From the NCBI GenBank assembly GCA_019873665.1, contig JAIOAV010000008.1, positions 1 to 64,000 on the forward strand: DNA of 64,000 nt. The letters are read 5' to 3'. Under the pieces are notes generated by a model. It worked only from the letters and a program-made list of their open reading frames with translations. It made no database searches and was not told the DNA's origin. Shown here piece after piece: positions 1-64,000 of the stretch. The DNA is from Chloroflexota bacterium. GTDB taxonomy: Bacteria > Chloroflexota > Anaerolineae > JAAYEA01. The position numbers were made by a program, and so were the translations under genes. Numbering within the stretch: position 1 is the first letter of the stretch; each line of letters starts with the position of its first letter.

Positions 1-1182
1 GGGTGCGACGGGACAGCGGACGGCAAACCGGACACGCTGACGATCCGACGGTACGAGCGCTTTGGCGCGGGAGGCGCCGGGCTCCTCTGGTTCGAGGCGA
101 CGGCCGTGGTACAGGAGGGACGCGCCAACCCCCGCCAACTGCTGATGGTGGAGGCGAACGTGCCGAGCTTTCGCGATCTGCTCCAGCGCACGCTGGAGGT
201 CGCAGCAGCGGCGAACGGCGCCGACTTTCGCCCGGTCACGGTTCTGCAGCTCACGCATTCGGGCCGTTACGCGCGCCCGGTGGACAAGCCCGCACCGATC
301 ATCGCCCATCATGACGGCGTGCTGGACAAGGTGTACAATATCCCGCCCGATCACCCGCTGATCAGCGACGAGGAGCTGGAACGCCTGCAGGATCGTTATG
401 TGGAAGCGGCATACTGCGCCAAGATGGCGGGCTTTGATGCCGTGGATGTCAAGAGCTGCCACCGCTATCTGCTGTCGGAGCTGTTGGCATCCTTCACCCG
501 TCCGGGCCGCTATGGCGGCTCCTTCGAGAACCGTACCCGCTTCCTGCTGACCGTGGTGGACCGCATCCAAAAGGAAGTCCCCGGCATCATGGTAACCACG
601 CGCCTCAACGTCTATGACGGGCACCCGTATCCGTGGGGCTGGGGTGTCAGCCAGGAAAGTCCCAAAATCCCCGATCTGACGGAGCCGCTGCGCCTGGTCC
701 AGCTACTGGCGGCGCGTGGCCTGACGCTGCTAAACGTTACGGCGGGCAACCCCTATTTTACGCCGGAAATCAACCGCCCCTTTGACGTGCCCATCGTGGG
801 CGGCAAGACGCCGGATGAGCACCCGCTGGAGGGCGTGGCGCGCATCGTGCACCAGGCGCGGCAGGTGCAGGGCGTTGTCCCCGATATGGTGATCATCGGC
901 TCCGGGTTCTCGTGGCTGCGGCAGTATCAGGGCAATGCCGCCGCCGCTGTCATCCGTCAGCGGTGGATGAAGATGGTGGGTATGGGACGTGGCGCTTTTG
1001 CCTATCCCGACTTTGCCCGTGATCTGCTGACCAGGGGCTTTCTGGACCCGCGCAAGGTGTGCATCACATGCAGCCGTTGCACGCAGATCATGCGCGATCA
1101 CGGCCGGACCGGCTGCGTGATCCGCGACCGCGAGGTGTACGGGCCGATCTATGCCGAGGGGCGCGCCAAGGCAAAAGGATAG
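1..1182 (+). CDS. NADH:flavin oxidoreductase / Old Yellow Enzyme family (5' truncated by window)
   Basis: Frame 1 is open from base 1 through ORF 106-1182; motifs LTHSGRYARP, DAVDVKSCHRYLLSELLASFTRPGRYGGSFENRTRF and a C-terminal Cys cluster CITCSRC typical of 2,4-dienoyl-CoA reductase-like OYEs. Confidence 0.9.
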   Translation, partial: GCDGTADGKPDTLTIRRYERFGAGGAGLLWFEATAVVQEGRANPRQLLMVEANVPSFRDLLQRTLEVAAAANGADFRPVTVLQLTHSGRYARPVDKPAPIIAHHDGVLDKVYNIPPDHPLISDEELERLQDRYVEAAYCAKMAGFDAVDVKSCHRYLLSELLASFTRPGRYGGSFENRTRFLLTVVDRIQKEVPGIMVTTRLNVYDGHPYPWGWGVSQESPKIPDLTEPLRLVQLLAARGLTLLNVTAGNPYFTPEINRPFDVPIVGGKTPDEHPLEGVARIVHQARQVQGVVPDMVIIGSGFSWLRQYQGNAAAAVIRQRWMKMVGMGRGAFAYPDFARDLLTRGFLDPRKVCITCSRCTQIMRDHGRTGCVIRDREVYGPIYAEGRAKAKG

Positions 1183-1255
1183 AGCGCGCAACCAGCCCGG
1201 TTGCCGCGTGTATCCTTGTCGACGACCGAGCAGGGGAGTGAGAAAGGAAACCGTG

Positions 1256-2368
1256 ATGAAGAAGCGACCTTTGGGCAAGACCGGCTATGAGGTATCGCCG
1301 CTGGGTTTCGGCAGCATGCGACTGCCCATGGTAGACATCGGCGGCTATAACTATGTGGACCTTGACAAGGCGATCGAGGCGCTCCGCACGGCTCTCGCGG
1401 GCGGCGTGAACTACATTGACAGCGCGTTCCTCTATTGCGAGGGAGAGTCGGAGTATGCTGTCGGACGCGCCATCAAGGGGTACGAGGATGACGTCCTCCT
1501 GACCACCAAGGCCACCAAGCAACGGATGGCGAATCCGGGCGACCTGCGCCGCATGCTGGAGCACCAGCTCCGCAAGCTCGACCGCGACTGGGTGCACTTT
1601 TACCTCTTTCACGGCATCGGCTGGGACAATTTCCACGAGATCGACAAAAAGACCGGCTGGCTGCAGGACATGCTGCGCGCCAAAGAAGAGGGGCTGGTCA
1701 AGCACATCGGCATGTCGTTTCATGACGCGCCGGAGCGGATGCGCGACCTGATTGATCTCGGCTTTATCGAGCTGGTTACATGCCAGTACAATTATCTGGA
1801 CCGGCGCAACGAGGAGAGCATCGCCTATGCTGCCAGCAAAGGGCTGGGCGTGGTCGTGATGGGGCCGGTGGGCGGGGGGCGGCTCTCCGTCCTGCCCAAG
1901 GGAGTGCGCGGTCTGCCCGGTTTTAGCGCGGAGCGCGCCGCCGAGCTGGCGCTGCGCTTTGTCCTCGCCAACCCGAACGTGCATGTGGCGCTCTCCGGCA
2001 TGGGCTCGGTGCAGATGGTGCAGGAGAACATCGCGGCGGCGGAAGTGGGGCCGCTCTCCGCCGCCGAGGTCGCGATGCTGACACAATTGATGGAGGAGAA
2101 CAAGCGGCTAGCCGATCTCTACTGCACCGGCTGTCGCTACTGCATGCCTTGCTCGCACGGCGTGGATATCCCCGCCAACTTTGAGGCGTTCAACTACTAT
2201 CAGGTGTATGGCCTAGAGGATTACGCTCGGCGGCAGTATGCGCGACTGGTCGAGCGAGAGCGCGATGCATCGCGGTGCATCGCCTGCGGCGAATGCCTGG
2301 AGAAATGCCCGCAGAACATCCCTATCCCGGACCAGATGCAGCAGGTCCTGGACCTTTTCTCGCGGTAG
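1256..2368 (+). CDS. aldo/keto reductase with C-terminal 4Fe-4S ferredoxin-like domain
   Basis: MKKRPLGKTGYEVSPLGFGSMRLPM start; C-terminal CTGCRYCMPCSHGVDIP and CIACGECLEKCPQNIPI. Confidence 0.93.
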   Translation: MKKRPLGKTGYEVSPLGFGSMRLPMVDIGGYNYVDLDKAIEALRTALAGGVNYIDSAFLYCEGESEYAVGRAIKGYEDDVLLTTKATKQRMANPGDLRRMLEHQLRKLDRDWVHFYLFHGIGWDNFHEIDKKTGWLQDMLRAKEEGLVKHIGMSFHDAPERMRDLIDLGFIELVTCQYNYLDRRNEESIAYAASKGLGVVVMGPVGGGRLSVLPKGVRGLPGFSAERAAELALRFVLANPNVHVALSGMGSVQMVQENIAAAEVGPLSAAEVAMLTQLMEENKRLADLYCTGCRYCMPCSHGVDIPANFEAFNYYQVYGLEDYARRQYARLVERERDASRCIACGECLEKCPQNIPIPDQMQQVLDLFSR

Positions 2369-2451
2369 ATCATCATTGCGGGCGCACCGCGCCGCCGGCC
2401 GTGCGCTCGCCCCCTGGCTCTGGCGGCATCTTGACTCTGACGAGGGCAGGC

Positions 2452-3621
2452 ATGGAACGACGCGTGAACTGGAGCGGGCCGCTGATCGCGCTGGCGCTGG
2501 CGGTATTCTTCTCGCGGTTGGGTGAGGGATTGCAGGGTGGCGTGGCCACCAACTTTTACGTGCAGGACCTGCAGCTGGGCGGGGATCGCGTGCTCTGGCT
2601 TTCCGGCATCCGCGAGATTCCGGGCCTGTTGCTGGTGTTCCTGGCGGCACTGCTGGCATTCCTGCCGCTGTCGCGGCAGGCAGCGATGTCGGTGCTGCTG
2701 ATGGGCCTGGGCTATGGCGCGTACGCCTTTGTCCACTCGTATCTGGCGCTGATCGTCGCCTCGCTTGTCGCCAGCGTCGGCTTTCACAACTGGATGCCGC
2801 TACAAAGCTCCCTCAGCATGTCGCTGGTGCCCAAGTCGCACTCGGGGCGCATCCTGGGGCGGATGAGCGCCATTGGCGCGTTCGCGGGGCTGGGTGGCAT
2901 GTTGCTGGTAACGCTCCTGGTCAATCGCCTCGGCTTGCGCGTCTTTTTCGCGCTGGCAGGGGGGGCGCTGGTCATCGGCGCCGCCTCACTGTTGCGCATC
3001 CCTCCCGACGTGGGCGGCGAGGGAAGCCAGACGCGCAAGCTCGTCTTCCGCCGGCGCTACTGGCTCTACTATGTGCTCATCTTTTTCGAGGGCTCGCGCA
3101 CGCAGGTGTTCTTTGCCTTTGCCTCGTGGGTGCTGGCGCAGTTCTACGGCTTGGACGCGCAAAAGCTGTCGCTGTTGCTGATCGTGAGCGGCATCGTGAA
3201 CCTCGTGGGCGTACCGCGCATGGGCGCGCTGATTGACCGCCTGGGTGAGCGCGCCGTGCTGCTGATGAGCTACAGCGGGCTGGCGTTCTCTTTCATCGGC
3301 TACGCGCTGATCCACAACGTGTGGATCCTGGCGCTCCTCTATATCTCCATCAACTTTCTCGTGCTATCGCGGGTGGCGCTGGACACCTACGCCAACCGCA
3401 TCGCCTTGCCGGGGGACCTCGTGCCGACGCTCACCGCAGGCGTCAGCGTGAACCACATCACCTCGGTGAGCATGTCGCTGCTGGCGGGCACGCTGCTGCG
3501 GATCGTGGGCTACGAGACACTCTCCTGGGGAGCGGCGCTGATGATCCTGCTCTCCATCCCCTTTGCGCTGCTGGTGCGTACCACGTCAGAGGCGGAGCGC
3601 GCCGAGTCGCCGGCCGCCTAA
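2452..3621 (+). CDS. MFS transporter
   Basis: Multiple hydrophobic TM segments, MFS-like; ATG at 2452 shortly after the AKR gene. Confidence 0.8.
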   Translation: MERRVNWSGPLIALALAVFFSRLGEGLQGGVATNFYVQDLQLGGDRVLWLSGIREIPGLLLVFLAALLAFLPLSRQAAMSVLLMGLGYGAYAFVHSYLALIVASLVASVGFHNWMPLQSSLSMSLVPKSHSGRILGRMSAIGAFAGLGGMLLVTLLVNRLGLRVFFALAGGALVIGAASLLRIPPDVGGEGSQTRKLVFRRRYWLYYVLIFFEGSRTQVFFAFASWVLAQFYGLDAQKLSLLLIVSGIVNLVGVPRMGALIDRLGERAVLLMSYSGLAFSFIGYALIHNVWILALLYISINFLVLSRVALDTYANRIALPGDLVPTLTAGVSVNHITSVSMSLLAGTLLRIVGYETLSWGAALMILLSIPFALLVRTTSEAERAESPAA

Positions 3622-4997
3622 TCGGCGATGGCGCGTCGCTCCGCCTCCACTTCCGCGAACCACGTCTCCAGCGCCTGCAACATGGCCGCCGTGCGGGCTG
3701 GCTCTGCCGCCGCAAGGTCGCGCTGCTCCAGCGGGTCCTCGCGGATGTTGAAGAGCTGAGGCGGCGGGGGCGGTGGGATGATCCGCTCCGGCTCGGGCGC
3801 GCGTCGGATATCATGAAAGCGCTCCGGTTCGTACTTGAGCGCGCGGTCCATCTCCAAATCCTCTGCCGCCACAACCATGGTCTCGCGGATGCGCGGGCGC
3901 ACCAGCTTCCAGTCGCCGTCGCGCATCGCCGCGTTGGATGTAACGAGGGGCGTGTAACGGTTCCACTGCCAGAAGCGCCGTATCCGCACCTCTCCCGGTT
4001 CGCCGCGCAGCACGGGGAGCACATTCACGCCATCCAGCGCCAGCTCTGGCGGCGGCGTCTCGCCGACGGCGGCCAGCAGCGTGGGCAGCCAGTCGGTAAA
4101 GTGCACTATGTCGTGGCGACATTGACCACGCGGCAGCCCCGCCGGCCAACGCGCGATCAGCGGCACGCGGATGCCTCCCTCATAAACGAGGCCCTTGGCC
4201 CCGTTGAAGCCGCAGTTGAAGCGGTCCAAACGCATCTCCCCCTCGCCGCCGAACTGCGGGCCGTTGTCGCTGGTAAAGAGGACAAGGGTATCCTCGGCGA
4301 TCCCCAGACGCGACAGCTCTTCCAGAATCCGCGCCACGCCGCGATCCATGCACCGCAACATGCCGTAGAGGGTGCTAACCCCCTTGCTGAACCTGCCTGT
4401 CTCGGCAAAGGGGCGCACATCCTCATCGGGCGCTTGCAGCGGAAAGTGCGGCGCATTGTAGGTGAGATGCAGGAAGAAAGGCTCGCGCGCATGCCGCCGC
4501 AGGAAGCCGATCGCCTCATCCGTCAGGACATCGGTCAGATAGCGGCCATCTGCTGGCTCAAAGCGGCCATTGCGATCCAGCCGCCACCGATAATAGTCCT
4601 GCCAGCCGCCGCGAAAGCCGACGAACTCGTCAAAGCCGCGCGCGTTGGGATGATAGCGCGGGTCCAGCGCGCCCAGATGCCACTTGCCGATCAGGCCGGC
4701 AACATACCCCGCTCGTTTCAGCAGATCGGCCAGCGTTACTTCGCGCAGCGCCAGCCGATCCAGGCCGCGTCCTTCCAACGTGTCAATCGCGCCGGTGCGA
4801 TGTGGGTAGCGGCCGGTGAGCAACGCCGCGCGCGCCGGGGCGCATACCGCGGAGCCGGAATAGTGCTGCGTCAGGCAGATCCCCTCCGCCAACAGCTCAT
4901 CCAGCGCCGGCGTTTGGGATAGGCCGCCGTTGAACGCCTGAAAGTCGCCATATCCCATATCGTCGGCGAGGATGAACAGGATATTGGGCCGTGGCAT
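3618..4997 (-). CDS. sulfatase (arylsulfatase family), no signal peptide apparent
   Basis: MPRPNILFILADDMGYGD; Cys-type formylglycine motif CAPARAALLTGRYPHRTG; KWHLG motif. Confidence 0.93.
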   Translation of the reverse strand: MPRPNILFILADDMGYGDFQAFNGGLSQTPALDELLAEGICLTQHYSGSAVCAPARAALLTGRYPHRTGAIDTLEGRGLDRLALREVTLADLLKRAGYVAGLIGKWHLGALDPRYHPNARGFDEFVGFRGGWQDYYRWRLDRNGRFEPADGRYLTDVLTDEAIGFLRRHAREPFFLHLTYNAPHFPLQAPDEDVRPFAETGRFSKGVSTLYGMLRCMDRGVARILEELSRLGIAEDTLVLFTSDNGPQFGGEGEMRLDRFNCGFNGAKGLVYEGGIRVPLIARWPAGLPRGQCRHDIVHFTDWLPTLLAAVGETPPPELALDGVNVLPVLRGEPGEVRIRRFWQWNRYTPLVTSNAAMRDGDWKLVRPRIRETMVVAAEDLEMDRALKYEPERFHDIRRAPEPERIIPPPPPPQLFNIREDPLEQRDLAAAEPARTAAMLQALETWFAEVEAERRAIAD

Positions 4998-5066
4998 GCG
5001 CGCCTCCTTTCTCACGGCAAGCGATAGACCGGGCTGATCTGGAGTGTAGAGCCTTGCGTCGAGCTG

Positions 5067-6347
5067 TCAAGCGTGCAGGTGGCGAGGCTCGTGCACAGCC
5101 CAGTGCATCACGCCCCAGGCCATAGCCGTCAAGAGGAGCGCGATGGCAAACAGCGGCCGGTAGCCGAACAGCGCCGCCAACCAACCGCCCACTAGGGGCG
5201 CGATGGCGCTAAAGATGCCAGTTGTCGTGTTCCCGAGGCCGATATAGGTGGGACGATCTGCCGGACTGGCGAACTCCAGCAGGACGAGCGGCCCCGCCAC
5301 CAGCTCGGATGCGGTGGCAGCGCCAGCGCCGGCAAAAAAGAGGAGCGAGAACAGCAGCGGGTTCGGTGCCCAGAGCGCCGCCGCCATCGCCGCCGCCCAG
5401 CCGGCGATGCCCAGCTCCAGCGAGAGCTTGTGGCCCTTCTGGTCGCCTAGGTAGCCGAAAGCCAGGTTGAGCACCGTCTGCGCGATCAGAAGGATGGTGG
5501 TGAACACGCCCGCCTGCTGATCCGGGAGACGCCACCGCTCCACCGCATAGACTGCCGCCAGCCCCACCGACGCCATGCGGCTGAAACCGGTCAGGGCGCG
5601 CGCTGCCAGATAGTGGCGAAAGTTAAGGTCCGCACGCAAGAGACGCGGCAGGCTGCGCCAGTACTGCCCGTGCGAGATGCGCTCCTTCTGGGGTGGGTAT
5701 GCCGGCTCGCGCGTCATGGCGAGGAACAGCCAGGAGAGCGAGATGAGCGCAAAGCCGCAGAGCATACATAGCGCAAAGTTATTGGGGAAAGTATAGCGCG
5801 CGAGGATGCGGGCGGTGGCCTGCGCACCCAGAACGCCCAGCGCTGCACCGCCAAAGTTGCTGATGCCGAAGAAGCGCCCGCGCCGGCGCGGCGGGATGAT
5901 CTTGGCGATCATGTCCTGCCACGCTGTGGCGAGAAACCCCGCGCCATAGCTGTGCCACGCATAAAAGAGGAGCAGGAGCACCAACGCCAGCTTGCGGTAG
6001 GGCACGGCAAAGAGGTGGGTAGAAACCGCCAGCAGCAGGAAAGGCAGCCGCTCTAGGAAGAAGCCGGCCACAACCACGAGCGGCTTACGACGTGGGAGCC
6101 GCTCCACGAGGTTCGCCGTGAGAAGCTGCGGCAGAAACCAGCCGGAGCTGGCGATGGCGGTGATCAGCCCGATCACGACCGGGTTGCTGGTCAGGCGCGC
6201 CGCATATACCGGGATGACGGTGCTGCCGCTGACAAAGCTGATGCCAAACCAGTAAAAGACGCCGTCTAGCGCGCTGACCGCGAAGTTCCAGCGATAGTCC
6301 CGCGCGATCTGCCGGTTGTAGCTTTCCTCATCAAAGGCCATGTCCAC
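5067..6347 (-). CDS. MFS transporter
   Basis: About 12 predicted TM stretches; downstream of the 6426-7877 gene on the same strand. Confidence 0.8.
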   Translation of the reverse strand: MDMAFDEESYNRQIARDYRWNFAVSALDGVFYWFGISFVSGSTVIPVYAARLTSNPVVIGLITAIASSGWFLPQLLTANLVERLPRRKPLVVVAGFFLERLPFLLLAVSTHLFAVPYRKLALVLLLLFYAWHSYGAGFLATAWQDMIAKIIPPRRRGRFFGISNFGGAALGVLGAQATARILARYTFPNNFALCMLCGFALISLSWLFLAMTREPAYPPQKERISHGQYWRSLPRLLRADLNFRHYLAARALTGFSRMASVGLAAVYAVERWRLPDQQAGVFTTILLIAQTVLNLAFGYLGDQKGHKLSLELGIAGWAAAMAAALWAPNPLLFSLLFFAGAGAATASELVAGPLVLLEFASPADRPTYIGLGNTTTGIFSAIAPLVGGWLAALFGYRPLFAIALLLTAMAWGVMHWAVHEPRHLHA

Positions 6348-6425
6348 CGCTTTGCCCTCTCCTCGCGGCTGCGCAACAGCAAAAAGCCTGGCTCGTCGAG
6401 GCCAGGCCGGAGCGGCAGCCTGCGC

Positions 6426-7877
6426 CTAGCCGAGCTCGGCCACCCAAGCGTTTTGCAGCGCCGGCAGATCCGCGAACACCCAGTCGGGCGCCAACCCAGA
6501 CGCGGCCAGCTCCCGTTCACCCACAACGCCGGTCAGCACGAGGATGGTCATCAGCCCGGCCCGCTGTCCGCCCAGGATGTCCGTTTCCGGACGGTCGCCA
6601 ATGATCGCCGTATGCGCCGCGTCCGCGTCCAGCCGATCCAGCGCCACCTGAAAGATGGGCAACTCCGGCTTGCCCACGATAAAGGGCGACACGTCCGTCG
6701 CCGCCTCGATGGCGGCCAGGATCGCGCCATTGCCCGGCACTAATCCTTCCTCCGCCGGGTAGGTCTTGTCCGGGTTGGTGCCGATAAAGGCCGCGCCGGC
6801 GCGGATCGCCAGCGTCGCCTCTTTGAGCTTGCGATAGGTCAGATGGCGGTCCCAGCCGACCACGACCGCCGCCACACCCTCGTGCCCGTCAGCCACCTCG
6901 TAACCGGCAGCCCGCAGCGCCTCGCGCACGCCGCTCTCCCCGATCACATAGACCCGTGACCCGGGTGGGATCACCTTTCCCAGATGCATAGCCGTCGCCG
7001 CCGACGAGGTGAACACCTCCTGCGGCGCGACGTGGATATCCATGCCGGCGAGTTTGGTCACGTATTCTTGCGGCGTGAGCGACGAGTTGTTGGTGAACAG
7101 CAGAAACGGGATGCCGCGCTCCCGGCAGAAATCGAGGAACTCGCGCGCGCCTGGGATCGCCGTCATCCCCCGGTACATGACGCCATCCATGTCAATCAAC
7201 AAATGCCGGATGTCCGATAGACGCTTCTCTCTCGACAACGCTCCTTCTCCCTGAAAGAGTTGTAATGCTCGCACATAGTCGGCGGGCGTGTCAATGTCAT
7301 CGAAACAGAGCGCGGCGTCCACTTCCACGAGCGCCAGCTCGTCCGCGTGCCGCCGCACCACATCCCTGCCGCCGCGATCCCCGGTCACAGCGCGCAGCTC
7401 GGGGAAAAGGCTCCGCGCGAAGAGGACCGGATTGCCCCAACTCCCCTTGTATGCGGGCGCTACCAGCCGCGCGCCGGTTTGCTGCCAGCGGCGCAGCAGT
7501 CGCGCGATCAACTCGGGCGAGACATGCGGCTGATCTCCCAGCACCATCAGCACCGCTGCCACATCCAGTCCCAGCGCTGCCAAGCCAGCGCGCAACGACG
7601 TGCTGAGTCCCTGCTGCCAAGCTGGATTATCCACGATAAGCAGGCGCGGCTGCGCTGCATATCCGGCCAACTGCTGACGGATAGTTGATGCGTGCGCGCC
7701 GAGCACCAGCACCACCTGTTGTACGGGCGACGCCAGCACTGCATCCAACACGCGCGCGAGAAGCGGCTTGCCGCCCAGCGGCAGAAGCTGTTTGATCTGG
7801 CCAAAGCGGTGCCCGCCTCCCGCCGCCAGGATCACTGCTCCCACAGATGTGCCCACCATCTGCACACGCGCTGCCAT
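6426..7877 (-). CDS. two-domain protein: MobA/MocA-like nucleotidyltransferase fused to NagD-like HAD phosphatase
   Basis: N-term VGAVILAAGGGHRFGQIKQLLPLGGKPLL; C-term LLIDMDGVMYRG...LLFTNNSS...GTNPDKTYP...IIGDRPETDILGG; single open frame. Confidence 0.88.
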   Translation of the reverse strand: MAARVQMVGTSVGAVILAAGGGHRFGQIKQLLPLGGKPLLARVLDAVLASPVQQVVLVLGAHASTIRQQLAGYAAQPRLLIVDNPAWQQGLSTSLRAGLAALGLDVAAVLMVLGDQPHVSPELIARLLRRWQQTGARLVAPAYKGSWGNPVLFARSLFPELRAVTGDRGGRDVVRRHADELALVEVDAALCFDDIDTPADYVRALQLFQGEGALSREKRLSDIRHLLIDMDGVMYRGMTAIPGAREFLDFCRERGIPFLLFTNNSSLTPQEYVTKLAGMDIHVAPQEVFTSSAATAMHLGKVIPPGSRVYVIGESGVREALRAAGYEVADGHEGVAAVVVGWDRHLTYRKLKEATLAIRAGAAFIGTNPDKTYPAEEGLVPGNGAILAAIEAATDVSPFIVGKPELPIFQVALDRLDADAAHTAIIGDRPETDILGGQRAGLMTILVLTGVVGERELAASGLAPDWVFADLPALQNAWVAELG

Positions 7878-7885
7878 GGCGCTCC

Positions 7886-9205
7886 TCAGGCGGAGAGGAG
7901 CAGGGCAAAATGCGGCCATTCGTAACGGCGCAACCGCCCCTGCTGCGCCGGCAGGTCTTCATCCACCACCTGATACGCTGCCCGTCCCGCCAGCACCTGC
8001 GCCAGCGCGTCCGCGAATTCGACGAGCACGCCGGGCTCCAAGCGTGGACGGTTATGCGAGGGGCATATCGCATCAAGCCGTGACGCCAACGCGGCCAGGC
8101 GAGCCGCCGATTGCGCCAGCATGTCCAGATCCGAATCGGCAAAGTGGCAATAGAGCGTGCCGGGGTAAAAAGAGTCCCCCGTAAAGAGCAAACGGTCCGC
8201 CTCATCGTACAGGCAGATGCTATCCGCCGAGTGGCCGGGCGTATGCCATACCTGCAACATCTTGCCGCCGAGGTCAATCACCTCTCCCTCCCGCAGGGGA
8301 TGCGTGATGGCAAAGGGCAGAATGCGATAGTCCTCTGGCCGAAATGGCTGCGGCACCGACCAGGGGCGATAGAAAGCCCCTGGTACTAGCGCGCCCATCG
8401 CCGCGATCTCGGCATGAGAGATGCCCTGCATGGCGCGCTGCCGCGCCAGCGGCGTGTCAAAGAGCGCGACCTCGGCAAAGCGGTGGTTGTCGCCGATGTG
8501 GTCATAGTGCGAGTGTGTGTTGACGACCAGGATCGGTTTGTCCGTCAGCCGCTGCACCTCCAGCTCGATGTTGCCGATACCCATGCCGGTATCAATCAGC
8601 GCCGCACGGCGCTCGCCGATTACCAGATACGACTGGGCTCGCTCGTAATGACCTGGCTCAGTCAGCGCGTATACGCCCCTGGCCACGAGCGTCGTCTCGA
8701 ACCATGACCCGCCCACACCGCGCGTCGCGACCACCTGGCACGGCTGGATGACGCCGCCGGTGCCGGGTATAGGCAGGATCAGCAGCAGATCTCCATCCGC
8801 CAGCCAATCCTTGGTGTCAACGCCGCGCACGATCCACTTGCCGGCCGCCCGCAGCCGGCGCGCATTGGGCACATCGCTGCGATCCGGCGCATCCGGCCCG
8901 CAGCCATAGGCAAAGGCGATCACGTCGCTATCCCAGAGCACAACGCGCTCTGTCGCCTCCGGCGTCAGATAGCCCCCCTCCGGCAGCACGAGCACCGGAA
9001 TAGAGCCGCTGCACGCTTTGTTGCGGACCGCCTCGACGTCAGACGCAGCAACGACAGGCTGAGAGAAACGCCCCAACGCCGACCAACCGGCCAGACCGGT
9101 CTTGTGCACCTCAACCCATCCCGCAGTCGGCTCGGGGGCTTCCCACCAGGTCTCGCACGGCGACGTGCTCGAGCGCCTTGTCAGATTCTGGAGCTTGACG
9201 GACAT
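7886..9205 (-). CDS. MBL-fold metallohydrolase with ~170 aa N-terminal extension
   Basis: NTHSHYDHIGDN, TPGHSADSICLY, LLFTGDSFYPG; ATG at 9205 one base after the upstream stop. Confidence 0.85.
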   Translation of the reverse strand: MSVKLQNLTRRSSTSPCETWWEAPEPTAGWVEVHKTGLAGWSALGRFSQPVVAASDVEAVRNKACSGSIPVLVLPEGGYLTPEATERVVLWDSDVIAFAYGCGPDAPDRSDVPNARRLRAAGKWIVRGVDTKDWLADGDLLLILPIPGTGGVIQPCQVVATRGVGGSWFETTLVARGVYALTEPGHYERAQSYLVIGERRAALIDTGMGIGNIELEVQRLTDKPILVVNTHSHYDHIGDNHRFAEVALFDTPLARQRAMQGISHAEIAAMGALVPGAFYRPWSVPQPFRPEDYRILPFAITHPLREGEVIDLGGKMLQVWHTPGHSADSICLYDEADRLLFTGDSFYPGTLYCHFADSDLDMLAQSAARLAALASRLDAICPSHNRPRLEPGVLVEFADALAQVLAGRAAYQVVDEDLPAQQGRLRRYEWPHFALLLSA

Positions 9206-9206
9206 C

Positions 9207-10112
9207 CTAACCACCTCCCATAGAGACTCGCAGTCCCCGTTCCTCAAAGCACGCCGCCGCGAGATGCTTCTGCTCTTCGGTGAGCGGGACGAGGGCCAGA
9301 GGTGGCAGCGGGCTATCCAGACGCGGCAGCTTGCTCTCGCCCAGGCGATGATACGGTAGCAGATGCACTTCATCCAGTCCCAAATCACGGAGCAGCGCGG
9401 CGATCGCTCCCAGGTTTTCTGGTCGCGCTGTCATCGTTGGCACGATCGGCAGGCGCGGGATCACCGCGACGCCTCGTGCCACCAGACGACTCAAGTTGCC
9501 AAGGATCAGCGCGTTGTCCTGCCGCGTGAACTCGCGGTGCAGCGCGGCGTCAACAGCCTTGACGTCGTATAGGATCAGGTCGAGGTAAGGGAGGACGCTC
9601 TCCAGTATCTCCCAATCAGCAAAGCCGCACGTCTCCAGCGCCGTATGGAGCTGGCTCTCCTTGCACAGTCGCAGGAACTCGCGCAGCGCCAGCGGCTGCA
9701 TGGTCGGCTCGCCACCCGAGACGGTAACGCCGCCGCCCGACGTGCGATAGAACGGCTCGTCGCGCCGCACCTCCTGCAATAGCTCCTCCGGCGTGTAGTA
9801 ACGGCCCACGACGCGCAGCGCTTCGGCAAAACAGACCTCCGCGCATTTGCCACAGCGTGTGCACTTGTCCCGGATGATGCGGCTCTCCCCCTGATACGTG
9901 ATCGCCCCCTGCGGGCACACCTCCTGGCACTTGCCACAGCCAATGCAAAGGTTGGCGTAGAACGCCATCTCTGGGTGTGGCAGCAGCCCTTCCGGATTCT
10001 GGCACCAGCGGCAACGCAGGGGACATCCCTTGAAAAACACCAGGGTGCGAATGCCGGGCCCATCGTGTAGCGAGAATCGTTGGATATCAAAGACAAGGGC
10101 TTCGCAGCGCAT
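9207..10112 (-). CDS. glycyl-radical enzyme activating protein (radical SAM, ferredoxin-containing)
   Basis: FSLHDGPGIRTLVFFKGCPLRCRWCQNPEG (CxxxCxxC), two Cys clusters CIGCGKCQEVCP and CTRCGKCAEVC, GGGVTVSGGEPTMQP; alternative start at 10127. Confidence 0.93.
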   Translation of the reverse strand: MRCEALVFDIQRFSLHDGPGIRTLVFFKGCPLRCRWCQNPEGLLPHPEMAFYANLCIGCGKCQEVCPQGAITYQGESRIIRDKCTRCGKCAEVCFAEALRVVGRYYTPEELLQEVRRDEPFYRTSGGGVTVSGGEPTMQPLALREFLRLCKESQLHTALETCGFADWEILESVLPYLDLILYDVKAVDAALHREFTRQDNALILGNLSRLVARGVAVIPRLPIVPTMTARPENLGAIAALLRDLGLDEVHLLPYHRLGESKLPRLDSPLPPLALVPLTEEQKHLAAACFEERGLRVSMGGG

Positions 10113-10264
10113 GCCGATCTCCTTCATCAGGTAGCGGTGATTATACACGGGCGGCCCGATCGGGTCAAAAGGAATGGATCGAGCCGCGTCAAGCGCGGCG
10201 ATTTCGTCGCATACCGCAAGCGTGGTAGAATGCGCCAGACACACCAACATACCGTTCCAGGAGG

Positions 10265-11173
10265 ATGACCATGACACGTTTTGCCGGCGTGTGGCCTGCG
10301 CTGGTTACACCGCTCACGCCCGATGATCAGATCAATGTGGCTGCCACGCGGCGGCTGGTGGAGCATCTGCTCAAAACCGGCATCGGTGGCCTGTACGTCG
10401 GCGGCAGCACCGGCGAGGGTGTCCTTCTGCCGACTGCCACCCGCCAGCGGCTGGCAGAGGTGGTGATCGAGCAGGTGAACCACCGCGTGCCGGTGATGGT
10501 GCACGTCGGCGCGGCGGCCACCGCCGACGCCGTGACGCTGGCCGCCCACGCCGCTGCCAGCGGCGCGGACGCCGTGTCCGCCGTTCCCCCCTTTTACTTC
10601 CAGGTTGGCTTTCGCGGCATCAAGGAGCACTACCAGAGGATCGCCGATGCCTCTCCCCTGCCGCTGTACCTGTATTACATCCCCAGCGCTACAGGGGTGA
10701 ACCTGACCGCGGCGCAGATGGCCGAGCTATGCCAGATATCGCATGTGCGCGGTTTCAAGTACACCGCCTACGACCTCCATCTGCTGGAGCAGATCATGGC
10801 GCTGACCGGCGGCAAGATGAACGTCTTCAGCGGGCCAGATCAGCTCTTCCTCCCCTTCCTGGCGCTGGGAGTGGATGGCGCCATCGGCACGACGTACAAC
10901 GTGCTCGCCAGCCACTATGTGCGGCTCTACGGCGCCTTTCAGCAGGGGGATATGGCAACGGCGCGCCGTCTGCAATCGCAGGCGAATCGCGTCATTGACG
11001 TCTTTGTGGGCTATGGCGGTCTGCCGGCCGTCAAGGAGATGATGCGCTTCATCGGGCTGGACTGCGGCGATTGCCGTCGTCCCCTGCGCAAGCTGGACGA
11101 GGGCGAAGTCGCCGCGCTGCGCGCCGCACTGCAAGAGGCACACTTCTGGGAGCTGGCTGACATCGCCGCATAG
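10265..11173 (+). CDS. nanA: N-acetylneuraminate lyase / DHDPS superfamily aldolase (NanA-like)
   Basis: GLYVGGSTGEG, LYYIPSATGVNL, GFKYTAYDLHLLEQI (Schiff-base Lys region), GVDGAIGTTYNV. Confidence 0.75.
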   Translation: MTMTRFAGVWPALVTPLTPDDQINVAATRRLVEHLLKTGIGGLYVGGSTGEGVLLPTATRQRLAEVVIEQVNHRVPVMVHVGAAATADAVTLAAHAAASGADAVSAVPPFYFQVGFRGIKEHYQRIADASPLPLYLYYIPSATGVNLTAAQMAELCQISHVRGFKYTAYDLHLLEQIMALTGGKMNVFSGPDQLFLPFLALGVDGAIGTTYNVLASHYVRLYGAFQQGDMATARRLQSQANRVIDVFVGYGGLPAVKEMMRFIGLDCGDCRRPLRKLDEGEVAALRAALQEAHFWELADIAA

Positions 11174-11211
11174 GACATTGGACAGCGGGCAGCTTTGCGC
11201 GTATAATCCGC

Positions 11212-11354
11212 TGCCTGTAGCCTGGGGCGTATGTGGGCCAGCAAGTAGAGCATATGCGAGGGTGGCGGAGTCCCGCCGGCCGCATTGTCGGTCAGAGTCA
11301 GTGGGCAGAGCAGGGCGAGGCCCCGAATGTGCCAAGTGCATATTGCCACAGGCA
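11212..11354 (+). ncRNA. candidate structured 5' leader RNA
   Basis: TGCCTGT (11212-11218) is the exact reverse complement of ACAGGCA (11348-11354); inner ATATGC (11252-11257) pairs GCATAT (11338-11343); local GGCGG/CCGCC hairpin; SD and ATG follow directly. Confidence 0.35.
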
Positions 11355-11374
11355 AACCATAATCGGAGGGATGA

Positions 11375-12421
11375 ATGAAGCCACTCAACTTTGCCATCAT
11401 CGGCGGGGGCAACATCGGTCGCGTCCATATGGACGCCATCTCCCACATTCCGGATGCCAGAGTGAGCGTCGTCTGCGATGTCTCGCAGGAGAGGGGCTGC
11501 GCTCTCGCCGCCGCGTGCGATGCCTGCTGGGTCGCGAGCTACGAGGAGACTGTGGCGCGACCTGACGTAGATGTGGTTTCCATCTGCACCCCCAGCGGCA
11601 CACACGCCGAGGTTGCTGTCGCCGCGGCCCGCGCCGGGAAACACGTCATCGTCGAGAAGCCCATTGATGTCACGTTGTCGCGTGTTGACCAGATCATCGC
11701 GGCAGCGACAGAGGCAGGCGTCAAGCTCGCTTGCATCTTTCCCCTCCGCTTCATGGAAGGCGTCCACTATACTCGGGAGGCAGTGATGGCGGGTCGTCTG
11801 GGGCGGCTGACGCTGGTGGATGCTTACATCAAGTGGTATCGGCCACAGTCGTACTACACGGGCAGTTGGCGCGGCACGTGGGCGCTGGATGGCGGCGGCG
11901 CGCTGATGAACCAGGGCATCCACAGCATTGACCTCTTGCAGTGGTTCGGCGGCCCCATCAGCACGATCTACGGCCGCACCGCGACACTGGCGCACGAGAT
12001 GGAGACGGAGGACACCGCTGCTGCCGTGCTCACCTTTGACAACGGCGCTATGGGCGTCATCGAGGCCACAACCGCCAGCTGGCCTGGCGATGAGGCGCGG
12101 GTAGAGTTGCATGGCGACCGGGGCACGATCGTGCTGGAGCAGGGGCGCATCGTCCGCTGGAAGCTGGTGGATGCGCCGCCAGGCGAGGAGGAGCGGATGC
12201 TATCGCTGGAAGGGTATCTGGGCAGCGGCGCGCAGGATCCGATGGGGATCAGCTACGAATTGCACCGCCGCCAGCTACAGGATATGGTAGACGCGATTCG
12301 CGAGGACCGCGCGCCAGCCGTGAATGGCGCCGAAGGGCGCAAGGCGGTGGAGATCATCCGCGCCATCTATCGGTCTGCCAAGACGGGTCAGACGGCGCAT
12401 CTGCCGCTGGTGGAATCGTAA
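11375..12421 (+). CDS. Gfo/Idh/MocA family NAD(P)-dependent oxidoreductase
   Basis: [44 protein letters not shown]. Confidence 0.95.
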
Positions 12422-12444
12422 CGATAAGGCAAGGAGGGCCTATC

Positions 12445-13401
12445 ATGAAACTGGATCTGCTATCCACGCTCAAGGGTTCACTGCTGGAGGGCTTTTTCCC
12501 CGCGGGATGGGACCTGGCCAAGATTGACGAATGCTGCAGCCATGAGCCGCACGCCATCACGTTGCCGCAGAGCTGGTGGCATCCCGAGTTCGCGCCGGTT
12601 CCCTGCGCTACGCTGGCCGATTTCGAGGTCAAGATGGGGCACGAGGTGGCGCTGGAGATCAAGCGCGCCCGCGACGCGGGGCGCGAGCTGATCCTCATCC
12701 TGCCCGTCGGCCCGATGGGGATGTATCGGTGGATCGTCTATTTCCTGCAGGAGTGGGGCGTGAGCTGCTCCCATGTGCATGGCTTTAACATGGACGAGTG
12801 GAGCGATGCCGAGGGGAACACCCTGCCACCTGAGACGCCGGGCGCATTCGAGGGTGCGATGAACGATGCCTTCTACGTGCCGCTGGGCACGTTGACCGTG
12901 CCCAGGGCGCAGCGCCACTTTGCCACGCGCGATTCGCTGCCGCATTACGCGGCGCAGATCGGCGCGCTGCGGGCCAAGGGCGCGCGCCTGGTGACCATCT
13001 ACGGCATCGGGCGCGTCTTTCATATCGCGTTCTGGGAGCCGCATTTTGCCGGCGAGTTCGACTCGTTGGAGGCATGGAAGGCGCAAACGCACCGCCTGGG
13101 CGCCAAGCTCCACCCACTGACCATCGAGCAGAACGCCATTACCTCATTCAAGAGCCGCACCACCTCCATTCCGGCGTATGCCAATACCATCGGGCCGGGC
13201 CTGTTCTTGAAGTCGGATCGTTGCATCGGCGGCTGCGACGGCGTGCTGGGTCGCGGCATGATGTGGCAGGGCGTCAGCCTGTGGGTGACGCTGCGCTACG
13301 GCCCGGACAAATGGGTGCCCTCTAGCTGGATGCCCACCTTGCCGGGGCGGCTCTTTTTCCTGGAAGAGCTGGCCGGACCGCTGGTGGCAGAGGCGAACTA
13401 G
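12445..13401 (+). CDS. glucosamine-6-phosphate deaminase/isomerase-like protein (divergent NagB family)
   Basis: [17 protein letters not shown] and [13 protein letters not shown] align with NagB FNMDEY and GNDGHIAFNEP. Confidence 0.8.
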
Positions 13402-13455
13402 ACGAGCAGCATGTGCGGTTAGTTGCGCACCCCTAGCACAGCACGGAGGAGCATC

Positions 13456-14754
13456 ATGTTTGCCGGAACGGCCAAGATCGACATCACTCCATCCGGCCCG
13501 GTCTGGATGGATGGCATGATCCGTGCACACCCTTCGGTCGGCGTGCACGACCCGCTCTATGCGCGCGCGCTCGTGCTGGCGAACGACGCAGACGACCTGA
13601 CCACCGCCTACGCCATCGTCTCGGTAGATGTCTGCGGGCTGCGCACGGAGGACCACACGGCAGCGCGACGAGGAGCTGCTATGCGCAGCAGCGTCCCCGT
13701 GTCCCAGATCATCATCGCCACAACGCACACGCACTCTGGCCCCGCAACCATCGGCTTTTTCAACCAGGCCGAGACCGCATACACGCAGGAGCTGATCAGC
13801 AAGCTGGCAGCGCTGGTCGCGGACGCAGCGACGCACCTCCAGCCGGTGAGGATAGGCTGTGCCTCCGGGCGCGAGGATACCATCAGCCACTACCGGCGGT
13901 TGCTAGCTAAGGATGGCCATGTCGTCATGAACTGGGAGCCATATCCCGCGGACCAGCTCGTGGGTCCGCTGGGCAAGCCCGACACGGAGGTGGGCGTGCT
14001 GGTGGCACGCGGCATGGACGGCGCGCCCGTCGCCATCCTTTTCAATCATGCCGGGCATCCCAACGTGCTTTCCGGTGACAACTATCTGCTCAGCGCCGAG
14101 TATCCGGGACTGGCAGAGCGGCTGCTGGAGGCCGAGTTCGGCGGCATGGCGATCTTTGTCAACGGCGCGCAGGGCACGATGGACATTGACGGGCTGCGCG
14201 ACCGAGACTGGGAGGGGATGGAGCGCACCGGCCACGCGCTGGCTGGCGCGGTGGCAGAGGTGGTGCGCAAGCTGGACTTTTCCGAGCAGCCCGCCATCTT
14301 GCGCGGCGGGCACATCAACTACACCATCCCCGCTCGCCGCATCACCGATGGTGAGTGGGAATGGGCGCAGCGCGTTCTGGCCCAGACCGGCGGCAAGGTG
14401 CAGGCGATGGCGGACGGCGTGGGCGACGATTATCTCGCGGTGCTCTACCAGCGCCTGCGCGAAGTGCAGGATCGCGACATTCCCATCGAGCAGACCTGTT
14501 TCGTCATCGGCGACTGCGCCTGGCTCACCTTCCCTGGCGAGCTATACACTGAGATCGGGCAGGAGATCAAGCGGCAGAGCCCCTTCGCGCGCACCTATAT
14601 CATCGGCCTCGCCAATGGGCAGGTGGGCTATATCCCGACACGGCAAGCGATCCATGAGGGCGGCTATGCCGAGGACACGCGCCGTGTGGACGAGGCCGCC
14701 GAGAGCATTGTCCTCGCGCATAGCCTCACCCTGCTACGACAACTACGCGGCTAG
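13456..14754 (+). CDS. neutral/alkaline non-lysosomal ceramidase-like protein
   Basis: GTAKIDITPSGPVWMDGM; IIIATTHTHSGPA; FNHAGHPNVL. Confidence 0.8.
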   Translation: MFAGTAKIDITPSGPVWMDGMIRAHPSVGVHDPLYARALVLANDADDLTTAYAIVSVDVCGLRTEDHTAARRGAAMRSSVPVSQIIIATTHTHSGPATIGFFNQAETAYTQELISKLAALVADAATHLQPVRIGCASGREDTISHYRRLLAKDGHVVMNWEPYPADQLVGPLGKPDTEVGVLVARGMDGAPVAILFNHAGHPNVLSGDNYLLSAEYPGLAERLLEAEFGGMAIFVNGAQGTMDIDGLRDRDWEGMERTGHALAGAVAEVVRKLDFSEQPAILRGGHINYTIPARRITDGEWEWAQRVLAQTGGKVQAMADGVGDDYLAVLYQRLREVQDRDIPIEQTCFVIGDCAWLTFPGELYTEIGQEIKRQSPFARTYIIGLANGQVGYIPTRQAIHEGGYAEDTRRVDEAAESIVLAHSLTLLRQLRG

Positions 14755-14831
14755 GCCATAGGAGACGCCTGCAACAGCAGGTCAGGCAATACAATCCTCA
14801 TAAAGCTAATAGAAGTTGAGCAACCCGGTCC

Positions 14832-14914
14832 GTCATTGCGAGTGCAGTTCCCGCAGCAATCCCTGATAGCTGGGTAGGGGATTGCTGCGGGGGCAAAAGC
14901 CCCCTCGCAATGAC
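14832..14914. repeat. REP/MITE-like interspersed palindromic element
   Basis: Perfect 11-bp terminal inverted repeat GTCATTGCGAG...CTCGCAATGAC, internal 14-bp inverted repeat CCCGCAGCAATCCC/GGGATTGCTGCGGG, hairpin GGGGGCAAAAGCCCCC. Confidence 0.85.
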
Positions 14915-14983
14915 CTGAATGGCCCAAGCTGCGAGTAGTGGTGGGATTTGGCGCGTTAGCCCTGATAGCTCGGCAGATGATAT

Positions 14984-15019
14984 TTGACATTTGGCGCTTC
15001 TATGGTATAATGACCATAG
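14984..15019 (+). promoter_or_regulatory. sigma70-type promoter with overlapping palindromic operator upstream of the GntR gene
   Basis: TTGACA (14984-14989), 16 nt, TATAAT (15006-15011); perfect inverted repeat CTATGGT-ATAATG-ACCATAG at 15000-15019. Confidence 0.75.
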
Positions 15020-15058
15020 CTTGTTATAATGAGTATATCATCTTGATCAGGGAGGCCG

Positions 15059-15805
15059 ATGGAGAACGAGCCGCTCTATCGCCAGGTATATGACCAGCTC
15101 CGACAACGCATCCTGTCCGGCGCCTATCGCCGAGGCGTTGCGCTCCCCTCTGAGCCGCGCCTCTGCGAAGAGTTCGGCGTCAGCCGCATTACCATCCGCC
15201 GCGCCATGCACGAGCTGGCGCTGGATGGCCTCGTCGAGCGGCGGCAGGGGCTGGGAAACTTTGTCCGCAGCACGCCGCAGAACGTCGTGATCGGCCTCTC
15301 CAGCTTTACCTCCGACGTCGCCGCCGGCAATCTGCGCTTGGTGCGCACACTTCTCGCCGATGAGCTCATCCCTGCCAACGAGCAGGTCGCCGCGAAACTA
15401 GGCGTACAGTCCGGTTCGATGGTGCGTCACCTAGTGCGGCTGGACGATGAGGGCGGCATGCCGTTATCGGTGGATGAGGCATTCATCCCACCAGCGTTTG
15501 CCGCCGCTATCACCGCCGAAGTTGCCGGATCGCCACTCTTTATGCACCTCTGGCAGACCGCGTCCAAGATTAGGCTCACCCACACTTTCTATGAGATCGC
15601 CGTGCGGATGCCGGACCCGGTAGATTGCGAGTTGCTGCAGATCGCGCCGGAGGTCCCGTTGCTAGTAACCGGCGAAACGCTGCTGGACGCTAGGAACCGG
15701 CCCCTTGGCTGGATCCTGACGCGATACCGGGGGGATCGGTGCCACCTTGCCGGCACCGTCAAGCTCGTACAACGCGCGACCAAGCAAGGCACGGTAGGGG
15801 AGTGA
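15059..15805 (+). CDS. GntR-family transcriptional regulator with UTRA domain
   Basis: MENEPLYRQVYDQLRQRILSGAYRRGVALPSEPRLCEEFGVSRITIRRAMHELALDGLVERRQGLGNFV. Confidence 0.95.
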   Translation: MENEPLYRQVYDQLRQRILSGAYRRGVALPSEPRLCEEFGVSRITIRRAMHELALDGLVERRQGLGNFVRSTPQNVVIGLSSFTSDVAAGNLRLVRTLLADELIPANEQVAAKLGVQSGSMVRHLVRLDDEGGMPLSVDEAFIPPAFAAAITAEVAGSPLFMHLWQTASKIRLTHTFYEIAVRMPDPVDCELLQIAPEVPLLVTGETLLDARNRPLGWILTRYRGDRCHLAGTVKLVQRATKQGTVGE

Positions 15806-15881
15806 GCGTATCAACGTCAAACGCAGTGGCGCTACTCGCCGCGCCCGGCAAATCTTATTCTGCACCTGAAAGGAGCAAGAG

Positions 15882-17219
15882 ATGAGTAACGCAGACAAGC
15901 TAGCGATTGCAGGGGGAACTCCTGTCCTGAAGCGCAGCGACTATCAGAACTGGCCGATCATTGGGCCAGATGACCGCCGTTTGATCAACGAGGTGTTGGA
16001 TAGCGGCATCGTGGCGGGCGGCACCGCCCCGCAGGTGGCGGCGCTGGAGCGAGAGTGGGCCGAGTACATTGGCACCAAGTATTGCCTCACCACCAACAGC
16101 GGCACGGCGGCGCTGCACATGTCTCTGGCAGCCGTCGGCGTCGGCCCGGGCGACGAGGTGATCACGTCCGCCTTTACCTTTCTCGCTTCCGCATCGTGCG
16201 CGCTGCACCAGAATGCGATCCCTGTGTTCGTGGACATTGACCCGCGCACCTATTGCATGGACCCGGACAAACTGGAGGCAGCGATCACCGAGCGGACGAA
16301 AGCCATCATTCCGGTGCATATCCAGGGCCTGTCTGCTGACATGGACCGCATCATGGCCATCGCCAGGAAGCACCACCTGTATGTCATCGAAGACGCCTGC
16401 CAGGCACACGGGGCCACATACAAGGGGCGCAAGGTCGGCGGCATCGGCGACATCGGCACCTTCAGCCTGAACAATTACAAGAACCTCCCCGGCGGCGAGG
16501 GCGGGCTTTTCAACACCAATAGCCTCGAGTATCTCGAGAAGGCGATGCTCATCCGCTGCTTTGGCGACGAGATCGACGAGGTCAGCCACCGCCGCATCTA
16601 CAATGCCTCGATCCTCGGCTACATGTACCGCAACCAGGAGCTACCCGCGGCGTTTGCCCGGGCGCAGCTGCTGCACCTAGACGAGTATAACGCCATCCGC
16701 ATCGCCAACGCCAACTACCTCACTCAGGAGCTGGCCAAGATCCCGGGTGTGATCCCGCCCTACTGCCCGCCCGAATGCCAGCACGTCTATTTCATGTACA
16801 ATGTGCGCTTTGATCCTACGGCCGCGGGCGTGGACGCATCGCCGCGCCGTTTCCGCATCGCCGTGGAAAAGGCGCTCTATAGGGAAGGCGTGCTCGTCGG
16901 GCAGTGGCAGACGATGCCGGTGCCGGCGCAGGATATCTTCCAGAGCAAGCTGGGCTATGGCGGCTCCTCCTTCCCGTGGGCTGTGAACGAGGCCAAGGGG
17001 ATCAAGTACAACTATGATCCCAACCAATTCCCGGTGGCGCAGGCGCTGTGCGACAGCTACACCATCGTGCACGGCGTGCACGCGCCCAACGGGCGCGAGT
17101 TGATGGACAAGATCGTCGCCGCGTTCCACAAGGTCTTTGCCGATCTGCCGACGGCGCTGGCCCACGCCGACGATGCCATCTACCCGGGCGCGGATGGCCG
17201 CCTCTACGGCGCGGGATAA
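15882..17219 (+). CDS. DegT/DnrJ/EryC1/StrS family PLP-dependent aminotransferase
   Basis: TNSGTAALHMSLAAVGVGPGDEVITSAFTF; VIEDACQAHGATYKGRKVGGIGDIGTFSLNNYKNLPGGEGG with PLP Lys. Confidence 0.95.
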   Translation: MSNADKLAIAGGTPVLKRSDYQNWPIIGPDDRRLINEVLDSGIVAGGTAPQVAALEREWAEYIGTKYCLTTNSGTAALHMSLAAVGVGPGDEVITSAFTFLASASCALHQNAIPVFVDIDPRTYCMDPDKLEAAITERTKAIIPVHIQGLSADMDRIMAIARKHHLYVIEDACQAHGATYKGRKVGGIGDIGTFSLNNYKNLPGGEGGLFNTNSLEYLEKAMLIRCFGDEIDEVSHRRIYNASILGYMYRNQELPAAFARAQLLHLDEYNAIRIANANYLTQELAKIPGVIPPYCPPECQHVYFMYNVRFDPTAAGVDASPRRFRIAVEKALYREGVLVGQWQTMPVPAQDIFQSKLGYGGSSFPWAVNEAKGIKYNYDPNQFPVAQALCDSYTIVHGVHAPNGRELMDKIVAAFHKVFADLPTALAHADDAIYPGADGRLYGAG

Positions 17220-17351
17220 TATGCTGCACCGCAGAAAACGCAGAGCACAGAGGGAGACATTTGAAACCTCGGCATCTCTGCGATATACGAGGTGCGCGGA
17301 CACGAGGCAGTTGCGTGGGCGTTGCAGCACACACGAATGGAGGGTGAAGCG

Positions 17352-18386
17352 GTGAAAAGCAAGGGACTATACGGCAAAAAGCATCTGGACATCCAGGTGC
17401 GGGAGCGCGAGATCGGCGCGCCGGATGTGGATGATGTGATCGTCAAGGTGTACGCCTGCGGTGTGTGCGGCACCGACGTCAACTTTGTGCGCGACTGGAC
17501 AGATGACCCGATGCCACTGGGCCACGAGATCGCTGCCGAGGTGGTCGAGGTCGGCAGAAACGTCACCTCGGTCAAGCCAGGGGACCGCGTGATCGTGGAG
17601 GATTGCTCCATGTGCGGCATCTGCGAGGCGTGCAAGAGCGGCCAGCCGCAGTTCTGCCGCAACATGTACGATCTGGGCGGGCAGCCGGGCATGGGCGAAT
17701 ACCTGCGTGTCCGCTTTAACAGTGTGGACAAGTTCGAGGGGCTGGATTACGTCTCCGCCAGCCTGACAGAGCCGCTGGCCGTCTCGCTCACCGCCGTGCT
17801 CAACGCCGAGATCCCGCTCGGCGGCAGCGTTGTCGTGCTGGGGCCTGGGCCGCTGGGTCTGATGTGCGCTCGCCTGGCCAGACTGCACGGCGCGGGCTTT
17901 GTCGGCATCACCGGCCTTCCCGCAGATAACCCACGCGAAAAGGCGCGGCTGGAGCTGGCGCGGCAGTTCGGCTGCGACATGACTATCGAGGCGGGCAAGC
18001 AAGACATCGAGGACGAGATCAAACACCGTTTCCCCAAAGGGGTGGATCGCGTCATCGTCAGCTCGCCACCGCAAAGCATGTACGACGCTTTCAAGATCAT
18101 CCGCTTTGGCGGCATCATCACCTTCTTTGGCCTGCACTTTGGCGGCAAGAACGTCATTGATCTCGACGTGAATGACATGATCTTTCGCAAGATCACACTC
18201 CGCCCGACTTTTGCCGAGCCGGCGATCAACTTCCCCATCTCCAATCGGCTGCTGCGCGATGACCTGGTGGATGCCAAGGCGCTGGTTACACACACCTTCC
18301 GCTGGGGCGAGGAGAAAGAGACGCTGCGTGCCATCATAGATGGCAGCCAGCCGATCATCAAAGCGGTGATGCTGCCACACGGGTAG
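17352..18386 (+). CDS. Zn-dependent medium-chain alcohol dehydrogenase family protein
   Basis: VKVYACGVCGTDVNFV, GHEIAAEVVEVG, structural-Zn Cys cluster CSMCGICEACKSGQPQFC; GTG start after GGAGGGTG. Confidence 0.9.
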   Translation: MKSKGLYGKKHLDIQVREREIGAPDVDDVIVKVYACGVCGTDVNFVRDWTDDPMPLGHEIAAEVVEVGRNVTSVKPGDRVIVEDCSMCGICEACKSGQPQFCRNMYDLGGQPGMGEYLRVRFNSVDKFEGLDYVSASLTEPLAVSLTAVLNAEIPLGGSVVVLGPGPLGLMCARLARLHGAGFVGITGLPADNPREKARLELARQFGCDMTIEAGKQDIEDEIKHRFPKGVDRVIVSSPPQSMYDAFKIIRFGGIITFFGLHFGGKNVIDLDVNDMIFRKITLRPTFAEPAINFPISNRLLRDDLVDAKALVTHTFRWGEEKETLRAIIDGSQPIIKAVMLPHG

Positions 18387-18459
18387 TCAGGTCCATCGTC
18401 GGACAGGGGCGAGCGGTGTGCTCACTCTCGTACTGCGCCCTAGATAGGAGGTACTCCTC

Positions 18460-20187
18460 ATGATCACCTGCCGACAACTGCTGGACGAGGGTTTCGTGGA
18501 GATCGCCTTTGCGCTGGAGAGCGGCGCTCTCTATGGCGCGCGCCTGACCTACTCGACGGACGGCGGCGCCACCTACCGCCCTTGCGCCATCTATCTGGAT
18601 CACGGGCCGGACTGCCTGCTGGCGAGCGGCTTCTGGGAGTGGAACGAAGCGGTGCAGTTTGGCAACGTCAAGTTCAACGGTGCGCCGCATACGCTCTACT
18701 GGAACACCTTTCTCAACGGCATGCACGCTGCGCCAGCCACGGTGATCGTGCGCGTAGAGGCGCTGCGCGAGGATGGAATCGAGACAGATGAGTGCACGCT
18801 CGCGTTACAGCCGACCCGCGCCCGCTACTATCGCATGTGGCAAGAGGACGTGCCCACCGGGAGCGGCTGGCGGGTGGAGGACGGCGCACTGACCGTCGAG
18901 TCGGGGCGGGAGGTCGCGCCGTTCGTGGTGCGGCCCGGTTTGCGGGGGCGCTACCGCGTCATCCTCGGCGTCCCGTCCGGCGCGTTGCACCTCTGGTTGC
19001 ACCTGAGCGGCGAGGAGGACCGCTATCCGCTGATCGCCAGCCAGCACCGGGCGGCCTTTGCTGCCAAGGCACACAAGGAAATCACATGGCGCACGGTGGA
19101 TTTGCAGCCGGAGACGGCACTGGAGATCCATCCCATCCCTACCGCGATCAGACACCCGGAGCTTTACCCCACCGGCCGAATCGCCTATCTGAAGTTCGTG
19201 CCGGAGCCGCCGCCTATGCCGCGCGCCGCCGCGCGCTGGGCCGACAAGAAGCTGGCGCTCTATTTCGAGCCGTATAGCTGGGCGTTCGTCTATGGGCTGG
19301 ACTCGCTGGGCGCGGTGCGCGAAGCACTTTCTATCTACAAGGAGATGGGCGCCGACGAGGTGCACACGCAGGCGATCCGCTTTGGCTCCCGCGCCCTGCA
19401 TTACAGCCACGTGGCGGAGCACTTTTCCGGGATGACGGCGGGCGACGACGGCACGCATTCCACCGGGCCGGAGCAGATGGTGCGCGCGCTGGATGTGCTG
19501 CGCGTTACCATAGACCTCTGCCGCGAGATGGGGATGATACACTATGCCAACGCCGGCCTGACCAACTGCTATCCGGGCACAAGCCTGGAGGACAAGATCA
19601 GTCGCGAGCATCCGGAATGGCGCACCGGCAACATCCTGCGCTACGGTTTTCCGGAGACGCGGGCGTATGCCGCCGCCATCGTGCAAGAGTTCATTGCCTG
19701 GGGGACGGATGGCGTTACCATAGATTGCATGAGATATCCCTATTACCACACGGAGGAAGAGCTGCTCCTCCTCTTTCATGAGATCCGCCGCGCCATGGAC
19801 GTGACAAGCCCCAACCGCGTGGTCCCCCTGGCGGTGCGGATTCCCGCCGGCGACGTGGTGTACTATCGCGTCTTTCAGCGGCTGGCGCAAGAGGGAGCGA
19901 TCCAGTGCGCGATCCCATCCACTATCTGGGAGCGGTTGCCCCTTTTTTCGCTGCGCCCCTACCTGAAGTGGCGCGATTACGGTTGCCGCATCTACGGTCG
20001 CATTGACGGCTGGGAACAGAGCCTCTGGGGGAATCACCACCTGCTGCTGCATCCACGCGACATCCGCGCGGACATCACACGCTTTCTGGACGAGGGCGCG
20101 GACGGCATCTACGTGTACCAGGGCGATCAGCACGCCGGCGATGCCTTCACGCGGGATGTTCTGGATTGGCGGAAGTGGGATGAGTGA
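18460..20187 (+). CDS. uncharacterised TIM-barrel glycosidase-like protein (GHL10-like) with N-terminal beta domain
   Basis: GTDGVTIDCMRYPYYHTEEE and FLDEGADGIYVYQGDQHAGD resemble GHL10/family-10-like hydrolases; motif judgement only. Confidence 0.55.
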   Translation: MITCRQLLDEGFVEIAFALESGALYGARLTYSTDGGATYRPCAIYLDHGPDCLLASGFWEWNEAVQFGNVKFNGAPHTLYWNTFLNGMHAAPATVIVRVEALREDGIETDECTLALQPTRARYYRMWQEDVPTGSGWRVEDGALTVESGREVAPFVVRPGLRGRYRVILGVPSGALHLWLHLSGEEDRYPLIASQHRAAFAAKAHKEITWRTVDLQPETALEIHPIPTAIRHPELYPTGRIAYLKFVPEPPPMPRAAARWADKKLALYFEPYSWAFVYGLDSLGAVREALSIYKEMGADEVHTQAIRFGSRALHYSHVAEHFSGMTAGDDGTHSTGPEQMVRALDVLRVTIDLCREMGMIHYANAGLTNCYPGTSLEDKISREHPEWRTGNILRYGFPETRAYAAAIVQEFIAWGTDGVTIDCMRYPYYHTEEELLLLFHEIRRAMDVTSPNRVVPLAVRIPAGDVVYYRVFQRLAQEGAIQCAIPSTIWERLPLFSLRPYLKWRDYGCRIYGRIDGWEQSLWGNHHLLLHPRDIRADITRFLDEGADGIYVYQGDQHAGDAFTRDVLDWRKWDE

Positions 20188-20190
20188 GGG

Positions 20191-20658
20191 ATGGCAAAGG
20201 AGGTGCTCCAGCGCCGCGCAGGCGACAACGTATATCTGCACAAGGACTTCCACGGCGCGCTGAGCTGCGGCATTACCTACATCGAGCAACGGTACGGGCC
20301 GGACGCGGTGCGCGCCTACTTGCGCCAGTTCGCGCGCGCTTTCTACGCGCCGCTGACCGCGGCGCTGCGCGAGCGCGGCCTTGTCGCGCTGGAGGAGCAC
20401 TTTGCCCACATCTACGCGCTGGAAGGAGGCGTCGCGCATCTCACGCGCAGCGCCGACGAGCTGCTGCTGGATGTCAAGGTGTGTCCGGCGGTGGCGCACA
20501 TGCGCGCGCACGGCTACCCGGTGGCGCGGATGTGGCGCGAGACTACAGCAACCGTCAACGACGCGATCTGCGAGGGGACACCCTATGCCGCTGAGCTGGC
20601 GGCTTACGATGAGAAGACGGGCCGCCACCGCGTCCGCTTCTACCGGAGGGGATCGTGA
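20191..20658 (+). CDS. uncharacterised small protein, 155 aa
   Basis: ATG 3 nt after the previous stop; stop overlaps the next gene's GTG start. Confidence 0.75.
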   Translation: MAKEVLQRRAGDNVYLHKDFHGALSCGITYIEQRYGPDAVRAYLRQFARAFYAPLTAALRERGLVALEEHFAHIYALEGGVAHLTRSADELLLDVKVCPAVAHMRAHGYPVARMWRETTATVNDAICEGTPYAAELAAYDEKTGRHRVRFYRRGS

Positions 20659-21110
20659 TCTCGTGCACCGAGTTCATCCCGGCCTATAGCGAGATGTTCA
20701 AGTTCCTGGAGGCACAGGGTGGCAAGGAGGCGGTCCTCGATTTCTGGCGTTACCTGTCGGACAATTTCCTCGGCAATCTGGCAGATCTGGTACGCAAACA
20801 TGGCCTGCGCGGCTGCTGGCTCTACTGGAGTCACACGCTGAACGAGGAGGCCGCCGACTTTACCATGACGCTGGACGAGGAGGCGGGGGAGTTCAGCATC
20901 GTTATGCACCGCTGCCCGTCCAAAGGGCGGCTGCTGGAATACACCCATATCACGCCGTATCACGATTACTGCGGCCACTGCGACCTGCTTTACCGGCGCG
21001 TCCTGGAGCCGCTGGGCTACGAATACATCTATGACATGAGCGGCTGCGAGCGCGCCAGGTGTCGCTTGACGATCCGCCGTCTGCCGCAAGCAAAGGAAGG
21101 GGAGAGATGA
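20655..21110 (+). CDS. uncharacterised small protein, 151 aa, Cys/His-rich segment HDYCGHC
   Basis: GTG start at 20655 overlapping previous stop (GTGA); own TGA overlaps nagA ATG (ATGA). Confidence 0.75.
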   Translation: MISCTEFIPAYSEMFKFLEAQGGKEAVLDFWRYLSDNFLGNLADLVRKHGLRGCWLYWSHTLNEEAADFTMTLDEEAGEFSIVMHRCPSKGRLLEYTHITPYHDYCGHCDLLYRRVLEPLGYEYIYDMSGCERARCRLTIRRLPQAKEGER

Positions 21111-22273
21111 CGCAACATCTGGTGATCAAGAATGGCGATGTGCTGCTAGCCGAGGGGCGGCTGGCGCGGGTGGATGTCCGTGTGGCGGATGGCAGGATCA
21201 TCCAGATCGGCCAGGATCTGCATGGCGAGCAAGAGCTAGACGCCACCGGCCATTATGTGCTGCCCGGCCTGATTGACTTGCACCAGCATGGCATCGGGTT
21301 CGAATCGTGCGAGTCAGGCACGCTGGACGAATTCGCGCGGCTGGAAGCGTCGCGCGGCGCGACCACCTTCTTCCCAACCCTCTTTGCCGCGCCCGATAAG
21401 AGCGCCCGGCTGATGGCGCAGCACCGCCGCACCAGCGATGAGCTGCGCCGCCTGCCGCAGATCGGCGGCTTTCGGCTAGAGTCGCCATACCTGGCGCACA
21501 CCGGCGCCGGCCTGGCTGACGATCTCGCGCCCATCAGCCGCGAGACGACCGATGCACTATTGGCCGCAGGCGGCGGGCACGTGCGCATCGTGGACATCTC
21601 GCCGGAGCTGCCCGGCGCACTGGACGAGATTCGCTATCTGTCGGCGCAGGGGATCGTATGCAGCCTGGCGCACACCGAAGCCGGCATCGCGCAGGCCCGC
21701 GCCGCCGTGGACGCGGGAGCGCGGCTGGTAACGCACATGTTTGACACCTTTGTCCTGCCCAGCCTCGACGACCCGGACCCTGGCGTCTATCCGGCAGGGC
21801 TGGTGGACTATCTGCTCGTGGAGGATCGCGTCATGTGCGAGATCATCGGCGACGGCACGCACGTCCACCCGCTTCTCGTGGAAAAGGCGCTGCGCTGCAA
21901 GACGCCAGACAGGCTGGTCTTTGTTACGGATAGCAACTTTAGCGCGGGCCTGCCGCCGGGAGATTACGAGCTGCCAAACAACTGGGGGAGGGGGCGCATT
22001 CAGGGCCCGAACAACGGCGTGCGGTTGGTAGATCGTGACATGGCGCTGGCGGGCAGCGCGCTGACACCGCTGGATAGCCTAAAGAACGCAGTCCACCTCT
22101 TTGGCCAGCCGCTGGCGGTGGCCACCATCGTCTGCGCGCGCACGCCGGCGCGTCTGCTGGGGCTGAACAAGGGGGAGATCGCCATCGGCAAGGACGCAGA
22201 CCTGATCGTGGTGGATCGCGATCTGGAGCTGCGGCACACGATCGTGGCAGGCGCGGTGATCTACACGGCATAG
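21107..22273 (+). CDS. nagA: N-acetylglucosamine-6-phosphate deacetylase family
   Basis: PGLIDLHQHGIGFESC, LAHTEAGIAQARAAVDAGARLVTHMFDTF, FVTDSNFSAGLPPG. Confidence 0.85.
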   Translation: MTQHLVIKNGDVLLAEGRLARVDVRVADGRIIQIGQDLHGEQELDATGHYVLPGLIDLHQHGIGFESCESGTLDEFARLEASRGATTFFPTLFAAPDKSARLMAQHRRTSDELRRLPQIGGFRLESPYLAHTGAGLADDLAPISRETTDALLAAGGGHVRIVDISPELPGALDEIRYLSAQGIVCSLAHTEAGIAQARAAVDAGARLVTHMFDTFVLPSLDDPDPGVYPAGLVDYLLVEDRVMCEIIGDGTHVHPLLVEKALRCKTPDRLVFVTDSNFSAGLPPGDYELPNNWGRGRIQGPNNGVRLVDRDMALAGSALTPLDSLKNAVHLFGQPLAVATIVCARTPARLLGLNKGEIAIGKDADLIVVDRDLELRHTIVAGAVIYTA

Positions 22274-22314
22274 AGCCAGACCAGAGGTGACGGCGCGTCG
22301 TCTCCTGTCCAGCC

Positions 22315-23097
22315 CTATGCCAGGATCACATTGACGCCTCCTTCTCGCAACCGCGCCACGAAATCCGCCGGGGCGTCGCTGTCGGTGATCAGTGTGTTGA
22401 TCTCCGTCAGGGGCATGATGCTGGTGAGGCCGATCACGCCGATCTTGCTGGAATCCGCGACGACGATGACCTCCCGTGCGGCGCGCACCATCGCCTGATC
22501 CACCTCTGCTTCCAGCAGGTTGGAGGTGGTGATGCCATGGGAGAAGGTGAGGCCATCCGCGCCAAGGAACAGCTTGTCGGCATTCAGCCCCCTCAAGTTG
22601 TCAATCGTCTGCGGGCCGACCACCACATCATATTCAGGCAGGTAGATACCGCCCAGCAGGATCAGGTCCACTCCCTTCCAGGGGCCGAGCTCTCGCACCA
22701 CTGGCAATGAGCCGGTGATCACCGTCAGATTGCCGTCCATGAGTAGGTGACCGGGAAGATGACGGGCCACATGCAGCACAGTCGTCCCTGAGTCAAAGAT
22801 GACACGCTCCCCCGGATGGACGAGCGCAGCGGCGACAAGGCCGATCCGCTCCTTCTGCCGCGCACGCTGCTGTAGCCGCGTCTGATAGCCCTGGCCGGCG
22901 GCGCTGCTGGGCATCGCCACCGCCCCACCGTGCACGCGCTTCAGCAGACCAAGCTTCTCTAGGCGCTCCAGATCGCGGCGAACCGATACCTCCGAGATGC
23001 CAAATCGCGCGCTAAGATCGGTTACCCGCACCATCCGCTGCCGACTCAGCTCAGCGAGGATCTGCTCACGCCTCTTTTCCGCCTCTGGCATTATCAT
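22315..23097 (-). CDS. DeoR-family transcriptional regulator
   Basis: RREQILAELSRQRMVRVTDLSARFGISEVSVRRDLERLEKLGLLKRVHGGAV; C-term sensor VIFDSGTTVLHVARHL. Confidence 0.95.
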   Translation of the reverse strand: MIMPEAEKRREQILAELSRQRMVRVTDLSARFGISEVSVRRDLERLEKLGLLKRVHGGAVAMPSSAAGQGYQTRLQQRARQKERIGLVAAALVHPGERVIFDSGTTVLHVARHLPGHLLMDGNLTVITGSLPVVRELGPWKGVDLILLGGIYLPEYDVVVGPQTIDNLRGLNADKLFLGADGLTFSHGITTSNLLEAEVDQAMVRAAREVIVVADSSKIGVIGLTSIMPLTEINTLITDSDAPADFVARLREGGVNVILA

Positions 23098-23220
23098 TCC
23101 CTCCCCTTCCATATGGACCTGCCAGCGACGAATTGTAGCGCTATCTCGGCGAGAGGTCAAATCCAAATGGAAACGAAACAGCCAAAACCTGCAACCGAAA
23201 CAGGGTGAGCGAGGGTTGCG

Positions 23221-23760
23221 TCACTGGTTTCGCCACTCTTGTTCCAGGATCGCGTACACCAACGTATCCCACCAGCGGCCCTTCATGCACTGCTTTTCCC
23301 GCAACCGCCCCTCCAGCCGCATCCCCAGCTTGGCCAGGACGCGCGCTGACGCGGTGTTCTCTGCCACGCAGGTGCTCCACACGCGGTGCAGCCGCAGCGT
23401 GTCAAAGCCGAACGCCAGCATGGCGCGCGCCGCCTCGGTGGCATAGCCCTGCCCCCACTGCAGGGGCGCGATCTCGTATCCCAACTCGGCCTCGCTCGAC
23501 TCAACGAGCTCCTTGCGGATGCCACAGCAGCCGATGAGTTCTCCCGTATCGGCCAGCGTGACGGCGAGTTGGTACTTGCGGCGCGGCTCCTCGCTCTGCC
23601 ACGCCAGAAAGCGGCTCAAGAAGGCGCGCACCTGTTCTTCGGTGCGGCCATTCCAGGGATAGTACCGCAGGTATTCCGGCTGGGACTGATAGGCCAACAT
23701 CGCCTGCCAATCGTCCGCAACGAACTCGCGCAATGTCAAACGGTCCGTAGTGATGATCAT
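23221..23760 (-). CDS. GNAT acetyltransferase (RimJ/RimL-like)
   Basis: TDRLTLREFVADDW; GYEIAPLQWGQGYATEAARAMLAFGFDTLRLHRVWSTC. Confidence 0.92.
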   Translation of the reverse strand: MIITTDRLTLREFVADDWQAMLAYQSQPEYLRYYPWNGRTEEQVRAFLSRFLAWQSEEPRRKYQLAVTLADTGELIGCCGIRKELVESSEAELGYEIAPLQWGQGYATEAARAMLAFGFDTLRLHRVWSTCVAENTASARVLAKLGMRLEGRLREKQCMKGRWWDTLVYAILEQEWRNQ

Positions 23761-24005
23761 CGTCTCTCCAGCGGATATACGCGCAGCTCGCTGGATGTCG
23801 TCCATCGCGAGGTCGGCGCGTCTTGACTCGCCGTCCATATTAGCCATGTGCGCCCCCATGTCAACCGCGCCAAGCGCCGTGGCGACACTGCGCTCATTTC
23901 GCGTGTGCGGCAATGGGTGGTATAATATCATCGGAGGAACCGACCGGCGACGACATCTGCGCCGCCGGAGAGCACGGGGGCACGTTTCAATGTGGACTGG
24001 AGACT

Positions 24006-24653
24006 ATGATCAAGAGATTCGTGATACTACCCCTGCTGCTGGCACTCCTCCTGGGGTTGGCGGCGTGCAGCAGCCCACAGGCCGAGCCGACATCAACGAC
24101 GCCTACCAATACCCTGACCCCTCTGGAAAAGAATGAGATTCCGCTGTGTGAGCTGACCCCCATCGTCGTGCCCACACCGCCCGCAACGATCCCCGGCTAC
24201 GTGCAACTGGATCCCAGCACCAACCTGCACATGACCGGCACGGTGCAGTATCTGGACTTGGAGAGCTGGCGACTGGTGATCAGCGGCAAGGTGGACCGGC
24301 CCCTGGCTCTGACGCTTGACGAGTTGCGTTGCCTGCCCAAGATCGAGGCACGGCCCTTGCTGGTCTGCCCCGGCTTTTTCGAGGATGATGCCACCTGGGC
24401 TGGCGTCCCCATCACCAACGTCCTGCAACTGGCCGGCGTGCAAGCCGGCGCGCAGGGCATTCGCCTGAAGAGTGCCGATGGCTACAGCGCGCCGGTGCGG
24501 CTGGAGGTCGCCGCCGCGCCGGGAAGCTTCCTGGCATACGAGTGGGAAGGGGAGCCGCTGCCGATCTTGCATGGCTTTCCGCTGCGTGCTGTCTTTCCCA
24601 CCGAGGAAGGCAACTACTGGGTCAAATGGCTCGTGGAGATAGAGGTGTACTAA
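24006..24653 (+). CDS. lipoprotein with sulfite-oxidase-type molybdopterin-binding domain
   Basis: Lipobox GLAACSS; LTLDELRCLPKIEARPLLVCPGFFEDDATWAGVPITNVLQLAGV. Confidence 0.8.
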   Translation: MIKRFVILPLLLALLLGLAACSSPQAEPTSTTPTNTLTPLEKNEIPLCELTPIVVPTPPATIPGYVQLDPSTNLHMTGTVQYLDLESWRLVISGKVDRPLALTLDELRCLPKIEARPLLVCPGFFEDDATWAGVPITNVLQLAGVQAGAQGIRLKSADGYSAPVRLEVAAAPGSFLAYEWEGEPLPILHGFPLRAVFPTEEGNYWVKWLVEIEVY

Positions 24654-24671
24654 CGCCATGACAGGGCCAGT

Positions 24672-24796
24672 GTCATGGCGCGGGCGAAGCCCGAAGCAAT
24701 CTCTGCCCCACGCCAGCAGGAGATTGCTTCGCTCCCTTCGGTCGCTCGCAATGACAGAAGCAGCGTCATGGCGCGGGCGAAGCCCGAAGCAATCTC
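24672..24796. repeat. REP/MITE-like element plus adjacent half copy
   Basis: GTCATGGCGCGGGCGAAGCCCGAAGCAATCTC occurs twice identically (24672-24703, 24765-24796); opposite arm GAGATTGCTTCGCTCCCTTCGGTCGCTCGCAATGAC ends 24755. Confidence 0.85.
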
Positions 24797-24820
24797 CAAA
24801 TGGCTGCAGACTTCCGACGC

Positions 24821-26053
24821 CTAGTGCAGCTCGCGCCACGCGGCGATCATCGCCTCCACGCTCGCCCATGGGGTATCGGGAAAGAGCGCATCCACCGGCG
24901 CTAGGATGAACCCGCTTGGGCCGAGAGTGGTGATGGCGGCATGCACCGCCTGGCGGATCTCTTCTGGCGTGCCGCGCGCCAGCGTGACGCCGCTGTTGAC
25001 GCCGCCCGCCAGCGCCATCCGTCCCTGGAAGGTATCCCGCACTGTCGCCAGGTCGAGCCGATCCTGCACAGGGTCTACGAAATAGAGCAGGTCAATGCCC
25101 GCCTCCAGCAGCAGGCTGGCCAGCGACAGGATGCCGGTCGTCATGACGTAGGCAAAGCGCGCGCCAGCCTGGTGCGTGAGGTCCACCAACTGACGCAGGT
25201 GCGGCAAAACGAAGCGGCGAAAGAGCGCCGGGGACCAGAAATCGGTGGACGAATACCACCCGCGCTGCACGACCAAGTCCACGCCGCCCACCTCCAGCAT
25301 GAGCTCCGTGCGGCGGCGATCGAAATCGGCGATGGTCTCCATCAGCGCGGCAAAGGCGTCCGGCTCGGTCATTGCCATGAGCACCGCGCCTTCCACGCCG
25401 CAGAGCCACACGGCGGCGTCCATGCCAAAAGCGGACCACCCCTGCACCAGCACGCCTTTTTCCTGCGCAAAGCGTTGCACCATCGCCATCCGCGCACGGT
25501 ACGCACCCACTTGCGCCGCCGTCGGCTCGCGCAGGAGATAGCGCAGCGGCACAATGTCTTCCGAGCTGCTGACGGCGTGCCGGACGCCGCGCGGGATGTT
25601 ATAATCCTCAAAAAGGGGCACATGGTCCGGCTGGATCACCCAGCCGGGGCCAGGGTCCTCGCCGGTCTGCCGCACGATATGCGTCAGCGGGCCGGCGGGC
25701 GTCTCATAGACGCGCCCGAGACGCGGGTATGGCTCGGTCGCGGTGGGCGGCTCGCGCCAGTCGCGCACCCGCACCGCCGGATGCACGCTCCAGGGCGGCG
25801 AGACCTCCAGCACGTCGTCCACGCCAAGCGACAGCCACGCCGCGACGCGACGAAAATCATCCGTGACGTCCCATGGCTGCGGCAGGGTGTGGATGCGCTC
25901 CAGGCGCATTGTGTGCCAGTATGCGACATCGCGCCCGTCGCGCTGCCAGCGCAGATGCGACGGCGGATGCACGCCAAAGCACCAGCAGAGCAGCGGCACG
26001 TGATCCGGCGTTTGCCCCGCGATCGCCGTCAGCAAGCGCTCTCTCGAGTTCAT
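24821..26053 (-). CDS. uroporphyrinogen decarboxylase (URO-D) family protein
   Basis: MNSRERLLTAIAGQTPDHVPLLCWCFGV start; URO-D-like C-terminal architecture. Confidence 0.8.
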   Translation of the reverse strand: MNSRERLLTAIAGQTPDHVPLLCWCFGVHPPSHLRWQRDGRDVAYWHTMRLERIHTLPQPWDVTDDFRRVAAWLSLGVDDVLEVSPPWSVHPAVRVRDWREPPTATEPYPRLGRVYETPAGPLTHIVRQTGEDPGPGWVIQPDHVPLFEDYNIPRGVRHAVSSSEDIVPLRYLLREPTAAQVGAYRARMAMVQRFAQEKGVLVQGWSAFGMDAAVWLCGVEGAVLMAMTEPDAFAALMETIADFDRRRTELMLEVGGVDLVVQRGWYSSTDFWSPALFRRFVLPHLRQLVDLTHQAGARFAYVMTTGILSLASLLLEAGIDLLYFVDPVQDRLDLATVRDTFQGRMALAGGVNSGVTLARGTPEEIRQAVHAAITTLGPSGFILAPVDALFPDTPWASVEAMIAAWRELH

Positions 26054-26097
26054 CGTCTCTCCTCTCGCAGTCTCGCCACGGAGATGCCGCCCCTCGT

Positions 26098-27441
26098 CTA
26101 GAGGCCATCCACAGTCAGATACTCGCAGCTGGTGAGGGCGCACAGGTGGCGCAGCGCAACGCGCCAGTCGCCATAGGCAGCCATCCAGTGGTGGCCAAGG
26201 CCCTGCTGCGCGATCCAGTCCAGCAGCGCCTGCAGTTGCGCATTGAACCGCACGCGCAGCGGATTGCCGGGGAACACCATCTCCGTCTCGACTGCCTCCC
26301 CATAGAGCACGCCCATGCGATAGCCGCGCAACGTCGGCACCAGGTTGAGCAGCGTGACCTGCCCTGGCCGCGCGGGAAAGAGGCAGCAGCAGCCTTGGTT
26401 CATCAGCCGCACCGGCGCGAGCTTGATCTGCGTCGGGTCTGCCACCAGCGAAAAGCCGCCGGAGCCGCAGTGCGAGAAAACGATATCGCATTGATTGACA
26501 TCCGCCTGGTCATCCTGTGGGATCGGGTCCAGCAAATCGGTGTTGTGCACTGGTGCGCCGCAGAGGCGGGTGAGGATGAGCATTCCCAGCGCGCCATTGA
26601 CATCGCCCTCGCATGCCACCGGCACCCCTTCCTCCGCCAGCAGCGACGCTGCTAGGCAGACCTTGCCCATCAGGTGCGGGTAGCAGCCCACCGCGACCGC
26701 CGCGAGGCCCTCCTCATGCACAACCTCGCGCAGGGCAGCGGCCACTTGCAGCGATTCCAACAGCGCATCGGGCGCGGCGGCCACCTGCCCCACCGCAGAG
26801 CAGAGATGTTCCGACTGCGGCGTCAGCTTCTCTGGCACAACCTGCGCGGCGCGCGTCAGAAAGTTGGGCACGTCGAGATGCACGACGCGCGAGCCGAAGA
26901 GCTGACGCAGCGCCAGCTCATGCGCCGTCGTCTCGGTCATCCCCGCGACGCGATGGCCCAGGAGGCCAATGCGCGCCCGGCGCAGCCGCTGGCGCAGCGC
27001 CGCCGCCAGCGCATAGGAGCGCGCCTCTGCCAGCGCCGCATCGTCCTCCGGCGCGGCAAACAACAGGTGATGCGGGTGTCCCAGCGCACGCAGCATAAAG
27101 CCAAGCTGTTGCATCCCGCAGAGGGAGCCGGTCTCCATGCCAGGCCGCGCCCAGGCGATGAGCGGCGCCGGGCACTCTTCCAGCAGGTCGAGGAGCAGAT
27201 AATCCTCGAACCAGGAGGCGCCGATAGCGCAGACAGCGTCCACACGTTCGCCGGCAAAGTAGCACCCGACCTCCGCTGCCTTGTCCGCAGTGGTGACCGG
27301 CGCGCGCGACGGGCACAGGTCGATCCCCTCCAGCGCGGCAAAGGCAGCACCCAACCGCGCCAGCAGTTGCGGGGCCTCGCCCGCGCCCACCTCCAGCGGG
27401 CTGGCCACCGCCGTCAGGCCGAGCCGAATGCGCTCTTGCAT
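26098..27441 (-). CDS. L-fucose/L-arabinose isomerase-like sugar isomerase
   Basis: PVACEGDVNGALGMLILTRLCGAPVHNTDLLD; FSHCGSGGFSLV; typical FucI-like layout. Confidence 0.7.
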   Translation of the reverse strand: MQERIRLGLTAVASPLEVGAGEAPQLLARLGAAFAALEGIDLCPSRAPVTTADKAAEVGCYFAGERVDAVCAIGASWFEDYLLLDLLEECPAPLIAWARPGMETGSLCGMQQLGFMLRALGHPHHLLFAAPEDDAALAEARSYALAAALRQRLRRARIGLLGHRVAGMTETTAHELALRQLFGSRVVHLDVPNFLTRAAQVVPEKLTPQSEHLCSAVGQVAAAPDALLESLQVAAALREVVHEEGLAAVAVGCYPHLMGKVCLAASLLAEEGVPVACEGDVNGALGMLILTRLCGAPVHNTDLLDPIPQDDQADVNQCDIVFSHCGSGGFSLVADPTQIKLAPVRLMNQGCCCLFPARPGQVTLLNLVPTLRGYRMGVLYGEAVETEMVFPGNPLRVRFNAQLQALLDWIAQQGLGHHWMAAYGDWRVALRHLCALTSCEYLTVDGL

Positions 27442-27483
27442 GTCCCCTCCTTCAGACGAAAGGAGCACTGCCGCGGCAAGCCG

Positions 27484-30400
27484 CTAGAATCGCGCATACC
27501 AGCGGATAGCGGGAAAGTGCTGACCGGTGCGGCAGCGCACCGTCGTGATGCCATGCGCGGCCAGCGGCACCTGCACCGTGTGCTCATCGCATGGCAGCGC
27601 CGCCACATCCTCCTCCACCAGCGTTGTCCGCCATGCCTCGGCGATGGACACCTGCGGCAACGTCAGGCGCGCCACCGTCGCCACCCCCGCCGTCTCGCTC
27701 AAGCGCACAATGACGCCATCGCCATCCTCCGCCCCTTTGATGGTGAGGAGGTGTGCGTTGGGCGCGTCGAGCTGGCAGAAGGCCGCTGCAGGCGGCAGCG
27801 CGCCGGCCTGTGGGCCACGCACCCAGACTGGCCAAAGCGGCGTCTGCGCGCGCCAACCGAAATCGTGCGCCGCCTGCCAGTCGCCGCCATGCGTCGTCAG
27901 CGTGTAGCGAAAGAGCGTATCCCCCACCTGCACCGGCGAAAAGTTGGTGCGAAAGTTACTGGCCATGATGTACGAGTAGAGGTGGCCGCGGGTGAGTTGT
28001 GCCGGGTCCCGCAGAAAATCGTGGCCGTAGCCGGGCGGCGCCACCCCATGATGCGCCTGCGACACGTATCCCGGCCAGAGACCGCCGATCTCGACGATAG
28101 GTGCTTCGTGGCTGCTCCAAGCAACGCCGCCCGCGCCATCCCACGCCGCCACCCAGTGATGGGCCGCATAGGCGTCGGTGTTCGTGCCGGGAAGCTGGTC
28201 GCGAATCGGGGCGATGATGGCGTTGCTGGCCTCGTAGCGGAACTGCGGCGCGTGCAACGCAAAGGGGAAGGCGATGTGCCACTCGAGTAGCGGCGTAGCG
28301 TCCTTCAGCAGGCGCGTCGCCAGATCGAGCCGCTTGAGGCCGGCGTAGAGCGTGATCTCTTGCGTGCGCTGTGGGCAGTCGCGCGCCTCGCCGCGCACGA
28401 TGAGGCTGGCGCATACGGGCCCGGCCAGCCCTGGCGTGATCTGCGAGCGCAAGGGGAGCGAGATGCCGCCATCCTCCGGCGAGCGCACCACCACCTGGTT
28501 GAAGCCATGCGGCGCGTCCGGGTCCACCCACTCGCGCCCCAGCTCTTTATCCCAGAGGCTGGCAATGACGCCGCTCGCCGGATCAAGTGTCAGGCGATAG
28601 AAACGGTTCTCCAGCACCCCGTCGCCCACGCGCAGGTCCGACGCGAAATCCGGCGTGGCCGACGCCGGCACGACGCGATACGCCTTGTAGCCCAACGGCG
28701 GCACGTCGGTCGCCACAAAGACCAGCTCCTTGCGGTATGCGGGATTCACCGCGCCCAGCGCGTAGCGCTCCGCCGCCCAGGGGCGCGCCGCCAGCGGGTC
28801 CGCCAGCGTCTCGATCTGGTAGGGCACACTGGCCCCACTGGAGATGTCAATCAGCGCGAATGGCGTCTCCCAGAGCGCCAGCGGCAGGTCCACCAGGTTG
28901 CGCCCGCTCGCCGTGCCGCTGAGATAGCGCGAGCCATGCCAGCGCATCGGTCGCCCGCAGGGAGCCAGCGTCACCCCCGGCACGCGCACTAGATCGGTGC
29001 GCGGCTGCGCCAGCGGGTTGAACACCAGCAGATGGTATCCCTCCTCCGGCAGATGCACCTGGTCGGCGATGCGGTTGCTGGCCTTGGAGAGGACATCGTG
29101 CGAGAGGGCGGCGGCGCGCGTGGCGAATTCGCGCTTTTGCGCCCAGTTCCCCTCCTGCGCCGGGCCGATGGCATGGCCCATGCCCCAGGTGTGCTCATCG
29201 TAGAGGAGCGCCGCGTCATACGCCTCGGCGAGCATGTCCGCGGGATAGGGATAGTCGCTGACCCATGTGGCGCAGGCAGCGAGCTTTTCCGCGGAGAGGA
29301 GCGTATCGTGCGCCAGCCGGTTGATGCCGGTCTCGCGTGCCGTGCTGGCGGCGCCCACGGTGTAATCGGTGTTCGGCAGGTCGCCGCGCAACACACGCAG
29401 CCCGGCGCCATACTCTGCCTCGAAACGTGTCATAAAGCGCGCGTTGGTGCTGACGATCAGCCTGGGGTAGGCCCAGCGTGCGTTCCAGGCGCGGACGATC
29501 TCAGCGAAGCGCAGACTGGGCGGCGCGTTGTCGCGCTCGCCGCCGGTAACGCGGCAGCGCAGCAGGTCGTAGGGATAGCCGCGCGCTGCCAGCTCGCGCA
29601 GGCGCGCCGGGATGCTCGCCTCTGCATCCGTCTCATCCCACAGCCCGCCGATCCCCTGCCCATACCAGAAGAGGACGCGGTTCCCGTCCTGCGCCTCCCA
29701 CCAGAACGCGCCGCTCATGTCGCGCGGCAGCACCGCCTGTTCGTCCCAGAAGGGGTGCACCGAGTAGCCGCCCCAGGTGAAATAATCCGGGATGCCGGGG
29801 ATGAAATAGCGGATCCCCGCGCCGGCGAGGACCTTGGCGAGTCCCCACGAGACGCCGGGCACATCGTTCAATTGCGCTACATGGATCGGCACGCCCAGGC
29901 GACGCTTCAGGCGGAAGGATGGGTAGAGGAGGCGAATCTGCTCCTCAGGACCGCACAGCTCACTGGTCTCGTTCCCCAGCAACGCGGTAACCTCGATGCG
30001 GCCCTCCAGGATCAACTGCCGCACGCGCTCTGCCACCGCGGGCGGGCGGTGCTCCAGATAGTGCAACAGCGACCAGCCCTGCTCGACGACATAGCGAAAG
30101 CGGCAATCGTCGGGCCAATCCGCCGTCGCGTCGCAATAGTCGAGCACCGTATCCATAAAGCCATCGTGCTCGCGCAGCACGTTGCTGGGGAGATCGGTGT
30201 AGCCGAGATCGTGATGGGAGCGCTGCACCAGATGCACTTCCCAGTGGCGCGTTGGCATCCAGAGGAGGATGCGCCGGTCGCGCCATGCGCCATCAGCATA
30301 CAAGCGAAGCTCGACCTGGGTCGGCTCGCGGACATCGGGCACGAGAACGCGATGCCGCGTGCGGCCCGTGGCCACCGTGCCGAGAGCGGCGGTCATCTCG

Positions 30401-30567
30401 TGGCCAGCGACGCGCCATGCGAGGGCAGCGTGCTGCGGTGGCCCATCATTCGTTAGGGTGATATCCACAGCTTGCCGTAGCGCGGGTCCATCGGCGGCAA
30501 AAAACACGGTGGGCTCTATCTCATCTAGTCGCAGCGCGCTTGCCGCGCCATCCGGCTCATCCGCCAT
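27484..30567 (-). CDS. GH38 alpha-mannosidase-like glycosidase
   Basis: VHLVQRSHHDLGYTDLP (GH38 HxDxG motif), LLGNETSELCGPEEQIRLLY, C-terminal beta domains. Confidence 0.85.
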   Translation of the reverse strand: MADEPDGAASALRLDEIEPTVFFAADGPALRQAVDITLTNDGPPQHAALAWRVAGHEMTAALGTVATGRTRHRVLVPDVREPTQVELRLYADGAWRDRRILLWMPTRHWEVHLVQRSHHDLGYTDLPSNVLREHDGFMDTVLDYCDATADWPDDCRFRYVVEQGWSLLHYLEHRPPAVAERVRQLILEGRIEVTALLGNETSELCGPEEQIRLLYPSFRLKRRLGVPIHVAQLNDVPGVSWGLAKVLAGAGIRYFIPGIPDYFTWGGYSVHPFWDEQAVLPRDMSGAFWWEAQDGNRVLFWYGQGIGGLWDETDAEASIPARLRELAARGYPYDLLRCRVTGGERDNAPPSLRFAEIVRAWNARWAYPRLIVSTNARFMTRFEAEYGAGLRVLRGDLPNTDYTVGAASTARETGINRLAHDTLLSAEKLAACATWVSDYPYPADMLAEAYDAALLYDEHTWGMGHAIGPAQEGNWAQKREFATRAAALSHDVLSKASNRIADQVHLPEEGYHLLVFNPLAQPRTDLVRVPGVTLAPCGRPMRWHGSRYLSGTASGRNLVDLPLALWETPFALIDISSGASVPYQIETLADPLAARPWAAERYALGAVNPAYRKELVFVATDVPPLGYKAYRVVPASATPDFASDLRVGDGVLENRFYRLTLDPASGVIASLWDKELGREWVDPDAPHGFNQVVVRSPEDGGISLPLRSQITPGLAGPVCASLIVRGEARDCPQRTQEITLYAGLKRLDLATRLLKDATPLLEWHIAFPFALHAPQFRYEASNAIIAPIRDQLPGTNTDAYAAHHWVAAWDGAGGVAWSSHEAPIVEIGGLWPGYVSQAHHGVAPPGYGHDFLRDPAQLTRGHLYSYIMASNFRTNFSPVQVGDTLFRYTLTTHGGDWQAAHDFGWRAQTPLWPVWVRGPQAGALPPAAAFCQLDAPNAHLLTIKGAEDGDGVIVRLSETAGVATVARLTLPQVSIAEAWRTTLVEEDVAALPCDEHTVQVPLAAHGITTVRCRTGQHFPAIRWYARF

Positions 30568-31282
30568 AGGGATCCTCCTTGTTTCCGCCCTCATGCGCCA
30601 ACCACGCGGGCAGCTCCACCAGCGTCCGCATCTCGCACGCCACCTCTATGCCCTCGTCATTGGGCAGCCCTGCCCGGTTCAGCCAGATGGCGCGGATGCC
30701 CGCGTTCTGCGCGCCCATCACGTCGTTGACCAGCGAGTCGCCCACATGCAGCAACTCGGATCGCGCGCACCCCGCGCGCTGCAGTGCGATCGCAAAGGCG
30801 CGCGGATCCGGCTTGAGAAAGCCATGCTCTTGCGCGAACACGACGAAATCGAACAGCCCCTCCAAGCCGCACCGCTCCGGGTACGTATTGCCATTGGAGA
30901 GGAGCCCGATGCGGTAGCGTCTCCGCAGCGTCTGCAAGGCGGGCAGCACATCCGGATAGAGGGCGATGCGCGCGAAACGCTGCGCCATATACAGCCGGCA
31001 CAGGTCATCCGCCAGCGCGCCATCGGGCTGGCCCAGCTCCGTCACAAGGCGGCGGAACGACTCGCGGCGGATCTCCTCCAACCTAGCGCCGCGCTCGCGC
31101 CACTCCTCCGCCACCTCGTCACGCAGCGCCATCAGCCGCTCCACCGTCAACCCGGCAGCTACGGCCGCATCCCGCTGCCGTAGCGCCGCGATCACATCCG
31201 CCAAAGCGCCGCGCATCGCCGCCTCGAAATCCCACAGCGTGCCGTCGCCATCAAACGAGATAGCGCGTATCGTGCAAGCCAT
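30557..31282 (-). CDS. HAD-superfamily hydrolase
   Basis: ISFDGDGTLWDFEAAM; IGLLSNGNT; LLHVGDSLVNDVMGAQNAGI; 11-bp overlap with GH38 gene start. Confidence 0.9.
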   Translation of the reverse strand: MACTIRAISFDGDGTLWDFEAAMRGALADVIAALRQRDAAVAAGLTVERLMALRDEVAEEWRERGARLEEIRRESFRRLVTELGQPDGALADDLCRLYMAQRFARIALYPDVLPALQTLRRRYRIGLLSNGNTYPERCGLEGLFDFVVFAQEHGFLKPDPRAFAIALQRAGCARSELLHVGDSLVNDVMGAQNAGIRAIWLNRAGLPNDEGIEVACEMRTLVELPAWLAHEGGNKEDPYGG

Positions 31283-31473
31283 CGGCTTCCCTTTCCATTG
31301 CGCGGCGGTTCTGGCGTTATTATAGCGCCTCCCGACGGCTCGTCAATACGCCAAAACTATCGCCAGTCGCACGCTCTCATTGCAGCAGTCCGGCAGTAAC
31401 CATGCAAGCATGGATTGGCCGGTTCGTGGTATAATAGGAGCGTGGCATCTCTTCATCCACGACAAGGAGGACG

Positions 31474-31578
31474 ATGGCCCGATTGACGATCAGGTTGCCA
31501 TGCCGGGCGGAGGGGCTTCCACAGTGTGAAGCTCTGGGTCCACAGGCTTCGCGATTTGGGAGTGTCACGAGCGTCTAG
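31474..31578 (+). CDS. candidate 34-aa leader peptide/small protein MARLTIRLPCRAEGLPQCEALGPQASRFGSVTSV
   Basis: AAGGAGG at 31464-31470 before ATG 31474; TAG stop lies inside the SD (TAGGAGG) of the next gene. Confidence 0.4.
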   Translation: MARLTIRLPCRAEGLPQCEALGPQASRFGSVTSV

Positions 31579-31586
31579 GAGGCGAA

Positions 31587-33095
31587 ATGGAACTGAGAAC
31601 GGAATCTGTCATCATTATCGGCGCGGGGATCGCCGGGCTATCGTGCGGCTGCTATGCGCAGATGAACGGCTACCGTTCCCGCATCTTCGAGCTGCACACC
31701 ATCCCGGGCGGGCTGTGCACGTCGTGGCGCCGCAAGGGGTATGTCTTTGATGGCAGCATCCGCTACCTCACCGGCACCCACCCGCATTCCAGGGTGCACC
31801 AGGTATGGGAGGAGCTGGGACTCATGCCCGGTCGTCCCATCCACTATTACGACGAGTTCATCCGTTTCGAGAGGACGGATGGCCGCGCCTTTTGCCTGTA
31901 CACCGACATAGACCGGCTGGAAGAGCATATGCTGACGCTATCGCCGCAGGACGAGGGGCTGATCCGCGAGTTTGCCGCCGCGCTGCGCCAGTTCCGCGAT
32001 GTGGAGATGCCAGTGGACCTGACGCCGGCGGACGCCCGCGAGTGGCGGCAGATGGGCCAGGAGATGTTGCCGGCACTCTGGCCGGTCTTGCGCTGGCGCG
32101 GCGTTACGGTGCGCGAGTTTGCGGCGCGCTTTCGCGACCCGCTGCTGCGCGAGGGCCTGCCGGAGTTCTTCCAGTTCTCCCCGCCCGACTTTCCCATGAT
32201 GCTCGTGCTGATGACGATCGCCATGATGCATGACCATGAGGCAGGCTACCCCATTGGTGGCTCGCTGGCCTTTGCCCAGGACCTGGCCAGGCGCTACACG
32301 GCACTGGGCGGCGAGATCCAGTATCGCGCGCGGGTGACGGAGATCCTCGTCGAGGATGACCGCGCTGTGGGCGTGCGGCTAGCAGATGGCAGCGAGCACC
32401 GCGCCGATCTCGTCATCTCGGCGGCGGACGGGCACAGCACTATATTTGATCTGCTGGGCGGGCGTTATGTCAACGATACGATCCACGCCTACTATGACCA
32501 CCTACCGGTCGCCAAGTCGCTGATCCAGGTGTCGCTGGGCGTGAACGCGGATTTCAGCGCCGAGCCGCCCTCGCTCAGCTTTCCGCTGCCGCGGCCGATC
32601 GTGCTGGGCAACATCTGGCACCACCGACTGGTGGTCAAGCACTATTGCTTTGACCCGACGATGGCGCCGCCGGGCAAGTCGGTGCTGAGCGTCTGGTGCG
32701 AGGCGGATTACGACTATTGGCGGGCGATGCGCGCGCACCCCGAGCACTATCGCGCCGCCAAGGAGTTGGTGGCGGCGCAGGTGATCACCGCGCTGGACGA
32801 GCGCTATCCTGGGCTGCGCGATCGGATCGAAGTGGTGGACGTGGCCACCCCGATCACCTACGAGCGCTACACGGCCAACTGGCGCGGCGCGTTCGCCGGC
32901 TGGGCGCTGACGACGCGCAAGATGAGCATGATGATGGGGCGCGGCATGAGCAAGACGCTGCCGGGGCTGCGCGGTTTTTACATGATCGGGCAGTGGGTGG
33001 AGCCGGGCGGTAACGTGGAGCTATCCGCTGCATCGGGACGGGACATAATCAAGGATATCTGCGGCGCCGCCGGCAAGCCGTTCCACACGGGGTGA
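31587..33095 (+). CDS. phytoene-desaturase/carotenoid-isomerase-like FAD-dependent oxidoreductase
   Basis: SVIIIGAGIAGLSCGCYAQMNGYRSRIFELHTIPGGLC; C-term GLRGFYMIGQWVEPGGNVELSAASGR. Confidence 0.88.
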   Translation: MELRTESVIIIGAGIAGLSCGCYAQMNGYRSRIFELHTIPGGLCTSWRRKGYVFDGSIRYLTGTHPHSRVHQVWEELGLMPGRPIHYYDEFIRFERTDGRAFCLYTDIDRLEEHMLTLSPQDEGLIREFAAALRQFRDVEMPVDLTPADAREWRQMGQEMLPALWPVLRWRGVTVREFAARFRDPLLREGLPEFFQFSPPDFPMMLVLMTIAMMHDHEAGYPIGGSLAFAQDLARRYTALGGEIQYRARVTEILVEDDRAVGVRLADGSEHRADLVISAADGHSTIFDLLGGRYVNDTIHAYYDHLPVAKSLIQVSLGVNADFSAEPPSLSFPLPRPIVLGNIWHHRLVVKHYCFDPTMAPPGKSVLSVWCEADYDYWRAMRAHPEHYRAAKELVAAQVITALDERYPGLRDRIEVVDVATPITYERYTANWRGAFAGWALTTRKMSMMMGRGMSKTLPGLRGFYMIGQWVEPGGNVELSAASGRDIIKDICGAAGKPFHTG

Positions 33096-33152
33096 TGGCG
33101 AACCGGCTCTGGCTTGTGGCGGGCAGGCTTTGGCGTATAATAGGGCGTGCTG

Positions 33153-33223
33153 TGGGGGATCGTCTAGCGGTAGGACAGCTGAATTTGGCTCAGCCAAGCG
33201 GGGTTCGAATCCCTGTCCCCCAA
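33153..33223 (+). tRNA. tRNA-Gln (TTG), CCA not encoded
   Basis: Acceptor TGGGGGA/TCCCCCA, anticodon stem GCTGA/TCAGC with loop ATTTGGC, T-loop GGTTCGAATCC. Confidence 0.95.
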
Positions 33224-33224
33224 T

Positions 33225-33252
33225 TTGACACTGGAGGGGAGTGTGCTATAAT
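33225..33252 (+). promoter_or_regulatory. promoter between the two tRNA-Gln genes
   Basis: TTGACA-N16-TATAAT. Confidence 0.8.
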
Positions 33253-33262
33253 GGCTTTACCC

Positions 33263-33336
33263 TGGGGGATCGTCTAGTGGTAGGACAGCTGACTCTGGAT
33301 CAGTAAGCCGGGGTTCGAATCCCTGTCCCCCAGCCA
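33263..33336 (+). tRNA. tRNA-Gln (CTG), CCA encoded
   Basis: Acceptor TGGGGGA/TCCCCCA, anticodon loop CTCTGGA, 3' end GCCA. Confidence 0.95.
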
Positions 33337-33337
33337 A

Positions 33338-33377
33338 AAAGGGCGGGTAGTTGGCGTGAGTCAACGCCCCGCCCTTT
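33338..33377 (+). terminator. intrinsic-terminator-like hairpin after tRNA genes
   Basis: AAAGGGCGGG/CCCGCCCTTT perfect 10-bp stem with a short T run. Confidence 0.7.
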
Positions 33378-33474
33378 GCTGTTCCGCCCGTCGTCCAGAG
33401 CGTGCCTATAGGCGCGTCCTCGTCCAGGCGCATCATCGCCCCACACCCCTGACAGCCGCATGGCGTCCGCCGAG

Positions 33475-33502
33475 TTGACGTGTGCCACAGCTGTGGTAAC
33501 AT
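33475..33502 (+). promoter_or_regulatory. putative promoter with 12-bp palindrome in spacer
   Basis: TTGACG-N16-TAACAT; palindrome CCACAGCTGTGG at 33485-33496. Confidence 0.5.
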
Positions 33503-33563
33503 GGCCCACGGAGTCTCATAGCCATGGAATCGGTGAGAGGACAAGTCCGCGGGGAGTGACGCC

Positions 33564-34988
33564 ATGAAACTGACGACGCTCACCGTTCTGTCCGAGTCAG
33601 AAATCCGCGACATACACCACGCCACCCTGGACATCCTAGCAAGCTGCGGCGTCAAGGTGCTCAGCCCGCGCCTGTTGGATTGCCTGCAGGCCAAGGGACT
33701 GCCCGTGGACGCGGCAACGCAGACGTTGCGCTTTCCACGGGCCGCGCTCGATGACGCGCTGGCCCACTGCCCGCCGACCTTTGAGGTGTTCGACCGTGAG
33801 GGGCAGCCCGCTTTCATCCTGGGCAACGCCGTTCCCAAGATCGCTGCCGGCCACAACGCTGTCTTCTGGGTGGATTCCGACACTGGCCAGACACGACCCT
33901 CGCGCGTCGCGGACGTGGAACGCTTTGCTCGCCTCTGCGAAAGGTCGCCGCAGATCGACATGCTCGGCATCCCGGTCATGCCGCAGGACGTGCCCGACCC
34001 GCGCCACACGCTGCTGTATGCGGTCAAGGCCTGCGTGGAAAACTGCCGCAAGCCCATCTTTTTCTCCACCGACAATCGTGAGGTCAACCGCGGCTGCATC
34101 GAGCTCTTGCGCGCCGCCTTTGCCGGCGACCTGGACCGGCAAGTCTATGGCATTAGCCAGCTCTCACCTACCAGCCCGCTCTTCTGGGAGGAACGCGTCG
34201 GCGAGGCGATATTGGACACCCTCGAGACCAATGTGCCGCTGGCGATCCTCCCCGAGCCCAACGCGGGCGTGTCGGCGCCATACACGCTGGCCGGGCTGCT
34301 GACGATGAACAACGCTGAGTGCCTCTCTGGCCTGGTCATGATTCAGCTACTGAAGCCCGGACACCCGGTCCTCTACGCCAACTCCTGGACCACGACGGAC
34401 ATGCGCACCGGCGCGGCCCTGGTGGGGTCCATCGAGACAACGGTCTGCCGCATCGCCGGGGCGCAGCTCGCGCGGTACTACCACGTCCCCTGCCATACCA
34501 CAGCACCCAACTCGGATAACCACGCGCACGACGAGCAGAACGCCTGGGAAAAGACCTTCAGCCTCATGGCGTCGGTAGGCGCGGGCAATGACCTCATCGT
34601 CAACTGCGGCATGTTCGCCACCGGCCTGACCTGCAGCGACGAGCAGCTTCTGATGGACGCCGAGATCGCCGCCATGTGCCGCCGTCTCGCCGCCGGCATC
34701 GAGGTGAGCGCCGAAACCATCGCCGCCGACCTGATCCAGCGCATCGGCCCGCAGGGCGAGTCGTACCTGACCCAGGAGCACACGCTGCGGCGGTTGCGGT
34801 CGGGCGAGTTCTTCATGCCAGACCTGGCAGTGCGCGGGGCGCGAGCCGCCTGGGAGGCGACGGGCGCCAGAGACACCTACGCCCTAGCCAGAGACCTGGC
34901 CGCCAGATGGGGCAACTACTCCGGCGGGAGATTGGACCCCGCTCGTGCGGACAAGCTGCGCGAATGCCTGGCGCATCTCATCCAGTAG
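33564..34988 (+). CDS. trimethylamine methyltransferase (MttB) superfamily protein, non-pyrrolysine
   Basis: LSESEIRDIHHATLDILASCGVKV N-term and MttB-like body; full-length open frame with no in-frame TAG. Confidence 0.88.
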   Translation: MKLTTLTVLSESEIRDIHHATLDILASCGVKVLSPRLLDCLQAKGLPVDAATQTLRFPRAALDDALAHCPPTFEVFDREGQPAFILGNAVPKIAAGHNAVFWVDSDTGQTRPSRVADVERFARLCERSPQIDMLGIPVMPQDVPDPRHTLLYAVKACVENCRKPIFFSTDNREVNRGCIELLRAAFAGDLDRQVYGISQLSPTSPLFWEERVGEAILDTLETNVPLAILPEPNAGVSAPYTLAGLLTMNNAECLSGLVMIQLLKPGHPVLYANSWTTTDMRTGAALVGSIETTVCRIAGAQLARYYHVPCHTTAPNSDNHAHDEQNAWEKTFSLMASVGAGNDLIVNCGMFATGLTCSDEQLLMDAEIAAMCRRLAAGIEVSAETIAADLIQRIGPQGESYLTQEHTLRRLRSGEFFMPDLAVRGARAAWEATGARDTYALARDLAARWGNYSGGRLDPARADKLRECLAHLIQ

Positions 34989-35030
34989 GCCGGAGCGCCT
35001 CCGGACACCAAACGAGATAAGGAGTCGGAT

Positions 35031-38000
35031 ATGAAGCGGTTTGACATCGCCCCCTTTGCTTTGCCCAATGGCCCCCGTGGCGAGCTCCTGTTCGAGGAAG
35101 CGCGGGACGTGCAGGCGGTGGAGGTCGTCTTCGCAGGCGCCGCGCCGCGCGAGGCCAAGCTCCAGTACAAGCGCAAGACATGGCCGCAGTCACGCTTTGA
35201 GTTCCCGGCGAACAGGGACGTGGAGCGCCCGATGCACTTCGGGTGGCAGCGGATGGACGACCTTTTCACCCCCGAGTGGGTAGACGCCGCCGTAGAGGTC
35301 ACACCCGCTGGCCCCCATACCCTAGCTTTCACCTTCAAGCCGCTCCAGACCGAGATTCCCGATTTTCCCGGCGCCGATGACTACAACGTGACCTATCGCC
35401 GCACCGTGGGCGTCCGCGTGGCTGGAAGCGAGGTCCCCGTGCGTGCGATGCGCGTCTATACCACCTCGCAGCCAACCCGGAGCGCGCTGCGCGTCGAGCT
35501 GCACGCCGGCAGACAGATCGCGGCCCCGTACATCGAGGTCTCCGGGTACAACGCGGTGGTCCGCCGCGCCACAGGTGTGGCCGAAACCGTCGCATCCGGG
35601 GGCCGTGTACGTGTGGACACGGCAGGGCTGCGCTCCTTCGGCCTGCAAGTCGAGCACATGACTCCCGCCCACCGCTACGCCCACGACGAGGGTCATCTCC
35701 TTTTCACTCTGGGGGAGGAAGCCTTCACCATCTCCCTGGCGGCGCTGGAGGCAGAGGGCCCGATCTGGTACGCCGAGGCAGGGGTGTATATCGCGCTGGC
35801 CGACGATGCCACGACCTACGAGCAGTATCGCGCGCGCATTGCGGGCTCGCGCACCATCGCGCAGCAGGTGGCGGAGCGCCCCGAGCAATCGCTGGCCGGC
35901 GCGATGAACGGCCAGCCGCGCCCGCACCCGATCCCGTATTGTTTCGGCTGCAAACACGCCCGGCAAAAGTTCTGGGTCGAGCCGTGCGGCGACCTGCAAC
36001 TGACTGCCTGGCCGGTGACCAGGCTGCCCGGCGCCGACACGCCCAAGTGGAAGAACAAGGGGAGCGCGCGCTACTTTTTCGGGCTCGACCGCTGGGCGCC
36101 AGAGGGGCGGCACAACGACCCCTGGCCGGTGATGGCTTACAACTTGCATTTCCGGCGCGGCGATGTGCGGCTGCAGGAAAAGTGCTTCGCCGTGCCGCTG
36201 GCGCAGTCTATCCTAGCCGGCGAGCCCGCGCCCGATGCCACGATAGTGGCTCTGGTGCGCTTTAGCTTCGAGAACACCGGCGACCGTCCGAAGACCGCCG
36301 AGCTGCCGCTGGCCTATAGCAGCAACGCGCCGCGAGCTGTGAACCGCCGCCAGGAGCTGAGCCGCGGGTCACGCAGCCAGACCGACACGCTGATCCCGCT
36401 GTGCGAGCACGAAAAGCTGATCCTGCAGGGAGACTGCGTGCTGGGCGAGTTCCAGGGCGCGCCGGTGCTCCGCCTGCAATACGAGACGGACATGGAGACA
36501 GCCATCGTCGCGGACGGTGTGCGTTTCCACAAGGAGTTGCGGCCCGGCGAGCGCTGTGAGCTGCTGATGCGTATTCCGTACGTCGCCCTGGAGTCGGCGG
36601 CGGAGGTCGAGGCACTGCGCAAGCTTGATTTTGGCCGGTGCTACGACGAGATGGCGCGGTTCTGGCGCGCGGAGAGTCGCAAGGGGGCGCAGATCCGCAC
36701 GCCGGACCCGCACCTGAACGCCGTCTATGCCGGGCATCTGCCGATCGTGCTGATGGCCGACTTTGGCCACCCGGATGGCTCCGGGATCGTCAACACCTCG
36801 GTCGGGGCCACGACCTATGGGAACTACACCAACGAATCCGCGATGATCATCGAGGAGCTGGAGCAACGGGGACTGAAGGAGGAGGTTGAGCGGCGGCTGG
36901 CGGTGTGGGTCCGCTACCAGGGGACAGTCGGCCTGACGGGGCGCTTCACCGACCACGACGGCGTGTTCTTTGGCGCCGGCGGCCTGGAGTCGGGACACAG
37001 TTATAACCAGCACCACGGCTGGGCGCTCTGGGCCCTGGCGCGTCATTACCTGCACACGGGCGACCGCGCCTGGTTCGCGAGCGTGGCGGATAGCGTCGTG
37101 CGCGGCGCAGAGTGGATCGTCCGGCAGAGGAGGGAGACCACTGGTGACTTGCCGCATTCGCGCGGCTGGGAGTGCGGGTTCCTGCCGGCGGGCGCGCTGG
37201 AGGACGTGGACGACTTTTTCTACTGGCTGAGCACCAACTGCCTCACCTGGCGCGGGCTGGATGCGGCCGCGACCGCGCTAGAGGAGTACGGGCATCCGGA
37301 GGCGGCACGATACCGCCGAGAGGCAGAGGCCTTTCGCGCCAACCTGCTCCGCGGATACGAGACCTCGCGCCGGCACAGCCCGCTTATCCGCCTGCGGGAC
37401 GGGCGCTGGATACCGCACTACCCCTCGCGCCTGTACTGCCGGGGCCGTGACTATGGCTGGATTCGCGAGGTGCTGGAGGGCTCAGTGTACCTGTTGCTCT
37501 CCGGCCTCTATGCGCCCGAGAGTGTAGAAGGCGGCTGGATCCTCGACGATTTCAACGACACCCGCTACATGAACCCACCTTTCGGCTACCGGATAGACGA
37601 CCCTTTGACTCAATGGTATGACTGCGGCGGTTTTTCGGCGCAGCCAAACCTGCTCGCCGGCCTACTGCCGTACCTCGACCGCGACGAGATCGAGGTCTAT
37701 CTGTGGATGTTCTTCAACGCCTGGGCGGCCTGCTACCGCGAGGAGGTGCAGGCCATAGTGGAGCATCCGCAGCCGGTCCTGGGTTTTTCCAACAGCGCGC
37801 CCTTCAAGACGAGCGATCAGTCCAACGCGATGAAGTGGCTCGCCTACATGTTCGTCTACGAGCGGGATGGCCTCCTGCATCTGGGGCGTGCGCTGCCGCG
37901 GGCCTGGTTCGCCGGCGAGGAGCCCTTCGGCGCCGAGCGACTCAGCACCCCTGCTGGCATCGTTTCCGTCGTCTACCGCCCGCAACCCGAGGCGGACCGC

Positions 38001-38192
38001 ATTGATGCGGAGGTTGAGCTCGCGCTGCGCCGCAGGCCGGAGCAGCTGCTGCTCCGTTTCCGCCATCCGCTCAAGAAACCCATCCGCTCCGTATCGGTTG
38101 CCAGCCACCCCCACAGAGCATTCGACGCGGAGAGCGGAGATGTCGAGCTCCCACCCACCAGCGGCAGGGTGCGCGTATCCGTGGCGTATTGA
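35031..38192 (+). CDS. 1053-aa uncharacterised protein, probable (alpha/alpha)6-barrel glycosidase-like
   Basis: N-terminal beta-rich region followed by helical repeats (HSYNQHHGWALWALARHYLHTGD..., FFYWLSTNCLTWRGLDAAATAL...). Confidence 0.5.
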   Translation: MKRFDIAPFALPNGPRGELLFEEARDVQAVEVVFAGAAPREAKLQYKRKTWPQSRFEFPANRDVERPMHFGWQRMDDLFTPEWVDAAVEVTPAGPHTLAFTFKPLQTEIPDFPGADDYNVTYRRTVGVRVAGSEVPVRAMRVYTTSQPTRSALRVELHAGRQIAAPYIEVSGYNAVVRRATGVAETVASGGRVRVDTAGLRSFGLQVEHMTPAHRYAHDEGHLLFTLGEEAFTISLAALEAEGPIWYAEAGVYIALADDATTYEQYRARIAGSRTIAQQVAERPEQSLAGAMNGQPRPHPIPYCFGCKHARQKFWVEPCGDLQLTAWPVTRLPGADTPKWKNKGSARYFFGLDRWAPEGRHNDPWPVMAYNLHFRRGDVRLQEKCFAVPLAQSILAGEPAPDATIVALVRFSFENTGDRPKTAELPLAYSSNAPRAVNRRQELSRGSRSQTDTLIPLCEHEKLILQGDCVLGEFQGAPVLRLQYETDMETAIVADGVRFHKELRPGERCELLMRIPYVALESAAEVEALRKLDFGRCYDEMARFWRAESRKGAQIRTPDPHLNAVYAGHLPIVLMADFGHPDGSGIVNTSVGATTYGNYTNESAMIIEELEQRGLKEEVERRLAVWVRYQGTVGLTGRFTDHDGVFFGAGGLESGHSYNQHHGWALWALARHYLHTGDRAWFASVADSVVRGAEWIVRQRRETTGDLPHSRGWECGFLPAGALEDVDDFFYWLSTNCLTWRGLDAAATALEEYGHPEAARYRREAEAFRANLLRGYETSRRHSPLIRLRDGRWIPHYPSRLYCRGRDYGWIREVLEGSVYLLLSGLYAPESVEGGWILDDFNDTRYMNPPFGYRIDDPLTQWYDCGGFSAQPNLLAGLLPYLDRDEIEVYLWMFFNAWAACYREEVQAIVEHPQPVLGFSNSAPFKTSDQSNAMKWLAYMFVYERDGLLHLGRALPRAWFAGEEPFGAERLSTPAGIVSVVYRPQPEADRIDAEVELALRRRPEQLLLRFRHPLKKPIRSVSVASHPHRAFDAESGDVELPPTSGRVRVSVAY

Positions 38193-38347
38193 GAGAGCAG
38201 GGCAGGTCCGACGTCGGGGCAATGTCAGCGGGAGGGCCGCACGACATACTTTGCGGCCAATAAGCTCACCTCCATTGTTCCGGCGCGTGCCCGAGCGTCA
38301 TGGTGGAGGCAAGGTTGAAACGTGCAGAGAAAAGGAGGCACTAACGG

Positions 38348-40837
38348 ATGACCGGAAAGGAAGCGAATCTGACTTATGAAGGTCGGATCGCGTTCGATGA
38401 CGAGACGACGACCGCCCTGCAACATCCCTGTCTGCCTGATGTGGAGACGCCCATGAGCCGCCGGTATCTGGCGCTCTTGCAGGGATGGATTCCCATCGGG
38501 ATGCAGTACTTCCAGGAGTGGTCGAAACGTCCCAATTGCGGCCATTTCCTCGGCGGGTGGTACTTCTACGGTTCGGAGACCATCGGCCCGCTGCACGCGC
38601 TGGCCGCTGTGATCTCCTCCCCCGAGTACGATCCCGCTATCACCGGATTGAGCCGAGACGAACTGATCAGTGTGGCGGTCAAGGCGCTGCGCTATGCGTG
38701 CTTTACCCACGACACCGGCCCCGCGGATTGCGTGCGCGAATATCAGCACTTGCCCGGACTGCGCCGCAGGAACGATCACCCGTGGCTGGGGCCCAAATGG
38801 GGCGAGCGCGGCAAGGGGTTCTTCCCGGAAAGCCAGTGTGGCCGCAATCTGGCGACGCTGGTGAAATCTGCTGTCATCCTTCGTCCCTGGCTCGATCGGG
38901 AGACGTGGATGATGGTGGCGGCCATCTGCGCGGACTATCTGGAACGCTTCGCCGACATGGCGCCGCGGTCAGGGGTGTATTACGATACGCAGGCGGAGGA
39001 GAACGCCTGGACGGCGCTGGGATTGGCCGCCGCGCGGCTGTTTCTCGGCCGGCACGAGTCAGCGCAGAAATGGGAACAGGCTGCCCGCCGCTGGATGTTG
39101 TGCGCTGCTGCCGCGCCTGAAGACATGCGCGACCAGCGACAGCTTGATGGCAGGAGCGTGCGCGAATGGTGCGGCAGGACGTTCACGCTCTTGCCCGATC
39201 TCATGGCCGAGAATCATGGCATGGTTCATCCCAGCTATACCAGCTCGCCTATTGCCCTGATAGGCTCTGCCGTGAATCTGTATCGCATGTTTGACGAGCC
39301 AGAGCCACCACATTGGACGTGGCACCGGCAGGACATCTATGACAATCTGAAACGGCTATCCGACCGGTACGGCATGTTCCACCCCGTGCAGGGGATGGAC
39401 TGGCCGTATGTGAGTCCCTGCAGTCTGCCCGTAGTGCATGCCTTTGCGCGCCTGTATCTGGAAGACCCGGATGCCGCGTATTACGAAGAGGCAGCGCTTA
39501 CACTTGCCGAGACGATCATCAGGGGAAACGGCGGCCGAGTGTATCACCCGGATGTGGTCGCGCACTGCCATAACGTGCAGGACCCCATGATCCTCTGGGA
39601 ATCGCAGATCGCCAGCCTCGTTCCTCCGTACTTCGCGCACCGCCTCTGCGCGGGCAAGCCGGTGCCGGAGACGCCGGCAACGGACGTCCCGGACAAGTAT
39701 GCCGGGGTCAAGACGTATCCCCATTCGGGATTCGTCTTTCACCGTCACGCCAGAGGGCAGACCTCCTTCAGTTGGCGCAACGAGATCATGGCGCTGCCGC
39801 TGACGCGCGAAGGCCTGCTGACGGTCGCGCCGTCCTTCGGCTCGATCCTCGGCAAGGTGCAGGTCAAGGAGTATGCCGCGAGCCAGCGGCTGGAGCTGGT
39901 GGATGTGAATGACCAGAAGACGGGGTTCACTGCCGTCATGCGCGTTTCGCTTCATGAGGAGAGCATCCGCCAAGATGTGCTGCTGGCCTCTTTGCCGGAT
40001 GGCCGGATGGTGTGCCGGGAGGCGTTCCGCACGTTAAAGGCGTGCACGGTGGAACGGGTGCAGCAGGGGTATCTGGAGATCATGAACGAGATGTTCCCGG
40101 AACTGATAACCAATTGCGTCGGCCACCGCAAGCTCTACACTCCTGACGGCGAATACCTCTTTCCCAGCCTCGTCAAACCGACACCGGACGACGACACGAG
40201 GGTGGAGTTCAGAGAACCGCGATGGCTGAATCTCGACGATCGGATCGGAATCGTCATCGCGTCGGCGGGACATCGCGCCCTGTACCATAACCGCCACTTT
40301 TTCCAACCGTATCATGCGGTGAGCGACGAGCTGTTTCTGAATCTGCAGGAAGAGGCGGGGCGCTACTCGGCAGACGAGGTCATGGCGGATATCCTGTTCA
40401 TGCTATGTCCGGAACAGCACCACGACGAAACGCCTGATCAGACGCTGGTCACGGCAGACATGTCCCCCGCCGGCACCTGGGGCATCCTGGCGGGCACGAC
40501 CCTCGTCATCGGCAATCTCGATGCCGCGTCCGGGTGGTATGCCTTTCGCTTCCCCCGCCCGCGAATAGTCCCCGTCTTTGCTGGCATGATGCGGATCATG
40601 AGCGACGAGGTAGTCTACGAGACAGAGCTGCAGCGCGGTCGCGGACATTACCTCGAACCGCTGGCGACAGTGGCAAGCACCGATCCCGTAACGATCGCGG
40701 CGTTGCCCAACGGACAGTTGTACGCCACCAATCCCGGGCGAGGCAGGGCGGTGGTCTCCGTGCAGCGCGGCTCGAGCGAGATCACCGTATCGCTAGAGCC
40801 GGGCGAATCGGCCGCGCTTGTAATGGAGAACCGATGA
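38348..40837 (+). CDS. 829-aa uncharacterised protein, heparinase/polysaccharide-lyase-like architecture
   Basis: Helical toroid-like N half, beta-rich C half; no signal peptide seen. Confidence 0.45.
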   Translation: MTGKEANLTYEGRIAFDDETTTALQHPCLPDVETPMSRRYLALLQGWIPIGMQYFQEWSKRPNCGHFLGGWYFYGSETIGPLHALAAVISSPEYDPAITGLSRDELISVAVKALRYACFTHDTGPADCVREYQHLPGLRRRNDHPWLGPKWGERGKGFFPESQCGRNLATLVKSAVILRPWLDRETWMMVAAICADYLERFADMAPRSGVYYDTQAEENAWTALGLAAARLFLGRHESAQKWEQAARRWMLCAAAAPEDMRDQRQLDGRSVREWCGRTFTLLPDLMAENHGMVHPSYTSSPIALIGSAVNLYRMFDEPEPPHWTWHRQDIYDNLKRLSDRYGMFHPVQGMDWPYVSPCSLPVVHAFARLYLEDPDAAYYEEAALTLAETIIRGNGGRVYHPDVVAHCHNVQDPMILWESQIASLVPPYFAHRLCAGKPVPETPATDVPDKYAGVKTYPHSGFVFHRHARGQTSFSWRNEIMALPLTREGLLTVAPSFGSILGKVQVKEYAASQRLELVDVNDQKTGFTAVMRVSLHEESIRQDVLLASLPDGRMVCREAFRTLKACTVERVQQGYLEIMNEMFPELITNCVGHRKLYTPDGEYLFPSLVKPTPDDDTRVEFREPRWLNLDDRIGIVIASAGHRALYHNRHFFQPYHAVSDELFLNLQEEAGRYSADEVMADILFMLCPEQHHDETPDQTLVTADMSPAGTWGILAGTTLVIGNLDAASGWYAFRFPRPRIVPVFAGMMRIMSDEVVYETELQRGRGHYLEPLATVASTDPVTIAALPNGQLYATNPGRGRAVVSVQRGSSEITVSLEPGESAALVMENR

Positions 40838-40862
40838 CAATGAACGCGGAGGGCAGACAGGG

Positions 40863-41666
40863 GTGAAAACCATGACTTGCGCCAGGTACAGGCCGGTTGA
40901 CTTTCACAACCACGTGTGGGCACGGGACGGCACACTGAACCGGGAGGACGCGCGCTGGCTGTTGGACGCCGCCGATATTCTCGGCATCGACAGGGTGTGC
41001 GTGTCGTTGCCGCTGATGACCGACTCGCCGACGCCCGCCGAGTTCCGCGCCTGTAACGATGTGGTGCGCGAGGCCATGTCCTTCTCGGATAGGTTCCTCG
41101 GCTTCTGCTTCGTGAACCCGGGCTATGCTGAGGAAAGTCTGGCAGAGATGGAGCGGTGTATCGTGCGCGGCGGGATGATCGGCGTCAAGCTGTACCACCA
41201 GTATCTGATCTGTGACCCAGCCCTGCGCCCGGTGATGGACTATGCGACGGCATTGGGCGTCCCCGTGCTGATGCATGCCGGTAAGGTCATGGACTCGGCC
41301 AGTCGGCAGCAGCAGCCGCGCTTGAGCCATGCCGGGCATTTCCTCAAAGCTGTGGAGATGTTCCCGGAGACCATCCTGGTGCAGGGGCATATTGGCGGCG
41401 GCGGCGACTGGGAGTGGAATCTGCGCACGCTGGAGGCGCTCAAGCCGTCGGCCAACTACTATCTCGACACCAGCGGCAGCGTGATTGACGCCGGCATCGT
41501 GCGACGGACTGTGGCGACGCTGGGTGAGGATCGCGTCCTATTTGCGACCGACATGTCCTTCGAGGAAGGGGTCGGCAAGATCCTGGACGCGGGCCTATCT
41601 GATGAGCAGCTTCAGAAGATATTCTCGGGGAACTTCCACCGGATTCTGTCCCAACGGAGGGCATGA
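40863..41666 (+). CDS. amidohydrolase (PF04909-like) metal-dependent hydrolase
   Basis: DFHNHVW, VLMHAGK, VQGHIGGG, LFATDMSF = complete metal-ligand set. Confidence 0.85.
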   Translation: MKTMTCARYRPVDFHNHVWARDGTLNREDARWLLDAADILGIDRVCVSLPLMTDSPTPAEFRACNDVVREAMSFSDRFLGFCFVNPGYAEESLAEMERCIVRGGMIGVKLYHQYLICDPALRPVMDYATALGVPVLMHAGKVMDSASRQQQPRLSHAGHFLKAVEMFPETILVQGHIGGGGDWEWNLRTLEALKPSANYYLDTSGSVIDAGIVRRTVATLGEDRVLFATDMSFEEGVGKILDAGLSDEQLQKIFSGNFHRILSQRRA

Positions 41667-42466
41667 TGCTTTTTGACATCCATACCGCGACAGGCCACTG
41701 GCCTTTCCGCAAGGTGCCGAATGAGGATATCGCCGACCTGAGGCGCCTCTTGGCAGGGAAAGGAATTACCGGCGCGGCGGTCGCCAACACGCATGGCCTG
41801 TTCTACAAGAACTGCCACGACGCCAATCTGGAGCTGGCCGAAGCCATCGCCACGCAGGGGGGCTTTTTCGTCGGCGTCGCCACCCTGAACCCGCTCTACG
41901 CCGCGTGGGAGAAGGATCTGCACGACTGCGTGGAGCAGCTGGGGATGAAGGCCCTGCGTCTGGCGCCGCAATACCACAGCTATGACCTGAGCGTCCCTCA
42001 GGCCACGGAGATCCTGCAAGCCGCCACAGCGTTGCATCTGCCGGTGTTCATTCCCTCACGGCTGGTTGACGTTCGCCAGCGGCACTGGCTGGACACCGAA
42101 CGGCAACTGGGCGTGACGGAGATCGGCCAGTTCTCGCTGGCCGTGCCGGGATCGCGGATCATCGTCACCGAGGGCACCGCATCCGTAGCCGATTTGGTGC
42201 ACGATGATGGCACCCTGAAGTACCCCAACCTTTACTTTGAGATCTCACGGCTGCGATCGGCGTACGGGCAGACGATCGCCCGCCTGGCGGATGCGATCGG
42301 AGCGGAGCGGCTCCTGTTCGGCAGCGGCGCACCGTTCAAGGAGGTGCTACCGGCCCTGCTCAAACTGCAGACCATCGCGTGCTCGGAGGAAGTGCGCCAG
42401 CGGATCGCGTATCAGAACGCCGCCGAGATGCTGGGCCACCGACCCACCGATAGCGCATCAGGTTGA
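41663..42466 (+). CDS. amidohydrolase paralogue lacking most metal ligands (putative pseudoenzyme)
   Basis: ATGA overlap with upstream gene; DIHTATG, VFIPSR, IVTEGT, LFGSGAPF at the ligand positions. Confidence 0.75.
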   Translation: MMLFDIHTATGHWPFRKVPNEDIADLRRLLAGKGITGAAVANTHGLFYKNCHDANLELAEAIATQGGFFVGVATLNPLYAAWEKDLHDCVEQLGMKALRLAPQYHSYDLSVPQATEILQAATALHLPVFIPSRLVDVRQRHWLDTERQLGVTEIGQFSLAVPGSRIIVTEGTASVADLVHDDGTLKYPNLYFEISRLRSAYGQTIARLADAIGAERLLFGSGAPFKEVLPALLKLQTIACSEEVRQRIAYQNAAEMLGHRPTDSASG

Positions 42467-42684
42467 AAAAAGGGACAATCGCGGAAGATCGGCTGCGCCC
42501 GCGGCAGCGGATCACGGCGGCACCCCGCAACCTGCTGCCGCGCACCCAATCAGGCCGTAGAACGGAAGCTCTTGTCATGTCAGGCGCCGAAAAGGCAACC
42601 GGCCGTATAGCCGGGCGGGCGCAGGGCTTGGGACGCGGCAGATAGAGATGGATGGCGCAATCGCATCCGCTTGTCAGTTGCCAT

Positions 42685-42714
42685 ACCGGGGAGCTCTATC
42701 CAGCACTCCCCGGT
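42685..42714. terminator. hairpin spanning the DUF4340 stop codon
   Basis: ACCGGGGAG...CTCCCCGGT 9-bp stem, 12-nt loop; no clear T tract. Confidence 0.4.
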
Positions 42715-43679
42715 GCAGGCGTTGCCGTCGGCGGGACCTCCAGAAAGTCATCGCGGCTTTTTTCGATCCAGCCGCTAACGGCGTACGAGTTCACCCGCAC
42801 ATAGTAGGGCGAGCTGGAAGAGGCGAGGACGTAGGTTTGGTCAGCTGCATCCTGGGCGCCCACGCGCAGGGTATAGGTCCTGTCACCCTCCGTGTCGCTG
42901 TGCGTCTTGAGCGTGACGACGGCGACAGGCGACTGCAGGCCATACTCCGGCTGTTCCACCTTGCCCAGCGGCCTTTGCAGCGACACCGACGAGACGCTGT
43001 ACAGCAGCGATGTAATCGCCGCCTGGTTCAGGGTCTCATCGGCAGCCAGGTCGCCCATCGTCCAGGTGCCAGCCTGGTCCTTGACAAACTCAAAACGGCC
43101 ATTTGCGTTCTCCAGCGTGAAGGCTATCACCTCATCCCGGGTCACGGAAAAGTAGCTCGCATCCGTCCAAGCTGTCGCCTGGCTGCTGGCGTCGCTGCTG
43201 GACAGGCCGGACACCATATAGACCTGCTCCTGGCCGTCAACCCGCACGTGGGTGGCCGCATAGCCGGCCGAGCTGCCCACATAAAGGCGATGCTGGCTGC
43301 CATCCGACAACTCGAACTCGATCCGTACGTTGAAATCGTCCTCCGCCACCTTCAGCCGCTTGTGGCTGGCGGCGGTCTGTGTGATCAGCCGGTCAGCCTT
43401 CAGGCCCGCAAGCTTATCAAGCAGGCGGGTCACCTTCTCTGTCGTAGCCGGATAGTCATCCGCGTCCGGCAAGACCCAGCCCGTGTCGCTCTTGGCCAAA
43501 CGGATCGTCTGGCCCTTCGCATCGGTCAGGCGCACGCTGCGGATCAGATCGGTGGTGATGCCGGGGAAAAGGGCCTGGCCGGTCGCCGTCGTCACCGCCT
43601 GTCGGGGCCAGAAAGCGATAGCTATCAGCGCCGCCTGTAGGACAAGGACGCCGATCAGGATCTGGTTCCGTCTATTCAT
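42696..43679 (-). CDS. DUF4340-type protein associated with Gld-like ABC system
   Basis: MNRRNQILIGVLVLQAALIAIAFW; repeated beta modules; immediately downstream of the GldFG fusion. Confidence 0.75.
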   Translation of the reverse strand: MNRRNQILIGVLVLQAALIAIAFWPRQAVTTATGQALFPGITTDLIRSVRLTDAKGQTIRLAKSDTGWVLPDADDYPATTEKVTRLLDKLAGLKADRLITQTAASHKRLKVAEDDFNVRIEFELSDGSQHRLYVGSSAGYAATHVRVDGQEQVYMVSGLSSSDASSQATAWTDASYFSVTRDEVIAFTLENANGRFEFVKDQAGTWTMGDLAADETLNQAAITSLLYSVSSVSLQRPLGKVEQPEYGLQSPVAVVTLKTHSDTEGDRTYTLRVGAQDAADQTYVLASSSSPYYVRVNSYAVSGWIEKSRDDFLEVPPTATPAPGSAG

Positions 43680-46590
43680 CGCTCCCTCCTGTCTCGTCAT
43701 CCGTTTCTACCAACGCCATGGGCCGCTCTTGTCTGCGCCGCACATTCCACACCACGCCGACGCCCACCAGCGCCGCCAGCGCCACAGCATAGTTCATCCC
43801 TTCCCACAGCGACTGCTCCGCGCGATCCAGCGACTTCAGCAGGTGGCTATAGGTGCCCCGCGAGCGGATGCTCAGCAAATCCTCATCTTCCACCGCCCAA
43901 TCCACCGCGTTCTGCATCAGTTGCAAGTTATACAGGTAGCGATCAGCCGAGACGCTGCTCAAGATCTGGAGCACCGTGTCGTCAATGAACTCGGCGCTGC
44001 CGATTACGACCAGCCGCGATGATTCAGGCGATACCTCGATAGTACCAAAGGCAGGCTCCGGCGTAGCCGTGGCTGGTGTGGCCGTGGCTGGAGCCGTCGG
44101 CGTGGCCTCGCCTTGCTCCGCAAAGGGCGAGGGTTTGTCCTTAAAGTGGCTCTCAAAAGATCCCCGAACGGCCACCGCGAGCGTGTGGGCTTTTCGCTCA
44201 CCCTCGACCGCAAAGCCCAGATTCGGGTAGCTGGTCAGATTAGGCTGGACGTCTCCCGAACTGCGCAACCACGATTCCGCTGTGGAGCGCAGCAGGACAT
44301 CCACCTGGCGGCCTTCCATCTTGGCCTCGTCCAGGGTCAACGGCGAGACCCATTGCATGGTAACCGCCGGCAGGCTGGAGACGATCGGATGATCGCTGTC
44401 CATGCCATCCGAGCGCACGTCAACAAAGTAGGGATAGGTGATCCGCTGGATCTCGGCAACCTGCATGTTGCCCACCTGTCGCCAGACACGGACGGGGAAC
44501 GGCTGGCAGCTCGTATCGAGCACCATCGCCTCGCCGATCTCGATCCCATAGCTGGTCAGCACATCGTGCAACCCGTCCTCGACGGCGTCCATCGTGATAT
44601 TGCCATACTGCTGAGGCGACAGGACATAGTTGCCCGACGCCACGATCACCGCCCCGCCACGCATCAGGTACTGGTCAATCGCAAAGCGCTCTTTGTCGCT
44701 CATCTGCTGTGGCGCGACGATCACCAGCACATCCACGTCACCGGGCACCCGCCCAGAGGTCAGGTCAACCTTCTTGACCGTGTAGTTCTGTGCCAGTTGC
44801 TCTTGGAGTGCGTCCCAACTGGAGATCGGCTGCTGGTAATACCCATAAGTGGGATTGTAGGTGGATTGCTGATCCGGCAGCCACAGGCCCACCGTCTTGA
44901 GAAAGCCCGGCGCCGCCCGTTTGAGCGCCGACTCGATCTCGTTGCGGAGATCGGCCTCGGCCATGTTGCCAGTCGGGTACAGGACCTGCACTTCGCTGCC
45001 GATCTCGAGCACCAGGTGCAAATAGTAGGAGCTGGACGAAAAGAGCGATACCGCGATGGGCCGCAGCCCGTAGGAAGATAGCAGGGCCTGGCGGTTGATA
45101 GAGGCGTTGGGATCGTCGGGATCTATCATCTGGAAGGCCAGCTTGCCGCCAGACTCTTGCTGCAAAGCAGTGCCCACCTTCTGGATCTGCTGCGGCACCG
45201 CCTGCAAGGTGCCGGGTAGCGTCTGTGAGGTAACAAAGGCGGTAAGCTTGATCGGATCATCAATGCTGGCCAGAGCCGAATCGAGGCTCTGGAAGCCATA
45301 AACCACTTTCTTGATAGATCGCGTCAGATCATATTCCAGGTTGCGCAACCGCACACTGACATCGCCGCCGGCACCAGACTCGACCTCGATCAGGTCGCCG
45401 TAACCGAGCGTCACATACTGGTCGCCGTAGGAGATCAGTATATCAAAGTAGGAGTTGATAATGGACGATTCGTATCGCCCGGCAACCTGGAATGGCGTGG
45501 CGCTGATGCCATACACCTGATTGGCCTCCTCTTCCAGCTCCTCATTGTCGCGCGGGTCAACGATCTCCACCCGGATATCGCCCCGGGCAGCTAGCTCATA
45601 CTCGCGCAGCATGTCGCGGATCGTCGGCACCAGCGGCGCCAGGAGCGGATGAGTCCTTTCGCTAAAGTAACCTCGGATCAGCAGCGGCTCTGACAGGTTG
45701 CTGATCAGCTCCCGCGTCGTCGGCGACAGGCTGTACATGCGACCGGCTGTCAAGTCTGCGCGCAGGCCGGTGAGAGGGAAAAGCCAGATGTTGAGCGCCA
45801 CCAGATTGGCAGCGACTAAAACCACGGTCAGCACGACGCTGCGGCGGTAGGCGGCAGTCTGCGGCCCTGTGCTCCAGCGTTTGGCGTCGAGCGACATAAC
45901 GTTGAGCACCAGAAAGAGCGTGGTCAGCGACAGATAGTAGATCAGGTCCCGCAGGTCAATGACGCCTCGCTCGATGCTCTCGAAGCGGCTGCCGGTGCCG
46001 ATAGCGCGCAGGATGCCGCCCAGCGTGTTGCCAACCAGCCCGGTGACGGTGCTGCTGCCAACAAGGTACAGCACACCGCCGAGCAACGCGGTTAGGATCA
46101 GCGACACGATCTGGTTATCGGTGCGGGATGACACAAAGAGGCCCAGCGCCGCATAGGCCGAGGCCATCAGCAGCGCGGCCACATAACCGCCGATCACCGG
46201 CCCCCAATCGAGATCGCCGAGGATATCCACAGTAATCGGTAGAAACAGGGTCAGGGCCAACGCCAAGGCGATCAGAGCCATCACAGCGAGAAACTTGCCG
46301 AGCACCAGCTCGACGCGCCTCACCGGCACGGTCAGCAGGACCTCCAGAGTCCCCGCTCGTTGCTCCTCGCTCCACTGGCGCATGGTCAGCGCCGCCACCA
46401 GGAAGATCATCAGCACAGGCATCCACCGGAAGAGAGGCCGCACATCGGCGATGTTGCGCTCGAAAAACGCTTCTGCCCAGAAGAAGGCAAAGAGGGTCAC
46501 CGCCAGGAAGGTTCCCAGGAAGATGAGCGCCATGGGCGAGCCGAAATAGGCCCCTAGCTCCTTGCGGGTAATCGCCAGAGCCCGTCTCAT
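43672..46590 (-). CDS. ABC-2 permease (GldF-like) fused to GldG-like auxiliary protein
   Basis: N-term MRRALAITRKELGAYFGSPMALIFLGTF; then NIWLFPLTGLRADLTAGRMYSLSPTTRELISNL...; (ATP)n-rich linker; C-terminal TM. Confidence 0.88.
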   Translation of the reverse strand: MRRALAITRKELGAYFGSPMALIFLGTFLAVTLFAFFWAEAFFERNIADVRPLFRWMPVLMIFLVAALTMRQWSEEQRAGTLEVLLTVPVRRVELVLGKFLAVMALIALALALTLFLPITVDILGDLDWGPVIGGYVAALLMASAYAALGLFVSSRTDNQIVSLILTALLGGVLYLVGSSTVTGLVGNTLGGILRAIGTGSRFESIERGVIDLRDLIYYLSLTTLFLVLNVMSLDAKRWSTGPQTAAYRRSVVLTVVLVAANLVALNIWLFPLTGLRADLTAGRMYSLSPTTRELISNLSEPLLIRGYFSERTHPLLAPLVPTIRDMLREYELAARGDIRVEIVDPRDNEELEEEANQVYGISATPFQVAGRYESSIINSYFDILISYGDQYVTLGYGDLIEVESGAGGDVSVRLRNLEYDLTRSIKKVVYGFQSLDSALASIDDPIKLTAFVTSQTLPGTLQAVPQQIQKVGTALQQESGGKLAFQMIDPDDPNASINRQALLSSYGLRPIAVSLFSSSSYYLHLVLEIGSEVQVLYPTGNMAEADLRNEIESALKRAAPGFLKTVGLWLPDQQSTYNPTYGYYQQPISSWDALQEQLAQNYTVKKVDLTSGRVPGDVDVLVIVAPQQMSDKERFAIDQYLMRGGAVIVASGNYVLSPQQYGNITMDAVEDGLHDVLTSYGIEIGEAMVLDTSCQPFPVRVWRQVGNMQVAEIQRITYPYFVDVRSDGMDSDHPIVSSLPAVTMQWVSPLTLDEAKMEGRQVDVLLRSTAESWLRSSGDVQPNLTSYPNLGFAVEGERKAHTLAVAVRGSFESHFKDKPSPFAEQGEATPTAPATATPATATPEPAFGTIEVSPESSRLVVIGSAEFIDDTVLQILSSVSADRYLYNLQLMQNAVDWAVEDEDLLSIRSRGTYSHLLKSLDRAEQSLWEGMNYAVALAALVGVGVVWNVRRRQERPMALVETDDETGGSDE

Positions 46591-47615
46591 GATGCACCTC
46601 CCCCACCTGCCGACGAAGGCGTGGTATGATTCCCTGCCCTATCGCCAGCAGCCCTGCCGCCCGCTCGGTCCTGGAACGACCCGGACGAGGGGTGGTCCAG
46701 GGCAGTGGTGGCCAGCTCGTTAAAGACCGCCTCCAGGGTGCGCACGTCGCGGCGCAGCTCCTTTAGCGGCCAGCCTTGTTCGCGAGCTAGGCGATAGATG
46801 GCCGGGCGCAGGTCGACCTTGTCCACAGCCTGAACCCGGTAGCCGGGGCCATCCGCCGTGAGCAGCGGCTCGACGCTGCGCACGTCTGGCAAAGCGCGCA
46901 GGGCAACATCCGCTTTTGGAGTCTTGTCTTCGAGGATCAGGACGACGACTGACGAAGCCTCCAGGTCGGACAGGCGGGCGTCGGCTTTCACCTCCCCGTT
47001 CATCAGGATGATGACGCCGTCGCATATCGCCTCCACCTCGGAAAGGATGTGCGTGGATAGCAGTACGGTGCTGTGACGCGCCAGACGGCGGATCAGGCGG
47101 CGAACCTCAACGATCTGGGTGGGATCCAGGCCGATGGTAGGCTCATCCAGGATAAGCAGTTTGGGTCGGTGCATGATCGCCTGTGCCAGCCCCACTCGCT
47201 GGCGATAGCCCTTGCTCAACTGGCTGATCGGCCGTGTCAGATGGTTCTGCAGCCCGGTGGCGCGAATCGCCTCCGACAGGCGCACCGGCTGATCCGCTGC
47301 GGGGATGCGGCGCAGATCGGCGATCATCTTGAGATAGGCCTGGACCGAAAGCTCCGGGTAGAGCGGGGCGTTCTCGGGCAGATAGCCGATCCGCTGCTGG
47401 ACCTCCAAGGCCTGGCTCACCACATCGAGTCCGTCAACGGTGGCCGTGCCGCTCGTCGGCTGCAAGTAGCCGGTCAGGATCTTCATGATAGTTGTCTTGC
47501 CGGCGCCGTTGGGTCCCAGCAGGCCGATGATCTCGCCCGGGTTGACGTGGAGAGACACGCCGCGCAGCGCCCACACGGAGCCGTAGGTCTTGGTCAGTTC
47601 GCGAACATTAATCAT
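46587..47615 (-). CDS. ABC transporter ATP-binding protein (GldA-like)
   Basis: Walker A LLGPNGAGKTTIMK, signature LSKGYRQRVGLAQAI, Walker B LLILDEPTIGLD; 4-bp overlap with permease gene. Confidence 0.95.
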   Translation of the reverse strand: MINVRELTKTYGSVWALRGVSLHVNPGEIIGLLGPNGAGKTTIMKILTGYLQPTSGTATVDGLDVVSQALEVQQRIGYLPENAPLYPELSVQAYLKMIADLRRIPAADQPVRLSEAIRATGLQNHLTRPISQLSKGYRQRVGLAQAIMHRPKLLILDEPTIGLDPTQIVEVRRLIRRLARHSTVLLSTHILSEVEAICDGVIILMNGEVKADARLSDLEASSVVVLILEDKTPKADVALRALPDVRSVEPLLTADGPGYRVQAVDKVDLRPAIYRLAREQGWPLKELRRDVRTLEAVFNELATTALDHPSSGSFQDRAGGRAAGDRAGNHTTPSSAGGGGAS

Positions 47616-47989
47616 GACGCCTCCACTCGCTCGTGTGATCTCACATCGAATCTACAAATATATTCAGATTCCCGTTTTTTTCAAAATCCAGGTCGCAGGT
47701 TTGACCCTGAGAGCGCCACCCTTCACGGTGCCCCACCGCTATGCCGCTGTGCCCGAGCAATACGGGCTCCTGTCAACCTCCCGGTCGGCCGTTCGCGGGC
47801 ACTTGCCGGTAGCAAGCCACAACTTCTCATAATAGCGGCCAAATGTGCAGATCTTGTGGAGGAGAGAGTCCAGATCAGCGATGACCGGCGTGATCGCGTT
47901 GTCATGCCAACGCGTACGCATCAAGTTGACAACTGCACCGGTGTCGCTACACTGCATACGGAGTGAACCAACACACGAAGGAGGTGCCG

Positions 47990-49150
47990 ATGGGCGAGAA
48001 GCCAATCATCGTCGGGGTCGAAATCCACGAGTTCGAGTACAAGCTGCCCAACCTGGGCACCGATTACAATGGGTTCAACATCATCTACGAGCCCGGGCAC
48101 ACCCTGACACGACGCGCCTGCGCCGTCAAGATGCACACCAGCACGGGCATCGTCGGCGAGACGCTCTCCAGCAGCGCCGAGTTGGCTACCTGGCCTATGT
48201 TCATACACTACCTGCTCGGCAAGAACGCGCTCGAGCGCGAAACCCTTTATCTGGACATCAAACGCGCCCTGCGACAGATGGCGCGCGTGGGCATCGGGCC
48301 GTTGGATGTCCTCCTATGGGATATCGCCGGCAAGCACTATGGCGCGCCCATCTGGGAGCTGCTGGGTGGCACATCTCGCCCCCTGCCGTGTTATGCCAGC
48401 ACCTATCACGGCGACGACCAGCCGGGCGGCCTCAGCTCGCCGGAGGCATATGCCGACTTTGCTGCGCAGTGTCTGGGGATGGGCTACCCCGCCTTCAAGA
48501 TCCATGGCTGGGGGAACGCACCCGTACAACGCGAGGTGGCGACCGTCCACGCCGTGGGTCAGCGCGTCGGCGGCCAGATGGATCTCATGCTGGACCCGGC
48601 ATGCGAGCTGAAGAGATTCGGCGATGCGCTCAAGGTGGGCTGGGCATGCGATGAGGAGCGCTTCTTTTGGTGGGAGGATCCATACAACGACGGGGGCATC
48701 TCGCAGTTTGGGCACCGCAAGCTGCGCCAGCTCGTGCGAACACCGCTGTTGCAGACGGAGCACGTGCGTTCGTTGCAGCCGCATGTGGATTTCGCCTTGG
48801 CGGATGCCACCGATTTCGTGCGCGGCGACATCGGTTACGACGGCATCTCCGGCGTCATCAAGCTGGCGCATGCCGCCGAAGGTCTCGGCATTGACATCGA
48901 GTTCCACGGCGCTGGCCCGGCGCAACGCCATTGCATGACCGCCATCCGCAACACGAACTACTATGAGATGGGACTGCTCCACCCCAAAGCGCCCGCCTCC
49001 AGCATTCCGGTCTATCTCAACTACCGCGATGGGCTGGACGCTATTGACGCAAATGGCTGCGTCTATGCCCCAGACGGGGCCGGGCTTGGCGTCGAGCTGG
49101 ATTGGGACTATATAATGAAACATCGTACCGATGGGTGCGAATACCGATAA
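47990..49150 (+). CDS. enolase superfamily / mandelate racemase-like sugar-acid dehydratase
   Basis: GIGPLDVLLWDIAGKHYGAPIWELLGG; YPAFKIHGWG; DLMLDPAC; FHGAGPAQRHCMTAI. Confidence 0.88.
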   Translation: MGEKPIIVGVEIHEFEYKLPNLGTDYNGFNIIYEPGHTLTRRACAVKMHTSTGIVGETLSSSAELATWPMFIHYLLGKNALERETLYLDIKRALRQMARVGIGPLDVLLWDIAGKHYGAPIWELLGGTSRPLPCYASTYHGDDQPGGLSSPEAYADFAAQCLGMGYPAFKIHGWGNAPVQREVATVHAVGQRVGGQMDLMLDPACELKRFGDALKVGWACDEERFFWWEDPYNDGGISQFGHRKLRQLVRTPLLQTEHVRSLQPHVDFALADATDFVRGDIGYDGISGVIKLAHAAEGLGIDIEFHGAGPAQRHCMTAIRNTNYYEMGLLHPKAPASSIPVYLNYRDGLDAIDANGCVYAPDGAGLGVELDWDYIMKHRTDGCEYR

Positions 49151-49168
49151 GCGAGAGGAGAGGCAAAG

Positions 49169-51340
49169 ATGCTCTACCCACAACAGAATGATGTGCGAAA
49201 CATGTTGGACCTGTCCGGCTTTTGGGATTTCCAGTTGGATCCCAATGATGTGGGCGAGGCGCAGGGATGGTATAACGGGCTGAGTGCGCCGCGCCAGATC
49301 GCCGTCCCCGGTAGCTGGAACGAGCAGTTCCAGGATACCCGCGAGTACATGGATCGCGTGTGGTACGTGCGGCGCTTCCACGTGCCGCGTGGGTGGCAGG
49401 GGCAAGAGGTGTGGGTGCGCGTCGGCTCCGCCACCTATGCCGCTAAGGTCTGGGTGAACGGGCAGCCGGTGGGAATGCACGAGGGCGGCAATCTCCCCTT
49501 CGACCTGGAGATCACCCGCCAGACCAAATGGGATGCGGAGAATGTCATCGCCATCACCGTGGAGAACCGCCTTCTGCCGACACGCGTCCCGCCGGGAAAC
49601 CCCGCAGAGGCCGGCGGGATGGGCGGCTTTATGCGCAGCTACCCCGCCACTTCGTATGACTTTTTCCCGTACGGCGGCCTCCACCGACCTGTGCTGCTGT
49701 ATTCCGTCCCCGCCGCGCGCATCGCGGACATCACCGTCGTTACCGACACCGCGGGCAGCGATGGCTTGGTCAAGGTTACTGTCTTGAAATCGGGCAACGC
49801 CAGTGGCGGCCGCATGCGCCTGCACGGCGCCAACGCGCCCGGCGAGACGACACTGGCATTCCGAGGCGACGTGGCGGAAGCCACCATCAGGGTCCCCAAC
49901 GCCCGCCTCTGGTCGCCGGACGACCCTTATCTGTACCCGCTCGAGATCACGCTCTCCGATGGCGGCCGCGTGCTTGATCGCTACCACCTTGAGGTGGGCA
50001 TTCGCACCATCGCGGTGGACGGCCTACAGATCCTGCTCAATGGCCAGCCGATCTTTCTCAAGGGGTTTGGCAAGCACGAGGATTTCCCGATCCATGGGCG
50101 CGGGCTGAATATGCCGCTTCTTATCAAGGATGCGTCGCTGCTCAAGTGGATCGGCGCGAACTCGTACCGCACCTCGCACTATCCCTACTCGGACGAGGCG
50201 ATGCAACTGGCAGACCGTGCCGGCTTTCTCATCGTGGACGAGACCCCCGCCGTCGGCCTGTCTTTCGGTGATAGCGATGAGGATATCGCCGCACGGCTGG
50301 CGCAGACCAAACAGGCGCTGCGCGAGCTGATCGCGCGTGACAAGAACCATCCCAGCGTCATCATGTGGAGCCTCGCCAACGAGCCGTTCATCGGCAAGGG
50401 CGGCATGGGCGGGATGATGGGCGGACGCAGTGAGGCAGAGCCGAGAGCGGAACCGTTCTTCTGCGAGTTGTTCGCCCTGGCGCGGGAGCTGGACCCCACC
50501 CGCCTGGTAACCGTCGAGGCGCCGCTAGGCCCCATCGAGGCGCCATGGCAGGGCGAGGCGGACGTGATCTGTATCCACCGCTATACCGGCTGGTACATGC
50601 TGGGCGGGCGTTTGGATGTGGCGCTGCAGATGCTGGAGGCGGATCTGGATCATGTGCACCAGACGTGGCACAAGCCGGTGATGATCACCGAGTTCGGCAC
50701 GGACACGTTGGCCGGACATCACGCCGACCCGCCGGAGATGTGGAGCGAAGAATACCAGGCCGAATACCTGAAGCGGTATCTGGATATCGCCGCCCGCAAA
50801 GAGTATATCGCCGGACTGCACGTCTGGAATTTCGCCGATTTCAAGACCAGTCAGGGGATCATCCGCGCGGGGGGCATGAACCTCAAGGGTGTGTTCACGC
50901 GGGATCGCCGCCCCAAGATGGCCGCGCATCTGCTGCGCAGCCGTTGGGCCGCTGTCGCTGCGCCGAGCACAGAACCCGTCACGCCGCCGACGCCCGCCGC
51001 TCCCACCGCAGAGCCGCCATCCCCGCCGCCGGAGCCGGAGGTGCCGGAAGCGCTGGTCGCGCTGGCACAAAAGCTGGACGGCAAGAATCCACACCTCAAC
51101 TCCGTGATCGAGTTCCGTCTGGGTGAGGAAGAGGTCTATCGGCTCGTCTTTGTCGCAGGCGCCTGCCACGCCGAGGCCGGCCCGGGCCAGGGCCCCGCGA
51201 CGGTGACGCTGACGATCAAGCCCGAGGACGCGGAGAAGCTCCTCAAGGGTGAGCTAAATGCTATGGCGGCATTGATGTCCGGGCGCATCAAAGTCGCCGG
51301 CGACGTGACGGCGCTCATGGTGCTGCGCAGCGCGATGTAG
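49169..51340 (+). CDS. GH2 glycosidase with C-terminal SCP2 sterol-binding-like domain
   Basis: GH2 motifs NGQPIFLKGFGKHEDFPIHGRG, RDKNHPSVIMWSLANEP, MITEFGTDT; Pro/Thr/Ala linker; C-term PATVTLTIKPEDAEKLLKGELNAMAALMSGRIKVAGDVTALMVL. Confidence 0.88.
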   Translation: MLYPQQNDVRNMLDLSGFWDFQLDPNDVGEAQGWYNGLSAPRQIAVPGSWNEQFQDTREYMDRVWYVRRFHVPRGWQGQEVWVRVGSATYAAKVWVNGQPVGMHEGGNLPFDLEITRQTKWDAENVIAITVENRLLPTRVPPGNPAEAGGMGGFMRSYPATSYDFFPYGGLHRPVLLYSVPAARIADITVVTDTAGSDGLVKVTVLKSGNASGGRMRLHGANAPGETTLAFRGDVAEATIRVPNARLWSPDDPYLYPLEITLSDGGRVLDRYHLEVGIRTIAVDGLQILLNGQPIFLKGFGKHEDFPIHGRGLNMPLLIKDASLLKWIGANSYRTSHYPYSDEAMQLADRAGFLIVDETPAVGLSFGDSDEDIAARLAQTKQALRELIARDKNHPSVIMWSLANEPFIGKGGMGGMMGGRSEAEPRAEPFFCELFALARELDPTRLVTVEAPLGPIEAPWQGEADVICIHRYTGWYMLGGRLDVALQMLEADLDHVHQTWHKPVMITEFGTDTLAGHHADPPEMWSEEYQAEYLKRYLDIAARKEYIAGLHVWNFADFKTSQGIIRAGGMNLKGVFTRDRRPKMAAHLLRSRWAAVAAPSTEPVTPPTPAAPTAEPPSPPPEPEVPEALVALAQKLDGKNPHLNSVIEFRLGEEEVYRLVFVAGACHAEAGPGQGPATVTLTIKPEDAEKLLKGELNAMAALMSGRIKVAGDVTALMVLRSAM

Positions 51341-51354
51341 GGGCAGCTTGCATC

Positions 51355-51393
51355 GAGCCCCAGTCCCCCCAGCAACTGAGGGGACTGGGGCTC
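51355..51393 (+). terminator. very stable 14-bp hairpin after the GH2-SCP2 gene
   Basis: GAGCCCCAGTCCCC/GGGGACTGGGGCTC perfect stem; no T tract. Confidence 0.5.
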
Positions 51394-51444
51394 TGGCGGG
51401 TATGCCCGCCTGTGCACCCAGCAACACGAGGGAGTGAGAGTGAT

Positions 51445-52023
51445 ATGGCAGGGCAGGATCAGATGTCGCAGACCGGGGAGCGTCCGGAGCTTGTCGCGCT
51501 GGTGGAGGCACTCCTCTTCGTGGCGGACGCGCCGGCAACTGCCGCGCAGCTCGCGCAGGCGCTGGACACGAGCGAGAAGGAGGTTGCCACGGCACTGGTC
51601 ACGCTGGGCGAGGCGCTGGCCGGGCGCGGCATACGCCTGCAAGCGGACAGGGGCCGCTACCAGCTTGTGTCCGCACCGGAGGCCGCGCCGCACATCGAGC
51701 GCTTTCTCGGCCTGGACCTCTCTGCGAAACCGTCGCGGGCCGCGCTGGAGACGCTGGCCGTCGTCGCTTACCGCCAGCCGATCACCCGCGCGCAGATCGA
51801 GGCGATCCGGGGCGTGGATTGCAGCGGCGTCTTGCGCACGCTCCTCTCGCGTGGGCTGTTGTGCGAGGTGGGACGGCTGGAGCAGGCCGGGCGGCCCATC
51901 CTTTTCGGCACGACCTTCGAGTTCCTGCAATACTTTGGCCTGTCGGACCTGTCCGAGCTGCCGCCGCTGGAGGAAGCCGCGCCACCGGAGGAGACGGCGG
52001 GAGAAGTCTCCTCAGAAGCCTAG
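51445..52023 (+). CDS. scpB: segregation and condensation protein B
   Basis: ALVEALLFVADAPATAAQLAQAL; AALETLAVVAYRQPITRAQIEAIRGVDCSGVLRTLLSRGLL. Confidence 0.93.
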   Translation: MAGQDQMSQTGERPELVALVEALLFVADAPATAAQLAQALDTSEKEVATALVTLGEALAGRGIRLQADRGRYQLVSAPEAAPHIERFLGLDLSAKPSRAALETLAVVAYRQPITRAQIEAIRGVDCSGVLRTLLSRGLLCEVGRLEQAGRPILFGTTFEFLQYFGLSDLSELPPLEEAAPPEETAGEVSSEA

Positions 52024-52110
52024 TGTATCATCGCCTTTGCAGTATAATGCGTTCGGGGACCTACGCAAGGATGCGTAACATGACACCCGACAAGGGAAAG
52101 GGGAAATCGC

Positions 52111-52884
52111 ATGAACAAAGATCAGCAACGTCAGATCGTCAATGTCTTGGCGACGCTGCTCGTGATCGTGGTCAACGTGCTCGCCAACGCGCTGCCGCTG
52201 AACGGCCAGAACACCGGGGAGATCTCGGATCGCTTTGCCATCTACTTCGTGCCCGCGGGCTACGTCTTTTCCATCTGGGGCCTCATCTATCTGGGGTTGA
52301 TCGCCTTTGCGGTGTACCAGGCGTTGCCCTCTCAGCGCGAGAACCGGGCAGTGCGGCGTATCGGCTATCTCTATGCGCTGAGCTGCGTGGCTAACACCGT
52401 CTGGATCTTTCTCTGGCACTATAATGTGTTCTCGCTGACCATCGTCGCCATGGCGATCCTCTTGCTTTCCCTCATCGCCATCTACCTGCGGCTGGGGATC
52501 GGACGCGCGGCGGTGTCGAACGCTATCAAGTGGTGCGTCCACATCCCCTTCAGCCTCTACCTCGGCTGGATCACCGTCGCCACCATCGCCAATGCGACGC
52601 AAGTGCTCTACTACTGGGGGTGGAACGGCGCGCCGCTCAGCCCGCAGGTGTGGGCCGTGATCATGCTCATCGTCGGCGCGGCAGTCGCATCGCTGGTTGG
52701 CATCAATCGGGGCGATATCGCCTACATCCTCGTCATCGTCTGGGCCTATGTGGGCATCGCCGTCAAGTTCCCCGACGAGCTGGCCATCGCCATCACCGCC
52801 ATCGTCGCCGCCATCGTCGTCGCGCTCAGCCTGGTGCGCGGCGTACCGCGCCGCCGCACGTGGCCAAGGCCCACAGCGACGTAA
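52111..52884 (+). CDS. TspO/MBR-like tryptophan-rich membrane protein
   Basis: PAGYVFSIWGLIYLGL, WIFLWHYNVFSL, multiple TM helices. Confidence 0.65.
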   Translation: MNKDQQRQIVNVLATLLVIVVNVLANALPLNGQNTGEISDRFAIYFVPAGYVFSIWGLIYLGLIAFAVYQALPSQRENRAVRRIGYLYALSCVANTVWIFLWHYNVFSLTIVAMAILLLSLIAIYLRLGIGRAAVSNAIKWCVHIPFSLYLGWITVATIANATQVLYYWGWNGAPLSPQVWAVIMLIVGAAVASLVGINRGDIAYILVIVWAYVGIAVKFPDELAIAITAIVAAIVVALSLVRGVPRRRTWPRPTAT

Positions 52885-52919
52885 CAGGCTGCGCGCCGAA
52901 CCACACGACAGGGCAAGCC

Positions 52920-53951
52920 ATGCAGCAACACATCATATCCACTAAAGAGAGCCGGCAGTGGCAGGGGATCCCGGCCATCGAGCGCGCCCGCAACGGCCGC
53001 CTCTGGTGCGCGTTCTACAGCGGCGGCCCCAAAGAGCCTGACCCGGATAACTATATTCTGCTCACCACCAGCACCGATGACGGCGTCACCTGGTCGCCGC
53101 CTGCGCCCATCATCGCGCCGCCGGGCACGACGCGTGCCTACGATCCGGCGCTCTGGCACGACCTTCACGGGCGGCTCTGGCTGATCTATAACCTCGTCGA
53201 CCTGACGACGCGCGACTTTTCCGTGTGGGCCATCACCGCGGACAATGCCACCGGCCCGACGCCGCGCTGGAGTGCGCCGCGACGGATCGAGCTGGGCGTG
53301 CCTTTTGCCGTCCGGCTGAACAAGCCGATCGTGCTCTCCAGCGGCGACTGGCTTCTGCCGGTTACATGGGCCAGGATCGCACCAGAGGGGACGTGGTTCC
53401 CGCGCGACCAGCAGTTGCAGGGAGTGGCGATCTCCACCGACGATGGCGCGCACTGGAAGCTCTATGGCGCGGTGGAGGCGCCGCCCTGGGCGCTGGAGAA
53501 TATGCTGGTGGAGCGCCGCGACGGCACGGTGTGGATGCTGATCCGCACCGGCAGCGGCGTGATCTGGCAGAGCCTGTCGGCGGATGGCGGGCGTAGCTGG
53601 GCAGCCGGCGCGCCCACGTCCATTGTCAATCCCGGCACCCGCTTCTTCATCGGGCGGCTGGCCTCCGGGCGGCTCCTGCTGATCAACACGCCCGACCCCA
53701 GGCAGCGCAAGGGGCTGCGCGCTTATGTCAGCGAGCTGCAGGACGATGCTGCCTTTGGCGCGGGGCTAGAGCTGGATGCGCGCGACCGGGTGTCGTATCC
53801 TGATGCGGTGCAGGCCTCCGACGGGCGGATCTATGCGGTGCACGACTGCGACCGCAAGGGCCGGGGCGAGATCGTGCTGAGCGTGTTCACGGAGGAGGAG
53901 GTTTTGGCTGGTAGAGGGTTCATGCAAATACGTAGCGCGAAAAGCCTGTAA
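52920..53951 (+). CDS. sialidase-fold / BNR-repeat protein
   Basis: Asp-boxes STDDGVTW, STDDGAHW, SADGGRSW; QGIPAIERARNGRLW. Confidence 0.85.
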   Translation: MQQHIISTKESRQWQGIPAIERARNGRLWCAFYSGGPKEPDPDNYILLTTSTDDGVTWSPPAPIIAPPGTTRAYDPALWHDLHGRLWLIYNLVDLTTRDFSVWAITADNATGPTPRWSAPRRIELGVPFAVRLNKPIVLSSGDWLLPVTWARIAPEGTWFPRDQQLQGVAISTDDGAHWKLYGAVEAPPWALENMLVERRDGTVWMLIRTGSGVIWQSLSADGGRSWAAGAPTSIVNPGTRFFIGRLASGRLLLINTPDPRQRKGLRAYVSELQDDAAFGAGLELDARDRVSYPDAVQASDGRIYAVHDCDRKGRGEIVLSVFTEEEVLAGRGFMQIRSAKSL

Positions 53952-53959
53952 GGAGCAAT

Positions 53960-55414
53960 ATGCCACCCAACATCCTCATTTTCATGACCGACCAGGAGCG
54001 GGACGATGTCGTGCGCCCCGACCATCCCTGCCTCACGCCCAACGCCACACGTCTGGCGCGCGAGGGCATCCTGTTCACCGACGCCTATTGCCCGACGGCG
54101 CACTGCTGCCCCTCCCGCGCCACCTTCATGACCGGCCTCTATCCTAGCCGCCACGGCGTCTTCAATAACGTCTCCAACCCCACGCGCCTCAGCGTCGGCC
54201 TGAACCCCGGCATCGCCACTTTTGGCGAGCAGCTGCGCGCCGCGGGCTACAGCCTCGCCTATGCCGGCAAGTGGCACGTGGCGGATGACGAAGGCCCCGC
54301 CGACCGCGGCTGGCGCGAGCTGTATGTTACCTCGAGCAAGGGGGCATATCAGGAGCGCGGTCTCTTTCAGTACCGCGACGCGCCCAAGGATGCCGCCGGC
54401 CCGCGCGGGCGCGGGCAGGTGTTGCGCCCGGGCTGGGGCCACTATCAACTCTATGGGTCTTACCCCACCGACGGCCCCAAGGGCTATGAGGAGCACCGCG
54501 ACTATCGCGTGGTGCGCTCGGCGCTGGACGCGCTGCCCGCGCTGGCGGCGAGCGGCCAGCCGTGGTGCCTCTTCATTGGCCCCAGCGGCCCGCATGATCC
54601 CTTCATCGTGCCGGAGCGCTTTGCGCGCCTCTACGACCCGCGCGATATCCCGCTGCCGCCCAACTACTATGATTCGCTGGCCGACAAGCCGCGCGTCTAT
54701 CAGCGGATGCGGCAGCAATACTGGAGCCAGCTCACGCCGGACGAGGTGCGCGAGTCCATCGCCCACTACTACGCCTATTGCAGCATGGAGGATGCGATGT
54801 TCGGCGAGGTGCTGGACGCGCTGCAGCAGACCGGGCAGGCAGATGACACGCTGGTGCTGCGCCTGAGCGACCATGGCGAATACGTCGGCGCGCACGGCCT
54901 CTACTGCAAAGGCGTGCCCGCCTTCCGCGAGGCGTACCACGTGGTCGCGCTGGCCCGCTGGCCGAAAGGGATCGCGCGCCCCGGTCGCGCCGTGGATGCA
55001 TTCATCACGCACGCCGACTGGGCGCCCACACTACTGGAGCTGGCCGGCCTCCCTGTGCCGGATGGGCTGACGGGACGGAGCATCCTCCCCTTCTTCCGCG
55101 ATGAGACGCCCGCCGATTGGCCAGACACGATCTACACGCAGCTCAACGGCGTCGAGCTGTACTACTCGCAGCGCGCCGTCATCACCAAAGAGTTCAAGTA
55201 CGTCTATAACGGCTTTGATTTCGACGAGCTATACGACTTGCGCCACGACCCGCACGAGATGATTAACCTCGCCGCACACCCGGACTATCAGGAGATCAAG
55301 AAAGACTTAGTGCGGCGCATGTGGCGCTTTGCGGACCAGGAGCAGGACATCATCTTTAACAGCTATGCCACGGTGGCACTGGCCCCATGGGGACCTGGCA
55401 TCGCCGCGCCATAG
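53960..55414 (+). CDS. sulfatase, no signal peptide apparent
   Basis: MPPNILIFMTDQERDD; CCPSRATFMTGLYPSRHG; GKWHVADDEG; LSDHGEYVGAHG. Confidence 0.93.
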   Translation: MPPNILIFMTDQERDDVVRPDHPCLTPNATRLAREGILFTDAYCPTAHCCPSRATFMTGLYPSRHGVFNNVSNPTRLSVGLNPGIATFGEQLRAAGYSLAYAGKWHVADDEGPADRGWRELYVTSSKGAYQERGLFQYRDAPKDAAGPRGRGQVLRPGWGHYQLYGSYPTDGPKGYEEHRDYRVVRSALDALPALAASGQPWCLFIGPSGPHDPFIVPERFARLYDPRDIPLPPNYYDSLADKPRVYQRMRQQYWSQLTPDEVRESIAHYYAYCSMEDAMFGEVLDALQQTGQADDTLVLRLSDHGEYVGAHGLYCKGVPAFREAYHVVALARWPKGIARPGRAVDAFITHADWAPTLLELAGLPVPDGLTGRSILPFFRDETPADWPDTIYTQLNGVELYYSQRAVITKEFKYVYNGFDFDELYDLRHDPHEMINLAAHPDYQEIKKDLVRRMWRFADQEQDIIFNSYATVALAPWGPGIAAP

Positions 55415-55423
55415 CCGGCACAA

Positions 55424-55457
55424 AAAAGCGGAGCCAGGATCTATCGGCTCCGCTTTT
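55424..55457. terminator. bidirectional intrinsic terminator between convergent genes
   Basis: AAAAGCGGAGCC-AGGATCTATC-GGCTCCGCTTTT. Confidence 0.9.
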
Positions 55458-55476
55458 CGTCTCGCAGCGTATGGCG

Positions 55477-56607
55477 CTATTCACACGCCAATGGCGCAAA
55501 GCCGCTGACCTTGGGCGCCAGCTCGTCCGGCTCGCGGCGGATCAAGGAGACCGGGCCAAGCGCACAGAGGATCGTCTTGCCATCCATCGTCAAGTACTCG
55601 AAACGACGGCTGCCACTCACATGGACGCGCAGGCGGCTGCTATCCAGCCGGCCCTCGATGATGACCGTGCCGCCGGTCATCGAGGCACGCTCCACTTTCA
55701 CGGGGATGACGTTGCGGTGCTTGCTTCGCTGATCCTCCTCGATGATGTCCACGTCATCGGCGCGGATGCACGCCCACACGGTCGTGCCGACGCCCATGTC
55801 GGCTGGCGGCTTGGGGACGTGCAGCTCGGCCGTGACTCCGTCCAGCGCCACCCGCGCGCCGCCCTCCATCGCCACGATCCTGCCCGGCAAGAAATTGTTC
55901 GTCCCGATAAAGTCGGCGCTGAAGAGCGTCTGCGGATAACGGTACACATCCAGCGGCGCGCCCTCTTGCACGATCTTGCCGTTATACATCAGCAGCACAT
56001 TGTCCGCGATCGTCAGTGCCTCCGCCTGATCGTGTGTGACAAGGATCGTGGTGCATCTCGCCTTGCGGTGGATCTCGGCGATCTCCAGCTTGAGCTGGTC
56101 GCGCAGCTTGGCATCCAGCGAGCTAAGCGGCTCGTCTAGCAAGAGAAGGCGCGGCGCTGGCGCCAGCGCCCGCGCGATCACCACGCGTTGCGCCTGACCG
56201 CCAGAGAGCTGGGCAAAACGCCGATCCTCCATCCCCTCCAGCTGCACCAGACGCAGCATCTCTTTGACGCGCGACGCGATCTTGTCTTTGGGCCACTTGC
56301 GGAGTTGCAGGCCCCAGGCGATGTTGTCAAAGGCGGTCATGTGAGGGAACATGGAGGGGCGCTGGAATACCATGCCCAGGTTGCGGCGGCTCGGCGCGAG
56401 GGTGGTAACATCCTCGTCCCCGATGTAGATGCGCCCCGCATCCGGCGTGGTGAGACCGGCGATGCAGCGCAAGAGCGTCGTCTTGCCACAGCCAGACGGC
56501 CCCAAAACGGCCGTCAGCGAGCCTTCCTTGATCTCCACATCCAGGTGGTCCACAGCCACAACTGAGCCGTAGCGTTTGGTCAGTCCTTCGGTGCGTACAG
56601 TTGCCAT
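55477..56607 (-). CDS. ABC transporter ATP-binding protein (CUT1/PotA-like)
   Basis: LGPSGCGKTTLLRCIAGL, LSGGQAQRVVIARALAPAPRLLLLDEPLSSLDAKLR, C-terminal TOBE-like region. Confidence 0.95.
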   Translation of the reverse strand: MATVRTEGLTKRYGSVVAVDHLDVEIKEGSLTAVLGPSGCGKTTLLRCIAGLTTPDAGRIYIGDEDVTTLAPSRRNLGMVFQRPSMFPHMTAFDNIAWGLQLRKWPKDKIASRVKEMLRLVQLEGMEDRRFAQLSGGQAQRVVIARALAPAPRLLLLDEPLSSLDAKLRDQLKLEIAEIHRKARCTTILVTHDQAEALTIADNVLLMYNGKIVQEGAPLDVYRYPQTLFSADFIGTNNFLPGRIVAMEGGARVALDGVTAELHVPKPPADMGVGTTVWACIRADDVDIIEEDQRSKHRNVIPVKVERASMTGGTVIIEGRLDSSRLRVHVSGSRRFEYLTMDGKTILCALGPVSLIRREPDELAPKVSGFAPLACE

Positions 56608-56636
56608 CAGCACTCCCCTCTCGACAGGTATAGCCA

Positions 56637-57434
56637 CTAGACGAACAGGCCGCGAAACTGCTTGCGGAAAACAAAGTAGAGCGTCTGCACCACGCCCAAC
56701 ACCACCGCCTGCATCGCCAACACCTCAACGGCGATCCAACTTGTGAAGCCCACCTTCCCCATATCCTCATAGACGAACATGGAAACCGTTTGCTCTCGCG
56801 AGCCAAGGATGTAGGGCGCGGTGAAGGCAGTGGAAGCGGCCGTGAAGGCGATCATGGCCGCAGTGAGCAGGCCCGGCGCAATCATGGGCAATGTGATTTT
56901 GAAAAAGGCGTGCAAGGGTGATGCGCCCATCATCAACGCCGCCTCTTCATACACCGGGTCGGTGGTGGCGATAGAGGCTTGAATGGAGCGCACAACTAGC
57001 GGGATAGCGCCCATAGCCGTGGCCACCACAATAATGGGAAAAGTGCCTCGCAGCTCAGTAAAGAAGATAAAAACATAGACGCCAATGGCTGACACATAGG
57101 TTACCGAGGGAAAGATCGTCGGCACAAAGATCAATACCTGCATTAGGCTACGCCCGGCAAAGTAGCGTCGCTCCATGGCATAGGCCGCTGGCAGACAGAT
57201 GCCCAGCAGCAGCAAGCTGGTCCACAAAGCCAGCCGTAGGCTAAAGCCCAGCGTCTTGAAAAAGCTCGACCAGAGCACTTCGCGGAAAGCATACAACGTG
57301 TAATACCTGGGCGGGAATTGGACATCGGCCGAGAAGGAGGTCAACACCATCTGCAACACAGGCCAGACCAAGATCAGCGCCAACGCTAGCGCATAGATGT
57401 TCAGGATCACCCGCAAAATGCGCGGCAGTTTCAT
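56637..57434 (-). CDS. ABC transporter permease
   Basis: BPD-type permease EAALMMGASPLHAFFKITLPMIAPG. Confidence 0.93.
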   Translation of the reverse strand: MKLPRILRVILNIYALALALILVWPVLQMVLTSFSADVQFPPRYYTLYAFREVLWSSFFKTLGFSLRLALWTSLLLLGICLPAAYAMERRYFAGRSLMQVLIFVPTIFPSVTYVSAIGVYVFIFFTELRGTFPIIVVATAMGAIPLVVRSIQASIATTDPVYEEAALMMGASPLHAFFKITLPMIAPGLLTAAMIAFTAASTAFTAPYILGSREQTVSMFVYEDMGKVGFTSWIAVEVLAMQAVVLGVVQTLYFVFRKQFRGLFV

Positions 57435-58375
57435 GTCACCCTCCTTTCCTCTTGCGTGCGCAGGTAGAGGTACATAAGCACAGCGCAGAGCGCAGTCAGG
57501 ATCACACCCAGGGCTGAGGCCATGGGGTAGTTGAAGAAGGGGTTCACTTCCTTCTGGATCTTGTTGCTTAGCCAGATGTTATAGGGGCCAACCAGGATCA
57601 GCGGCAGAGTATAGACGCCCACCGCGCCAGAGATAGTGAGCAGCAGCGCCCCCATGATGCCCTTTTTGGCCAGGGGGATGGTGACCTTGAGGAAGGTGCG
57701 CAGCCAGCTCGCGCCCATCGTCTGCGCTGCCTCCTCATACATCACGTCCACGCCAGCGATGGCGCTGCGGATCAAAAGCACCATCAGCGTAGGAAGACAC
57801 ATCCAGACGATCACCGCGATCGGCGATTGCACCAAGCGCAGTGGCTCATCAATCAGCCGCAGCGACATCAGCAGCCAGTTGATAGGGCCTTGCGGAGACA
57901 GCGCATAGGCTAAAGCATAGATGGTGAAGATATCGCCAAAGATCGGCAGCAAGAAAGAGAGCTCGATGAAGGCGGCGCCAAAGGGCTTGAAACGGGCAAG
58001 AAAATACGCCACCGGTAGAGCCAAGAGCAGCGCCACGGCAGAGGTGAAGAGTGCCACCCCCACCGTCCAGGCCAAGCTTCTTACGTACTCCGTCTCGGTG
58101 AAGGCCCGGATAAAGTTCTCCAGAGTGAAAGCAGGCACCGGCATCCACATCACGCCCTTGTACAGCTCACGCCGCCAGAAGGCAAACGCCACTTGAAAAC
58201 CCACGGGTACCGCAAACACCAAAGCCATATAGATAAGCAGAGGTGCCAGCAAGAGCAACGTCGTGCCGTGCCGACGCCAAAAAGAAGGGCGCTCATACTG
58301 CTCCTCAAAGATGCGAGCCGCCTCGACATCCTGCGCACGGTGACCCAGACGCAAGCGAGCCAACACACGGTTCAT
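57431..58375 (-). CDS. ABC transporter permease
   Basis: YEEAAQTMGASWLRTFLKVTIPLAKKG; 4-bp overlap with next gene. Confidence 0.93.
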   Translation of the reverse strand: MNRVLARLRLGHRAQDVEAARIFEEQYERPSFWRRHGTTLLLLAPLLIYMALVFAVPVGFQVAFAFWRRELYKGVMWMPVPAFTLENFIRAFTETEYVRSLAWTVGVALFTSAVALLLALPVAYFLARFKPFGAAFIELSFLLPIFGDIFTIYALAYALSPQGPINWLLMSLRLIDEPLRLVQSPIAVIVWMCLPTLMVLLIRSAIAGVDVMYEEAAQTMGASWLRTFLKVTIPLAKKGIMGALLLTISGAVGVYTLPLILVGPYNIWLSNKIQKEVNPFFNYPMASALGVILTALCAVLMYLYLRTQEERRVT

Positions 58376-58471
58376 AGCAGGTCAAACCTCCAAATGGGCC
58401 TCCGAGGTCCGGGCGGTTGCGCTCAGGCCTCGGAGGCCAGTGTCTGTTGCGCTGATTTGGAGTCGCCAGGC

Positions 58472-59770
58472 TCAGGCGCCTCTCACGATCCGATCATAGG
58501 TCTTGGAAATCCACTCCTGCTTGGGCGACCACCATTCCCAGTTACAGGTCAGAATCAGGCTGCCAGGATCGGGCGGATAGTAAGGTTTAGCCCATTCAGG
58601 CATCAGCGCACGTTGCCCGGCGTGCACACCGCCGCAATACACCGCAAGATACTTGTCCTCGGTGATGCCCCAACGGTTCTGCTCGACCCCCTTCTCGTCC
58701 TTGTACCAGCCAGCATGGATGAACTCGTCGCTCACCATCCAGTCGGTGAGGACGCGCGCCGCGATGGGGTGCTTGCAGTTCTTGATGATCTTGCAGGTCT
58801 CGCGGTTGGCCAGGATACCCGACTTGGGATAGAACGCCGCCAGCACATTATCGCGCCTGTTCCAAGGCAGGGCCAGCATGGCACGGGTATAGACACCCCA
58901 GGTGCCAGCCCACCACACCTCGCCGGTCTCCAGCATGAGGCGCATGGCCGGGTCGTTGCCGATGTCGCCCCACTTGTGGACCTTGTCCTCCATGTTGTCC
59001 TTCCACCAGGTGATGCCCGCTTCCCAGGCTTCCTCGGACCAAAGGTTGCCCTTGACGATCCCCTGCTTGATCAGCGAGTTAAGGATGCCCATGAAGACAA
59101 AGTGGCAGCGCCCGTCGTTGAACGGATAGAGCACGCCCTTGTCTTTCAGCTCGGCGCGGGACAGGTCGGTCCAGTCCTTGTAGTTGTTGAGATCCACCTT
59201 GTCCTTGCGCAGGATGCCTTGCAGCCACTCAAAGCCCTGGTACATCACACCATAGATGTTGCCGCCATTGACCTTCGGTTCGGCGCGCACAAAATACGCC
59301 TCCTCAACCTTCCTCACATTTTCTAGAAGAGGCGCATATTGCTCCTGATCCACTGGCTCACCCCACTCCAAGGCGTGAAACCGAGGCCAGTACTCCTCCT
59401 CGTTGTCCATCACGTCAATATCTGCATCCGCGGCGGTCTTGCCTGCCACCGGCAGCTCGTTCATGAGGTTGCTCACGCTCACATTCTGCTTGACGAGCTT
59501 GACGGTGACGCCGTATTTCTTCTGCGTGTACTCGCCGAACTTCTGGGGAATGACCTCAGCCATCAGGCCCTCAAAGCCCCAGGTGGTGAGGTTGACAAGT
59601 AGACCTTCTTTCTCCAGCGCCTTGCCCACCTGATCCGGCTTGCTGAGGTCGAATTCGCCCACTTGGGTGACAACGGCGGGCGCCTTCTTGCAGCTTACGA
59701 TCCCGGCAATGCCGGCCGATAGAGCGGCTGAATAGCGGATGAAATCCCGACGACTCAATTTCCTGGACAT
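58472..59770 (-). CDS. ABC transporter extracellular solute-binding protein, Tat-type lipoprotein signal
   Basis: MSRKLSRRDFIRYSAALSAGIAGIVSCKK; SBP-like body; same strand as permeases. Confidence 0.88.
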   Translation of the reverse strand: MSRKLSRRDFIRYSAALSAGIAGIVSCKKAPAVVTQVGEFDLSKPDQVGKALEKEGLLVNLTTWGFEGLMAEVIPQKFGEYTQKKYGVTVKLVKQNVSVSNLMNELPVAGKTAADADIDVMDNEEEYWPRFHALEWGEPVDQEQYAPLLENVRKVEEAYFVRAEPKVNGGNIYGVMYQGFEWLQGILRKDKVDLNNYKDWTDLSRAELKDKGVLYPFNDGRCHFVFMGILNSLIKQGIVKGNLWSEEAWEAGITWWKDNMEDKVHKWGDIGNDPAMRLMLETGEVWWAGTWGVYTRAMLALPWNRRDNVLAAFYPKSGILANRETCKIIKNCKHPIAARVLTDWMVSDEFIHAGWYKDEKGVEQNRWGITEDKYLAVYCGGVHAGQRALMPEWAKPYYPPDPGSLILTCNWEWWSPKQEWISKTYDRIVRGA

Positions 59771-60388
59771 GGCAGTTCCTCCCCTTTCTTGCCCTCACAA
59801 TGAGGGCGATTACACGAAGCAAATGGAAGATCCCATGCGAAACAACACGACCGCTCGGGAATGGACTCTTTCAGGCAACAGGCCGGCAAGTGAGGGGGGA
59901 GCCCTAGCCCCCTTGTAGCAAGAGCGAGGCTCGCGTGTGGCAGATAGGCATCACCTCCTCAACAGAGACACGTTGGCGTTGCGCGATGTCTCGCAATCGC
60001 GAGTGCTTGAACCAATGATCAGCAATCACCTCCTTTCATGCAACATATGGCAGAACGACGGTGCATCTCAGGGTCTCGCGCCCGCGCGTTGGGGTGTACG
60101 CGAATGCTCATGACTTATAACGCAGTACGTTAACAGCATATGACGCCGGGCCACTGCCACAGCAAGGGTGCAGTCAGCCTTCCAAGCCGTGGCGGCTCAA
60201 CAATGCTTACGCTATATTAAAGCACACTTTTGCCCATCTGTCAAGTCGCAATTGCACACGTTTGCACGTCGAGATGCCACAGGCATCTTGCCTCTGCGGC
60301 GTTCTCTGATATCATATATAGCATGGCCTTGGTGCATCCTGCGCCGCGAGGTGTCCCAGATCGCGTGGAGAGAAGGGAGAGAGCGCCC

Positions 60389-60850
60389 ATGGTGCAAATC
60401 CGCCCATTCCGCAGCGCCGACCTGGAGCGTTGTGTTGTGCTCTTTATCACCATTTTCAGCGAGGCCCCGTGGCACGATCATTGGCCATCCTTTGCCCGCG
60501 CACGCGCCTTCCTCGCCGATATCATTGGAACACCAGGCTTTCGCGGCTTTGTGGCTGAGGAGGATGGGCACCTCGTGGCACTATGCTTCGGTCATAAGCG
60601 CCGCTGGTGGCAGGGAGACGAGTACTTTATAAACGAGCTGGGCGTGCTCCCGGACCGTCAGCGGGAGGGGATTGGCAGCCAGTTGTTGAGCTATGTGCGA
60701 GACCAGTTGCGGCAGGAAGGCGTGCAGTACATCTCGCTGCTCACCGAGCGGAGCATCCCGGCCGAGCAATTCTACGTCAAAGAGGGATTCCAGAAGGATA
60801 AGGACGTGATCTACATGTATCAGTATCTTGAGCCAAGCCCAGATGACTGA
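60389..60850 (+). CDS. GNAT acetyltransferase
   Basis: VQIRPFRSADLERCVV; ELGVLPDRQREGIGSQLLSYV. Confidence 0.9.
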   Translation: MVQIRPFRSADLERCVVLFITIFSEAPWHDHWPSFARARAFLADIIGTPGFRGFVAEEDGHLVALCFGHKRRWWQGDEYFINELGVLPDRQREGIGSQLLSYVRDQLRQEGVQYISLLTERSIPAEQFYVKEGFQKDKDVIYMYQYLEPSPDD

Positions 60851-61928
60851 GGGGGTCATGATCCGTCAAGACGAAGCGCTGTTTGTCGCCGCGCGCGGCG
60901 GGTATCACACCTATCGCATCCCGGCGCTAGTTGTTACGCTGCGAGGCACGGTGCTTGCTTTCTGCGAGGGACGACGCGATAGCGCCCGCGACAGCGGCGC
61001 CATTGACATCCTCTGCCGCCGCAGCACCGACGGAGGCCAGACGTGGGAAGCGCCCCGCCTGGCCGTCTCCGGCCAGGGAGACACGGCAGGGAATCCCGCG
61101 CCGGTGGTGGATCGGCGGACGGGGATCATCTGGCTTCCCTTTTGCCGCAACCTGGCGGCTGGCCCGGAGCCGATGATCATCGCCGGCCAGGCGCCGCGCA
61201 CGGTCTGGCTGACATGGAGCACCGATGACGGCGTGAGCTGGGTGACGCCGCGTGAGATCACGGCGCAGGTGAAGCAGCCTGATTGGACTTGGTATGCCAC
61301 CGGTCCCGGCCATAGCCTGCAGCTTGCCAACGGGCGGCTGTTGATCCCGTGCGACCACGTGGTGGGCGACGGAAGGACGGCGGCTACGGTACGCTCACAC
61401 GTTATCTACAGCGACGACGCCGGCGATACGTGGCAGATCGGCGGCACCGCGCAGCCGGGGACCAACGAGTGCGTGGCAGTAGAGACGGTGGATGGCAGGC
61501 TATATCTCAACTGCCGCAACCACCGCGATGATCCGGCCCGCGTGTACCGGCGTGCGTATGCCTGGAGCCGCGACGGTGGGCTGTCCTTTGCTGAGTTCGG
61601 CGTCGCGGCGGAGCTGGTCGAGCCGGTGTGCCAGGCCAGCGCCATCCGCTACGGCGACGCGCATAGTAGTGGCCGGAGCCGCATCCTCTTTGCAAATCCG
61701 GCCAGCAGCGCCCGCGAGCGGCTCACAGTGCGCATCAGCGAGGATGAGTGCCAGAGCTGGGGAGCGGGCAGGATGTTGCACGCCGGTCCTGCCGCATATT
61801 CCGACCTGGCGGTGGCGCACGATGGGACGATCCTCTGCCTCTATGAATGCGGGGTGCACGCGCCATATGAGACGATCACTCTGTCGCGCCTGACGCTAGA
61901 TTGGCTCACAGCACACCAGGCCATCTAG
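60828..61928 (+). CDS. exo-alpha-sialidase (GH33-like)
   Basis: YRIPAL (FRIP-like), Asp-boxes STDGGQTW, STDDGVSW, SDDAGDTW; CRNHR segment. Confidence 0.92.
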   Translation: MSQAQMTEGVMIRQDEALFVAARGGYHTYRIPALVVTLRGTVLAFCEGRRDSARDSGAIDILCRRSTDGGQTWEAPRLAVSGQGDTAGNPAPVVDRRTGIIWLPFCRNLAAGPEPMIIAGQAPRTVWLTWSTDDGVSWVTPREITAQVKQPDWTWYATGPGHSLQLANGRLLIPCDHVVGDGRTAATVRSHVIYSDDAGDTWQIGGTAQPGTNECVAVETVDGRLYLNCRNHRDDPARVYRRAYAWSRDGGLSFAEFGVAAELVEPVCQASAIRYGDAHSSGRSRILFANPASSARERLTVRISEDECQSWGAGRMLHAGPAAYSDLAVAHDGTILCLYECGVHAPYETITLSRLTLDWLTAHQAI

Positions 61929-61931
61929 CAA

Positions 61932-61972
61932 GAAGCGGAGCCTCCCCGTTGCAGAGGAGGCCCCGCCGCTTT
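61932..61972. terminator. hairpin terminator between convergent genes
   Basis: GAAGCGGAGCCTCC...GGAGGCCCCGCCGCTTTC imperfect stem. Confidence 0.75.
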
Positions 61973-61996
61973 CTGCGCTGCTGCAGTTGCTCGCGC

Positions 61997-62239
61997 CTAG
62001 GCGCGGCGCAGAGCGTGGATGATGGCCACCAGGATCACGCCGCCGACCACAGCCAGGAGGATCTCACCGATCACACTGTTGGTGGTCAACCCCACTTGCT
62101 GGCCGATCCAACCGCCAATCAGGCCACCGACGATGCCCACCACGATGTCGCCCACGACGCCGAAACCGCTGCCCTTCATGATCTGGCCCGTAATCCAGCC
62201 AGCGATCAGCCCTACCACAAGCCAGTAAATGATAGACAT
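61997..62239 (-). CDS. GlsB/YeaQ/YmgE-family membrane protein
   Basis: MSIIYWLVVGLIAGWITGQIMKGSGFGVVGDIVVGIVGGLIGGWI. Confidence 0.93.
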   Translation of the reverse strand: MSIIYWLVVGLIAGWITGQIMKGSGFGVVGDIVVGIVGGLIGGWIGQQVGLTTNSVIGEILLAVVGGVILVAIIHALRRA

Positions 62240-62398
62240 AATCTGTGCCTCCGCGCTTCCGAGCTATGTCCATCAGAGCAGGCGCTGAACCTCTCCGGTG
62301 GAAGGCGGAAAGCCGCCGCGACTTGTCACCCACGGTCGTTTGCTAGCCACTACTCCTCCTTTCGCCCCCACAGCGCGTCGCCACGCCGCGCCGCACTG

Positions 62399-63259
62399 CT
62401 AGTAGTGCACGACGACCAACGTGCCCATCGGCGTCCAGTCAAAGAGCCACGCGGCGTCTGCCAGATTCAGGTTCACGCAGCCGTGGCTCATCGGCCGACC
62501 AAAGTTGTTGTGCCAGTACGCGCCGTGCAGCGCGTACCCCCGATAATAGTACATGGTGTGCGGCACGGCGGGCAAATAGTATCCAGGACCGGACATCGGC
62601 GCGCTCACGTACTTGGCATAGACGTTAAAGCGGCCCGTTACCGTGGGCGTGCCAGGGAGGCCGGTGGAGACGATCATACGTCGCACCGCCACCTGCCCCT
62701 CCCACGCGATCACCGTCTGCGAGCTGAGGATCACCTCGATCCACTTGCCGTCGGACCCTTCCGCCGACGGCTTTGCCGGCAGAGGCTCCGGCGTCGGTTC
62801 AGGCACGGGGGCGACGGTGCCGGGGATGCGCAGCTTCTGGCCAGCCCAGAGCACGTTCGGGTTGCGCAGATCATTGGCCAGCGCGATGGAGATGGCCGTC
62901 ACACCATAGCGCGCCGCGATCACGGAGAGGATCTCACCCCGCTCCACCACGTGGACGATGTTGTTGTCCGCGGTGGTGACGGCGCCAGGTTCCGGCAGGC
63001 GCAGCCGTTGTCCGGCCATGATGAGATTGGGGTTAGCCAGCTTGTTCTCCGTGACCAGCGCCTGCACCGTTGTGCCATGCCGCGCCGCGATGCCAGACAG
63101 GGTCTCGCCTGACTGGACGATGTGCACTCGCTCTTCGGCCAACGCCGCCCCCGGCACAAGGCCGACGGCCAGGAGAACGATGAGAAGCACCCACCGCAAC
63201 AGCCGCTCCCGCCCCTCCCCGGTAGCGCGCGCAGCCATCCCCCGGCACAGATGCACCAT
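62399..63259 (-). CDS. L,D-transpeptidase with two LysM domains
   Basis: Two LysM repeats (VHIVQSGETLSGIAARHG, VHVVERGEILSVIAARYG) and HGAYWHNNFGRPMSHGCVNL catalytic motif. Confidence 0.93.
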   Translation of the reverse strand: MVHLCRGMAARATGEGRERLLRWVLLIVLLAVGLVPGAALAEERVHIVQSGETLSGIAARHGTTVQALVTENKLANPNLIMAGQRLRLPEPGAVTTADNNIVHVVERGEILSVIAARYGVTAISIALANDLRNPNVLWAGQKLRIPGTVAPVPEPTPEPLPAKPSAEGSDGKWIEVILSSQTVIAWEGQVAVRRMIVSTGLPGTPTVTGRFNVYAKYVSAPMSGPGYYLPAVPHTMYYYRGYALHGAYWHNNFGRPMSHGCVNLNLADAAWLFDWTPMGTLVVVHY

Positions 63260-63363
63260 GGCGCTCACACCTCCCTCACGCTTGCTCTTTTTCCCGCCAT
63301 ACCTTCCATGAGCATTGTAGGATGATTTTCGGTTGGCGTCAAGCTTCAAGTGCAAGGCGTGAA

Positions 63364-63391
63364 TTGACAGGGTCCCTGCTCTGTCTATAAT
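63364..63391 (+). promoter_or_regulatory. promoter upstream of metal-binding lipoprotein gene
   Basis: TTGACA-N16-TATAAT. Confidence 0.75.
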
Positions 63392-63459
63392 GTAGGGAAC
63401 ATGTAGCGCTGTATCAAGACGCCCGTTACGCCCCACTAGATTGCCCAATGAGGAGTCAC

Positions 63460-64000
63460 ATGCGCCAACGCGCCATCACCTATCTCGTGCTCACACTCTT
63501 GCTTTGCAGCAGCTGCCAGCCCGCCGCCACGCCGCCCGCCGGCGCGACCGTGCGCGTCGTAGCCATCGAGCCGTTCCTGCAGGACATTGCCCAGAACGTG
63601 GCCGGCGAACGCCTGACGGTGGATGTGCTGATGCCGCCGGGCGCAGACCCGCACAGCTATGAGCCCGCACCACGGGATGTCGCCAAAATCGCCGACGCGC
63701 AGGTTGTCATCATCAACGGCGCCGGCCTGGAGATGTTCCTGGAGCGGCTCATCACCACGGCTGGCGGCCAGCATCGCGTCATTGATGCTTCCGCCGGGCT
63801 GCAGTCCCGCGAGGTGGATGAGCACGAGAGCGAGACGCACGAGCACGAAAGTGACCCGCACTTCTGGCTGGACCCCAACCTCGTCATCACATATGTCGAG
63901 AACATCCGCGACGGGCTGAGCGAAGCCGACCCAGATGGCGCGGCAACGTATGCGGCCAACGCGACGACGTACGCTGCGCAGCTTCAAGAGCTGGACCGGT
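63460..64000 (+). CDS. znuA: zinc/manganese ABC transporter substrate-binding lipoprotein (3' truncated)
   Basis: Lipobox LLLCSSC; MPPGADPHSYEPAPRDVAKIADAQVVIINGAGLE; His-rich DEHESETHEHESDPHFWLDP. Confidence 0.85.
   Translation, partial: MRQRAITYLVLTLLLCSSCQPAATPPAGATVRVVAIEPFLQDIAQNVAGERLTVDVLMPPGADPHSYEPAPRDVAKIADAQVVIINGAGLEMFLERLITTAGGQHRVIDASAGLQSREVDEHESETHEHESDPHFWLDPNLVITYVENIRDGLSEADPDGAATYAANATTYAAQLQELDR

Follow-up and report, generated by a model that had tools for sequence, protein, structure and literature searches.

Most V4R and Bet3 proteins serve in binding or have a structural role, and thus their fold does not imply an enzymatic function. No CxHC site is known in the TRAPP subunits Bet3, Trs33 and Trs31, which are paralogous subunits that form heterodimers in eukaryotic vesicle tethering. 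Likewise, no Cys cluster is known in BcsD/CesD, the subunit D of cellulose synthase. In MopR, PoxR and DmpR, the dimeric sensor domain (PF02830 and XylR_N) has a Cys-rich metal site and is attached to a regulatory domain. The V4R domain has been linked with Bet3 (PMC2253512), and the V4R, HNOB and ATC hydrolase domains and a shared three-Cys cluster have been linked in published work (PMC5847659), and the papers found mention the ATC hydrolase family (PF14196) only in passing. Here, two small adjacent ORFs, A and B, of a Chloroflexota bacterium are compared with these systems. They lie in a window of 64,000 nucleotides, the whole stretch of DNA analysed (GCA_019873665.1, contig JAIOAV010000008.1, positions 1 to 64,000), with the following features.

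20191..20658, plus strand: ORF A, predicted subunit A of 155 aa, a degenerate V4R/ATC-like paralogue, with an ATG start at 20191
20233..20253, plus strand: N-terminal motif Y15-L-H17-K-D19-F20-H21 of A, conserved only in A
20482..20487, plus strand: C98-P99 of A, aligned with C87-P88 of B
20539..20547, plus strand: E117-T-T of A, at the place of the apparently lost CxHC motif
20655..20658, plus strand: GTGA overlap of the B start and the A stop
20655..21110, plus strand: ORF B, predicted subunit B of 151 aa, a V4R/ATC-like paralogue with the full Cys/His cluster and a GTG start
20913..20927, plus strand: motif C87-P-S-K-G91 of B
20967..20981, plus strand: motif Y105-C106-G-H108-C109 of B, inside HDYCGHC
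21060..21062, plus strand: invariant C136 of B, at the start of the last strand

The positions of the two ORFs, the GTGA overlap and the ATGA at 21107-21110, which is shared by the end of B and the start of a nagA-like gene, were confirmed as described in the initial annotation, and the segments DELLLDVKVCPAV, GEFSIVMHRCPSK and HDYCGHC that it had pointed out are all present in the proteins. It had also stated that the overlaps tie both ORFs to nagA; this holds for B, while A is coupled to B only. The start of the nagA-like gene at 21107 is plausible, since the NagA profile matches its protein from the first residue. Because the stop codon of an upstream glycosidase-like gene (20187) lies 3 bases before the start of A, the glycosidase-like gene, A, B and the nagA-like gene make one tight four-gene unit. 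In related genomes, the orthologues stand side by side, at 60-66% identity for A and 76-78% for B, and nearly all homologues share the position of the B start codon. Thus, the two ORFs are not chance ORFs.

Are A and B related to each other, as their similar layout had suggested? A direct BLASTP comparison of the two sequences gave no match, so that the relation rests on profiles and structure. When profiles of 50 sequences each were aligned with hhalign, the probability was 98.7% (E 3.7e-16, 137 columns), and smaller profiles of 4 sequences each gave 98.0%. In this comparison, the Cys-Pro of A (C98-P99) is aligned with C87-P88 of B, and the structure model has the same secondary-structure layout in both. 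Therefore, the proposal that A and B are diverged paralogues is supported. In the phylogenetic tree, the A domains are split from the B domains with a support of 100/99, which indicates that the duplication is older than the spread of the pair. A deep-branching pair (G130) matches the A query and the B query alike.

AlphaFold2 modelled a natural B-A fusion protein (L071, see below) with a pLDDT of 96.3 and a pTM of 0.91 as two like domains in a fixed arrangement, and the B protein of the window alone with a pLDDT of 92.8 and a pTM of 0.84. A helical half followed by a beta-beta-alpha-alpha-beta-beta layout was found, as in the solved V4R/TRAPP structures. In the Foldseek search, TRAPP core subunits, PoxR/DmpR/MopR sensor domains, BcsD/CesD and H-NOX were matched. 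The best matches had probabilities of 0.96-1.00 and TM scores of about 0.5-0.6, none reaching E 1e-3; for B, the best was a TRAPP core entry (7b6d_A, probability 1.00, TM 0.60, E 1.8e-3). Thus modelled, the fused protein is confidently predicted to consist of two copies of the V4R/TRAPP-Bet3 fold, and the relation of A and B to the known proteins of this fold appears distant. V4R (PF02830) was absent among the Pfam families matched by A or B members at E values up to 0.1, and a search of NCBIfam and PDB sequences gave no family for A or B. Compared with the MopR, PoxR and DmpR domains, A and B share the predicted fold, the dimeric state and a Cys-rich metal site (both putative in A-B), but lack the Pfam sequence match and the attached regulatory domain. 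The TRAPP subunits are the best structural match and form heterodimers of paralogues, as predicted for A and B, but their function is another one. BcsD/CesD matches in fold and has a carbohydrate-bound structure, but is a homo-octameric glucan-export subunit.

The initial annotation had suggested a distant relation to the ATC hydrolase fold. PF14196 was the commonest Pfam match, found for 18 of the 50 A members and 8 of the 50 B members at E values up to 0.1, with a best E value of about 0.001. Against the cut-off of 28.1 bits, the A protein of the window scored 13.8 bits and the B protein gave no match, and no further PF14196 match was found in its own genome. A profile comparison with six PF14196 members, whose alignment is of poor quality, gave 75.8% over 75 columns for A and 0.1% for B. 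ATC hydrolases and the pair are similar in size and have in common a C-P upstream of a C-x(2-3)-C pair and a last Cys ahead of the final strand, and there are weak profile matches in both A and B members. The three-Cys cluster of PF14196 is found in B (C87, C106/C109, C136) and not in the main-clade A proteins. On the other hand, A and B fall below the curated cut-off, form a (predicted) heterodimer or a fusion with one degenerate half, and occur in a sugar-operon context. Hence the relation held at the level of the superfamily, on account of the weak PF14196 matches and the V4R/TRAPP fold, and not as family membership; A and B were placed in the V4R/TRAPP/ATC-hydrolase fold superfamily, outside the ATC hydrolase family.

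Among 50 non-fused homologues of B, residues C87, C106, H108, C109 and C136 are 100% invariant. The invariance of CPSKG was partly selected for by the seed patterns of the genome scan (MHxCPSKG or GxxxYWxH), while C106, H108, C109 and C136 lie outside these patterns. In the model of B, the conserved Cys/His residues stand where two helices and the last strand begin, and may meet in one site, which is probably a metal or catalytic site. The main-clade A proteins have xETT in place of the CxHC motif and conserve Y15, H17, D19, F20 and H21 near the N-terminus. Two deep-branching A proteins (L013 and L093) retain YCEHC or FCQHC and the last Cys, and another A protein (L086) has FCEHT. The simplest history would be that the site was lost in A after the duplication.

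I scanned 84,980 species genomes with B as the only query; the seed patterns favour proteins with either motif. At least 99 loci were confirmed, mostly from metagenome assemblies, and 80 of them were kept and read. The pair is carried by species of Chloroflexota, Armatimonadota, Planctomycetota, Lentisphaerota, Verrucomicrobiota, Kiritimatiellota and Bacteroidota, and further by those of Calditrichota, Spirochaetota, Acidobacteriota, Omnitrophota, Hydrogenedentota and Bacillota. At the separate-gene loci, A lies directly before B. In 42 of 53 separate plus-strand B genes, the overlap with A is 4 bases, and in 6 more A is within 25 bases. Of the three separate B genes without A, one lies at the edge of a contig, one is a partial match and one is a disrupted ORF, and no intact B without A was seen in the 80 loci read. 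Among 150 related genomes that were searched, the four with A were also the four with B.

In Clostridia (Bacillota), 31 fused genes were found, which have the order B-A and encode about 312 aa. All fusions belong to one clade with a support of 100/99, indicating a single origin. The sister of this clade (L057) has the gene order B, nagA, A, from which the order B-A of the fused genes could have arisen. Some Clostridia have two copies.

L063, 6741-7685 and 8001-8942: two fused genes, divergent
L066, 7060-7998 and 8001-8930: two fused genes, in tandem
L069, 8001-9954: a fused gene together with separate A and B genes

Across loci, the A and B distances correlate at 0.81 (raw distances, in which species relationship is included). 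On the same subsets, the raw distances gave 0.84-0.89 for A and B, compared with 0.66 for NagA and B, 0.54 for DapA and B, and 0.35 for the ceramidase-like protein and B. These values support, without proving, the co-evolution of A and B. Constant genetic pairing and natural fusion, as expected for an obligate heterodimer, were both found. Thus, the near-universal adjacency and the natural B-A fusions strongly support the A-B partnership and the heterodimer that had been suggested, and A and B probably associate physically.

The gene cluster of the window extends from a DapA/N-acetylneuraminate-lyase (NAL) family aldolase gene (10265) to the NagA-like gene, with an AgaR-like repressor gene on the opposite strand.

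10265..11173, plus strand: DapA/N-acetylneuraminate-lyase family aldolase
11375..12421, plus strand: Gfo/Idh/MocA dehydrogenase
12445..13401, plus strand: divergent NagB-like protein, a weak label, no Pfam match
13423..14754, plus strand: neutral-ceramidase-like amidase (PF04734 30.6 bits, cut-off 32.1)
15059..15805, plus strand: GntR/UTRA regulator
15882..17219, plus strand: DegT/DnrJ-type aminotransferase
17292..18386, plus strand: zinc-type alcohol dehydrogenase
18460..20187, plus strand: glycosidase-like (beta/alpha)8 protein, no Pfam match, weak GH18 chitinase similarity
21107..22273, plus strand: NagA-like amidohydrolase, coupled to B by ATGA (TIGR00221 181.6 bits)
22315..23166, minus strand: DeoR-family repressor, AgaR-like

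The score of the NagA-like protein is below the TIGR00221 equivalog cut-off of 225.65 bits, and it is classed as NagA-like. The glycosidase-like protein has weak similarity to the protein encoded at the equivalent position of L016. A further group of genes (6429-10277, minus strand), divergent from the aldolase gene, encodes a fusion of a MobA-like nucleotidyltransferase with a HAD phosphatase, a protein of the metallo-beta-lactamase fold, and a radical SAM protein that carries 4Fe-4S domains.

Is this context common to the other loci? Neighbours were labelled by BLAST clusters and by Pfam/NCBIfam on representatives, partly with sequences read by eye. They include pyruvate-type aldolases, NagA-like and divergent NagB-like proteins, FGGY kinases, amidases, aminotransferases and dehydrogenases. 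Where at least 4 kb was available on both sides, core pathway genes were present at 34 of 41 loci, an aldolase at 20 and NagA/NagB-like genes at 19. The expectation that the pair stands next to nagA elsewhere was true in part: a NagA-like gene lies within the fetched flanks at 26 of 82 loci. Many Planctomycetes and Armatimonadota loci are without NagA/NagB-like neighbours, so the pathway may differ among carriers. The NagB-like family occurs at 20 of 82 loci; the members tested have no Pfam or NCBIfam match, and a relative (L067, 6055-7017) has PDB matches, weak ones, only to glucosamine-6-phosphate deaminases.

DapA/NAL-family aldolases were found at 36 of 82 loci and YhcH at 6. A DapA-family gene stands within 250 bases before A at 16 loci, often overlapping, and an HpaI-type aldolase gene does so at 3; HpaI-type aldolases take the place of the DapA family at Bacteroidota and Calditrichota loci. 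The adjoining DapA-family aldolases keep the Schiff-base Lys and the Tyr, which is followed by Asp (Y-D) in nearly all, while the lyase-like copy of the window has Y-Y and classical members have Y-N. They fall into two divergent groups, nearly all with YDRG or YDLPxVT and not the usual Tyr-Asn, and no NCBIfam equivalog fits the members tested.

Group one: L017, L021, L023, L027, L028, L036-L038, L042, L048, L050, L058
Group two: L051-L054, L065, L066, L072, L076, L078, L080, L085, L087, L088, L091

BNR proteins are also present at some loci and, by eye, the RIP arginine of sialidases appears to be missing from them. The reading as a plain sialic-acid operon was set aside; the adjoining aldolases and BNR proteins are not canonical. 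In gut Clostridia, the operons contain an aldolase, YhcH, a kinase, a NagA-like protein, an amidase, a NagB-like protein, the fused pair and a BNR protein. No description of this gene set was found in the literature. The neighbourhood is consistent with the missing amino-sugar step that had been suggested from the position, and points to a 2-keto-3-deoxy acid aldolase as much as to NagA.

On balance, I favour an obligate A-B heterodimer of the V4R/TRAPP-Bet3/ATC fold, in which B is active and A is degenerate, working in amino-sugar or 2-keto-3-deoxy-sugar-acid catabolism. A and B would be halves of one protein, made as separate subunits or, in Clostridia, as a single B-A chain. The probable site of metal binding or catalysis (C87-P, C106-x-H108-C109, C136) would be in B, and A would be the partner that has lost this site, whose N-terminal YxHxDFH motif may complete it. 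The complex would most likely be a soluble metalloenzyme, such as a hydrolase, a ring-opening enzyme or an isomerase. Its substrate would be an intermediate of either pathway, and it would act together with a pyruvate-type aldolase, a deacetylase like NagA and a deaminase like NagB. I infer for A-B metal binding, catalysis and a step in such a pathway. A more tentative idea is that A-B represents a new class of enzymes, as a heterodimeric metalloenzyme with the V4R fold. It would carry out an undescribed step, e.g., an isomerisation, or a hydrolysis that opens the ring of a cyclic imine or hemiketal form. The pathway, an undescribed catabolic one for amino-ulosonic or related sugar acids, would then be common to uncultivated Chloroflexota, Armatimonadota and PVC bacteria and to gut Clostridia.

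An enzyme with an amino-sugar or 2-keto-3-deoxy acid intermediate as its substrate suits the context best, and the main rival is a binding protein whose metal is structural. In that case, the dimer would be a non-catalytic small-molecule binder (sensor, carrier or chaperone) that delivers or senses a sugar intermediate, with the Cys/His cluster holding a structural zinc as in the MopR/PoxR V4R domains. The top structural matches are indeed TRAPP subunits, phenol-sensor V4R domains and BcsD/CesD, including a cellopentaose complex, and the structural zinc in MopR is held by three Cys and one Glu (PMC10715001), as against CxHC in B. However, A-B has no attached DNA-binding or signalling domain, and the operon already has its own GntR and DeoR regulators. 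Moreover, the invariant extra H108, the CPSKG motif and the other conserved motif that A has instead of the site point to more than a structural role, and I consider the binder rather unlikely. It is improbable that the pair replaces a sialic-acid-type step, such as that of the ManNAc-6-P epimerase NanE, between the lyase and NagA. The DapA/NAL-family aldolases and YhcH beside NagA-like genes would fit such a step, but the divergent Y-D aldolases, the HpaI-type enzymes used instead in two phyla and the BNR proteins apparently without the RIP arginine do not. It is hardly credible that A-B is a genuine ATC hydrolase or another cysteine/thiazoline enzyme that merely lies near sugar genes. PF14196 is its commonest Pfam match, but the scores are far from the cut-off, the neighbours are sugar genes, and neither a carbamoyl-cysteine amidohydrolase nor an ATC racemase was among the neighbour families read.

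In summary, A-B is a previously unnamed protein encoded in clusters of sugar-breakdown genes in many phyla; its structural class and its partnership are clear. A pair that is present in at least 99 bacterial species and belongs to no Pfam/NCBIfam family at threshold can thereby be assigned a predicted fold and a partner, as well as a candidate active site and a pathway context. The fusion, and a CxHC motif that was lost step by step in A, may offer a clean natural case of how two similar halves become one active and one degenerate subunit. The operons of gut Clostridia look like a complete sugar pathway, which is directly testable.

Follow-up and report, generated by a model that had tools for sequence, protein, structure and literature searches.

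Why would an SCP2 domain, a fold known from lipid and quinone pathways, be joined to an enzyme that removes sugars? The question is raised by one gene in the 64,000-nucleotide stretch of a Chloroflexota genome analysed here (the window), where positions 49169..51340 of the + strand translate as a single ORF of 723 aa with no internal stop and a codon-position GC content (0.67/0.46/0.82) like that of the neighbouring genes. The initial annotation placed a GH2 glycosidase and an SCP2 domain in this one uninterrupted frame, and both are indeed there, as the Pfam GH2 domains and PF02036 all score above cut-off. Searches of the open-access literature found no paper that describes SCP2 in one protein with a glucuronidase or other glycoside hydrolase, and none on SCP2 in Anaerolineae. 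Both halves belong to known families; what is new is a selected beta-glucuronidase (GUS)–SCP2 architecture, which may already be listed in automated databases as a domain combination.

The catalytic half, described at first only as a GH2 core, can be named more exactly. Glyco_hydro_2_N, Glyco_hydro_2, and Glyco_hydro_2_C all match above cut-off across aa 14–597, the NCBIfam beta-glucuronidase equivalog PRK10150 scores 594.5 bits against a cut-off of 544, and the closest PDB matches are beta-glucuronidases. Profile and PDB matches delimit a catalytic module (aa 1–595; 49169..50953, +) made up of GH2 sugar-binding, immunoglobulin-like, and TIM-barrel domains, which aligns end to end with the E. 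coli-type enzyme (UidA/GUS, GH2); the linker and C-terminal SCP2 domain of the fused protein have no counterpart there. The E. coli catalytic glutamates align with the acid/base E405, in the motif ANEP (aa 403–406; glutamate codon 50381..50383, +), and the nucleophile E508, in ITEFG (50690..50692, +), and both are invariant in 24 relatives. In the same set the N-x-K motif, which binds the glucuronate carboxylate, is nearly invariant (N571-L-K573; 50879..50887, +), reading N-L-K or N-Q-K in the aligned fused proteins. By profile and alignment, aa 1–597 is a complete, family-typical beta-glucuronidase of the GUS type, and we infer that it would hydrolyse beta-glucuronides. Active-site loops are the usual explanation for substrate choice in GUS enzymes. 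The conserved TPAVG and ELIARDKNHP segments enclose active-site loop 1 in E. coli GUS, and in the alignment the fused protein is ~15 residues shorter between them, which makes it probably a no-loop or mini-loop type (loop classes named in PMC10162664). No signal peptide was seen by eye in its N-terminus (MLYPQQNDVRNM), and on that basis the enzyme would be cytoplasmic.

The C-terminal domain had been placed at about aa 610–723. Its presence stands and its start does not: the ordered part begins near aa 625 (aa about 625–723; 51041..51337, +) and the Pfam match near aa 642. In the full protein, PF02036 matches aa 642–721 (E 7.8e-11, 42.7 bits versus a cut-off of 21.3), and the C-terminal 95 aa alone reach 47.6 bits. 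PDB sequence matches to this part are the SCP2 domains of SCPx, rabbit SCP2, and MFE-2 (peroxisomal multifunctional enzyme type 2). The SCP2 fold is a five-stranded sheet with helices, and in this family it typically has a hydrophobic pocket for sterol or acyl-lipid ligands. AlphaFold2 prediction of the C-terminal 95 aa from four sequences gave a best model with a mean pLDDT of 77.7 (52–61 for the other four models), and each of the 46 PDB fold matches at E ≤ 0.001 is either an SCP2 domain or an alkylsulfatase that includes one. The best of them is 1ikt, the liganded SCP2-like domain of human MFE-2 (E 1.2e-7, TMq 0.81). An ordinary carbohydrate-binding module is ruled out, as only SCP2 and the related Alkyl_sulf_C profiles match this region and the fold search returns SCP2. 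Profile, PDB sequences, and modelled fold thus agree that the C-terminus is a genuine SCP2-fold domain. Modelled at full length, the protein is mostly ordered in its GUS part and in SCP2 (aa 625–722), and the fast-evolving Pro/Ala/Glu-rich linker between them (aa 596–622; 50954..51034, +) is predicted to be disordered (pLDDT < 50), so that SCP2 most likely hangs from the enzyme on a flexible tether.

Two adjacent genes joined by an assembly error would imitate such a protein. In a sample of 396 genomes of the same Chloroflexota class, about 51 carry a GUS of this kind (counted at > 100 bits with C-terminal query), and 11 of these, in six families (f1, f4, f9, f23, f27, and f50), have the SCP2 part: G000, G001, G041, G085, G100, G109, G137, G266, G322, G330, and G386. 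The gene is split across two contig ends in G001; named carriers are Anaerolineae AUK314, Caldilineae J4, and Chloroflexota USDE_metabat.60. Because ten further genomes, assembled independently, carry the same join, with SCP2 parts 33%–47% identical (those aligned) that form a single clade, an artefact is refuted; nothing was found in its favour, and we give it next to no credence. Across 85,462 species genomes, a pattern scan with a reach limited to close relatives detected the fusion solely in Chloroflexota MAGs. Among the matches listed, no fused frame was seen in a sample of other Chloroflexota classes, and none on plasmids, where the listed matches end at aa 593.

The history of the fusion bears on whether the domain matters. 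The GUS tree splits the fused proteins between two subclades that also contain unfused ones, requiring at least five changes. That tree alone would permit two independent fusions (five changes), a possibility set aside because the SCP2 tree groups all ten of the fused-protein domains tested in one clade (support 100/95). A single fusion within one Chloroflexota class followed by losses is the simplest account of the two trees, and transfer of the fusion between lineages is possible. In G057 the GUS is 84% identical to that of its genus-mate G109 and the upstream neighbours are the same, but the gene stops at the GUS core, and neither tblastn nor inspection by eye found an SCP2 remnant behind it. 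On this comparison G057 is a clear case of SCP2 loss, giving at least one loss overall, and because the upstream gene neighbours stayed in place without it, SCP2 would not be required for catalysis. Where the domain is kept, it is kept for its sequence: between fused genes, dN/dS over these short regions, by a simple counting method, is 0.01–0.35 for SCP2, 0.10–0.21 for GUS, and 0.22–1.5 for the linker, and the SCP2 parts of G137 and G041 differ by a dS of 0.50 and a dN of 0.005. These values indicate purifying selection on SCP2 in many lineages while the linker drifts.

Gene neighbourhoods suggest what the enzyme is for. In the window, an enolase-superfamily protein of the mandelate racemase/muconate lactonising type is encoded 18 bp upstream (47963..49150, +); no NCBIfam equivalog matches it above cut-off, and its product is a probable sugar-acid dehydratase or related enzyme. 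Downstream in the window lie genes for ScpB, a TspO-like protein, a BNR-repeat protein, and a sulfatase. The fused gene stands near the glucuronate isomerase gene uxaC (equivalog above cut-off) in G100, near genes for D-mannonate oxidoreductase, phosphogluconate dehydrogenase (Gnd), an FGGY kinase, and a 2-hydroxyacid dehydrogenase in G266, and next to a GH3 glycosidase in G085 and G109. From their annotation, these neighbours point to growth on glucuronate.

SCP2 has other partners in this class. In G041, G137, and G322 the fused GUS lies one or two genes from a ~1300-aa protein joining an FGGY kinase, a 2-hydroxyacid dehydrogenase, SCP2, and a class II aldolase (1307 aa, with SCP2 at aa 953–1041; the frame is broken in two in G137). 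The SCP2 domains of this chain form a clade separate from those of the fused GUS (support 100/100). Roughly a dozen genomes in the class have the SCP2–aldolase piece, among them G266, where it and the fused GUS are on separate contigs. Other SCP2 domains of the class are joined to MFE-2-like enzymes, a luciferase-like monooxygenase, and FMN reductase-like proteins. Given so many partners, SCP2 is a general add-on that recurs in the sugar catabolism of the class and need not concern aglycones, so that an aglycone is not the only option for what it does here. Several of these loci were recorded in passing. The kinase–dehydrogenase–SCP2–aldolase protein is found at 8413-12336 (-) of L070, with relatives at L161, L162, L163, L068, and L168, and an aldehyde dehydrogenase gene adjoins it in G041 and G058. 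Luciferase-like monooxygenase– and FMN reductase-like–SCP2 loci lie at L075 1396-2880 (-), L077 2342-3514 (-), L160 288-1820 (-), and L165, and the L160 protein seems to contain two SCP2-like domains. A LysM–SCP2 protein and a protein with two SCP2 domains are encoded at L073 2065-3615 (-) and L074 1851-3413 (-), in genomes G303 and G324.

Three known systems frame the possible roles. In MFE-2, SCPx, and the alkylsulfatases, the SCP2 domain is generally taken to hold a hydrophobic substrate or product. MFE-2, whose SCP2-like domain is the best fold match, is likewise an enzyme with SCP2 at its C-terminus, but there the partner is a fatty-acyl enzyme and here a glycosidase. The type III alkylsulfatases SdsA1, SdsAP, and Pisa1, which hydrolyse amphipathic conjugates, also end in an SCP2-like domain (TMq 0.75–0.86 in the fold search); they differ in that their catalytic domain has a metallo-beta-lactamase fold and in that a dimerisation domain precedes SCP2, where the fused GUS has a long disordered linker. 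UbiJ, the SCP2 subunit of a ubiquinone-making complex, matched the SCP2 part of the fused GUS in the fold search but is a separate subunit with no enzyme fusion. Modelling supports an interface role for it, linking the enzyme complex to the membrane, and so offers an earlier case in which SCP2 both holds lipid and acts as an assembly subunit (PMC9499169).

Our preferred reading, held tentatively, is that of a cytoplasmic GUS for growth on glucuronate in which SCP2 binds a hydrophobic aglycone or a lipid surface. The enzyme would strip glucuronic acid from imported glucuronides, while the swinging SCP2 would bind the aglycone (of plant, terpenoid, phenolic, or steroid type) or, alternatively, a lipid surface into which such conjugates partition. 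Binding would raise the local substrate concentration and take up the greasy product released, on the model of MFE-2, SCPx, and the alkylsulfatases. The identities of the two parts, the predicted tether, purifying selection, retention in 11 genomes of six families, and the glucuronate genes that accompany the fused gene in G100 and G266 are all consistent with it. An aglycone of the steroid, bile-acid, or sterol type is possible, but the neighbours of the fused genes examined included no recognisable genes for steroid or lipid degradation. Two further points weigh against an aglycone role: the kept upstream neighbours of G057, which lacks SCP2, and the nearby kinase–dehydrogenase–aldolase protein, whose SCP2 is of separate lineage and for which no lipophilic aglycone is expected. 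The latter leads to the chief rival, in which SCP2 is a localisation or assembly module that anchors several enzymes of sugar catabolism at the membrane or links them together, the released sugar being passed on from the importer. SCP2 domains of separate lineage in two enzymes of one neighbourhood (G041, G137, and G322; both in G266 on separate contigs) argue for this, as do the fold match to UbiJ and the interface role modelled for it (PMC9499169). Most sampled genomes with a fused GUS, including that of the window, show no SCP2–aldolase protein, however, and we regard an assembly role as a serious but somewhat doubtful alternative.

That SCP2 might serve only as a structural part, lending stability or promoting oligomerisation and binding no ligand in vivo, seems decidedly unlikely. 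Its repeated absence from close relatives (G057, with its 84% identical GUS; G003; and the f31 group) would be easily understood on those terms, but the strong selection on its sequence would not, and a long, predicted-disordered linker is more in keeping with a module that swings than with one that is rigidly packed. In SdsAP the dimer interface does include residues of several domains, but those domains are packed together (PMC5426288).

What becomes of glucuronidated steroids, drugs, and plant products is determined by beta-glucuronidases. If a glycosidase reached lipophilic conjugates by means of a lipid-binding domain that is under selection and flexibly tethered, the route would be a new one, and GUS–SCP2 a natural design for deconjugating hydrophobic molecules. 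Retention of the fusion in eleven or more related genomes suggests an enzyme that acts on greasy glucuronides or is active beside lipids. The fusion also shows SCP2 domains entering sugar metabolism, beyond the lipid and quinone pathways from which they are known. A bolder proposal, which we think rather improbable, is that this Chloroflexota class has turned SCP2 into a module used repeatedly in carbohydrate catabolism, joined in separate events to GUS and to the kinase–dehydrogenase–aldolase chain, for lipid-coupled glucuronide degradation. If so, sugar would be removed from amphipathic conjugates while SCP2 holds the lipid part or keeps the enzymes at the membrane.

Other features of the window deserve brief mention. 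Positions 52111-52884 (+), which follow the fused gene at a distance of about 800 bp, encode a TspO/MBR-like membrane protein that scores 23.6 bits against a Pfam cut-off of 24. TspO proteins bind sterols and porphyrins; ScpB stands between the two genes, and any link between them would be putative. A sulfatase with an SGSH-type C-terminus (53960-55414, +) adjoins a BNR-repeat (sialidase-like) protein in frame 52530-53951 (+), and a further BNR protein lies at 60828-61928. Two ORFs of 1053 and 829 aa (35031-38192 and 38348-40837, both +), with no Pfam match, have a gene-like codon bias and adjoin two amidohydrolases and an MttB-type methyltransferase.
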